45,547 bases of DNA, from contig JAFJUR010000011.1 in NCBI GenBank assembly GCA_017859995.1, positions 1 to 45,547 of the forward strand, given 5' to 3'. The notes under the pieces were generated by a model, which saw nothing but the letters and a program-made list of their open reading frames with translations, was not told the origin of the DNA and searched no databases. A program made the translations under genes and the position numbers. Position 1 is the stretch's first letter. Each line of letters starts with the position of its first letter. Shown here piece after piece: positions 1-45,547 of the stretch. This DNA is from Holophagaceae bacterium. GTDB taxonomy: Bacteria > Acidobacteriota > Holophagae > Holophagales > Holophagaceae.

Positions 1-618
1 ATCGGGCCCAATGGGGCCGGGAAGACCACCCTCTTCAACTGCATCACCGGCTACTACCCGCCCTCCAAGGGCGAGATCATCTTCGACGGCCGGCGGATGA
101 ACGGACTGGATCCGGACAAGGTCTGCATGTTGGGCATGGTGCGCACCTGGCAGAAGGTCCGGCCCCTGGCGAAGCTCTCCGTGGTGGACAACGTGATGGT
201 GGGCGCCCTGGCACGCACCTCATCACTTAAGGTGGCCCGCGAGATGGCCATGGAGCAGATCAAGGTGGTCCGCATGGAACACCGGATCAATTTCCTGGCG
301 GGCGGCCTGCCCATCGGCGAGCGCAAGAAACTTGAGGTGGCACGGGCCCTGGCGACCCAGCCCAAGCTCCTGCTATTGGACGAAGTGATGGGCGGGCTGA
401 ACCCTGCCGAGAGCGAGGAGATCATCCAGCTCATCCTCGACATCAAGCAGCGCGGACTCACGCAGATGGTCATCGAGCACGACATGAAGGCCATCATGCG
501 CATCTCTGATCGCATCGTCGTCCTGACGTCGGGGGAGAAGCTCACCGAGGGCTCCCCGCAGGAAGTCGTCGCCAACCCCGATGTGATCAGCGCCTACCTG
601 GGTGAGAGCCATGCTTAA
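1..618 (+). CDS. livG: Branched-chain amino acid ABC transporter ATP-binding protein LivG (5' truncated by window edge)
   Basis: Frame 1 open from base 1 with Walker A IGPNGAGKTT; VARALATQPKLLLLDEVMGGLNPAE Walker B; LivG-like C-terminus; followed by LivF. Confidence 0.9.
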   Translation: MGPNGAGKTTLFNCITGYYPPSKGEIIFDGRRMNGLDPDKVCMLGMVRTWQKVRPLAKLSVVDNVMVGALARTSSLKVAREMAMEQIKVVRMEHRINFLAGGLPIGERKKLEVARALATQPKLLLLDEVMGGLNPAESEEIIQLILDIKQRGLTQMVIEHDMKAIMRISDRIVVLTSGEKLTEGSPQEVVANPDVISAYLGESHA

Positions 619-1315
619 GATCGAGAAGCTCAACTTCGCGTATGGCGATCTGAAGGTGCTGTGGGATGTGGATCTCGAGGTCCACCAGGGGGAGATCGTC
701 ACCGTGGTCGGCGCCAACGGCGCGGGGAAATCCACCACGTTGAAAAACATCTCCCGCCTGGTGAAGCCCAGTTCTGGTTCCATCGTGTTCCAGGGCAGGG
801 ACCTGGCGAAGATGCAGTCCCACTACGTGGTGGAGGCGGGCTTGGTGCAGGTCCCGGAGGGGCGGCGGATCTTCCCCGAGATGACCGTGATGGAGAACCT
901 CCGCATGGGGTCCTACGTCAAGGCCACCCGGGCCGACCGGCAGAAGAACGTGGACTGGGTTTTCGAGCTCTTTCCCCGGTTGAAGGAGCGGGAAAAGCAG
1001 CTGGGCGGCACCATGTCGGGCGGCGAACAGCAGATGCTGGCCATCGCCCGGGGGCTCATGGCCAATCCGAAGCTGCTGCTGCTGGACGAGCCCTCCCTGG
1101 GCCTGTCGCCGCTCCTGGTGAAGAACATTTTCGACATCATCACCGGCATCAACCAGCAGGGCGTTACCATCCTTCTGGTGGAGCAGAATGTCTACCAGTC
1201 CCTCCGCATTTCCCACCGGGCCTATGTCATGGAAACCGGGCGGGTGGTGCTCACGGGCAAGGGCGACGAACTGCTCAACAACGACCACATCAAGAAAGCC
1301 TTCCTGGGCATGTGA
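611..1315 (+). CDS. livF: Branched-chain amino acid ABC transporter ATP-binding protein LivF
   Basis: MLKIEKLNFAYGDLKVLWDVDLEV, GANGAGKSTTLKN, MSGGEQQMLAIARGLMANPKLLLLDEPSLGLSP; overlaps livG end. Confidence 0.92.
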   Translation: MLKIEKLNFAYGDLKVLWDVDLEVHQGEIVTVVGANGAGKSTTLKNISRLVKPSSGSIVFQGRDLAKMQSHYVVEAGLVQVPEGRRIFPEMTVMENLRMGSYVKATRADRQKNVDWVFELFPRLKEREKQLGGTMSGGEQQMLAIARGLMANPKLLLLDEPSLGLSPLLVKNIFDIITGINQQGVTILLVEQNVYQSLRISHRAYVMETGRVVLTGKGDELLNNDHIKKAFLGM

Positions 1316-1325
1316 GGAGAACGCG

Positions 1326-1748
1326 ATGACGTCCGTCGAGAAGTGGATGACCAAGAATCCCTTCACCATCAACGAGGATGCCTCGATCATCGAGGCCATC
1401 CACCTGATGAAGGAGAAGGGCATCCGGCGCCTCCCCGTCATGGCCAAGGGCAGGTTCGTCGGCCTGATCACCGAGCGCATGATCAAGGACTACACCCCGG
1501 GCAAGGCCACCTCCCTGGACACCTGGGAAGTGCACTACCTGCTGTCCAAGACCCCGGTGAAGGACGTGATGAACAAGGCCCCCCACACGGTGCACCCCGA
1601 GACCGACCTCGCCACCGCGGCCCAGGCCATCCTGGACCACAAGCTGTACGGCCTGTGCGTGGTGGACGCCAAGGGCGACCTGGTGGGCATCATGTCCGTG
1701 GGTGACATGCTCCGCGCCGTGGTGGAGTTCGCGAAGACCGGGAAGTAG
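1326..1748 (+). CDS. Tandem CBS-domain protein
   Basis: MTSVEKWMTKNPFTINEDASIIEAIHLMKEKGIRRLPVM... VKDVMNKAPHTVHPETDLATAAQAILDHKLYGLCVVD: two CBS repeats. Confidence 0.88.
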   Translation: MTSVEKWMTKNPFTINEDASIIEAIHLMKEKGIRRLPVMAKGRFVGLITERMIKDYTPGKATSLDTWEVHYLLSKTPVKDVMNKAPHTVHPETDLATAAQAILDHKLYGLCVVDAKGDLVGIMSVGDMLRAVVEFAKTGK

Positions 1749-1827
1749 ACGCCCCTGAAGGGTTTGGGTTGACCGTGCCTCCCGTCCCCCGGGAAGATCG
1801 GAGGACATCTCGCTTCAGGGAGGCACC

Positions 1828-3099
1828 TTGAGTCCAGTTCAACGCTTGCGCGACATCCGCGACGGATTCGAACGCCCGTTCTGGGTGGCCAACATCAGCG
1901 AGTTGTTCGAGCGCCTCTCGTACTATGCGGCCTTCGCCTCGCTGGCGCGCTACCTCAACGAATCGCTGGGGTTCCCGACGCAGCACGCCAGCAGCCTGGC
2001 GGGGCTGTTCGGCGGCCTCGTGTGGTTCATGGCAGCCTTCGGCGGGGCCTTCGCAGACCGTCTGGGCTTCCGGCGGGCGCTCTCCCTGGCCTACCTGATC
2101 CTCAGCTGCTCCTACTTCCTGCTCGGCTCGCTGGGTTCCGCCTGGATGGGGCCGATCCGCGGCGCCGTGCCCCTGGGCGTTCTGGTGGCCTTCCTGCTGA
2201 TGCTGCCGGCCCTCGGCATCGCCCTGGTGAAGCCGGCGGTGGTGGGCACCACCGCGCGGGCCTCCAAGGACAACGTCCGGTCCATCGGCTACTCGATCTA
2301 CTACACGCTCGTGAACATCGGCGGGGCGGCCGGGCCCTACGTGGCCTCGTACGTCCACCGGCACATGAGCGTCGAGAACGTCTTCCGCGTCGCCGCGGTC
2401 AGCGTGTTCGTGATGTTCTTCGCTGTGCTGCTCCTGTTCAAGGAGCCCCGCAAGGAAGGGGACGCGCCGCCGCCCTCCTTCGCAGAGACCGGGCGGAACT
2501 TCCTCACCGTGATCTCGAACCCGAAGTTCATGCTGTTCCTGCTGATCTTCACCGGCTACTGGGTGGTGTATTGGCAGGAATTCATCACGCTGCCCCTATA
2601 CGTGGTGAAGTACATCGACCCCAAGGCGGACACGGAACTGCTGCTGGTCACGGGCCCGCTGGTGGTGATCTCGCTGACGGTCCTCATCAACCTCGCCACC
2701 CAGAAGATCGCCTCGGTGAAGGCGGTGACGCTCGGCACTCTGATGTCGTCCCTGGCCTGGATTGTGCTGATTTTCATGCCCACCGTGACCGGCGTCATCA
2801 TCACCCTCGTTTGCGTGGCGCTGGGCGAGATCGTCCAGTCCCCGCGCTACTACGAATACATCTCGCGCCTCGCCCCGCCGGGCCAGCAGGGCACCTACAT
2901 GGGCTTCGCGTTCCTGCCCATCGGCCTCGGTTCACTGATCGGCGGCTGGTTCGGGGGCAAGCTCATGCATCACTTCGGCGAAGTGGCGCACAAGCCCACC
3001 GGCATGCTCTGGACCATCATCGGGGTGGGGGTGCTCACGGCCCTGCTGCTGTGGGTCTACGACCGCATGCTTCCCGCGAAGGCGGACCAGGCCGCCTGA
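1828..3099 (+). CDS. MFS transporter (POT/peptide-transporter-like)
   Basis: About 12 hydrophobic segments; FERLSYYAAFASLARYL resembles POT-family ERxSYY; MFS loop ADRLGFRRAL. Confidence 0.8.
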   Translation: MSPVQRLRDIRDGFERPFWVANISELFERLSYYAAFASLARYLNESLGFPTQHASSLAGLFGGLVWFMAAFGGAFADRLGFRRALSLAYLILSCSYFLLGSLGSAWMGPIRGAVPLGVLVAFLLMLPALGIALVKPAVVGTTARASKDNVRSIGYSIYYTLVNIGGAAGPYVASYVHRHMSVENVFRVAAVSVFVMFFAVLLLFKEPRKEGDAPPPSFAETGRNFLTVISNPKFMLFLLIFTGYWVVYWQEFITLPLYVVKYIDPKADTELLLVTGPLVVISLTVLINLATQKIASVKAVTLGTLMSSLAWIVLIFMPTVTGVIITLVCVALGEIVQSPRYYEYISRLAPPGQQGTYMGFAFLPIGLGSLIGGWFGGKLMHHFGEVAHKPTGMLWTIIGVGVLTALLLWVYDRMLPAKADQAA

Positions 3100-3309
3100 C
3101 CGATCCTACCGAGCCGTGTTCAAAGATTGAGATTCACCCCGGAGGTGCGGAGTCCAAGGAATCCGCGCGGAGCTGGTGTCATCCTCCATGCGCCTCCCGG
3201 CCAGCTTCGCAGGGCGCGCCGTCTGGCCTTGCGAAGCTCGTCCGACCGGAGACCTCGGTGGCCTCCGTGTCTCCTTGGCGAATCCTTTACGCCTGAACGC
3301 GAAACGGTC

Positions 3310-5472
3310 TCAGAGGTACTTCGAGAGGAAGTCCCACATGGCCTGGTAGCGCGCCCAGTTGTGCTGGGGCGCGCGGGGGCTGTGGTCCGAGCCGGGGAGG
3401 GGCACCAGCTGGACCGGGTGCCCGGCCTTCTGGAGCGCGTCCACCAGCATGACGGTGTTCTGGGGGTGGACGTTGTCGTCCAGGGTGCCGTGCAGCAGGA
3501 GCAGGCGGCCCGAGAGGTTCCCAGCCGCCTTCAGCACGGAGCTGGATGCATACCCGGCCTGGTTGTCGGCGGGCAGGCCCATGTAGCGCTCGGTGTAGAT
3601 GCTGTCGTAGAGGCTCCAGTCCACCACCGGGGCGCCGGCGATGCCCAGCTTCCAGGCCTGGCTGTGGGTGAGGGCGTAGGTGACCATGAAGCCGCCGTAG
3701 CTCCAGCCGTCGAGGCAGACCCGGTCCATGTCGGCCCAGCCCTGGGCCTTCAGCCAGGCGAGGCCGTCCAGCTGGTCGCGCAACTCCTGGGCGCCCAGGT
3801 CGCGATGGACGCCGTAGGCGCTGGCCAGGCCCTTGGCGGAGGCGCTGCGGTTGTCGCAGATCCAGGTGGCGATGCCCTGCTGGGCCAGGAACTGGAACCA
3901 GAGCATGTCCCGGCTCCAGCCATTCCGGACCATGGGAGCGGCGGGGCCGCCGTAGATGTACTGGAACACCGGATATTTCTTCGCCGGGTCGAAGCCCACG
4001 GGCAGCACGAGCAGGGTCTCCATGGGGAAGCCGTCGCGGGTCTTCACCTGCTGGAAGCGCACCTCGCCCAGGGCCAGGGTCTTCAGCTTCTCGCTGGGGT
4101 TCGCGTCCACGGCGCGCATCACCTTGCCCGCGCCGTCATGCAGGGTCTGCTGGGGCGGGGTGTGGATGTCGCTCCAGGTGTCGAGGAAGGCGGTGAAGGC
4201 GGGGTTGAAGCGCACCCGGTGGGTGCCCGGGCGCTCCGTGAGGCGCGTCAGGCCCTTGCCGTCGAGGCCGATGCGGTAGGCGTCCAGCCCGATGGGGCTG
4301 CGCTCCGTGGCGTCGATGTAGAGAACCTTGCCCTTGGCGTCCAGACCGTGGACCTTCTTCACGTCCCAGTCGCCCGCGGTGACGGCGCCGACGAGGCGGC
4401 CGTCCTTTCCGTACCGGTAGACGTGATGGTGCCCGCTGCGCTCGGATTCCCAGAGGAAGCCCCCGTCCGGCAGAGGCAGGGGCAGGGCCAGCAGCTCCTG
4501 CCAGGCCCGGCCGTTCTCATGGATCAGCACCGTCGAGGCTTTCCCCTCGTAGCGCCGCAGGTCCAGCCAGCTCTGCACGCGGTCCTGGTGGTTGGCCAGC
4601 AGGCGGCCCTCGGGATCCCAGCCCACCCGCACGATGAGCGTCTCCTGGCCTGGGTAGGCATCGTCCATCCAGGTGGTGCGGCCCTCCAGGTCCACCACGC
4701 CCAGCCGGGCGGTGGGGTTCGGGTCGCCGGCCTTGGGGTAGCGGGCCTTCAGGGCTTTCTGAGGCTGGAATCGGTCGTCCATGAGGGTGAAGACCGGCAC
4801 CTTCGTCTCGTCCAGGCTCAGGTAGGCGAGACGCTTCGAATCGGGCGACCACCAGAATGCGCGGAAGCTCCCCCGGCCGTAGACCTCCTCCTGGTACACC
4901 CAGTCCAGGCGGCCGTTGAAGACGGTCTCGCTGCCGCCGGTGGTGAGCCGGGTCTCCTTCGCCGTGGCGACATCCACGCGGTAGAGGTCGTTGCCGCGCA
5001 GATAGGCGACCTGGCTGCCGTCGGGACTGAAGGCGGGCTCCTCGGGATGGCCGCCGAGCAGGCGCTTGGCCGTGGCGGCCTTCACGTTCACGTGGAAGAG
5101 GTCCGCGCCCAGGGGCAGGAGAAAGGCACTGCGGCCTTCGGCCCAGGTGAAGGTGGCTCGGCCCAGGGCGGCCTTGGCGGCCGCCTCCGGAGCGCCCGCG
5201 GCCACGAGGGCGGCCTGCAGCCTCGCCGCCTCGATCAGGGGCGTGGCCTGCCAGGTCGCCGGATCCACCCGCAGCAGGGCGGTCTGATCCCCTTCCCGCC
5301 GGGTCTGCACCAGGGCTCCATCGGGCAGCCAGTCCAGGCGCGTGGTGGGCATGCCGGCGTAGGTCTGCTTCTTCGTGGGGTGGGCGATGGCTTCGAGGCT
5401 GAGTCTCTCTCCACCCTGGCCGAACAGGCTGGTGGCGACGAGGAGGCAGGCCAGAAGGGGGCGCGGGGACAT
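3310..5472 (-). CDS. Secreted S9 family peptidase (DPP-IV N-terminal beta-propeller + prolyl oligopeptidase domain)
   Basis: Signal peptide [20 protein letters not shown]; catalytic [26 protein letters not shown]. Confidence 0.92.
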
Positions 5473-5573
5473 GGGGGCTCCGAAGGGACGCCCTTATGTA
5501 TATCGCAAGGCGAGGGCCCAGCGGACAGCGCGTGGAAACCTGCCGGAACTTGGAGGCCCGGGGGGAGCGGCCG

Positions 5574-7199
5574 ATGACGGGGGAAACCTTGATGCGCGAG
5601 GAACCCATGTCCAAGCTGCTGGACCGCCTGAGTCGCCATTCCCTGTCGGGGAAAGTCCTGCTGGTGGCCCTGGTGCCCCTGGTCATCGTCTTCCTGGCCT
5701 CGTGGCTCATCCTAGTTCCGGCGGTGGAGCGGGGTTTCCTCGAATCGCGGAAGGAGGGGATCCGCAGCCTCACCGAGAGCGCCATGGGCATCCTGGCGGC
5801 CCAGGAGGCGGACGCAGTCGCGGGCACCATCACCCGGGAGGAGGCCCAGCGCCGGGCCGTGGCGCAGATCAAGGCGATCCGCTACGCCGGCGGCAACTAC
5901 TTCTACGTGTTCACCCACGAGCCCCGCATCGTGACCGTGCCCATCCGGCCCGAGATGGAGGGCAAGCTGGTGGACGATTTCACGGACAAGCAGGGCACGC
6001 GGATCTACATGGAGCTCCGCCAGCTCGGCCGGCAGCCCGGCGGCGGCTACATGAAGCTCTGGTTCAGCAAGCCCGGAGTGGAAGGTGTCTACCCGAAATT
6101 GAACTACGTGAAGACCTTCGAACCCTGGGGCTGGAACATCGGCACGGGCGTCTACATCGATGACCTCCAGGCCCAGGTGCGGACGTACACCTGGTCGATC
6201 CTCGGGGGCCTTCTGGCCCTGTCGGCCATTCTGTTCGTCGTGGTTCGCAGTGTGGCCCGCCGGATGACCCGACCCTTGGCGGAGCTGGTGGATGGCCTGC
6301 AGAACAGCGACCTCACGCGGGAGATCCGCATCGACAGCGCCGACGAGATCGGGGCGGCGGCGAAGGCGTTCAACGCCTACAACGCCTCGCTGCGAAACCG
6401 GGTGCTGGAGGTCTCCGGATTCGCGAGCCGCGTGGCTTCGGGAAGCACCGAACTGGCCGCCAGCTCCGAGGAAATGACCCGCGCCGTGGATGACATCGCA
6501 AAGGTGAGCGAAGAGCTGAAAGTGGCGGGGGAGCGCGTGGCGAAGGCCATGGCCGGCCTCTCCGAGGAATCCGGAATGGTGGTCCAGCACAGCGAGGAAG
6601 GTGGCCGGGAGGGGGTCGCAGCCGTCGCGGAGACCGTGCGCAGCGCCGAGGCGGGCGAGGCCGCCGTGCAGGGCATGGGCGAGATCCAGGGCGCCACCGC
6701 CCAGATCGTCCAGGCCGTGCGCGTGATCCAGGAGATCGCCCGGCAGACCAACCTGCTCAGCCTGAACGCCGCCATCGAGGCGGCCAAGGCCGGTTCCATG
6801 GGCAAGGGCTTCGCCGTGGTGGCCGAGGAAGTGCGCAAGCTTGCCGAGCGGAGCCGCACCTCCGCCAAGGAGATCGAGGAGTTCATCCAGCGCGCCCAGG
6901 AGGCCGTCGCTGGCGGCGTCACCAGCGTCCAGGGCACCATGCAGAGCCTGGAGGCCATTCGCGAGCGCATTCAGCAGGTCGCCAGCCGGGTGTCCCAGAT
7001 CGGCACCTTCGCCCGCGGGCAGGCCGGCACCAGCGCCGAGGTGACCCGCATGATGGACCAGACCAGCCAGGGGCTCGCCCAGAACGCCACTGCCACCCAC
7101 GAGCTGGCGGCCACCGTGAAGGAGATCGCCAAGACTTCCGAGGACCTCGCTCAGGTGGCCGAGGGTTTGCGGGCCCTGGCGGGGAGCTTCCGGCTCTAG
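5574..7199 (+). CDS. Methyl-accepting chemotaxis protein with periplasmic Cache domain
   Basis: [26 protein letters not shown]...[12 protein letters not shown] Cache motif; TM; HAMP; signalling tip [37 protein letters not shown]. Start codon among several possible. Confidence 0.93.
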
Positions 7200-8035
7200 C
7201 CCTCCGCCTCCGCCAGCCTGATCTCCACCCAGGCCAGGGTGCCCGTGGCGAGGGGCGCGAGGCCGAGCGTGCCGCCGAGCCGCTCGACGATGCCCGCGGC
7301 CAGGGGCAAGCCGATGCCCAGCCCGCCCCGGCGCCGGCGAAGGCTCTGCTCCTCCTGTTCGAAGGGGTGCAGCAGGCGCTCCCAGTCCGGTGGAAGGCCT
7401 GGACCCTGATCCTCGATCTCGAACCGCAGGAGCCAGACCCGTCCCTCGGGCTTGGCCCGCATGCGGAAGGCGATGGCGCCCTCTGCCGTGAAGCCGATGG
7501 CATTGTCCAGCAGGGCCTCGAGGGCCTGGGACAGCCGTGCCGCATCGCAGAGAAGAGGCTTGGGCAGGGGATCCAGGTCCATCTGCAAGTCGAGGCCCTT
7601 GGCCGCGGCGCCCAGCTCGAAACAGCGGGCGAGGTCCCTCAGGTGGGCCCCCAGGTCCGTGAGGGTTGGATGGATCGCGAGGGTGCCGTGGCCGAGGCTG
7701 GAGAGGTCGAGCAATCCCTGCACCAGGTGGCGGAGCTGGGTGGCGGAGAGCAGGGCCTGGTCGAGGAGCGCGGCCTGTTCGGGGGTGGGATCCAGGTCGC
7801 GCAACATCTGCAGCTGCCCGAGCAGGATCTGGAGGGGGGTGCGCAGTTCGTGGTGGGCGTTGTCGGTGAACGCCTCCTCGGCCAGCCGGAGTCGCTGCTC
7901 GGCCTCGAAGGCGCGGCGCTGCTCGCGGAGGACACGATCCTTTCCCTGCACCACGCTGAAGAGGGCGAGCCAGCTGAGCAGCATCGCGACCAGGGTCGCG
8001 AGGCCGAAGGTCAGGAGGATGGTGGTGTCCTGCAC
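7196..8035 (-). CDS. Sensor histidine kinase (single N-terminal TM, HisKA + HATPase)
   Basis: GTG start [27 protein letters not shown]-box [13 protein letters not shown]-box LDNAIGFT; G-boxes [17 protein letters not shown]. Confidence 0.85.
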
Positions 8036-8685
8036 AGGAATACCTTTGCCAGGGCGAGCTCGTAGAAAAGGACCACCATGCCGTTCAGCAGCCAGGGCGC
8101 CAGAACCAGATTGTGCGGCAGGCTGCGGAGGAGGACGTTCGAGGTGGCGCTGAAGATCAAGGCCGAGGCCCCATAGACCAGGAGGGCGGCGGCCAGCCAG
8201 AATTCCGGCCGGTGCTTGAGGGATCCGCCCTCCGGGGAATTGAACAATCGCCGCAGCTCGTAGACGCCGAGGCCCGCGAAGATGAGGCTCTGGGTGGTCA
8301 TGAAGAGCGCGTTGCGCCAGAACAGGCCGTTCACGAATACCCCCGCCAGGGCGGCCAGGAGGCCAGCTGCGGTGCAGGCAAGGAAGAGTGCTCTGCGCCG
8401 TGGACCTTCCTCGGCCGTGCGGGCCAGGACCCAGAGCAGGCCGGTGAAGATGACGGGCTGGATGATGTGCCGGAACCATTGGTTGTTCCGGTGGGCCATG
8501 GCCATCGAGATGAAGATCACGCCCTGGATGAGGTCAAGAACCTGGAGCCGGAAGAAGGGGCGGAGCCAGGGGGGCCGCTGGTAGCCCCCCCGGTAGCGGC
8601 TCCAGGCATAGGCCGCCACGGGCGCCAGGATCGACGGATCAATGATGTAGTGGAGAATCCATCGATGAAGGGTCCGGACGTCCAT
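8011..8685 (-). CDS. Multi-TM membrane protein, likely sensor partner of the adjacent histidine kinase
   Basis: 224 aa, several hydrophobic helices, 25-nt overlap with downstream kinase ORF. Confidence 0.7.
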   Translation of the reverse strand: MDVRTLHRWILHYIIDPSILAPVAAYAWSRYRGGYQRPPWLRPFFRLQVLDLIQGVIFISMAMAHRNNQWFRHIIQPVIFTGLLWVLARTAEEGPRRRALFLACTAAGLLAALAGVFVNGLFWRNALFMTTQSLIFAGLGVYELRRLFNSPEGGSLKHRPEFWLAAALLVYGASALIFSATSNVLLRSLPHNLVLAPWLLNGMVVLFYELALAKVFLCRTPPSS

Positions 8686-8698
8686 GGTGCCGAGTCAG

Positions 8699-9031
8699 TC
8701 AGGAGGTCTTGGACAGGAGGGACCCGGCGCAGTCGGGCGGGCAGTCGTGCGAGTTCTGGGCGAACAGGCAGGTCGGGTCGCTCAGGTCCACGCCCTTCGC
8801 GTCCACGGCCACCATCACCATGGTGGGCGATCCGTCCGCGTGCCGGGCCAGGTAGATGCGGATGCCCGCGGCGTTCGGCTGTCCGAGCAGCTTCTCGAAG
8901 GCGCTGCGGTTGAAGGCCGAGGCGAAGTGGGCGCCGGCGTCCGACCGGGACTGGAAGTTCAGGACCAGATCGGCCGCCTCGGGGCGGGAGATCAAATGGT
9001 CGCGGGTGGGGTCGAAAGCGGCTGCGGACAT
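8699..9031 (-). CDS. Small hypothetical protein with C-terminal C-P-P-x-C motif
   Basis: 110 aa; FAQNSHDCPPDCAGSLLSK; close upstream of the sensor pair, same strand. Confidence 0.6.
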   Translation of the reverse strand: MSAAAFDPTRDHLISRPEAADLVLNFQSRSDAGAHFASAFNRSAFEKLLGQPNAAGIRIYLARHADGSPTMVMVAVDAKGVDLSDPTCLFAQNSHDCPPDCAGSLLSKTS

Positions 9032-9218
9032 GGAGGGGACTCCTCTTGCGGTGGTCTGACCGTGGATGTGATGAAGAAGGGGTCCCTTCCATCAGATCCG
9101 AAGGCCGCCGACTTCTCAAGCCGGAAGCGGGCGGTGCCCGGCTGCGGCCCCCTCCATCGCGCAGAAGCGCAGGGGCCGTGGCCTCGGTTTTATCCGATTG
9201 TCAGCCCGCGGAACGGCA

Positions 9219-10529
9219 TCAATTCGGCAGGTGAGGCCGGGTGAGATTGCGGTGCCCGCCAGCTACCACCAGCAGGTTGTCCTCGATGCGGATGCCTCCG
9301 CAGGGGGTGAGTTCGTCAATGAGTGTCCAGTTGAACTTCGCCCGGTGCTCTCCCTCGCGGAAGGGGCGGAGCAGCATGGGGATGAAGTAGAGGCCCGGCT
9401 CCACGGTGAAGACCTGTCCCGCCTCGATGGCGCGGGTGGTGCGGAGGGTCGGATGCTGGGCGGGCGGAGGCGCGGGGGTGCCGTCCGGAGCGCCTTGGCG
9501 GCCCGCCACATCGTGGACCTGGATGCCCAGGTGGTGGCCGAGGCCGTGGGGGAAGAAGGGCCGGCTGAGGCCCTTCTCGACGGCCTCCTCGGGGGCGGCA
9601 TTCAGGATGCCCGTCTCCTTCAGCAGGCCAGCGATGAGCAGATGGCCCTGGTGGTGGAGGTCGCCGTAGGGCAGGCCGGGCTTCACCACGTCGCAGAGCG
9701 CCAGTTCGATCTTCTCCATGCCCGCGATGAGGGCCGTGAAGCGGCCGTCGCAGTGGGGCGCGGCCATGGTGCGGGTGATGTCGGCCGCGTAGCCGCGGAC
9801 CTGGGCCCCGGCGTCGATGAGCAGGACGGCGCCGTTCTTCAGCTTCCGCTTGCCTTCGTAGTGGAGGATCGCGCCCTTCTCGTTGAGGGCCACGATGCTG
9901 CCGTAGGGCATCTCATGATCGACGATGCCGGCGGCCTGCACATAGGCATGGTGGATCTCCAGCTCGCTGCAGCCCGCCATGAAAGCGGCCCGGGCGGCAT
10001 GGTGGCCCCGGGCGGCGATGACCGTGGCCTCCTCGATGCACTGCACTTCGTAGGCCGACTTGGTGGTGCGGTGCCAGTCCAGGCGGGCGGTGAGCCCCTC
10101 GGGATTCAGCGCCAGGCCGGCGGCCTGGGCGCGGTCCGTCTCGTTGCCGATGTAGGCCGCGCGGCTCGGCGTGCCCAGCAGCTTCCAGACCTCCTCCACG
10201 TTGCCCGCCTCCTCGATGTCGAAGGCGGCGGCCCAGAAAGGCTGGCCCAGGGGCGCTTGTTCGTACCAGAAGTCCTCGGGGGCGAAACGGATGAGCCGGG
10301 GACGCTTGCCTGGGCGGATCACCAGCACATGGTGGGGGCCGGCCATGGGGCACCAGTGGGCGAAGTGGGGCGTCGGATGGAAGGGCGCGTCCTGGTCGTC
10401 GGCGAAGTGGGTGTAGACCTTCCCGCTGGAGATCACCAGGGCGTCGAAGCCCGTCTGCTCGAGGGCTTCCTCCGTGGTGCGCTGGCGGTCGGCGATGTGG
10501 GCTTGAAAAGCGGCGGCGAGATCGGTCAT
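9219..10529 (-). CDS. pepQ: Xaa-Pro dipeptidase/aminopeptidase (M24)
   Basis: MTDLAAAFQAHIADRQRTTEEALEQTGFDALVISSGKVYTHFADD...; LLIDAGAQVRGYAADITRT, FFPHGLGHHLGIQVHD, VFTVEPGLYF. Confidence 0.88.
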   Translation of the reverse strand: MTDLAAAFQAHIADRQRTTEEALEQTGFDALVISSGKVYTHFADDQDAPFHPTPHFAHWCPMAGPHHVLVIRPGKRPRLIRFAPEDFWYEQAPLGQPFWAAAFDIEEAGNVEEVWKLLGTPSRAAYIGNETDRAQAAGLALNPEGLTARLDWHRTTKSAYEVQCIEEATVIAARGHHAARAAFMAGCSELEIHHAYVQAAGIVDHEMPYGSIVALNEKGAILHYEGKRKLKNGAVLLIDAGAQVRGYAADITRTMAAPHCDGRFTALIAGMEKIELALCDVVKPGLPYGDLHHQGHLLIAGLLKETGILNAAPEEAVEKGLSRPFFPHGLGHHLGIQVHDVAGRQGAPDGTPAPPPAQHPTLRTTRAIEAGQVFTVEPGLYFIPMLLRPFREGEHRAKFNWTLIDELTPCGGIRIEDNLLVVAGGHRNLTRPHLPN

Positions 10530-10581
10530 GGGGTCATCCAGGTGAACGTTCAGGGTGTCAGAGGGCCGATGGATCGGGAAG

Positions 10582-11391
10582 TCAAAGGAAGCGCAGCGGC
10601 TTCTCCTCGGGCGCGAACCCGTGGCGGACGGCCTTCTCAAAGAAGAGGGCCAGGCTCTCCCGCTCCGCCTCGCCCAGGGTGTAGCTGATGTTCTCGGTGA
10701 GGTACTCGTGCAGCTCGATCTTGGTCCAGCCGATGGTGCGCCGGGCCTCCTCGATGATGGCGGGCAGCTGGGACTGGCCGATCTCCAGGCTCTTGTGGAA
10801 GAAGGAGGCCACGCCGCCGGGCACCGGCAGTTCCGGGGCGTCCTTCCGCACCAGCCACAGGGCGAAGACGAAGGGCAGGCCGGTCCAGGCGTGCCACTCC
10901 TCAGCGAGGTCAAGCACGAAGAGTCCCTGCCGCGGCGCCCGCATGGCGGCGTCCCCGATCATCAGGGCTGCGTCGTTCGCCGCCAGCATGGCCGGCAGGT
11001 CGGGCCCCATGTCCGTGACCGCGGGGCTCACGCCGTAGCGTTCCCGCAGCAGCAGCTGCGCCAGCACCACGCTGGTGCGGCTGGAGGTGTCCAGAGCCAG
11101 GCTGCGGATCTGCTCCGGCGGCACCTTCGAGAGGATCACCACGCTCCGCACCCGCTTCGGCGAGGCGATGCAGAGCCCCGGCACGATGCGCAGGTGGGGG
11201 ATCCGCAGGTATTCGATGGAGCTGACGATGCCGGCATCGACCTCGCCATCCCGCAGGCGGTCGGCGCAGGCCGAGGGATAGTGGAACTTGAGGTGGAAGT
11301 GCTCCCAGCCCAGGCCGTGCTTGAAACCGTGGTTCAAGGGGGCGGCGTTCAGGTAGTCGATGATGGACAGGCGGAAGGGGGCGGCGGCCAT
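10582..11391 (-). CDS. mqnA: Chorismate dehydratase MqnA (futalosine menaquinone pathway)
   Basis: RLSIIDYLNAAPLNHGF, DGEVDAGIVSSIEYLR, LALDTSSRTSVVLAQLLL. Confidence 0.85.
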   Translation of the reverse strand: MAAAPFRLSIIDYLNAAPLNHGFKHGLGWEHFHLKFHYPSACADRLRDGEVDAGIVSSIEYLRIPHLRIVPGLCIASPKRVRSVVILSKVPPEQIRSLALDTSSRTSVVLAQLLLRERYGVSPAVTDMGPDLPAMLAANDAALMIGDAAMRAPRQGLFVLDLAEEWHAWTGLPFVFALWLVRKDAPELPVPGGVASFFHKSLEIGQSQLPAIIEEARRTIGWTKIELHEYLTENISYTLGEAERESLALFFEKAVRHGFAPEEKPLRFL

Positions 11392-11462
11392 GCCTTGAGT
11401 CTACCGGCCATTCCGGGCTCCGAACCCTTGGACAGGCCCCGTCAGCCTGCCATGATGCCTGC

Positions 11463-11927
11463 ATGGTCCTGTGGCACTACGAGCTGAACACCCCGATGGG
11501 GCCCATGCGGGCCGCCTTCGACGTGCGCGGCCGCCTGAAGGAGCTGGTCCTCGAAGGTCATGATCCCCGCAAGACCAGCCCCCTGCCGCCCAGGGAACAG
11601 CGGGAAGCCAAGCGCTTCCTGGATCGCCAGCTGGATGCCTTCCTGGCGGGCACCCTCCGCACCTTCACCGTGCCCCTCGATCCCGTGGGCACCGCCACGG
11701 ACCTGCGCATCTGGGACACGGTGCGGACCATCCCCTACGGCCAGTCCCGCCAGCCCGGCGACCTGGCCGCCTGGCTGGGGCTGGAGGAGGACGTGGTCAT
11801 CATGGCCTGCTCGCGGAACCCCATCGCCCTGCTGATTCCGGCCCATCGGGTGGTCCTGCCCGGAGAGGGGCCCCTCCCGAAGGCGTTGCGCGACCTCGAA
11901 TCCGGTCTTGGATGGCGGAAGCCCTGA
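11463..11927 (+). CDS. MGMT-fold protein lacking catalytic Cys (PAHR in place of PCHR)
   Basis: MGPMRAAFDVRGRLKELVLEG... RIWDTVRTIPYGQSRQPGDLAAWLG... ACSRNPIALLIPAHRVVLPGEG; read directly as CTG ATT CCG GCC CAT CGG. Confidence 0.85.
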   Translation: MVLWHYELNTPMGPMRAAFDVRGRLKELVLEGHDPRKTSPLPPREQREAKRFLDRQLDAFLAGTLRTFTVPLDPVGTATDLRIWDTVRTIPYGQSRQPGDLAAWLGLEEDVVIMACSRNPIALLIPAHRVVLPGEGPLPKALRDLESGLGWRKP

Positions 11928-11950
11928 TCCCAAAAAACCGTGATTCTGAC

Positions 11951-12475
11951 ATGCTTAGGGTCATGCCGGCCGCCTTCCACCCCATCAGCACGCCCCTGGG
12001 AGACCTCGGCGCGGCCTTCGGCGGCGACGGCAAGCTGGTGCAGCTCGTCCGATTCCACGGGAAACCTCCCGACCCGCCAACCGGGCCCGCACCGAAGAGC
12101 CTGCCCTACCTCAAGCGCCAGCTGGAGGCCTACTTCTCGGGCAACCTGAGGGATTTCAACATCCCCATGGTCGCCGAGGGCACGGAGTTCCAGCAGCGCG
12201 TCTGGAAGGAACTCCAGAAGATCCCCTACGGCCAGGCCATCTCCTACCTGGAGCTGGCCCGGCGCCTGGGCGACGAGAAATGCATCCGCGCCGCGGCCCG
12301 GGCCAACGGGGCCAATCCCATCGTCATCCTCATCCCCTGCCACCGGGTCATCGGCTCCGACGGCTCCCTGGTGGGCTACGGCGGCGGGCTGGACATGAAG
12401 GAGTTCCTGCTCCGGCTGGAAGGGGTGCTCCCCAAGGCCCCGCCCCAGCCGAGGCTGCCCTTGGAATGGGACTGA
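11951..12475 (+). CDS. ogt: Methylated-DNA--protein-cysteine methyltransferase (Ogt-type)
   Basis: RVWKELQKIPYGQAISYLELARRLGDEKCIRAAARANGANPIVILIPCHRVIGSDGSLVGYGGGLDMKEFLLRLEG. Confidence 0.93.
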   Translation: MLRVMPAAFHPISTPLGDLGAAFGGDGKLVQLVRFHGKPPDPPTGPAPKSLPYLKRQLEAYFSGNLRDFNIPMVAEGTEFQQRVWKELQKIPYGQAISYLELARRLGDEKCIRAAARANGANPIVILIPCHRVIGSDGSLVGYGGGLDMKEFLLRLEGVLPKAPPQPRLPLEWD

Positions 12476-12530
12476 ATTCCGGCGGCGACCAGCGGAGGAC
12501 TTCCCCGGGCGCGACCCGTAGCATGGAGCC

Positions 12531-13943
12531 ATGCGCTGGTCGGACGAGCACCTCTACGAACGGATCCTGGCGAAGGACGCGTCCTTCGACGGCCGGGTGC
12601 TCACGGGCGTCCTCACCACCGGGATCTACTGCCTGCCCTCCTGCCCGGCGCGCAAGCCGCTGGCGGCCAACGTGCGCTTCTTCCCCGACGAGCCGGCCGC
12701 GCGGGCGGCGGGGCTGAGGCCCTGCAAGCGCTGCCGGCCCGATGCGTTCTACCGGGGCGAGGACCCGGACCTGGCACGACTGGAATCGGCCATGGCCCAG
12801 GCCGCCGGGCACCCGTCAGAGGTGCCCGACGTGAATGCCCTGGCGAAGGCGGCGGGGGTGGGGCTCACCAAGTTGAAGGACCTGTTCCGGGCGCATGCCC
12901 ACGCCGAACCGGCGGCTTTCCTTCAGCGTGCGCGCGTCCAGTGGGCCTGCGCCCGGCTGGCGGCGGGCGATGCCGACCTGGCGGATGTGGCTTTCGCCTG
13001 TGGCTATGGCAGTGCGTCGGGCTTTCACGAGGCCTTCCGTCGGCAGACGGGCCTCACGCCAGGCGCCTACCGCAGCCTGTTGGATGCCACCTCCTTCCGG
13101 TTGCCGCTGCCTGCGGGGCTGCGGATCCCGGACGTGCTCGCCTTCCATGGCCGCGATCCCGAGAGCGTTTCGGAACGTGTGGTGGGGCGGCGCCTGCGCA
13201 AGGCCTTCCTATGCGACGGCCGGCCCGCCGTCCTCATGCTCTCCTTCGGCGAAGACGTGCGCGTCGAGCTGACCGGCGCTGCGGGTCCTGGCGCCATGGC
13301 CAGGGCCCACGGCGCCGCCCTGCGGCTGCTGGGCTGGCAGGGGGACCCGGAACCCTTCGAGGCCGCCCATCCCGGACTCGCCCGGGGCCGGGAAGGCCTG
13401 CGGGTGCTGCTGACGCTGGATCCCTTCGAGGCCCTGGTCTGGGCCATCCTGGGCCAGCAGGTGAACCTGGCCTTCGCCTACGGGCTGCGCCGGGACCTGA
13501 TCCGGCTCGCGGGCGTGCCGGTGGGCGACGGCCTCATCGCCCACCCCGATGCGCCGCGCATCGCCTCGCTGCGGATCGAGGACCTGCAGGCCCTCCGCTT
13601 CTCGCGGCGCAAGGCCGAATACCTGGTGCATGCGGCCGGGGAGGTGGCTTCGGGACGGCTGGATCTGGAGGGACTGATCACCGCCACGGGAGCCGCCCGG
13701 GCGCTGCTCTCCTTGCGGGGCTGCGGGCCCTGGACCGCCCAGTACGTGCTCATGCGGGGGCTCGGCTTTCGCGACGGGGTGCCCGTGGGGGACGCCGGCC
13801 TGACGCTGGCCCTGCAGCGGTGGTTCGCCCTGGACGCCCGCCCTGACGCCGCCGCGACGCTGCGGCTCATGGCGGCCTTCGCGCCCCATCGCAGCCTCGC
13901 CACCTTCCACTTCTGGGCCAGCCTGAAGGGCACCCCGGCGTGA
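12531..13943 (+). CDS. AdaA-AraC-AlkA fusion: Ada methyl-phosphotriester domain, AraC HTH, HhH-GPD 3-methyladenine DNA glycosylase
   Basis: FDGRVLTGVLTTGIYCLPSCPARKPLAANVRFFPDEPAARAAGLRPCKRCRPDAFY (four Cys); AraC HTH GDADLADVAFACGYGSASGFHEAFRRQTGLTPGAYR; AlkA ILGQQVNLAFAYGLRRDLI, LRGCGPWTAQYVLMRGL. Confidence 0.93.
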   Translation: MRWSDEHLYERILAKDASFDGRVLTGVLTTGIYCLPSCPARKPLAANVRFFPDEPAARAAGLRPCKRCRPDAFYRGEDPDLARLESAMAQAAGHPSEVPDVNALAKAAGVGLTKLKDLFRAHAHAEPAAFLQRARVQWACARLAAGDADLADVAFACGYGSASGFHEAFRRQTGLTPGAYRSLLDATSFRLPLPAGLRIPDVLAFHGRDPESVSERVVGRRLRKAFLCDGRPAVLMLSFGEDVRVELTGAAGPGAMARAHGAALRLLGWQGDPEPFEAAHPGLARGREGLRVLLTLDPFEALVWAILGQQVNLAFAYGLRRDLIRLAGVPVGDGLIAHPDAPRIASLRIEDLQALRFSRRKAEYLVHAAGEVASGRLDLEGLITATGAARALLSLRGCGPWTAQYVLMRGLGFRDGVPVGDAGLTLALQRWFALDARPDAAATLRLMAAFAPHRSLATFHFWASLKGTPA

Positions 13944-14443
13944 GCGGCCTTCACCGGGTCGACACGGGCCTGGGATCGCTCCAGGTGGCTTTCGACGGCC
14001 AGGGCGCACTCCTCTACCTGGGTTTCGCCGGGCACGAGTTCCGGGAGGGGTTGCTGCGGAGGATCGCCCGCCTTCAGCCCACCGAGGCCCCGCGGGCGGA
14101 GGCCGTGGATCGGCTCGTGGCGCAGCTGGAAGGCTATGCGACCGGCCGGCGAAGGACCTTCGATGTGCCCCTGCGGCTGCACGGCAGCCCCTTCGAACAG
14201 CAGGTCTGGGCGGCGCTGCGGCGCATCCCCTTCGGCGAGACGCGCAGCTACGGGCAGCTGGCCGCCAACCTGGGCGACCCGAACCTCAGCCGCGCCGTAG
14301 GCCGCGCCAACGGCGCCAATCCCATTTCCATCCTCGTGCCCTGCCACCGGGTGATCGGCGCCCAGGGCGCCCTTACCGGCTATGCGGGCGGGCTCGACAT
14401 GAAGGCCCGGCTGCTGCGGCTCGAGGGCGCCCTCAGGCCTTGA
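13940..14443 (+). CDS. ogt: Methylated-DNA--protein-cysteine methyltransferase (second Ogt-type)
   Basis: FEQQVWAALRRIPFGETRSYGQLAANLGDPNLSRAVGRANGANPISILVPCHRVIGAQGALTGYAGGLDMKARLLRLEG; GTGA overlap with upstream gene. Confidence 0.93.
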   Translation: MSGLHRVDTGLGSLQVAFDGQGALLYLGFAGHEFREGLLRRIARLQPTEAPRAEAVDRLVAQLEGYATGRRRTFDVPLRLHGSPFEQQVWAALRRIPFGETRSYGQLAANLGDPNLSRAVGRANGANPISILVPCHRVIGAQGALTGYAGGLDMKARLLRLEGALRP

Positions 14444-14792
14444 CGGGCCGCAGGGGGCCCCGCTCCAGGGCCATGCGCGTCTCGCCGGTGGCGGCGAAGG
14501 CGGCCTTCAGCACGGCCAGGCCGCGGTCCATGTCCACCTCGCCGCAGCTGAAGAAGTCCACGGCCGCGAAGCCGTGCTCGGGCCAGGTGTGGATGGCCAG
14601 GTGGCTCTCCGCGATGATCACGGCCCCGCTCACGCCGTAGGGGCTGAAGTGGTGGAAGCTGTGGGTGACGATGGTGGCGCCGGAGGCTTCCGCCGCCCGC
14701 AGCATGGCGGAGGTGACGCGCTCAAGGTCGGAGAGGGCCGCCGGGTCGCAGCCGGTGAATTCGGCCAGCAGGTGATGTCCGAGGGCGGTCAC
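14433..14792 (-). CDS. speH: S-adenosylmethionine decarboxylase proenzyme
   Basis: GHHLLAEFTGCDPAAL...THSFHHFSPYGVSGAVIIAESHLAIHTWPEHGFAAVDFFSCG; ESHLxIHTWPE processing-site motif. Alternative ATG start at 14819. Confidence 0.92.
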   Translation of the reverse strand: MTALGHHLLAEFTGCDPAALSDLERVTSAMLRAAEASGATIVTHSFHHFSPYGVSGAVIIAESHLAIHTWPEHGFAAVDFFSCGEVDMDRGLAVLKAAFAATGETRMALERGPLRPVKA

Positions 14793-16054
14793 GGGCGCCT
14801 CGAGAGCAGGGCCAGGCATTCCACGTGGCTGGTGAGGGGGAAGAGGTCGAGCACGGCGAGCTGGTCGAGGGACCAGGCGCCCGCGAGGCGCTTCAGGTCC
14901 CGGCAGAAGGCCGCGCCGTCGCAGCCCACCAGCACGAGTTGCCCCGCACCCGCCGTGGCCAGGCGCTCGCAGAGGGCCGGCTCCAGTCCGGCCCGGGGCG
15001 GGTCCAGCAGGATGACGTCCCCGGTGGCGCCGAGGCCTTCGGGCACCCAGGCGGCCACGTCCGCCACCAGGCATTCCGAGGGGAGGTCGGCGGCTTCCAG
15101 GTTGCGCCGGGCCCAGGCTACGGCCGCCTCGCCGGATTCCACCAGCACGCGGTGGCTGAAGCGGGCGCCGAGCAGGGCGGAGAACAGGCCCACGCCACCG
15201 TAGAGGTCGTACAGGGTGGCGCCCTTCAGGTCCCAGGTGCGCAGCAGGCCGCCGAAGGCCTCCGCGGCCCAGGGGGGGCTCACCTGGAAGAAGGCGCCGG
15301 GCTCATGCCGCAGGGTGGCCCCGCCGAGCCGGTGCACGATGGGCTCGGTGCTGCGGTGCCAGCCGTCGGGCTCGAGCAGCCAGGTCCGGCCCCGTTCGTC
15401 GGTGGCCCAGACGTGGTTGGCGGGCGTGCCCGTGGAGAGCTCCCACCGGCCGGGCCGGGTGGGCAGGGCAAGGCCGGCCAGGGCCTCCTGGAGCCGGGGG
15501 ATCGCGTCGGAGAGGGGATCCGCGGCGGCGGGGCAGGCCCGGATGGGCACCAGGGCGTGGCTGTGGCGCTGGTGGTAGCCCAGGGCCGAGCCGTCCCAGT
15601 GCAGCTGGATGCGATGGCGGCGCGCCGAATCGGGCGCCGGGTGCCAGGTCCAGGGCACCGCCTCGCCCAGTTGGCGACGCAACAGGTCGGCGGCCATCTG
15701 GCGCTTGAGGTCAGGGGCGTGGCGCCCGGCTTCCCACAGCTCGCAGCCGCCGCAGCTTTCCGCCACGGGGCAGCCCGCCTCGGCCCGCCTCGAGTCGCGG
15801 GTGACCCAGCGGGTGACCCGGCCCTCGCCATGGCGGGCCTTCCAGATCACCTGGGCCTCCACCACCTCGCCGGGGAAGAGCGCGAGGGGCGCCTCCAGCA
15901 GGAGCAGCCGGCCGTCCTCGGAGCGGCCCACGCCCTTGCCGCCCCAGGCCAGGCGTTCGATGGGGCCCCGCCAGCTTTCCTTCGGGGCGGGGGAATTCCG
16001 ATATGCTGGCGAAACCCTCGCCGATTTGGAGCCTGATTCCGCCTTGCGATTCAC
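14789..16054 (-). CDS. rlmD: RumA/RlmD-type RNA (uracil-5-)-methyltransferase
   Basis: TRAM-like N-terminus, CPVAESCGGCELW, FFQVSPPWAAEAFGGLL, LYDLYGGVGLFSALL, VILLDPPRAGL, LVLVGCDGAAFCRDLKRLAG. True start is probably internal to the ORF. Confidence 0.87.
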   Translation of the reverse strand: MNRKAESGSKSARVSPAYRNSPAPKESWRGPIERLAWGGKGVGRSEDGRLLLLEAPLALFPGEVVEAQVIWKARHGEGRVTRWVTRDSRRAEAGCPVAESCGGCELWEAGRHAPDLKRQMAADLLRRQLGEAVPWTWHPAPDSARRHRIQLHWDGSALGYHQRHSHALVPIRACPAAADPLSDAIPRLQEALAGLALPTRPGRWELSTGTPANHVWATDERGRTWLLEPDGWHRSTEPIVHRLGGATLRHEPGAFFQVSPPWAAEAFGGLLRTWDLKGATLYDLYGGVGLFSALLGARFSHRVLVESGEAAVAWARRNLEAADLPSECLVADVAAWVPEGLGATGDVILLDPPRAGLEPALCERLATAGAGQLVLVGCDGAAFCRDLKRLAGAWSLDQLAVLDLFPLTSHVECLALLSRRP

Positions 16055-17756
16055 TGTCGCCGTCCCCCCTCAGCACCGTAACACCCTCCTGGACGGCGTT
16101 GCCGGGGAGATGCGTGAAGCCCTGGTCTTCGTGGAGTCCCCGACGGCGGACGTGGTCCTCGGCGGACCCGGTGAGGGGGTGTTCGCCGCCTGTCCCGCCT
16201 GGCCCGGCGCCGAGGCCGCCCTGGCGCTGCTGAGGGCCGGCTGGGAGCGGGCCAAGGACCGCCAGTCCATGAATCGCCTCCATGAGGTGGGCCGGGCGCT
16301 GGTCTCCGAGCAGAACCTCGATCGGCTGCTGGACCTGATCCTCTCCAAGGCCCGGGAGCTCCTCAAGGCGGAGGCCGGCTCCATCTACCTGATGAACGGG
16401 GAGGAGGAGCGCCGCGAGCTGCTCTTCGCGCACACCCAGAACGCCCTGGTGAACGTACCGTTCCACCGGGTCTCCATGCCCGTCTCCCGACAGACGCTGG
16501 CGGGTTTCGTGGCCCTCACCAGGGAGACGCTGAACCTGAAGGATGTCTATGGCATCCCCCCCGATGCCCCCTACCGGTTCAACGACAGCTTTGATCGGCA
16601 GGCGGGCTACCGCACCGTCTCCATGCTCGTCGTGCCCATGCTGGACACGGAAGGGCAGGTGCTGGGGGTGCTGCAGCTCATCAACCGCCGCGACGACGAT
16701 AACGGGAAGGCCGGGATCTTCTCCCCCACGGACCAGGACCTGGCCCAGAGCTTGGCGGGGCAGGCGGCGGTGGCCGTGAAGAACGCCCAGCTGCGCTTGG
16801 AAATCGAGCAGCTGTTCGAGGGTTTCGTCGCGGCGTCTGTGACCGCCATCGAGGCGCGGGACCCCGTCACCAGCGGTCACTCGGGCCGGGTGGCGGACCT
16901 CACCGTGGGCCTGGCGGAGGCCGTGAACGCCACGCCCAACGGAACCTACGGCGACCTCCGCTTTACGGACCGCCAGCTGCGCGAGATCCGCTATGCCAGC
17001 CTGCTGCACGACTTCGGGAAGGTCGGCGTCCGCGAGCAGGTGCTGGTGAAGGCCAAAAAGCTGGATCCAGGCCAGCTGGAACTGATCCTCCAGCGGCTCC
17101 GCCAGCGGGAGCTGGAGGAGGCCCTGAACCTGCTTTCCCAGGCCTGGAAACGCGGCGAGCGGTACGACGCGACCCATTGGGAGCAGGTGGTGAAGGACCG
17201 CCAGGCCGAGAACGAGCGGCTCATGCACTTGGTCCGGCAGAGCAACGAGCCCACCGTGCTGGCCCAGGAAGTGGCCGAGGGGCTGGGCCTTCTGGAACAC
17301 CTCGAGTACGCACACTGGACGGGCGACCGGCGGGCCGTGGTGGAGCCCGAGCACCTGGCCAGCCTCCGCATCCGCCGGGGCAGCCTTTCCGAGACGGAGC
17401 GGCTGGAAATCGAAAGCCATGTCACCCACACGTTCCGATTCCTGGAGCGCATCCCCTGGACTCGCGACCTGGCGGGCATTCCCGAGATCGCCTACGCCCA
17501 TCATGAGCGCCTCAGCGGGCGGGGCTACCCGCGCCAGCTGGAGGCTCCCGCCATCCCCGTCCAGAGCCGGGCCATGGCCATCGCCGACGTCTTCGACGCC
17601 CTGACCGCCCGGGACCGGCCCTACAAGGGCGCGGTGCCCGTGGACCGCAGCCTGGCGATTCTGGAGGAGGAGGCCCGGGACGGGGCCCTCGACCGGCCCC
17701 TGCTGGACCTCTTCATCGAGGCCCGCATCTTCGAGCGGACGATTCCCCGGACCTGA
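16044..17756 (+). CDS. GAF + HD-GYP domain phosphodiesterase-like protein
   Basis: GAF: LLKAEAGSIYLMNGEEE; HD: YASLLHDFGKVGVREQVLVKAKKLDPGQ; GYP: AYAHHERLSGRGYPRQL, AIADVFDALTARDRPYKG. Start uncertain (TTG 16044 or later). Confidence 0.88.
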   Translation: MRFTVAVPPQHRNTLLDGVAGEMREALVFVESPTADVVLGGPGEGVFAACPAWPGAEAALALLRAGWERAKDRQSMNRLHEVGRALVSEQNLDRLLDLILSKARELLKAEAGSIYLMNGEEERRELLFAHTQNALVNVPFHRVSMPVSRQTLAGFVALTRETLNLKDVYGIPPDAPYRFNDSFDRQAGYRTVSMLVVPMLDTEGQVLGVLQLINRRDDDNGKAGIFSPTDQDLAQSLAGQAAVAVKNAQLRLEIEQLFEGFVAASVTAIEARDPVTSGHSGRVADLTVGLAEAVNATPNGTYGDLRFTDRQLREIRYASLLHDFGKVGVREQVLVKAKKLDPGQLELILQRLRQRELEEALNLLSQAWKRGERYDATHWEQVVKDRQAENERLMHLVRQSNEPTVLAQEVAEGLGLLEHLEYAHWTGDRRAVVEPEHLASLRIRRGSLSETERLEIESHVTHTFRFLERIPWTRDLAGIPEIAYAHHERLSGRGYPRQLEAPAIPVQSRAMAIADVFDALTARDRPYKGAVPVDRSLAILEEEARDGALDRPLLDLFIEARIFERTIPRT

Positions 17757-17841
17757 TGCTGGGGCGAGGGTCGGAGCCAGGGCCGGAGCTAAGGGTGGAG
17801 CCAGGGGCCTGGAGCCGGTAGGCTATAGGATTGGAGTGGCC

Positions 17842-18312
17842 ATGTCTGAACGCGAACCGCGCACGATCGATCTGCAGGGGATCATGGACCTGCTGCCCCA
17901 CCGCTATCCCATCCTCCTGGTGGACCGCATCCTCGACTACGAGCCCCAGCAGTGGATCCGGGGCTGCAAGAACATCAGCTACAACGAGCAGATCTTCCAG
18001 GGCCACTTCCCCAGCCGCCCGGTCTTCCCCGGTGTCTACATCATCGAGGCCATGGCCCAGACGGGCGGCTGCCTGCTCCTTCAGGACATCGAGGACCGCG
18101 CCCGCAAGGTGATCTACTTCATGGGCATCGACGGCGCCAAGTTCCGGAAGCCGGTCCTGCCCGGTGACCAGCTGGTGATGGAAGTGAAGGTGGTCCAGCT
18201 CAAGGGCCGCATCTGCAAGATGCGGGGCGAGGCCTTCGTGGACGGCCAGAAGGTCGCCGAGGCGGAATTCATGTCCATGCTGATGGACCTGGCGGAGGGA
18301 GAGGGAAAATGA
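17842..18312 (+). CDS. fabZ: 3-hydroxyacyl-ACP dehydratase FabZ
   Basis: IMDLLPHRYPILLVDRILDYEPQQWIRGCKNISYNEQIFQGHFPSRPVFPGVYIIEAMAQTGG. Confidence 0.95.
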   Translation: MSEREPRTIDLQGIMDLLPHRYPILLVDRILDYEPQQWIRGCKNISYNEQIFQGHFPSRPVFPGVYIIEAMAQTGGCLLLQDIEDRARKVIYFMGIDGAKFRKPVLPGDQLVMEVKVVQLKGRICKMRGEAFVDGQKVAEAEFMSMLMDLAEGEGK

Positions 18313-19094
18313 GCGCTCAGATCCATCCGAGCAGCGTGGTGAGCCCGGAGGCCCGGCTGGGCGAGGGCGTGGTCGTGGGCCCCTTCTGCGTGATCGAGGG
18401 GAACGCCGTCATCGGCGCGCGCACGCTGCTGCGCAGCCACGTGGTCATCGGTCCCCACACGGAGATCGGCGAGGACAACGACATCTACCCCCACGCCACC
18501 CTGGGCATGGGGCCCCAGGACCTCAAGTTCAAGGGCGCCCCCACCCGGCTGAAGGTCGGGAACCGCAACGTGTTCCGCGAGGGCTGCACCCTCCACCGCG
18601 GCACCGAGGGCGGCGGCGGGCTGACCACCGTGGCCGACGACAACTTCCTCATGACCGGCTCGCACGTGGCGCACGACTGCCACGTGGGCAGCAAGAACAT
18701 CTTCGCCAACTCGGCCACCCTGGCGGGCCACGTGGAAGTGGGCGACGGCTGCAACATCGGCGCCTTCTCGGCGGTGCACCAGTTCTGCCGCGTGGGCAAC
18801 CACGCCTTCATGGGCGGCTTCACCGTGGCCACCCAGGACGTGCTGCCCTTCATGAAGACGGCCGGGGCGCGCGACACCAAGAGCTATGGCGTGAACACCA
18901 TCGGCCTGCAGCGGAAGGGCTTTTCCGTCGAGGTGGTCGAGGGCCTCAAGAGGGCCCACCGCCTGCTGTTCCACGCGGGCCTGCTGCGCGAGGAGGCCAT
19001 GGCCCAGACCGAGAAGGAACTGGGACACATCCCCGAGGTGGCCTACCTGCTGACGTTCATCCGCGAGGCCAAGCGGGGCGTGCATCGTGGCTGA
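18309..19094 (+). CDS. lpxA: UDP-N-acetylglucosamine acyltransferase LpxA
   Basis: Hexapeptide repeats; IHPSSVVSPEARLGEGVVVGPFCVIEGNAVIG, GHVEVGDGCNIGAFSAVHQFCRVGNHAFMGG; ATGA overlap with fabZ. Confidence 0.95.
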   Translation: MSAQIHPSSVVSPEARLGEGVVVGPFCVIEGNAVIGARTLLRSHVVIGPHTEIGEDNDIYPHATLGMGPQDLKFKGAPTRLKVGNRNVFREGCTLHRGTEGGGGLTTVADDNFLMTGSHVAHDCHVGSKNIFANSATLAGHVEVGDGCNIGAFSAVHQFCRVGNHAFMGGFTVATQDVLPFMKTAGARDTKSYGVNTIGLQRKGFSVEVVEGLKRAHRLLFHAGLLREEAMAQTEKELGHIPEVAYLLTFIREAKRGVHRG

Positions 19095-20013
19095 TCAGCC
19101 CGGTCCGGCCCGGCGCCACGCGACCCTCGCCATCATCGGCCTGCCCAACGCCGGCAAGTCCACCCTGCTGAACGCCCTGCTGGGCCAGAAGCTGGCGGCC
19201 ACGAGCCAGATCCCCCAGACCACCCGGACCCGGGTGCTCGGCGTGGTGGATCGCGGCGACGTGCAATTGGCCTTCCTGGACACCCCGGGCATCCACCTCC
19301 CGAAGCACGCCCTCAATGAGCGCATGATGGCGCACGTGGAGCAGGCGCTTGAAGAAGCCGACCTGCTGCTCTGGGTGGTGGACGCGGACGACTACCTGGG
19401 CACGGGCGAGCACGCCCTGGCCAAGCGCCTGCGCAAGCTGGGCCGACCCACCTACCTGCTCCTGAACAAGATCGACCTGCTGTCCAAAGGCCGCCTGCTC
19501 GAGAAGATCGCCACCTACAAGGACCTGCTGCCCTTCAAGGAGATCGTTCCCATCGGCGCCAAGATGGGGCTGAACCTGGATCCCCTGTGGAGCATCCTCG
19601 AGCGGGACGCGACCCTGCCCGGATGGCCCTACCAGGAGGAGGTCTTCACGGACCAGACCGAGCGGTCCCTCGCCTCCGAGTTCATCCGGGAGAAGGTGCT
19701 CCGCAAGACCCGCGAGGAAGTGCCCCACGGCGTGGCGGTCCTGATCGAGCAGTGGCTGGAACTGGGCCATGAGGACTACCCGGAGGACCTGGGCCCAGAA
19801 GGTGTCTTTATCGCCGCGCAGATCCTGGTGGACCGGGATGGCCACCGCAAGATCCTGCTGGGCAGCGGGGGCGAGATGATCAAGGACATCCGCCAGAGCG
19901 CCCAGCGCGAGCTGAAGAAGCTCCTCCAGCGGCCCGTCCGCCTCGAGCTGTTCGTGAAGGTGGACGAAGGCTGGCGCGACCGGCCCGAGCGGCTGGATCG
20001 GCTGTCCATCTAG
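19087..20013 (+). CDS. era: GTPase Era
   Basis: GLPNAGKSTLLNALLGQKLAATSQIPQTTR, DTPGIHLPKHALNERM, LLNKIDLL, C-terminal KH RDGHRKILLGSGGEMIKDI. Confidence 0.95.
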   Translation: MADQPGPARRHATLAIIGLPNAGKSTLLNALLGQKLAATSQIPQTTRTRVLGVVDRGDVQLAFLDTPGIHLPKHALNERMMAHVEQALEEADLLLWVVDADDYLGTGEHALAKRLRKLGRPTYLLLNKIDLLSKGRLLEKIATYKDLLPFKEIVPIGAKMGLNLDPLWSILERDATLPGWPYQEEVFTDQTERSLASEFIREKVLRKTREEVPHGVAVLIEQWLELGHEDYPEDLGPEGVFIAAQILVDRDGHRKILLGSGGEMIKDIRQSAQRELKKLLQRPVRLELFVKVDEGWRDRPERLDRLSI

Positions 20014-20025
20014 CGCGAAGGCGGC

Positions 20026-20694
20026 CTAGATCGACAGATCCGTGGCTCGGTGGTCTGCGTCCAGGGGCGCCAGGCCGGCGGTGCCGGTCACGGAGGTGTA
20101 CTGGCCCCGGTCCGGGTCGAAGGCGAACACCTCGCCGGTCTCGATCTTGTAGACCCAGGCGTGCAGGTGCAGCATGCCGTTCGCCATGGCCTTGGCCACG
20201 GAGGGGTGGGTGCGGAGGTTCTCGAGCTGGACGAGGACGTTCTCCTCGACGGTGGCGTGGAGCAGCTCGTGGCCGTGCAGGTGCCCGTAGCTCTCCCACA
20301 TGATGCGCTCGGTGGTCCGGGCGTGGGCGAGCCAGGCCTTGGTGGCGGGGAGCTCGCCGATGGATTCGGGTTCGAGCAGGGCCCGCATGGCGCCACAGTT
20401 GGAGTGGCCGCAGACGATGATGTCCTTCACCTTGAGGCTGGCCACGGCGAACTCGATGCCGGCGGCCATGCCGCCCATGCTCTCGAAGGGGGGCACGAGG
20501 TTGCCCACGTTCCGGAGAATGAACAGCTCGCCGGGCTGGGTTTGGGTGATCAGGTTCGGGCTGATGCGCGAGTCGGAGCAGGTGATGAAGAGGGTTTCGG
20601 GCGACTGGTCCTTGTCCAGGCGCTCGAACAGCTCCTTGTGGGAGCTGAAGATCTGGGTCTGGAAGGTGTGGATGCCTTGGACGAGTTTCTGCAT
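20026..20694 (-). CDS. Beta-class carbonic anhydrase
   Basis: ITCSDSRISPNLI, VCGHSNCGAMRALL, LRNVGNLVPP. Confidence 0.94.
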   Translation of the reverse strand: MQKLVQGIHTFQTQIFSSHKELFERLDKDQSPETLFITCSDSRISPNLITQTQPGELFILRNVGNLVPPFESMGGMAAGIEFAVASLKVKDIIVCGHSNCGAMRALLEPESIGELPATKAWLAHARTTERIMWESYGHLHGHELLHATVEENVLVQLENLRTHPSVAKAMANGMLHLHAWVYKIETGEVFAFDPDRGQYTSVTGTAGLAPLDADHRATDLSI

Positions 20695-20776
20695 TCCGCC
20701 AGTCTACCGGAGGTCAGGCGTGCGAATCGAGACCCGGTATCAGCGGCCCGAGCAGAAGCCCACCTGGCGACCCAAA

Positions 20777-21508
20777 TTAGAGGCTCAGATTGGCCAGGTG
20801 CTGTTCTGAGGTGATGGGGGTGTTCGGCTCGTCGTGGATGATCTTGCCGTCGCGCAGCTTCACGATGCGGTGGGCGTGGCGGGCGATGTCCTCTTCGTGG
20901 GTCACCAGGATGATGGTGTTGCCCCGCTGGTACAGCTCCTCGAACAGGGCCATGATCTCGATGCTGGTCTTGGAATCCAGGGCGCCGGTGGGCTCGTCGG
21001 CCAGGAGGATGGAAGGGTCGTTCACCAGGGCGCGGGCGATGGCCACGCGCTGGCGCTGGCCGCCGGACAGCTGGTTGGGCATGTGGTCCGCTCGGGTGCC
21101 GAGGCCGACGTTCTCCAGGGCCTTGTGCGCCATCTCGTGGCGCTGGGCAGGGGTCTTGCCCGCGTAGATCAGGGGCAGCTCCACATTCTGAAGCGAGGTG
21201 GTGCGGGCCAGGAGGTTGAAGGTCTGGAAGACGAAGCCGATCTCCTCGTTCCGGATCTGGGCCAGGTCGTCGTCGGTCATGGCCGAGGCCAGCTTGCCGT
21301 TCAGCTCGTAGGTGCCGCTGGTGGGGGTATCCAGACAGCCGATGACGTTCATCATCGTGGACTTGCCTGAGCCCGAGGGGCCCATGATGGCCACGTATTC
21401 GCCTCGGCTGATTTCAAGGGAAACGCCGTCGAGGGCTCGCACCTCCATGTCACCCATCTGGTAGACCTTGGTGATGTTGGTGAGCCGGATCAGGGGAGCA
21501 TCGGTCAT
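20777..21508 (-). CDS. ABC transporter ATP-binding protein (LolD/MacB type)
   Basis: [83 protein letters not shown]. Confidence 0.94.
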
Positions 21509-21640
21509 GGAACCCTCGCAGGACCCCCGCGGGGCCTGTTCCATCTTCGCAGATGTGACCGGGGCGGTTTAGGGCAGGGCCCCGATTCCCGCTACAATCC
21601 TCCATCCGTCCGTGTTCCGGTAGGCAGGTCCTGATTCCCG

Positions 21641-24271
21641 ATGATGTCATCCCTGATCCGATCCCTGGGTCGGCCGCTCCTGCGGCTGCGCTACCGAATC
21701 CATCCAGAGGGGCTGAACACCGTCGCTCCTGGCGAGGGTCCGGGCATCCTTTTCCTGGCCACCCACCCCACCCTGGTGGATCCCTTCCTCCTGATCTCGG
21801 AGCTGCACCGGCGCTTCGCGCCCACCCTGGTGGCGGGGCGGGATCACGCGGCCCCGGCTCCCCTCCGCTGGCTGGCGCGCCTCCTGGGTGCCAGGGCATT
21901 GCCGGACCCGGTTGATCACCGCGATCACTGCCGCGAGGCCCTCAACGCCGAAGTGATGGCCCTGGCCGCCGCGCTCGCCGCGGGCCGGAACCTGCTGCTG
22001 TTCCCCGGGGGCCGCCTGGCGCGTCAACGGACCGAGGACCTCGCCGACAACAGCGTGGTGGAGGCCATCCTCCGGCAGGCACCGGGAACGCGGGTGGTGG
22101 TGGTCCGGCTCCACGGCCTCTGGGGCAGCCGGTTCAGCGCGGCCTCCGGCTGGCGCCCCGTGCTGGGCCGCGAGCTGCTCAGGAGCCTGGGGGATCTCGT
22201 CGCCAACGCGATCTTCTTCATGCCCCGGCGCGACGTGCAGCTGAGGGTCGAGGAGGTCCACGACCTGCCCATCGGCCAGGGCCGGCTGGCCTTCAACCGC
22301 GCCCTGGAAGCGCACCTGAACCGGGATGCCACGCCCAGGACCCATGTGCCCTACCTCGTCTGGAAGGACCACGCCCCCCGCACGCTGCCTGAGCCGCCGC
22401 GGCCCCGGGTGGAGGGCAATCCCCGCGCCGTGCCACCCCAGGTGAAGGACGCGGTTCGCCGCCACCTTCAGGCGGTGACCGGGGTGGCGGATATCCAGGA
22501 GTCCCAGTCCCTGGTGCTCGACCTCGGAATGGACGCGCTGGCCCATCGGGAGCTGGAACTCTGGATCCAGCGGGCCTACGGCTATTCCTGCAGCGATCCG
22601 GCCTCCCTCCAGACGGTCTCCGACCTGTTCCTGGCCGCCACCGGCGCGGCGGTGTCCCTGCGCCAGGGTGAACTCAAGCCCGTTCCGCATGCCTGGTTTC
22701 ACTCCCGGACCGACCTGCCCATCGAGATGCCCGAGGGGGACACGATCCCCGAGGTCTTCCTGCGCCAGGCCCGCCGCGATCCCCGCCGCGTGGTGCTGGC
22801 CGATCAGACCGGGGGCGTGAAGACCTACCGCGACGTGCTCACCGCCATCCTGGTGCTCAAGCCGCTCTTCGAAGCGCTGGAAGGCACCCATGTGGGCCTG
22901 ATGCTGCCCGCGTCCGGCGGGGCCAGCATGATCTACCTGGCCCTGCTCTTCGCCGGCAAGACGCCCGTGCTGGTGAACTGGACCGCCGGGGCCCGCAGCA
23001 TGGCCTACGGCCTGGATCTGGTGGGCGTGAAGCACGTCATCACCGTGTCCACGCTGATGAACCGCCTGGACGCCCAGGGCGTGGATCTTTCCGCCGTGAA
23101 GGGGCGCCTGCTGCTGCTCGATGAAGCCGGCAAGAAAATCACCCTCGCCACCAAGCTGGCGGCGGCCTTCCGGGCCCGGTTCAACTGGGCGCCGCTGCTG
23201 ACGGCGAGGCCGCCCGAAACCGCGGCGGTGCTCTTCACCAGCGGCAGCGAAAGCCATCCGAAGGCGGTGCCCCTCAGCCACGGCAACATCCTGACGAACA
23301 TCCGGGACGCCACCCAGGCCCTGAACTTCCGCCAGGACGAGCGGGTCATGGGCTGCCTGCCGCCCTTCCACGCCTTCGGCCTGACCACCACCACCATCCT
23401 GCCGATGCTGGTGGGCCTGCGCGTGGTCTACCACCCCAACCCCACCGAAGGGCGCATGCTGGCCCGCATCATCGAGGCCTACCACGCCACCCTCCTGGTG
23501 GGCACGCCCACCTTCCTGGGCGGCATTCTCCGAATGGCTGAGGACCGCCACCTGGAATCGCTGCGCATCGTCGTCTCCGGCGCCGAGAAGTGCCCCGAGC
23601 AGGTCTACGCCACGCTGGCCCGCCGGTGGCCGAAGACCACCGTGCTGGAAGGCTACGGCATCACCGAGTGCTCGCCAGTGGTGTCGGTCAACCGCGAGGA
23701 CGACCCGCGCACCGGCACCATCGGCAAGCCCCTGCTCTCCGTGGAATGGGCTATTGTCGACCTGGACACGGGCCGCCGCGTGGAGCCAGGCCAGCCGGGG
23801 ATGCTGCTGGTGCGCGGCCCCAGCGTGTTCTCCGGCTACCTCAATCCGGATGTGGATTCTCCCTTTGAGACCTTCGAGGGCCGCCCTTGGTACCGCACCG
23901 GCGACTTGGTCTGCCAGGACCGTGGCGTGCTCGTGTTCTCCGGCCGCCTCAAGCGGTTCGTGAAGCTGGGAGGCGAGATGGTGTCCCTGCCGGCCATCGA
24001 GGAGGCCCTGTCTCAGCGCTTCCAAGGGGACGACGAGACCGAGCCCCTCCTGGCCGTCGAAGCCTCGCCGGAAGAGCTCAATCCTGACCTGATCCTCTTC
24101 TCCGTGGCGGGCATCGCCCGCGATGAGGCCAATGCGGCCATTCGCGCGGCGGGCCTATCCACTCTGCACAACATCCGGGTGGTCCGCCACATCGACCACA
24201 TCCCCACCCTCGGCACCGGCAAGACCGATTACCGCGCCCTCAAGGCCTTGCTGACCGAGACCCCCGCCTAG
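21641..24271 (+). CDS. Lysophospholipid-acyltransferase / carrier-like / AMP-dependent acyl ligase fusion (Aas-like)
   Basis: PlsC-like LATHPTLVDPFLL (HX4D) and FPGGR; carrier-like VLDLGMDALAHRELELWIQ; AMP-binding AAVLFTSGSESHPKAVPLSHGNI, GYGITECSPVVSVN. Confidence 0.9.
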   Translation: MMSSLIRSLGRPLLRLRYRIHPEGLNTVAPGEGPGILFLATHPTLVDPFLLISELHRRFAPTLVAGRDHAAPAPLRWLARLLGARALPDPVDHRDHCREALNAEVMALAAALAAGRNLLLFPGGRLARQRTEDLADNSVVEAILRQAPGTRVVVVRLHGLWGSRFSAASGWRPVLGRELLRSLGDLVANAIFFMPRRDVQLRVEEVHDLPIGQGRLAFNRALEAHLNRDATPRTHVPYLVWKDHAPRTLPEPPRPRVEGNPRAVPPQVKDAVRRHLQAVTGVADIQESQSLVLDLGMDALAHRELELWIQRAYGYSCSDPASLQTVSDLFLAATGAAVSLRQGELKPVPHAWFHSRTDLPIEMPEGDTIPEVFLRQARRDPRRVVLADQTGGVKTYRDVLTAILVLKPLFEALEGTHVGLMLPASGGASMIYLALLFAGKTPVLVNWTAGARSMAYGLDLVGVKHVITVSTLMNRLDAQGVDLSAVKGRLLLLDEAGKKITLATKLAAAFRARFNWAPLLTARPPETAAVLFTSGSESHPKAVPLSHGNILTNIRDATQALNFRQDERVMGCLPPFHAFGLTTTTILPMLVGLRVVYHPNPTEGRMLARIIEAYHATLLVGTPTFLGGILRMAEDRHLESLRIVVSGAEKCPEQVYATLARRWPKTTVLEGYGITECSPVVSVNREDDPRTGTIGKPLLSVEWAIVDLDTGRRVEPGQPGMLLVRGPSVFSGYLNPDVDSPFETFEGRPWYRTGDLVCQDRGVLVFSGRLKRFVKLGGEMVSLPAIEEALSQRFQGDDETEPLLAVEASPEELNPDLILFSVAGIARDEANAAIRAAGLSTLHNIRVVRHIDHIPTLGTGKTDYRALKALLTETPA

Positions 24272-25425
24272 GCCTCTGCCTCGATCAGCAGGGCCAGGCC
24301 CAGGCCGCCGCCGATGCCCAGGGTGGCGATTCCCAGGTGGCCGCCCCGCTGACGCAGCTGGTGCGCGAGGGTGCAGACGATGCGTGCCCCCGTGGCGCCG
24401 ATGGGATGGCCCAGGGCCACGCCGCCGCCGACGACGTTCAACCGCTCCGGCGGGATGCCCAGCTGCCGCTGACAGACCAGGAGCTGGGCGGAGAAGGCTT
24501 CGTTCAGTTCCCAGAGGTCGATGTCGGACACCGCGAGGCCATGGTCGGCCAGCAGCCGCCGTACGGCCGGCACCGGGGCCTCCCCCATGTCCAGGGGATC
24601 CACCCCGGCCTCGCGCCAGCCCAGGATGCGCGCGAGCGGAACCGCGCCGTCCGCCTGATCGCGCCGGGCGAGGAGCAGGGCGGCGGCGCCGTCGGCGAGG
24701 GCCGAGGCGTTGCCGGCGGTGACCTGTCCCTGCGCCTCGAAGACCGGCGCGAGGCGGGCCAGGGCCGCCTCGGTCACGCCGGGCCGAATGGCCTCGTCGT
24801 GATCCAGTTTCGGGTGGGGCAGCATCTCGGCCTGGAAATCGGCCGCGGCGGCTCGGTGGTGACTTCCTGCCGCCCAGGCGTCGGCCTCAAGCCGGGTGAC
24901 GCCCCGCTTGGCCGCCAGGCGCTCGATGGTCTCGCCCATGAGGAGCCCCGTCGCTGGGCAGCGCAGGCCATCCTGGTGCATGACGTCCGGCAGGTCGCGG
25001 TGACCCATGCGAAAGCCCCAGCGCAGGCCTGGGACCAGGTGGGGCGTGTCGGACATGGCCTCGCTGCCTCCGGCCAGGACCGGGGCAGCAGCGCCGGCCT
25101 TCAGGCGCTCGGCGGCCAGGATGACGGTTTGCAGGCTGGAACCGCAGGCCATGTTCACGGTGAAGGCCGCTGTGTCCGCGGGAAGGCCAGCCTGCAGGGC
25201 CAGGGTGCGGGCGGGATTCATGCCCTGGGTGTGGCTTCGGGCCATGCCCCAGAGCAGACTGCCGGGCCGGGGCAGGGCGGGGTCATGGAGAATCCCCTCC
25301 ACCGCCGCCCGCCCCAGGGCCACGGCCCCCAGGCCGGCCAGGCTTCCGCCATACCGACCCTGGGGCAGCCGGCGGGCCGCGAGGATCACCACGTCCTGGG
25401 CATGTTTCACCGGGCATGCTCCCAA
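24268..25425 (-). CDS. Thiolase (acetyl-CoA acetyltransferase)
   Basis: NMACGSSLQTVILAAERLKAG, ELNEAFSAQLL, GGGVALGHPIGATGARI. Start may be GTG 25410. Confidence 0.93.
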   Translation of the reverse strand: MGACPVKHAQDVVILAARRLPQGRYGGSLAGLGAVALGRAAVEGILHDPALPRPGSLLWGMARSHTQGMNPARTLALQAGLPADTAAFTVNMACGSSLQTVILAAERLKAGAAAPVLAGGSEAMSDTPHLVPGLRWGFRMGHRDLPDVMHQDGLRCPATGLLMGETIERLAAKRGVTRLEADAWAAGSHHRAAAADFQAEMLPHPKLDHDEAIRPGVTEAALARLAPVFEAQGQVTAGNASALADGAAALLLARRDQADGAVPLARILGWREAGVDPLDMGEAPVPAVRRLLADHGLAVSDIDLWELNEAFSAQLLVCQRQLGIPPERLNVVGGGVALGHPIGATGARIVCTLAHQLRQRGGHLGIATLGIGGGLGLALLIEAEA

Positions 25426-26090
25426 TCGTCAGGGGTGGGTTCCCGTGGTCCCAGGCGGGCGTCCGGAGGGAACCAGGCGTCCCAGAGGGCGAGGTGCCGG
25501 GCGATGTACTCCCGGGTCCAGATCCGGATCCTTGAAACCAGAGGGCGGTCGTCGGTGCGGGCGGGCACGCCCCAGGCCTTGAGGCCCATGCGGTCGGCCA
25601 GGTACAGGGCCCGGGGCAGGTGGAAGTCAGAGGTCACGATCACCACCTGGCGCTGCCCGAACACGACCTGGGCGCGGCGGAGGCTGTCCCAGGTGCGCAG
25701 GCCCGCGTAGTCGCTGACGATATGGGTGGGCGGCACGCCCTGCTTCACGAGCCAGCGCCGCATGGCTTGGGGCTCGTTGTAGGTGGGGTGGCGGTTGTCG
25801 CCGGACACCAGGAACCAGCGCACCCGGCCGCTGCGATAGAGATCCAGGGCCGTGCGGAGCCGCCCTTCCAGGATGGCGGTGGGCTCTCCGTCTCCGTACA
25901 CCCCGGCGCCGAGGACCAGGACTGGGCCTCCCACGGGGGGGAGCTGATCCGCGGAGAAGATCTGGAGGTGGTGCATGGCGGGGAACCTTCCCAGGGTCCA
26001 GAGCAAGTCTCCGGCGAGGGCGAGCGCCGGGACCAGCAGGACTGGCCAACGGCGTTGCCAGCAGCGATGAAGGAAGGCGGAGATCGGCAT
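25407..26090 (-). CDS. YdcF/SanA-like (DUF218) membrane protein
   Basis: N-terminal TM; VLVLGAGVYGDGEPTAILEGRLRTALDLYRSGRVRWFLVSGDN; VIVTSDFHLPRALYLADRMGL. Confidence 0.85.
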   Translation of the reverse strand: MPISAFLHRCWQRRWPVLLVPALALAGDLLWTLGRFPAMHHLQIFSADQLPPVGGPVLVLGAGVYGDGEPTAILEGRLRTALDLYRSGRVRWFLVSGDNRHPTYNEPQAMRRWLVKQGVPPTHIVSDYAGLRTWDSLRRAQVVFGQRQVVIVTSDFHLPRALYLADRMGLKAWGVPARTDDRPLVSRIRIWTREYIARHLALWDAWFPPDARLGPREPTPDDWEHAR

Positions 26091-26126
26091 CGTGAGTTAG
26101 CATAGACCTTTCGCCCGCCGAGACCC

Positions 26127-29100
26127 ATGGACCTCCGAACCCCGAGAGACCCCTTGATGAACATGAGCCCTGACCTTTCCGTCGCCCCGTTCCGGAGCAC
26201 CCTGCCGGGGGCCGTGCGGAGCCTGGCGCCCCTGGCCCTGCTCCTCGTGGCGGGGGGCCTCGGGTGCTTCCGCGCCACCGGTGTGGCCCGGCCCTCCGTG
26301 GCCGTGGAAGAGATACCTGCCACGGGCGGCGACCGCGTGGCCGGATTGAAGGCGACCGCGGGCCCGGGCGACTTCTACCTGGGGAACGATTCCGTGCAGC
26401 TTGCCGTCGACGGCGCGGCCTTCGGGGACCGCGAGGGCCAGTTCGGCGCGCCCTCGGGCGGGGCCGTGCTGGACGTGGGCTCCATCTCCCTGGATCAGAG
26501 CTTCCACCGCGTGTCGGTGCCGACGGACATGGTGGAGCGCTTCGGGCCCGTGGCGAATCAGGATCCCGATCTGCCGCTGGTCTTCGACCGCTACATGCCC
26601 GGCACCGGCGTCAATTCCGTGAACCTCGAGATGCAGGGCTACCTCCTCGATCCCAAGGGGAAGCTCGGGGTGGCCACGGACGGCCAGGGTCGCGTGAACG
26701 GCGTGACGGTGACCCACCGGATCACCCTCAACAAGGCCGAGAATTTCTTCACGCTGGAAACCACCCTGGCCAATGCCAGCGGGGCGGTGCTGCCCATCCG
26801 CAACCTGGGCGACCACCTGTCCCAGCGGGGCGGGGGCTTCCGTTTCAACGTTCCGGCCGTGTCCACCTTCGCCGGCGCGCCGCTCAACACCTGGGGTGTC
26901 GAGATTCCCGGCTCGGATTTCACCACCCCGCTCACGAGCAGCGTGGTGGCCCCCATGGTCGGCCTCATGGGCGCCGAATCCGCCGCTTCGACCTACGACT
27001 CCCACGCCTCCCTGGGTATCCTGCCTCTTGATGCGGATAGCCTTCTGGTGGCCTCGGATCCCCAGTTCGCCCTGACCGAAAACCGCCCCCTCTTCCCCGG
27101 AAGGCTGGTGGTCGGTGGTCCGGCGGTGGCCAGCCTGGCCAGCGGCCAGTCCATCACCTACCGGCGCCGTCTCTACGTTCTGGGCGGGCCCAGCTATTCC
27201 CCATACCTGTTCCCGGCGCAGGCTACGGCCGTGTTCAACGAGATGGCCCTGGCGGGGGCGGCCTTCCGGAATGAGGGCATCGGCAACCTGGTCTACAACT
27301 CGTTCGGCACGGCGCTCCGCGGTGGCCCGCTTCAGGCCGAGTACAAGTTCGAACGGTACACCTACACGGGGGCGGTCCCCTTTGACCTTGCCGACCCCGC
27401 CAATCCCGCCAACCAGCCCGAGAACTGGCGCCTGGAGCGGGTGGAATGGCGCGAACCCACTGAACTCCCCACCGAAGCGTTCTATCCCAAATTCACGGGG
27501 GAGATGTCCTGCTACATCCCGGCGATTCCGAACGGCGCCACCGGCCAGACTCAGCGCTACCGCCTTTCGGTCCGGAACCGGCTCCAACAGGGGGCCCCGC
27601 TCTACCTGGGCACCAACACCAACGACAGCACGCGATCACTGCTGCCGACGCCAATCACGCCGAGCAAGACCCTGGCGTGGATCGTGGCCGAGAAGCTCAG
27701 CCCGGAGCGGGCGGATGTGATCGACTCTGCGGGCAATGTGGTGCGCTTGAAGCAGACGCCCCATTTCTTCAATGCGAGACAGGCTGGCACCCTGGAATTG
27801 AGCGGGCTGAATCCCCTGCGCTTCACGTTCCAGGGCATTGGCGTGCCTGATCCGGAAGTCCAACGCACACGCAAGCTCTCCAGCGGGTTCAGCGAGATTC
27901 TCAAGGGGAAGGCGATCCTGCTCGGGAATTACGGCGCCTATCAGTACGCCGCTGGAAACCAGTTGTTCGGCACCGCCTTTGGATCAGCGGCGGCCACGGC
28001 ATTCATGTACTTCTCGCCCGGCGACTACCTGGCCTACGCCACCCGTGGCCCCATGTCCAACCTCGATTCCCTGCCGGTGAAGGCTTTCGATGGCCAGCTC
28101 GACTACACGCACAGCTTCGTGGTCGCGCCGCCCACCCTGCCTTCGGGCTGGACCAGCTTCGACCTCCCTGCACCGACCCAGGCGACCACGGGCGGGTTCA
28201 ATCCCGGGGAGTTGCTGAGCTCGGCCCTGGCCGAAGGCGTCCAGATCGTGGCGCGCACGGAAGAAGATGTCCTCACCGATCCGGCAGCGTTGCGGGCAGA
28301 GTTCAGGGCTGAGATCGATGGTCCCCTGGTGACGGATGCCCAGCGTGCGCCGGTGGGCAACGATCCATTCGTGGTGGGCGCCCGCAGTGCCTCCCTGGCC
28401 GATGGCTTCGCGACCGCCCTGTTCACGCCGGCACCGACGGGACACCGCAACGGCGGAGCCCGACCTTCCAAGGGCTGGAACCTGGCCGACTTCATCACGC
28501 AGGCGGAGGGCGCCTACACGGTGGTGCACCAACCCCGCGGCCCCAAGGGGCTCTTCACCGTCCGGGCCTTCGACCGCACCGTACCGCTGGGAACGGGCGT
28601 CAACGCTTGGTGGACCCAGACCGGTCCCGCCTCCCTCGGCAAGCGCCTGGGTGATTTCGACGCCCTGGAACTGCTCCGGGCAGAAGGTTGCAACCCGGCG
28701 GATCCCACGGCCTGGTACGCGGAATTCAGCCAGGTGCGCGACGATTGGTATGCCCTCTTGAACCAGCAGGCACCTGGCGCCTTCACCAAGGGCCTGGGCC
28801 TGTCCGCCGCCCGGTTCAGCCTGGATACCCCGGTGGGCCTGTCGCGCACCTACCTGAATGTGAGCGAATCTTTCGGTCAGGACAACCTGGGCCCCGTGCT
28901 CAGGGCCCTGAGGAATGGCGCCGCTGTGGCCTCCACCGGCCCCCTGGTGATCGCGACCGTGGATGGCGTGGGTCCCGGCGGGCTCGCCACCACGTCGACG
29001 TCGAGCGTGAGCCTCACCATTCTCCTGCATGCGCCGGACTGGGTTCCCGTGGACGAAGTGCGGGTGGTGGTCAATGGCGCTGCGCCCATCAACGTCCCTT

Positions 29101-29342
29101 TGGCCAGCTTCACGGTTTCCGCCACCGTGTCAGGACTCCGGACGGCCACCGTCACCGTGCCGCTGCCCGCGGGCAAGGATGCCTGGCTGGTGGTGGAGGC
29201 CGGCGTGGCCCGGACCCAGACCGGGCCCTATGCCACCGGAACGCCCTGGAACAAGATCATGAAGGGCATCTATCCCATCGCCGTCACCAATCCCATCTTT
29301 GTGGATGCGAACGGCGGCGGGTACACTCCTCCCGGGCTCTAA
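26127..29342 (+). CDS. Large secreted/lipoprotein with CehA/McbA-type PHP-like architecture, metal motifs apparently degenerate
   Basis: Signal/lipobox-like LLLVAGGLGC; GDFYLGNDSVQLAVDG N-terminal; C-terminal LRNGAAVASTGPLVIATVDGVGPGG...EVRVVVNGAAP. Confidence 0.6.
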   Translation: MDLRTPRDPLMNMSPDLSVAPFRSTLPGAVRSLAPLALLLVAGGLGCFRATGVARPSVAVEEIPATGGDRVAGLKATAGPGDFYLGNDSVQLAVDGAAFGDREGQFGAPSGGAVLDVGSISLDQSFHRVSVPTDMVERFGPVANQDPDLPLVFDRYMPGTGVNSVNLEMQGYLLDPKGKLGVATDGQGRVNGVTVTHRITLNKAENFFTLETTLANASGAVLPIRNLGDHLSQRGGGFRFNVPAVSTFAGAPLNTWGVEIPGSDFTTPLTSSVVAPMVGLMGAESAASTYDSHASLGILPLDADSLLVASDPQFALTENRPLFPGRLVVGGPAVASLASGQSITYRRRLYVLGGPSYSPYLFPAQATAVFNEMALAGAAFRNEGIGNLVYNSFGTALRGGPLQAEYKFERYTYTGAVPFDLADPANPANQPENWRLERVEWREPTELPTEAFYPKFTGEMSCYIPAIPNGATGQTQRYRLSVRNRLQQGAPLYLGTNTNDSTRSLLPTPITPSKTLAWIVAEKLSPERADVIDSAGNVVRLKQTPHFFNARQAGTLELSGLNPLRFTFQGIGVPDPEVQRTRKLSSGFSEILKGKAILLGNYGAYQYAAGNQLFGTAFGSAAATAFMYFSPGDYLAYATRGPMSNLDSLPVKAFDGQLDYTHSFVVAPPTLPSGWTSFDLPAPTQATTGGFNPGELLSSALAEGVQIVARTEEDVLTDPAALRAEFRAEIDGPLVTDAQRAPVGNDPFVVGARSASLADGFATALFTPAPTGHRNGGARPSKGWNLADFITQAEGAYTVVHQPRGPKGLFTVRAFDRTVPLGTGVNAWWTQTGPASLGKRLGDFDALELLRAEGCNPADPTAWYAEFSQVRDDWYALLNQQAPGAFTKGLGLSAARFSLDTPVGLSRTYLNVSESFGQDNLGPVLRALRNGAAVASTGPLVIATVDGVGPGGLATTSTSSVSLTILLHAPDWVPVDEVRVVVNGAAPINVPLASFTVSATVSGLRTATVTVPLPAGKDAWLVVEAGVARTQTGPYATGTPWNKIMKGIYPIAVTNPIFVDANGGGYTPPGL

Positions 29343-29359
29343 CCTAAGCAGGGGTGGTG

Positions 29360-29470
29360 ATGGCGGACTGGCTTCCGGAACGGCTTCCGGAGGATATCGA
29401 CGCGGAGCGGTCGTTCCTGGCGACCTGCTGCGCCCCCGGCGCGGGCTTCATCGCCAGCGAGGCGGTGTTA
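29360..29470 (+). other. dnaB: N-terminal fragment of DnaB, out of frame with the rest of the gene
   Basis: MADWLPERLPEDIDAERSFLATCCAPGAGFIASEAV matches the DnaB N-terminal start (PxDIEAExSVLG...); frame 2. Confidence 0.75.
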
Positions 29471-29471
29471 G

Positions 29472-30662
29472 GCCCAGGTCGAGGTCAATTCCCTCACCTT
29501 GAAGGATGCCCTCGACCAGGACGACAGCCTGAACAAGGTGGGAGGATACCCCGGCCTGGTCGAGCTGCTGGCCGGCGAGGATGTGGAACGGCCCCAGATC
29601 CTGGCGGACGTCATCCGGCGGAAGGCCAAGCTGCGGAGGCTCGTGCACCTGGGCGCGCAGTTGGTGCGCCAGGCGGCGGAAGAAGATGAAGCCCCGGAAG
29701 TGCTGGTGGATCAGACGGCGCAAAGCCTCTTCCACCTGGCTCAGGGCGATGCCAAGGCCAAGGGGCTGCTGTCCATCCAGTCCGTGGCCGACGATGCCAT
29801 GGACCGCCTGGCGGACCGTATGGAAGGGCGGCTCTCCCCCGGTGTCCGCGTGGGCTTCACCCGGTTCGACGAGCTGACCCAGGGCTTCCAGCCCGGCAAC
29901 CTCATCGTGCTGGCGGCTCGCCCCGGCATCGGCAAGACCGCGCTCGCCCTGAACTGGATCCTGCGGGCAGCGCAAGAGCGCGATGGCCGGCCCGGCCACT
30001 GCGGCGCCTTCTTCAGCCTCGAGATGAGCCACGAAGAGGTCTTCATGCGCCTCCTCGCGGCCCAGAGCCAGACCAACATGAAGGATCTTCAGTCCGGGCG
30101 GGCTACGGGCCGGATGGAGCACGTCATGCGCTGCCGGGATGAGCTCGTCCAGATGCCGCTCTTCATCTGCGACCAGGCCTCGATCACCGTGCCCCAGATC
30201 CAGAACATGATCGTGAAGCAGGGCAGCCAGAGCAACCGCCGCGTCGAGTTCGTCATCGTGGACTACCTGCAGCTGCTCAGCAGCCCCGAGGGCAGCCGCG
30301 GCGCGAAGCAGAACGAAGCCGTGCGCATCGGCGAGATCAGCCGCGGCCTCAAGCTCATGGCCAAGGATTTCGGCATTCCCGTGGTGGTGCTGTCCCAGCT
30401 GAACCGCGAGGTGGAACATCGCACCGGCGGCCGTCCCCAGCTCAGCGACCTCCGCGATTCCGGCGCCATCGAGCAGGATGCCGACATGGTGGCCTTCATC
30501 CACCGGAAGATGATGCCCTCGGCCACCGAAGAGCCCGACAACTCTGCCGAGCTCATCGTGGCCAAGCACCGCAACGGCCCCACGGCCATCGTGCAGCTGC
30601 ACTTCCAGGGCGAGTACGCCATGTACCGGGAGATGGTCCGCGAGACCTCGCCCTACGCATGA
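29472..30662 (+). CDS. dnaB: Replicative DNA helicase DnaB, N-terminal domain incomplete (frame 0 opens only after TAG at 29469-29471)
   Basis: AQVEVNSLTLKDALDQDDSLNKVGGYPGLVELL..., Walker A AARPGIGKTALALN, VIVDYLQLLSSPEG, SQLNREVEHRTGGRPQLSDLRDSGAIEQDADMVAFIHR. Confidence 0.9.
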   Translation, partial: AQVEVNSLTLKDALDQDDSLNKVGGYPGLVELLAGEDVERPQILADVIRRKAKLRRLVHLGAQLVRQAAEEDEAPEVLVDQTAQSLFHLAQGDAKAKGLLSIQSVADDAMDRLADRMEGRLSPGVRVGFTRFDELTQGFQPGNLIVLAARPGIGKTALALNWILRAAQERDGRPGHCGAFFSLEMSHEEVFMRLLAAQSQTNMKDLQSGRATGRMEHVMRCRDELVQMPLFICDQASITVPQIQNMIVKQGSQSNRRVEFVIVDYLQLLSSPEGSRGAKQNEAVRIGEISRGLKLMAKDFGIPVVVLSQLNREVEHRTGGRPQLSDLRDSGAIEQDADMVAFIHRKMMPSATEEPDNSAELIVAKHRNGPTAIVQLHFQGEYAMYREMVRETSPYA

Positions 30663-30690
30663 AGCGGCGGCCTGGCGGCCGCCGCTTCAT
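30659..30690 (+). terminator. Perfect 14-bp stem hairpin overlapping dnaB stop codon
   Basis: ATGAAGCGGCGGCC-TGGC-GGCCGCCGCTTCAT; no T-tract immediately after, so termination is not certain. Confidence 0.45.
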
Positions 30691-30706
30691 GAACCGCTTC
30701 GCCGCT

Positions 30707-30743
30707 ACTCCAGGCCGAAGGTGGACGTCTCCAGCTCCTTCTT
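30707..30743 (-). repeat. Downstream copy of the 3' end of the adjacent E2 gene (KKELETSTFGLE-stop)
   Basis: actccaggccgaaggtggacgtctccagctccttctt; 36/37 identical to 30818-30854. Confidence 0.95.
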
Positions 30744-30747
30744 CTCG

Positions 30748-30782
30748 GTATCGCCCCCTGTCGGAGGCGATACGCGAGACTT
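30748..30782 (+). terminator. Hairpin between the two repeat copies, possible rho-independent terminator
   Basis: gtatcgcc-ccctgtcgga-ggcgatac with flanking ctcg/cgag (one bulge), followed by acttctctttt. Confidence 0.45.
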
Positions 30783-30815
30783 CTCTTTTGGAGGTTTGGA
30801 CCGTCTGATTGGCCG

Positions 30816-32150
30816 TCACTCCAGGCCGAAAGTGGACGTCTCCAGCTCCTTCTTGACGAAGGCCATGAACAGGTCGCCGGTGGCGCCGTCGATGATGCGG
30901 TGGTCGAAGCCGAGGCTGCTGAACATCATCTGGCGGATGGCGATGAAGTCGGTGCCGTCGGGGCCGGTGATGACCACGGGGCGCTTCACGATGGCGCCCA
31001 CGCCCTGGATGGCCACCTGGGGCTGGTTGATGATGGGCAGGCCGAAGGTGTCGCCGTAGACGCCGGGGTTGGTGATGGTGAAGGTGCCGCCGCTGATCTC
31101 GTCGGGCTTCAGCTGCTTGGTGCGGGCCCGTTCGGCCAGGTCGTTGAGGCTGCGGGCCAGGCCGCCCAGGTTCATCATGTCGGCGTTCTTCACCACGGGC
31201 ACGATGAGGCCCCAGTCGAGGCTCACGGCGATGCCGAGGTTGATGTCCTGCTTGTAGATGACGTTGTCACCGTCGATCGAGGTGTTGGCGACGGGATAGG
31301 CCCGCAGGGCCTTGCAGGCGGCCATCATGATGAAGGGCATGAAGCTCAGCTTGGTGCCGAACTGGGCCTCGAAGGCCTTCTTGTGCTTGTTGCGCAGCTG
31401 AGCCACGTGGGTCATGTCGATTTCGAAGACCGTGTAGACGTGGGCCGAGGTGCGGCGGCTGGCCACCATGTTGTCCGCGATGATCTTCCGCATGCGGCTC
31501 ATGGGTTCGATCTTCACGCGCTCGCCGGGGGCGAAGGCGGGCGCCGCGGGCGCGGGGGGCACGGAGATGGCGGCGGCGATGCCCAGGGTGGGCGCGGAAG
31601 GATCATGCACCGCGGGCAGGGCGGGGGCGATGCTGGCGGCGACGGGAGCGGCGGCAGGCCCCTTGGCGAGATGGGCTTCCAGGTCTTCCTTGGTCACGCG
31701 GCCGGCCTGGCCGGTGCCGGCCACCCGGCTGAGGTCCACGCCGTGCTGCTTGGCCATTTCGCGGACGAGGGGGCTGCTCTTGGTCTTGAGCCGCCCCTCG
31801 AGGCTGTTGTCATCCTCGTCGTGGAGCGGTGCCGGAGCGGCGGCGGCGGCCGGGGCCGCTGCGGCGGGGGCGGGCGCGGCGGCCGGCTTCGCGGCGCCGC
31901 CGGGCTTCTCGGAGGCGTCGCCGATGCGCGCGACCACGCTGCCCACGGGGACGGTGACGTTCACGTCCACGAGGATCTCCAGGAGGGTGCCGGCGGCCGG
32001 GGCCGGGATCTCGGCATCCACTTTGTCGGTGCTGATCTCGTAGAGGGTGTCGTCCTTGGCGATCACGTCACCCACCTGTTTGTGCCACTTCAGCACGGTG
32101 GCTTCGGCGATGCTTTCGCCCATCTGGGGCATGACGACGTCAAAGGCCAT
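30816..32150 (-). CDS. 2-oxoacid dehydrogenase E2 (dihydrolipoyl acyl/succinyltransferase)
   Basis: Lipoyl domain EISTDKVDAEIPAPAAG; Pro/Ala linker; peripheral subunit-binding domain SSPLVREMAKQHGVDLSRVAGTGQAGRVTKEDLEAHL; catalytic GFDHRIIDGATGD. Confidence 0.94.
   Translation of the reverse strand: MAFDVVMPQMGESIAEATVLKWHKQVGDVIAKDDTLYEISTDKVDAEIPAPAAGTLLEILVDVNVTVPVGSVVARIGDASEKPGGAAKPAAAPAPAAAAPAAAAAPAPLHDEDDNSLEGRLKTKSSPLVREMAKQHGVDLSRVAGTGQAGRVTKEDLEAHLAKGPAAAPVAASIAPALPAVHDPSAPTLGIAAAISVPPAPAAPAFAPGERVKIEPMSRMRKIIADNMVASRRTSAHVYTVFEIDMTHVAQLRNKHKKAFEAQFGTKLSFMPFIMMAACKALRAYPVANTSIDGDNVIYKQDINLGIAVSLDWGLIVPVVKNADMMNLGGLARSLNDLAERARTKQLKPDEISGGTFTITNPGVYGDTFGLPIINQPQVAIQGVGAIVKRPVVITGPDGTDFIAIRQMMFSSLGFDHRIIDGATGDLFMAFVKKELETSTFGLE
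30818..30854 (-). repeat. Genuine 3' end of the E2 gene, second copy of the 37-bp direct repeat
   Basis: actccaggccgaaagtggacgtctccagctccttctt. Confidence 0.95.
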
Positions 32151-32159
32151 GGTTTGCTC

Positions 32160-33626
32160 CTATGCGGGAAGGGGGGCGGGGAGGGGAGGTTCGGCGAGGT
32201 GGTGCCGGGTGAGGGTCTGGAAGGCCTGCGCCGTCTCCAGCAGCATGACATCCGAAAGGGCCGAGCCGATGAGTTGGATGCCGACGGGCAGGCCGGAGGC
32301 GAAGCCCGCGGGCATGGCGAGGCAAGGCAGGCCTGCGAGGGGCGCGGTCACTGTAAACGCATCGGCGAGGTACATGGCCAGGGGATCGTCGGTCTTCGTG
32401 CCGAAGGGGAAGGCCGTGCCCGGACTGACGGGCGCGGCCAGGAGATCCACCTGTTCGAAGGCCTGCAGGAAATCCCGGGTGATGAGGGTGCGCGCCTTCA
32501 GCGCCTTGAGGTAGAAGGCGTCGTAGTAGCCCTTGGAGAGGCAGAAGGTCCCGAGGAGGATGCGGCGCTTGACCTCGGCGCCGAGCCCTTGGTCCCGGGA
32601 ATCCGAGATCATCTCCCTCAGGCTTCCCCCCGCGGCCCGGGGGCCGAAGCGGACCCCGTCGAAGCGGCTGAGGTTGCTGGAGACTTCGCTGGTGCAGATC
32701 AGGTAATAGGTGTCGATGGCGTACCGGGTGTGCGGAAGGCCGATCTCCCGGATCTCCGCGCCCTGGTCGGCGAACACCCGCAGCGCGGTGTCGAGCACTC
32801 CGCGCGCCTCGGCCTCGAGGCCCTCTCCGAAGTACTCCCGCGGCAGGCCGATGCGCAGGCCCTTGAGGCTCCTGGGTCGCAGGGCCGCGAGGCGCTCCGC
32901 GCCCGGCAAGTCCACCGAGGTGCTGTCCAATGGGTCCTTCCCCACCATGACCCCCAGGGCCAGGGCGAGATCGCCGGCCGACGGGGCGATGGGACCCACC
33001 TGGTCGAGGCTGGAGGCCATGGCCGTGAGGCCGTAGCGGCTCAGCACGCCGTAGGTGGGGCGCAGGGCGGTCACGTTGCAGAAGCTGGCGGGCAGGCGGA
33101 CCGAGCCGCCCGTGTCGCTGCCGAGGGCCAGGGGGGCATAGCCGGCGGCCACGGCCACCACAGACCCGCTGCTGCTCCCGCCGGGCACCCGGGAGGTGTC
33201 CCAGGGATTGCGCGCAGGCTCGAAGGCGCTGTATTCGCCGCTGGACCCCATGGCGAATTCATCCAGGTTGGCCTTGGCCACTGGCACCGCGCCCGCAGCC
33301 AGCAGCCGGGCCACCACCGTGGCGTCGTAGGGGGCCCGGTAGCCATCCAGGACCCGGGAGCCGCAGGAGACCTGCACACCCGACCAATGGAGGTTGTCCT
33401 TGAGGACGATCGGCAGGCCGAGCACCGGGGTGCGCTCGCCCGCTCGGAGGCGGGCGTCGGCCCGCCGGGCCAGCTCGAGGCTGCGGGCCTCGTCGGTGGC
33501 CAGGACGGCATGCAGTTGGACATCGAGGGCCCGGATCCGATCGAAAGAAGCCCGGGTGAGGGCCTCGGAGGACAGGTCGCCAGCATCAAGGCCTTCGCGC
33601 CAATCCACCGCCGTGCCCACCGCCAT
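32160..33626 (-). CDS. gatA: Asp/Glu-tRNA(Asn/Gln) amidotransferase subunit A
   Basis: Amidase signature PGGSSSGSVVAVAAGYAPLALGSDTGGSVRLPASFC, catalytic Lys in VLKDNL. Confidence 0.9.
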   Translation of the reverse strand: MAVGTAVDWREGLDAGDLSSEALTRASFDRIRALDVQLHAVLATDEARSLELARRADARLRAGERTPVLGLPIVLKDNLHWSGVQVSCGSRVLDGYRAPYDATVVARLLAAGAVPVAKANLDEFAMGSSGEYSAFEPARNPWDTSRVPGGSSSGSVVAVAAGYAPLALGSDTGGSVRLPASFCNVTALRPTYGVLSRYGLTAMASSLDQVGPIAPSAGDLALALGVMVGKDPLDSTSVDLPGAERLAALRPRSLKGLRIGLPREYFGEGLEAEARGVLDTALRVFADQGAEIREIGLPHTRYAIDTYYLICTSEVSSNLSRFDGVRFGPRAAGGSLREMISDSRDQGLGAEVKRRILLGTFCLSKGYYDAFYLKALKARTLITRDFLQAFEQVDLLAAPVSPGTAFPFGTKTDDPLAMYLADAFTVTAPLAGLPCLAMPAGFASGLPVGIQLIGSALSDVMLLETAQAFQTLTRHHLAEPPLPAPLPA

Positions 33627-33825
33627 CCGTACGCCTCCAGAGCCTCCTAGTGTGCCATCCGGACCCAGTCCCTTCCAGCCCAGGTCTACCATCTCCTGCC
33701 AGGATTCCATCCGCCTTCTGAGCGTGGGGCCTGCACTCTGGATGGAAATAGGCTACCATCCTCTGCTCAAGCCCTGTCCTTCCATCCCGTTCGGCGTGCC
33801 GCTCGGGAGCCCTGCCTGGATTGCC

Positions 33826-34542
33826 ATGAATCCCTTTCAAGTACTGGAAATCCCGCCCGACGCCTCGCCCGAGGACATCAAGGCCGCCTACCATCGGCTG
33901 GCGAAGCGGTGGCATCCGGACCGTTACACCGGCGCCGAGAAGGAAGAGGCGGAATCGAAGTTCAGGGAACTGGCCGAGGCCTTCAGCGTGCTGAAAGATC
34001 CTGCCAAGCGGCTCACGCTCCAGCAGCAGATGCCGAAGGTCCAGCCCACCGTCCCGGGCGTCGAGGCCCGGGAGCCCGAATCCGCCCAGGAGCGCACCCC
34101 GGAGGACTGGGCCGCCATGGCCAAGGCCGCCTTCGAGGAAGGGAAGGTGGACCAGGCGCGTGCCCTCATCCACTACGCGATCCGCCTGGATCCCGACAAG
34201 GCCCAGTACCATGCGCTGCTCGCCTCGATCCTGGAACGGGAGGGCGGCGACCTCCGGGCCGTGGTGAAGGCGCTCGAAACGGCCGTCAAGCTTGCGCCGC
34301 GCGACGTGGAGAGCCACATCCGCCTGTCCCAGCATTTCCAGACCCTCGGCATGACCGCCCGGGCCCAGCGGCACCTGCAGCTGGCCAGGGAAATCGCGCC
34401 GAAGCACCCGAAGCTCCGGACCCCCAACCCGAAAGGCGCCCATGCAGCGGGCGGATCCAAGAAAGGGAAGGTCCCCGAGCCACCCCCGGGCATCGTAGAT
34501 CAACTGAAGGACCTGTGGGGCCGATTGACGGGAAAGGGTTGA
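33826..34542 (+). CDS. J-domain protein with TPR-like C-terminal region
   Basis: MNPFQVLEIPPDASPEDIKAAYHRLAKRWHPDRYTG (HPD motif), then helical repeats. Confidence 0.88.
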   Translation: MNPFQVLEIPPDASPEDIKAAYHRLAKRWHPDRYTGAEKEEAESKFRELAEAFSVLKDPAKRLTLQQQMPKVQPTVPGVEAREPESAQERTPEDWAAMAKAAFEEGKVDQARALIHYAIRLDPDKAQYHALLASILEREGGDLRAVVKALETAVKLAPRDVESHIRLSQHFQTLGMTARAQRHLQLAREIAPKHPKLRTPNPKGAHAAGGSKKGKVPEPPPGIVDQLKDLWGRLTGKG

Positions 34543-34544
34543 TC

Positions 34545-35312
34545 ATGGGGATCCATGCCGCGGGCACCACCGATGTCGGTTGCGTCCGGAAACACAACGA
34601 AGACAGCTTCCTGGCGGACTCGACCCTCGGCCTGTTCGTGGTGGCGGATGGCCTCGGCGGCCACGCCGCCGGTGAAGTGGCCAGCCGCATCGTCGTGGAC
34701 ACGGTGGCGCGGTTCGTGGGCGAGACCATGGAGAAGGACCGCACCTGGCCGGTGGAGTACGATCCTTCCCTCAGCTACGACGGCAACCGCCTGAAGGTCG
34801 CGCTGCTGCTCTCAGACCAGGCCATCGCCGAGGACATCCGCCGGAACCCCGAGCGCGAGACCATGGGATCCACCGTGGTGGCGGGGCTCTTCAACGGGCC
34901 GAAGCTCACCCTGGCCCACGTGGGCGACAGCCGAGCCTACATCTTGGGGGCGGACGGGATCCGCCAGGTTACGCGGGATCACAGCTGGGTCGCCGAACAG
35001 GTGGCCAACGGCATCCTCACCCCCTCCGAGGCCCGGGTCCACCCCTTCCGGAACGTCATCACCCAGGCTCTGGGGAATGGCGGGGAACTTGAGGTGGAGA
35101 TCCAGAATCTTGAACTTTCCATTTCGGAGCGACTCTTGCTTTGCTCCGATGGCCTGTCAGGAATGATCGGCGACAAACAGATCTGGGACATTGTGGAGCA
35201 GGCTCCTGACCTTCAACAGGCTGTGGATTCACTCATTTCCGCGGCCCGTGAACATGGAGGCGAGGACAATATCACAGCCATTCTGGTTAGCTGGGAGTCC
35301 GAGGAAGCCTGA
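34545..35312 (+). CDS. PPM/PP2C-family protein phosphatase
   Basis: GCVRKHNEDSFLADSTLGLFVVADGLGGHAAGEVAS, LAHVGDSRAYIL, GGEDNITAILV. Confidence 0.94.
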   Translation: MGIHAAGTTDVGCVRKHNEDSFLADSTLGLFVVADGLGGHAAGEVASRIVVDTVARFVGETMEKDRTWPVEYDPSLSYDGNRLKVALLLSDQAIAEDIRRNPERETMGSTVVAGLFNGPKLTLAHVGDSRAYILGADGIRQVTRDHSWVAEQVANGILTPSEARVHPFRNVITQALGNGGELEVEIQNLELSISERLLLCSDGLSGMIGDKQIWDIVEQAPDLQQAVDSLISAAREHGGEDNITAILVSWESEEA

Positions 35313-35329
35313 CGCAAGCATAGTTAAAC

Positions 35330-35357
35330 TTGACCTAATCCATTCCGGCGGTACTCT
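35330..35357 (+). promoter_or_regulatory. Candidate sigma70-type promoter for the pil operon
   Basis: TTGACC, 16-nt spacer, TACTCT in a locally AT-rich gap upstream of pilM. Confidence 0.3.
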
Positions 35358-35379
35358 TTCCATTACCTAAATTCTCCAA

Positions 35380-36474
35380 GTGAGGCATCCGGTGGGTCTT
35401 TTCGGAAGCAAACCCAAAAGTCTTGTCGGCTTGGATATTGGATCCAGCTCGGTGAAAGTCTGCGAACTCCAGCAGATGGGCAAGGGCGCCAATATCCGCT
35501 ACCGACTGCAGAAACTGGGGCAGGTGGCCCTCCCGGCTGATGCCATCGTGGACGGAGACATCATGGATAGCAACGCCGTGGCGGCTGCTATCCGACAGGT
35601 ACTGGCAGAACAGAAAATCAAAGCCAAAGATGTGGCGATCTCCGTCTCTGGTCAGCAGGTGATGGTCAAAAAAGTGACATTTCCGCTGATGAGCCAGGCT
35701 GAGCTGGCGGAGTCCGTCCGCTGGGAGGCCGAGAGCTTCTTCCCCGCCGGCCAGGGGTTGGATTCCTACGCCCTGGATTACTACCTGATCGAGGAGCGGT
35801 CCGGCGAAGGCAACATGGACGTGGTGCTGGTGGCCTGCCGCAAGGACAAGCTGGAAGCCTACGTCAGCTGCGTCGCGCAGGCGGGCTGCAGCCCCAAGGT
35901 GGTGGACGTCGATGTCTTCGCCATCCAGAACGCCTACGAGGTGAACACCCAGGGCGGGGGCCGGGATGAGGTGGTGGCCCTGGTGAACATGGGCGCCACT
36001 TTCACGAACCTCACCATGATGGTGGGCGGCAAGTCCGTCTTCTGGCGGGACATGGCCTGGGGCAGCGGACGCTACTCCGAGAAGCTCATGGAGGACTGGG
36101 GCGTGAGCCGGGAAGCGGCGGAGCGCCTGAAGCGGAACCAGCCTTCGGAGGGCCGGGAACCCGAGGAGGTCCAGCCTTCCATCAACGCTGTGTCCGACGC
36201 GTTCGCCGACGAACTCACCCGCACCCTCGATTTCTTCAAGAGCAGCTTCAAGGTGGACCGGCTCGATCGTGTGCAAGTCAGTGGCGGCGGATCCATGATC
36301 CACGGCCTGATGGAAGTTCTCGGCGACCGGCTCCGGGTGTCCGTGGACCGCTTCAATCCCTTCCAGCTCATTGAAGTTGATGGCCGCACCGAGGACCCTG
36401 TCACGGTCCGCGAGATCGGCGGCGGCGCGGCGGTCGTCGTCGGGCTGGCACTGCGCCAAGTGGGGGACCGATGA
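35380..36474 (+). CDS. pilM: Type IV pilus assembly protein PilM
   Basis: GLFGSKPKSLVGLDIGSSSVKVCEL; VALVNMGATFTNLTMM; first of the pilMNOPQ order. Confidence 0.95.
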   Translation: MRHPVGLFGSKPKSLVGLDIGSSSVKVCELQQMGKGANIRYRLQKLGQVALPADAIVDGDIMDSNAVAAAIRQVLAEQKIKAKDVAISVSGQQVMVKKVTFPLMSQAELAESVRWEAESFFPAGQGLDSYALDYYLIEERSGEGNMDVVLVACRKDKLEAYVSCVAQAGCSPKVVDVDVFAIQNAYEVNTQGGGRDEVVALVNMGATFTNLTMMVGGKSVFWRDMAWGSGRYSEKLMEDWGVSREAAERLKRNQPSEGREPEEVQPSINAVSDAFADELTRTLDFFKSSFKVDRLDRVQVSGGGSMIHGLMEVLGDRLRVSVDRFNPFQLIEVDGRTEDPVTVREIGGGAAVVVGLALRQVGDR

Positions 36475-37070
36475 TCAAGATCAACCTGCTCGGTGATGCG
36501 CTGGGGCAATCCGGCGCGAAGAAGGGCGGCGACAAGGCGACAGCCGAGCCCGTCCAGGTCTATACAGGCGAGGGCGGAAGCCGCGCCAGCCTCCCCATCG
36601 CGGGTGTGGTGGTGGGCCTCGTGTTCGCCGCGCTCGGCGGCGTCTACTACCTCTGGCTGAACAGCGAGTTCACCAAGGCGGAGAAGCGGAGAACCGAACT
36701 GGAGCGCGACAAGAAGCAGTACGAACCCTACATCGCCCTGGAGAAGAAGTTCCGGGAGAAGAAGGACGCCCTCCAGAAGAAGGAAGAGGTGATGACCACC
36801 CTCAAGCGCCAGCAGGCCCTGCCGGTGCACTTCCTGGAAGAGCTCGCCAACAGCCTCCCCGATGACGTCTGGTTCAAGAAGATCTCCCAGAAGGGAGCCA
36901 TGATCACCGTCGAAGGCGAGGGGCGGAACTTCGAGTCCATCAATGCCTTCTACGGGAACCTGCAGTCCAGGACGCGCTGGTTCAAGAAGATCAACTACCC
37001 GGGCGCCAAGCGGGGGACCACCGGATCCTTCGAATTCTCCATCTCCTTCGAACTCCAGAACGCCGTCTGA
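36471..37070 (+). CDS. pilN: Type IV pilus assembly protein PilN
   Basis: MIKINLLGD start, single TM, coiled coil, position after pilM. Confidence 0.92.
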   Translation: MIKINLLGDALGQSGAKKGGDKATAEPVQVYTGEGGSRASLPIAGVVVGLVFAALGGVYYLWLNSEFTKAEKRRTELERDKKQYEPYIALEKKFREKKDALQKKEEVMTTLKRQQALPVHFLEELANSLPDDVWFKKISQKGAMITVEGEGRNFESINAFYGNLQSRTRWFKKINYPGAKRGTTGSFEFSISFELQNAV

Positions 37071-37078
37071 GGTAGGCC

Positions 37079-37636
37079 ATGAATCCTCAACTTCAGAAAC
37101 AAATCGGTGTGGGCGCGCTGGCGGGCATCATCCTGGCGGGCCTGGTCTATTTCCTCCTGGCCGACGTGGACAAGGGCAAGCTCCTGAAGGCCAGCTACGA
37201 GAAGCTCCGCGAGGAGGTGGCGAAGCAGGACAAGCGGATCGAGGAACTGATCAAGATCATGCCCTCCGAGACCGACTACGGCGAAATCCCCTACCGCATC
37301 AAGAAGATCGCCGACGATGCGGGCATCGACCAGGTGGCGTTCTCCCTCAAGCCCGAACGCCGGGACGCCTACTACACCGAGAAGCCCGTGGAGTTCGAGT
37401 TCCGTGTCGGCTTCCACTCCTTCGGCCAGTTCGCCTCCCTGATCTCGGGGTACGACAAGATCATCAACCTCTCCAACATCGAGATCACCCGGAAGACGGA
37501 CAACCGCAGCATCTATCCGGCGACCGTGAAGTGCACGATCAGCGCCTTCATCTACAACCCCGAAGCCGCGCCGGTCGCCCCGGTGAAGAAGCCGGCCGGG
37601 GCCCCAGCCGCCAAAGCTGGCGCCAAAGAGGATTAA
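37079..37636 (+). CDS. pilO: Type IV pilus assembly protein PilO
   Basis: N-terminal TM, coiled coil, FRVGFHSFGQFASLISGYDKIINLSNIEI. Confidence 0.92.
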   Translation: MNPQLQKQIGVGALAGIILAGLVYFLLADVDKGKLLKASYEKLREEVAKQDKRIEELIKIMPSETDYGEIPYRIKKIADDAGIDQVAFSLKPERRDAYYTEKPVEFEFRVGFHSFGQFASLISGYDKIINLSNIEITRKTDNRSIYPATVKCTISAFIYNPEAAPVAPVKKPAGAPAAKAGAKED

Positions 37637-37645
37637 GGTGACGCC

Positions 37646-38089
37646 ATGACCCGAGTTCCCCTCTCCATGCTCCTGATGTCCTCTGTGGCCCTCGTCGCCC
37701 AGGCTCCTGCAAAGCCCGCGGAGGCCGCCCCGGCTGCGGCGCCTGTCGCCGAAGACGTGGCCATCATCAAGACCACGCCCTACAAGCCCGCCATCCAGCG
37801 TGATCCTTTTTCCGCGCCGCGGGATGAGCGTCCCGCCGATGCCCTGGACGTCCTCGAGGACATTGCCGTGAAAGGCATGATCCGAAAGGATGGCAAGAAT
37901 TTCGCAATTGTCTCCGACAGTCGGGGAAATGTCCGGTGGCTGCCCGTCGGGCACCGGTTCAAAGATGGAGAGATCACCGCCATCACCGATAAGGCCGTGA
38001 CTTTCCATCAGTGGGAAGTGAACACTACGAATCGCTCTGTATTCCGCACCATCACGAAGACGTTCAAGCGTGAGGAGGGTAAACGATGA
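37646..38089 (+). CDS. pilP: Type IV pilus assembly protein PilP
   Basis: Signal peptide; RDPFSAPRDERPADALDVLEDIAVKGMIRKDGKNFAIVSDSRGNVRWLPVGHRFKDGEI. Confidence 0.9.
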   Translation: MTRVPLSMLLMSSVALVAQAPAKPAEAAPAAAPVAEDVAIIKTTPYKPAIQRDPFSAPRDERPADALDVLEDIAVKGMIRKDGKNFAIVSDSRGNVRWLPVGHRFKDGEITAITDKAVTFHQWEVNTTNRSVFRTITKTFKREEGKR

Positions 38090-40137
38090 ATGCTCGCCTG
38101 AGTTCCTTGCTGGTCGCAGGGGGCGTGGTCCTGGCGGGGATCCACACGGGGTCCCTCCATGCTTCGCCGTCCATGGAATCCACGGTCCGGAAGGCCATCC
38201 TTCTGGGGACCTCCCTTGAGGCCGATGGGGCCGGAGCAAAGGTCTTCCTCCGCATTCCCGGCCTGGTCTCCCAGCCCGGGGTCCAGGTCCTGTCCAGCCC
38301 CCTCCGCGTGGTGGTGGACCTGCCCGGCGTGGACCGCGGCACAGCGGTCACCCGGAAGGATCTGGCCCAGCTGAGCCATCCCCTGATCCAGAAGGCCCGC
38401 CTGGCCCAGTTTTCCACCGAGCCCAAGGCGGTCACCCGCCTTGTCCTCGAGGTGGCCCCTGGTACCCAGGTTCTGGTCGGCACCACCGCGGACGGTGTCC
38501 AGCTCCTCCTGAGCCCCGGCCAAGGAAAGGTTCAGGCCCGCCTGGATCACGCCCTCCCGGCACCTGTCCTCCCCCTGAACCTGCCGGCACCGGCACCGGT
38601 GATGGTGGCTTCGGCCCCGCAGGTCAAGGCCATGCCCGCCACCCTTGCTCCAACTGGTGTCAAACCTTTGGCGCCCCTGCCTTCCTTCGGCAGCACCTTC
38701 CAGACTTTGCCCCAGCTGGCAGCCGCCACCGCCTTGCCGGTGGCCAGTCCCGAGGCGATCCAGACGCCTGAGGCCGAGAAGCCCCACGCTGCCGCGGCCA
38801 CCCGTACGGGTGGCGGCCGGACGCTGGGTGGCGGCCTCACCAACTACACCGGTTCCAAGATCACCATCGACCTCCAGAACACCGAGATCCGCGACTTCCT
38901 CCGCATCCTGGCCGACACCGGGAAGCTGAACCTGGTCATGGACCCCGACGTGCAGGGCAACTTCGGATTCAAGTTCACCGACACCCCCTGGGACCAGGTC
39001 CTGGACGTGGTCCTGAAGAACGCCGGCCTCGGCAAGGAGATCCAGAACGGGGTCCTCCGCGTGGCCAAGGTGGACAAGCTCCAGAAGGAAGAAGAGGAGC
39101 GCAAGAAGCTGGAGGAGACCAAGGCCCTGGCCGGCGAGCTCCAGACCATCACCCGCCCGCTCTCCTACGCCAAGGTCAGCGAAGTCCAGAAGATCCTCAA
39201 GGACATGCTCACCAAGCGCGGCTCGGCCATCCTGGATGACCGCACCAATACCCTGATCATCACGGACCTGCCCCGCAACATTTCGGTCATCGACGACCTG
39301 CTCCAGACCCTGGACGTCCAGATCCAGCAGGTGCAGATCGAGGCCCGGGTGGTCGAGGCCAACAAGAACTGGCAGCGGGAATTCGGCGTCAAGTGGCCCC
39401 AGTCGAACAACGGCAGCGTGGCCATCACCAGCGGTGGCTCGACCTCTTCCACGGGCACCCCCTGGGTCGGCGCCGCGGGCACGGGCACGTTCTGGAACGG
39501 CGCGAACTTCAATGGCACCTCGTCCCCCCATCAGTCCTGGGCGGCCTGGTCCCCCGGCAAGGACGGCGCCACCTCCATCACGGCGCCCGCCGGCGAACTC
39601 TGGCTCTCCTTCCTGAGCAACCGCTTCAGCATCAACGCGGTGCTGCAGGCCCTCGAGAAGGACGGCACGCTGAAGATCGTGTCCTCCCCGAAGGTGGTCA
39701 CCCAGAACAACAAGAAGGCCACCATCCTCAGCGGCGAGAAGATCCCCTATCCCACCCAGCAGGGCGGGGCCCAGGGCGGCGCCATCACCGTGGCCTTCAT
39801 CGACGCGAACCTTCAGCTCGACGTCACGCCCCAGATCACCAATGAAGGCACCATCATCATGGATCTGAAGGTGGAGAAGGCCGAAGCGGACTTCACCCGC
39901 ACGGTCAATGGCACGCCCACCATCATCCGCAAGGCCATCGAAACCCAGGTGCTGGTGCGTGACGGCGGCACGGCGGTGCTGGGCGGCGTCTACATCACCA
40001 ACTCCTCCACGGGCCAGACTGGCGTGCCCTTCCTGTCGAAGATCCCCCTCATCGGCTTCCTCTTCCGCAACGACACCAAGGCGGAGAAGAACGTCGAGCT
40101 GCTGATCTTCATCACCCCCCGGGTCATCCGCCAATAG
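38086..40137 (+). CDS. pilQ: Type IV pilus secretin PilQ
   Basis: AMIN-like N-terminus; secretin VQIEARVVEANKNWQREFGVKW, VVTQNNKKATILSGEKIPYPT, PFLSKIPLIGFLFRNDTKAEKNVELLIFITPRVI. Confidence 0.95.
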   Translation: MNARLSSLLVAGGVVLAGIHTGSLHASPSMESTVRKAILLGTSLEADGAGAKVFLRIPGLVSQPGVQVLSSPLRVVVDLPGVDRGTAVTRKDLAQLSHPLIQKARLAQFSTEPKAVTRLVLEVAPGTQVLVGTTADGVQLLLSPGQGKVQARLDHALPAPVLPLNLPAPAPVMVASAPQVKAMPATLAPTGVKPLAPLPSFGSTFQTLPQLAAATALPVASPEAIQTPEAEKPHAAAATRTGGGRTLGGGLTNYTGSKITIDLQNTEIRDFLRILADTGKLNLVMDPDVQGNFGFKFTDTPWDQVLDVVLKNAGLGKEIQNGVLRVAKVDKLQKEEEERKKLEETKALAGELQTITRPLSYAKVSEVQKILKDMLTKRGSAILDDRTNTLIITDLPRNISVIDDLLQTLDVQIQQVQIEARVVEANKNWQREFGVKWPQSNNGSVAITSGGSTSSTGTPWVGAAGTGTFWNGANFNGTSSPHQSWAAWSPGKDGATSITAPAGELWLSFLSNRFSINAVLQALEKDGTLKIVSSPKVVTQNNKKATILSGEKIPYPTQQGGAQGGAITVAFIDANLQLDVTPQITNEGTIIMDLKVEKAEADFTRTVNGTPTIIRKAIETQVLVRDGGTAVLGGVYITNSSTGQTGVPFLSKIPLIGFLFRNDTKAEKNVELLIFITPRVIRQ

Positions 40138-40154
40138 GCAGGCCCCGGAACGTG

Positions 40155-40181
40155 AAAACGGCCCCGCGAGGGGCCGTTTTT
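40155..40181 (+). terminator. Rho-independent terminator after pilQ
   Basis: aaaacggcccc-gcga-ggggccgttttt. Confidence 0.85.
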
Positions 40182-40197
40182 CATGGGGCGGAAGGAC

Positions 40198-40398
40198 CTA
40201 CTTGGCGATGGGCAGGGTGCGGACGAGGCGCTTGCAGCTGTTGCAGAGAATGGTGAAGTTGTCCGCCTGCTCGAAGTGGTACTTGAACCCGGGATCCTCG
40301 GCGACCTTCTCCAGGTGGCCAAAGCGGTACTCGGCGATGCGCACGCTCTGGGGGGCGGTCAGATCGGCGCCGCAGTGGGTGCAGGAAATGGCGGCCAT
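40198..40398 (-). CDS. Small zinc-ribbon protein (two CxxC pairs)
   Basis: MAAISCTHCGADL...NFTILCNSCKRLVRTLPIAK, 66 aa. Confidence 0.65.
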   Translation of the reverse strand: MAAISCTHCGADLTAPQSVRIAEYRFGHLEKVAEDPGFKYHFEQADNFTILCNSCKRLVRTLPIAK

Positions 40399-40423
40399 GC
40401 TTGCTCCTCGGGAAGGCTGGGAT

Positions 40424-40576
40424 TCAGGAATGGAAGAGTTTCCAGAGCCCCCAGCTTAGCAGAGCCAGCGCGGCCAGGCCGATGAAGAGCCGCAGCAGGG
40501 CCCGGCCGATCCGATATGCGACATAGATCACGAAGAGCGCCGCCAACCCGGCGAGGATCAGCACCGGCGTGGTCAT
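40424..40576 (-). CDS. 50-aa single-pass or hairpin membrane protein (absent from supplied ORF track)
   Basis: MTTPVLILAGLAALFVIYVAYRIGRALLRLFIGLAALALLSWGLWKLFHS; ATG overlaps the upstream stop as ATGA. Confidence 0.6.
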   Translation of the reverse strand: MTTPVLILAGLAALFVIYVAYRIGRALLRLFIGLAALALLSWGLWKLFHS

Positions 40577-41433
40577 GTTCGCCTCCCGCGGAGGTCCCAG
40601 GTGTGGAATCCGCGGCGCGCCTTGCGCCCGGTGGATCCTTCCGCCACCAGGGTGCGGAGCGACTCGGGCGGCTGGAAGCGCGCCTCTCCGGCGGCGCTCA
40701 GGCCCTCGGCGATCAGCAGGCGAAGGTCCAGCCCCACCCGGTCGCTGAGCTCCAGTGGACCCACCGGATGGCCGTAGCCCAGGGTCATGAGGGCATCCAG
40801 GTCCTCGGCAGAGGCCACGCCAGCCTCAAGCAGGCGCATGGCCTCCAACCCTTGGGCCAGGGCCATGCGGGAGGCCGCGAAGCCGGGCTGATCGCGCACC
40901 TGGATGATCCGCTTTCCGAGGGCCTGGCCCAGGGCGCGGGCGCGGGTCACCCACCGGGTCCCGGTGTCCGGGGCCACGGCCATTTCCACCACGGCCATGC
41001 GGGGCACCGGCACGAAGAGGTGGAATCCCAGCAGGCGGCCGGTGAGGCCCGAGTGCTGCGCCAGCGCGGAGATGGGAAGGGAAGATGTGCCCGAGAGGAT
41101 GGTCAGGTCCGGCGAACCCCACCGACCCGCGGAGGCGAGGGCCGTGGCCTTGGCTTCCGCGTGCTCCGGCAGGGCTTCCAGCAGGTAGTCCACGCCCTCC
41201 AGGCTGGCTGCCTCAAAGGCATGAGCCGTCAGGCGGCCCTGGGCGATGCCTTCGCCCCAGCGTTTCAGGATCTCCTGTCGTCCCCTTCCGGCGTGGGCCT
41301 TGTCCCGGCCCAGCAGGCGCACCTCGAGGCCGCACTCGGCGGCCCACTGCGCGGCGGAGCGGCCCAGGACCCCCGGGCCGAGGATGGCGAGGATCCCGGT
41401 CAAGCCCGCTCTCCGCGCCCAGGAATCCGGCAT
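40573..41433 (-). CDS. 3-hydroxyacyl-CoA dehydrogenase-like protein
   Basis: ILGPGVLGRSAAQWAAECGLEVRLLGRD; GFHLFVPVPRMAVVEMAV; RDQPGFAASRM; MTLGYGHPVGPLELSDRVGLD. Confidence 0.85.
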   Translation of the reverse strand: MPDSWARRAGLTGILAILGPGVLGRSAAQWAAECGLEVRLLGRDKAHAGRGRQEILKRWGEGIAQGRLTAHAFEAASLEGVDYLLEALPEHAEAKATALASAGRWGSPDLTILSGTSSLPISALAQHSGLTGRLLGFHLFVPVPRMAVVEMAVAPDTGTRWVTRARALGQALGKRIIQVRDQPGFAASRMALAQGLEAMRLLEAGVASAEDLDALMTLGYGHPVGPLELSDRVGLDLRLLIAEGLSAAGEARFQPPESLRTLVAEGSTGRKARRGFHTWDLRGRRT

Positions 41434-42422
41434 TCCAGGTGATCCTGGCAGAGTCCCTCCCAGACCACCGCCCGGCCGGTGTTGAAGGCCTTCACGATGG
41501 AGCCCTTGCCGCCGGCCACCAGGTCCCCCGCCAGGTAGAGCCCCGGGACGTTTGAATGGAACCGGTGGTCCACCAGGGGGCGCTTCCCGTCGAGGGCGAC
41601 TCCGGCCTGCTTGAGGAAGCCGTCGGGCGTGCTGCCGCCCAGGGCGTACAGCACGTGGTGGAACCGGGCCGCGCGGCCGTCCTTGAAGGTCACCTCCACC
41701 GCGGGAGCCCCACCTGTGTCGCCCAGTGCCTGGATGTCGGCCCGGCGCCAGACCTCGACCTGGCCGGCCCGCTCCAGATCCTCGAGGATCCGGCGGTTCA
41801 CGTCATTGGCCTTGGTGAAATCCTCGCCGCGGTAGGCCAGGGTCACGGGGCGCTCCGCGTACAGGTAGGCGGCGTATTCCAGAGCTGTGTTGCCGCCCCC
41901 CACCACCAGCACGCTCTCGCCCGGAGGCAGGGCCTCGGTGAGGTCGAACCGCACCCGGCCCTTCAGGCTGGCGGGAATGGGGTAGTCGGGCTTGTTGGGC
42001 CGTCCGTACACCCCGATGGCAATGACCACGGTGCGGCTCCGATGGCGCGTCCCGTGGCTGTCGAGCACTTCGAAGCCCCCCTCGGGGAGAGCGGTGATGC
42101 TGGTGACCTCGGTGCCGCTGCGGATCTCCAGCTGGTGCTGTTGGATGAAGGCTTCCAGGGTTTCCAGCACGGTCTCGCGGGTGCCGTCCACGATGCAGAC
42201 CAGGCCCTCGCAATCCACTTCCTGGCCCAGGTAGACCTTGTCCACCCGCTTGCCCGGGGTGTACAGCTTCTCGATGGAGAAGCTGTGGCTGGGGCCCTTC
42301 TCCAGCAGCAGGATCCGCTGGATGCCCGCCTGGCGTGCCTCCACGGCGGTGGCGATGCCGGCCGGGCCCGCCCCCACGATGAGCAGGTCGAGAAGATCCG
42401 TGTCAAGGGGCCCTTCGGTCAT
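41400..42422 (-). CDS. Thioredoxin-reductase-like FAD oxidoreductase (YpdA-like)
   Basis: DLLIVGAGPAGIATAVEARQAGI; LVVGGGNTALEYAAYL; GLYLAGDLVAGGKGSIVKAFNTGR; no CxxC seen. Confidence 0.85.
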   Translation of the reverse strand: MTEGPLDTDLLDLLIVGAGPAGIATAVEARQAGIQRILLLEKGPSHSFSIEKLYTPGKRVDKVYLGQEVDCEGLVCIVDGTRETVLETLEAFIQQHQLEIRSGTEVTSITALPEGGFEVLDSHGTRHRSRTVVIAIGVYGRPNKPDYPIPASLKGRVRFDLTEALPPGESVLVVGGGNTALEYAAYLYAERPVTLAYRGEDFTKANDVNRRILEDLERAGQVEVWRRADIQALGDTGGAPAVEVTFKDGRAARFHHVLYALGGSTPDGFLKQAGVALDGKRPLVDHRFHSNVPGLYLAGDLVAGGKGSIVKAFNTGRAVVWEGLCQDHLECRIPGRGERA

Positions 42423-42510
42423 GGATTCGCGCCTCCACCCGCTATGATGAACGGAAAGGGTCTTCCGTACGTCACCGCAACCAGCCCCTCCACCCGGGCC
42501 GTCCCACCCT

Positions 42511-43431
42511 ATGTTCATCGATTACGCCGCCATCACGCATCCGGGCAAAGTCCGGAAGAACAACGAGGATGCCTACCTGCTTAGCGCGCTGGACGGCGAG
42601 GAGCCCATCATCAACGGGCCCGCCCGCGCCCTCAAGGTGGGCGATCCTGGGCTGCTGGTGGCCGTGGCCGATGGCATGGGCGGCGCCGCGGCGGGCGAGG
42701 TCGCCAGCCGCGAGGGCCTCGCGGCCGTATCGCTGTTCCTCTTCGGCCACTGGGGCCGCCTGGCGCCCGGCAGGGCCCGCGAGGCGGACCTGGTGCGGGC
42801 CCTGGAGACCGCGGTGGAGAAGGCCAGCGACGCGGTGCTGCGGTATTCCGACGACGACCGCACCGCCCGGGGCATGGGGTCCACCCTGACCGCGGCGGTC
42901 ATCTGGAACGGCTTCGCCTTCGTGGCACAGATCGGGGATTCCAGGGCCTACCTGCTCCGGCAGGGCGTCCTGCACCAGATCACGGAGGATCAGACGCTGG
43001 TGAACGACCTGGTGGCCCAGGGCAGCCTCACCCGGGAACAGGCCCGCACCCACCCGCAGCGCAACATGATCACCCAGGCCCTGGGTTCGCCCCAGCCCCT
43101 GCGGGTGGTGCTCACGCGCCTCACGCTTCGCCGGGGCGACCGCCTGCTCTGCTGCTCGGACGGCCTGCACGGCGAGGTGTCGGACGCCCGCCTCCAGAAC
43201 GTGCTCTCCCAGCAGTTCAGCCCCAAGCGCACCCTCGAGATGCTGGTGGAGGACGCCCTCGCCCACGGCGGCCGGGACAACATCACCGGCGTCATCCTCA
43301 CCCTCAACGACCCCAGCCTTCCCCTGCCCACCGAAGGGGAAGCCCCTGAGCTGATCCGGCCCGGCGCCCAGCAGGCCGGGCCGGGGCTGTGGGGCCGCTT
43401 CCGCGGACTTTTCAGAGGCGGTAATTCATGA
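42511..43431 (+). CDS. PPM/PP2C-family protein phosphatase (second paralog)
   Basis: HPGKVRKNNEDAYLL, LVAVADGMGGAAAGEVASREGL, AQIGDSRAYLL, HGGRDNITGVILTL. Confidence 0.93.
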   Translation: MFIDYAAITHPGKVRKNNEDAYLLSALDGEEPIINGPARALKVGDPGLLVAVADGMGGAAAGEVASREGLAAVSLFLFGHWGRLAPGRAREADLVRALETAVEKASDAVLRYSDDDRTARGMGSTLTAAVIWNGFAFVAQIGDSRAYLLRQGVLHQITEDQTLVNDLVAQGSLTREQARTHPQRNMITQALGSPQPLRVVLTRLTLRRGDRLLCCSDGLHGEVSDARLQNVLSQQFSPKRTLEMLVEDALAHGGRDNITGVILTLNDPSLPLPTEGEAPELIRPGAQQAGPGLWGRFRGLFRGGNS

Positions 43432-44039
43432 GCATGCTGCAGGGGACCGTGTCCCTCAAACGATTCCTCGTCCTGGGCCCCGTGCCCGACGAGAAGGACC
43501 TTCAGGCGGGCCTGGAGCAGGACCAGTTCCGCCCCTTCCAAGACGGCATGGAGGAGGAGCGCGTGGGCTGGTGCGACTGGCGCAACCCGCTGATCACGCC
43601 CCCGGATCCAAACTGGGTGAGCCAGGAGCGCTTCGCCGTTTTCGGCCTGCGCATGGACACCCGCCGGGTGCCGCCCACGCTGCTGAAGGCTCATGTGGAG
43701 CTCCGCCTGCAGAGCCTCCAGAAGGAGAAGGACCTGGCCTTCGTCGGAAAGGAGGCGCGCGTGTCGCTGGCCGACGAGGTGAAGGAGGAGCTGCTGCGGA
43801 AGGTGCTGCCCACGCCGAAGGTGATCGAGGTGGCCTGGGATCTTAAGAACGGCGTCCTCTGGACCACCGCGTCCTCCAGCAAGGCCCAGGGCGCGCTGAG
43901 CACCCTGTTCATCAAGTCGTTCGGCTGCGAGATCCACCCCCTGGCGCCCCTGGTGCTGTCGGGCCGGCTCTGCCCCGACCTCTCCGTGGAAGCGTTGATG
44001 GCATTGGATCCGCTGGATCTCGAAATCGAGGAGGCCTGA
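43428..44039 (+). CDS. RdgC-like protein, N-terminal part
   Basis: FAVFGLRMDTRRVPPTLLKAHVELRLQSLQKEKDLAFVGKEARVSLADEVKEELLRKVLPTPKVIEVAWDLKNGVLWTTASSSKAQGALSTLF resembles RdgC core; ATGA overlap with upstream gene. Confidence 0.65.
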   Translation: MSMLQGTVSLKRFLVLGPVPDEKDLQAGLEQDQFRPFQDGMEEERVGWCDWRNPLITPPDPNWVSQERFAVFGLRMDTRRVPPTLLKAHVELRLQSLQKEKDLAFVGKEARVSLADEVKEELLRKVLPTPKVIEVAWDLKNGVLWTTASSSKAQGALSTLFIKSFGCEIHPLAPLVLSGRLCPDLSVEALMALDPLDLEIEEA

Positions 44040-44040
44040 G

Positions 44041-44589
44041 GTGAAGCCTCTTGAACTCATGGAACAAGGCCGGTTTCTCGGCGAGGAATTCCTGCTGTGG
44101 CTCTGGATGCGCAGCATGACCGAAGGCGGCGCCAGCGGCGAGGAGGGCGATGGCTCCGGCTGCTTCGTCGACGACGCCATCCAGCTGACCTCCGAGCGCG
44201 GCGAGGTGAAGGAGATCTCCCTGCGCAAGGGCAATCCTTCCGAGAGCCGCGAGGCCTTCGAGTCCCTCGGACGCGGCATGCGGCCCGCGAAGGTGAAGCT
44301 GCGCATCCTCTCCGGCGACCTGGAGTGGGTGTTCACCCTCAACGCCACGACCCTCGACATGGGCACGCTCAAGCTGCCGCCCAGCACGGGAAAGGCGCCC
44401 CACGAGCGTCTCCACGACCGCATCTTCCTGCTGGAGGAGGGGGCGGGGCACCTGGAGCGACGCCTGAAGCGGTTCCTGCGGGAGCGCGCCGAGGATCCCG
44501 AAGGCCTCCAGGAAGCCCTGCGCGCCTGGGTGAAGGCCGGACGCTCCGGCGAGGTGCTGCCCGCGGGAGAGGCGCCTTGGGAGGCCTGA
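44041..44589 (+). CDS. RdgC-like C-terminal-part protein (separate ORF)
   Basis: GRFLGEEFLLWLWMRSMTEGG...AKVKLRILSGDLEWVFTLNATTLDMGTLKLP; GTG start 1 nt after preceding TGA. Confidence 0.55.
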   Translation: MKPLELMEQGRFLGEEFLLWLWMRSMTEGGASGEEGDGSGCFVDDAIQLTSERGEVKEISLRKGNPSESREAFESLGRGMRPAKVKLRILSGDLEWVFTLNATTLDMGTLKLPPSTGKAPHERLHDRIFLLEEGAGHLERRLKRFLRERAEDPEGLQEALRAWVKAGRSGEVLPAGEAPWEA

Positions 44590-45547
44590 CCCTCCTCGTC
44601 CTGCCAGCCCTCCTCGCCGCCCCGGCGGCCCAGGATCCCGCGCCGGTGCTGGCCCAGGCCCGCACGCCCGAGGGCCAGACCGCCCTGCTGCGCCTGCAGT
44701 TCCGGAGGGGGCTCAGCGCCGAGGGCAAGACCCTGCCGCGCGCCTTTCTCGCCAAGGGGGCCGACCACGCGGGCTGGGTGCCCTTCGAGCGGCTTTCGCC
44801 CGAGGGGAAGCGCTGGGCCCTGGCGGCCCTGTTTCCCGACGACCAGTGGCGGCAGGACGCCGTCCGGCACACGGTGCGGCATCCCGACGTGGAGTCGGTG
44901 TGGACCCTCGCCTCGCTCTTCACGGGGCACGGCCAGAACTACGACCGCCTCATGGCCGAGAATCCGGACCTGCCCGAGAAGCTGCGGGAGGGCGACACCT
45001 GGATCATCCCGCGGGCCCTGCTGTCCGCGGACCTGGGCGGCGCCGGCCTCGGGCCCGACCGCACCCAGCCGGAGGACGGCCTCGACGACGAGGGCCGGGT
45101 CGCGGCCTACCGCGGCATGCTGTCCTTCGGCGAGGACGCCTCGGGCCGGTACGCCGCCTACCGCATGCGGAAAGGCGAGGCCCTGTACTCCAGTGTGGTC
45201 ATCCGCTTCACGGACCGCGTGGATCCCAAGGGCGTGAACGAACTGGCGGACCGCATCGCCCGCCGCAGTGGCATCGCCGATGTGCGGGGCATCCAGCCGG
45301 GCCAGCTCATCAAGATCCCGATCAGCTTCCTGTCGGATCCCTTCCAGCCCGAGGGCAGTTCCGAGTTGGCCGAGGAGCGCGAGGTCCGCGCGGAGGTCCG
45401 CCGCACAGTGAGGGTGGAGGCGGGCCCCAAGCTGAAGGGCGTGCGCATCGTCCTCGACGCCGGCCACGGCGGCGTGGATCCGGGCGCCCGGGCCAACGGG
45501 CTGTGGGAGTCGGATTTCGTCTACGACATCGCCATGCGCGTCCGGCG
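44577..45547 (+). CDS. LysM-like + N-acetylmuramoyl-L-alanine amidase (amidase_3), truncated by window edge
   Basis: Translated from TTG 44577: LGGLTLLVLPALLAAPAAQD signal-like; RKGEALYSSVVIRF...IQPGQLIKIP; LKGVRIVLDAGHGGVDPGARANGLWESDFVYDIAMRVR. Confidence 0.85.
   Translation, partial: MGGLTLLVLPALLAAPAAQDPAPVLAQARTPEGQTALLRLQFRRGLSAEGKTLPRAFLAKGADHAGWVPFERLSPEGKRWALAALFPDDQWRQDAVRHTVRHPDVESVWTLASLFTGHGQNYDRLMAENPDLPEKLREGDTWIIPRALLSADLGGAGLGPDRTQPEDGLDDEGRVAAYRGMLSFGEDASGRYAAYRMRKGEALYSSVVIRFTDRVDPKGVNELADRIARRSGIADVRGIQPGQLIKIPISFLSDPFQPEGSSELAEEREVRAEVRRTVRVEAGPKLKGVRIVLDAGHGGVDPGARANGLWESDFVYDIAMRVR

Follow-up and report, generated by a model that had tools for sequence, protein, structure and literature searches.

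The window analysed here, a stretch of 45,547 nucleotides, is contig C158 of the 3.2-Mb draft genome of a Geothrix, a soil bacterium (Holophagaceae). It carries four consecutive plus-strand ORFs, P1 to P4, whose positions in an earlier note made from the sequence alone proved exact and whose Pfam matches all lie above the gathering cut-offs. A divergent ORF on the minus strand (10582..11391), which we take from its sequence to be mqnA-like, bounds the locus on its left in most relatives, and syntenic copies, 71-96% identical, occur in most Holophagaceae genera. The right edge is formed by a speD-like ORF together with a minus-strand ORF (14789..16054) that is syntenic in relatives and presumably encodes an RlmD/TrmA-like RNA methyltransferase, a name that comes from reading the sequence and not from a family search. 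Scanning the window for Rfam families and for tRNAs yielded no matches.

P1, P2 and P4 each match the Pfam family DNA_binding_1 (MGMT). P1 (11463..11927) appears to be a two-domain MGMT-fold pseudoenzyme, with an N-domain at residues 1-75 and a degenerate C-domain at residues 76-154. P2 (11963..12475) reads as an intact Ogt with PCHR, the Tyr, the Arg finger and a GYGGG loop. Its ORF is open from 11912 but, since the Met at 11963 is common to the orthologues, the latter is most likely the start, so that an overlap of P1 and P2 is not required. The Cys, Arg finger and loop Tyr of P2 are kept in 44 of 44 copies; its flipping Tyr is present as read from the sequences, the tallied alignment column being the one before. 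Upstream of this pair, a promoter-like site on the plus strand (11429..11456; TGGACA-16-CATGAT with an extended TG), a consensus match only, ends 6 bases before the P1 ATG, and a TGCSATSAT-like box recurs before P1 across the genus.

P3 (12531..13943) is an AdaA-AraC-AlkA fusion, with Pfam matches to Ada_Zn_binding (residues 9-71), HTH_18 (104-181) and HhH-GPD (303-447). Its AdaA Zn domain (12555..12743, 92 bits) contains C34, C38, C65 and C68, the counterparts in the alignment of the Zn Cys in E. coli Ada (1ZGW). This domain is followed, on the same strand, by the AraC-type HTH (12840..13073, 74 bits) and by the AlkA-type glycosylase part (13101..13940, with HhH-GPD at 13437-13871), where VGDAGL of the catalytic-Asp motif PVGDAGL aligns with VGDVGL of 2H56. 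P4 (13940..14443) is an intact Ogt with PCHR, whose Cys, Arg finger, loop Tyr and flipping Tyr are kept in 30 of 30 copies. The GTGA overlap joining it to P3 and the PCHR motifs of P2 and P4, all described in the earlier note, were borne out, and the 4-nt overlap is conserved in relatives.

Two gene pairs at one locus

Locus sequences were taken from Geothrix and other Holophagaceae genera, and genes were mapped by tblastn. The order in the genus is mqnA (minus strand), P1 P2, then P3 P4 where these occur, then speD and rlmD (both minus). P1-P2 is present in approximately 42 of the 47 genus genomes and P3-P4 with an intact AdaA in about half of the 47, absences being weak in the many relatives that are draft or metagenome assemblies; a single conserved four-gene unit was rejected on these counts. 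P1-P2 stands without P3-P4 in G017, G038, G039, G041, G042 and G045, P4 occurs without P3 in G009 and P3 without P4 in G012. P1 adjoins P2 wherever a complete P1 is present (41 genomes), and in other genera the same locus is mostly occupied by a single Ogt. In G035, P2 and P3 are separated by an insert of about 1.8 kb that carries unrelated ORFs (L129:3998-5860).

The cluster is thus conserved outside this strain, although the four genes do not form one conserved unit, and the single self-contained four-gene module of the earlier note has to be given up. Indeed, P1-P2 has its own promoter-like site, lacks the 24-bp element found before P3, occurs without P3-P4 in other genomes and predates that pair. 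The locus is composed of two modules, P1-P2 and P3-P4, between mqnA and speD/rlmD. P1-P2 is the older unit, probably constitutive, and a known-type Ada-AlkA and Ogt pair was added beside it in Geothrix.

The AdaA-AlkA fusion beside ogt, which the earlier note set against E. coli Ada, is not unusual, being the known arrangement of mycobacteria (PMC7432924). There, Ada-AlkA and ogt are transcribed more strongly under methylation stress, and their products bind one another (PMC7432924). The pair of M. tuberculosis and M. smegmatis resembles P3-P4 in the fusion of AdaA to AlkA and in its separate Ogt gene (PMC7432924), whereas Geothrix has a conserved upstream element and an adjoining older Ogt/pseudo-Ogt pair, and some Geothrix copies have lost AdaA along with the element. 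With E. coli Ada, P3 shares the AdaA Zn-Cys switch and the AraC HTH, but its fusion partner is AlkA and not an MGMT domain.

The element upstream of P3

Directly upstream of P3, on the plus strand, lies a conserved 24-bp element, ATTCCRGCGnCGnnnnKCGGAGGA (12476..12499), which we propose as an Ada operator; a conserved -10-like box, TAGCAT (12519..12524), stands 6 bases before the P3 ATG. When up to one substitution was allowed, the element was found at 26 of 26 loci where AdaA is kept, a set that includes G016 (P3 cut by the contig end) and G024 (P3 frame-broken). Of the six AdaA-lost loci, one has it, that of G048, whose Cys core went with an internal deletion; G014, G015, G022, G037 and G046 lack it before P3, and it was found at no locus without P3. 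The association of element and AdaA gave a Fisher p of 3e-5, the AdaA-lost loci being few, partly related to each other and not all independent. A zero-mismatch scan of the 47 genomes returned essentially one site per genome, at P3, and a wider Ada regulon was discarded on this result. Within the window, at three mismatches, one match was found against 0.2 expected. An exact off-locus match lies in G030 (L232, G030:C114:67178), with no evident repair gene adjoining.

Since the element goes with the presence and loss of AdaA, it is probably the Ada operator of P3-P4, as far as sequence comparison can tell; it could instead belong to a promoter and not be a binding site. As we infer it, the expression of P3-P4 would depend on a methylation switch and on operator binding. 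The AdaA domain of P3 would repair methyl-phosphotriester, by which P3 would become an activator; activated P3 would then raise its own promoter through the element at 12476-12499, and the AlkA-type glycosylase and the Ogt P4 would be raised together by translational coupling. The adaptive-response module of the earlier note can be kept for P3-P4, with its four Zn Cys, AraC HTH, AlkA Asp, 4-nt overlap and AdaA-linked upstream element. On the other hand, it is unlikely that all four genes make up a single Ada-controlled operon. They lie on the same strand, with a 55-bp gap between P2 and P3 in the window, and read-through from P1-P2 into P3-P4 is conceivable; however, the element and the -10-like box stand directly before P3, the promoter-like site of P1-P2 comes without the element, and the P2-P3 gap reaches 1.8 kb in other genomes.

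In several Geothrix genomes (L102, L120, L131, L134, L135 and L138), P3 no longer has AdaA while its HTH-AlkA frame is still open, and in L102 and L138 N-terminal remnants persist around an internal deletion. Such copies provide a natural series of sensor-less versions of the same glycosylase. Furthermore, the element, together with the repeated loss of AdaA along with it, makes a testable Ada operator candidate in Acidobacteriota.

Active site, selection and origin of P1

Three MGMT functions had been assigned to this locus, but P1 cannot work as an MGMT. Compared with Ogt/MGMT proteins such as M. tuberculosis OGT (4WXD), P2 and P4 retain every catalytic residue; P1 shares the two-domain fold but differs in having no active site and an inverted domain conservation. 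The PAHR noticed earlier in P1 is present in the window, with Ala127 (codon 11841..11843, plus strand) at the nucleophile position, but it is not a conserved motif, this position being A in 24, S in 8, T in 5, C in 3 and V in 1 of the 41 complete orthologues. At the flipping-Tyr position, the 41 copies have P (34), S (3), V (2), I or M (one each), and at the Arg-finger position D (25), E (13), G (2) or A (one); in the alignments, the GYxGG loop is deleted in 41 of 41. All 41 share His128, Arg129, N119 (the Asn hinge), E146 and also a new Cys116, which intact relatives lack. The copies with Cys at the nucleophile position (PCHR) are those of G013, G049 and G004 (L117, L119, L121), where the Tyr, the Arg finger and the loop are missing. 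No premature stops occur among the P1 copies found; in G040, P1 was lost by deletion, leaving a remnant only, and P2 is kept.

An AlphaFold model of P1 has a full two-domain MGMT fold with a pLDDT of 91 from a 53-row alignment, an orthologues-only alignment giving a pLDDT of 64. Its best PDB match is M. tuberculosis OGT (4WXD, TM 0.80), and ATLs match over the C-domain only (TM 0.39). The residues of P1 fit neither an active Ogt nor an ATL.

The two halves of P1 are nevertheless under purifying selection, in a pattern inverted with respect to its active neighbour P2. In 19 disjoint genome pairs, picked by low dS and not from a tree, so that their independence is only rough, the dN/dS of P1 was 0.112 for the N-domain (95% bootstrap 0.085-0.140) and 0.246 for the C-domain (0.154-0.329). 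The corresponding N- and C-domain values were 0.254 and 0.076 for P2 (19 disjoint pairs) and 0.316 and 0.129 for P4 (8 pairs). The N-domain of P1 had the lower value in 17 of 19 pairs (Wilcoxon p 5e-5), and the direction was reversed for P2 in 17 of 19; an all-pairs dN/dS version of this pattern was also computed. Since dS is alike in both halves of P1, the constraint acts on the protein and not at the nucleotide level. Invariant residues occupy 38 of the 75 N-domain positions in the 41 genomes.

In an ML tree, several deep nodes of which are weakly supported, P1 groups with the intact single-copy Ogts of g3, g4, g5 (G053), g7, g8 and g10 (P1-type), and P2 with G054 and g6 (P2-type). A tandem Ogt duplication within Geothrix, with complementary domain loss in P1 and P2, was dropped because the tree puts the two in older sister families, with differential loss in other genera; a fast N-domain such as that of P2 is normal for Ogts. 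In substitutions per site, the P1 stem branch is 0.14 long in the tree of the N-domain and 1.33 in that of the C-domain. C-domain identity is 0.38 between P1 and the intact P1-type Ogts, compared with 0.61 among the latter; N-domain identity is 0.62 in both comparisons, across genera for those Ogts, and we conclude that the P1-type N-domain was already unusually constrained and stayed so after the loss of catalysis. The P1-type signature comprises W4 H5 Y6 E7, R22, D34 P35, T38, L41, P43, Q46 R47 E48, T67, T69 and P74. In a sample of 247 Acidobacteriota genomes, the P1 profile at E <= 1e-25 matched Holophagaceae only.

Possible roles of P1 and related proteins

Since the whole active site was lost and the other half kept almost unchanged, P1 probably does something other than repair. 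It would most likely be a non-catalytic MGMT-fold protein acting through its N-domain interface, and perhaps a partner of P2, a suggestion prompted by human AGT, where the cooperative contacts for clusters on DNA are in the N-domain (PMC10779285). According to the reading that we favour with some confidence, P1 would be an N-domain pseudo-Ogt acting with P2, and P3-P4 a separate Ada-type inducible cassette. P2 would be the working Ogt of the older module; P1, a former Ogt, would have given up both the flipping of DNA and the transfer of alkyl groups in the ancestor of Geothrix. It would have been retained because of its N-terminal domain, which would most likely serve as an interface to other proteins and act together with P2, for example through cooperative assembly on DNA. 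P2-type Ogts work alone in g6 and G054 and P1-type Ogts do so in other genera, so that neither needs the other in principle. Furthermore, Ogts ordinarily have a faster N-domain, as P2 does, and this pattern therefore does not prove a division of labour between P1 and P2.

A fair minority of the weight goes to an N-domain that acts on some other repair or replication protein, the place of P1 beside P2 being historical. Indeed, the N-domain signature is common to intact single-copy P1-type Ogts without P2 at the locus; against this, P1 is always found with P2 and the sequence suggests no other partner. It is scarcely credible that P1 is a decaying duplicate without function: the active site is lost, the nucleophile position drifts and G040 holds only a remnant, but the whole-gene dN/dS of about 0.18 and the N-domain value of 0.11, the half of N-domain positions that are invariant (38/75) and the lack of premature stops in the copies found all speak for constraint. 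We give as little credence to the idea that P1 uses Cys116, a recognition-helix residue invariant in the genus, as an acceptor at a new position or for redox chemistry. This Cys is present in 41 of 41 P1 and absent from intact relatives, but it takes the place of an Asn of that helix and not of a catalytic residue, and P1 no longer has the pocket loop, the Tyr or the Arg finger.

A flipping or marking role, named in the earlier note as one part of the module, would for P1 be that of an ATL, which binds O6-alkylguanine, recruits UvrA and hands the lesion to excision repair; such a role does not fit P1 and is highly improbable. PAHR is the motif of the Thermus ATL, and the nucleophile Cys is missing from P1 in 38 of 41 genomes, as this reading would have it. 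PAHR as a conserved ATL signature was rejected, the site drifting among P1 orthologues. ATLs keep the Tyr and the Arg finger but have neither an N-domain nor the Asn hinge (PMC10779285). In P1, on the contrary, the N-domain is the most conserved part, the Tyr and the Arg finger are lost as well as the Cys, and the Asn hinge is kept (N119, 41 of 41) with the pocket loop lost; moreover, the structural match to ATLs is partial (TM 0.39) and the genome has a normal ATL (PWHRV, 134 aa) at another place. P1 thus resembles S. pombe Atl1 and E. coli ATL in having an MGMT fold without the nucleophile Cys, but those proteins keep lesion flipping and drop the N-domain, whereas P1 does the reverse.

To return to an N-domain pseudo-Ogt, the N-domain of Ogt/MGMT proteins is usually seen as a poorly conserved cap, with a role mostly in cooperative DNA binding. 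That it was held fixed while the active site was discarded suggests a separable N-domain job, and P1 is a natural protein for finding it. Somewhat short of an even chance, P1 may found a class of alkyltransferase paralogues that have no catalysis and mirror the ATLs; in these, the N-domain interface would control or assemble an active Ogt or another repair protein, with the flipping half as a scaffold. This class would have arisen more than once in Holophagaceae, as Geothrix P1, as a Cys-less protein of g9 and partly in G072. No inactive Ogt paralogues turned up in a search of the literature, which is not proof of absence.

The g9 protein (G066, G067 and G070; L201:1997-2491, L202:1707-2192, L203:2011-2601) represents a second Cys-less two-domain MGMT family, with PSHR or PTHR and no Tyr or Arg. 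Its identity within the genus is 0.81 in the N-domain and 0.63 in the C-domain, for three sequences only, and it adjoins an ABC-F ATPase in G066 and G070. In G072 (g10), the Cys is kept, the C-domain is strongly diverged (0.44) and the N-domain is normal (0.63). At the mqnA locus of g9 (L151-L153), an HTH-AlkA fusion without AdaA is followed by an Ogt.

Further genes of these families were observed in the source genome. The regular ATL, with PWHRV and no N-domain, lies at L005:1444-1848 (G000:C240). A 299-aa protein composed of an AraC-HTH and an intact MGMT domain, corresponding to an Ada without the AdaA Zn domain, is encoded at L210:1735-2634 (G000:C94), and a third free Ogt with PCHR, at L211:1557-2033 (G000:C17), adjoins a RuvX/YqgF-like ORF.
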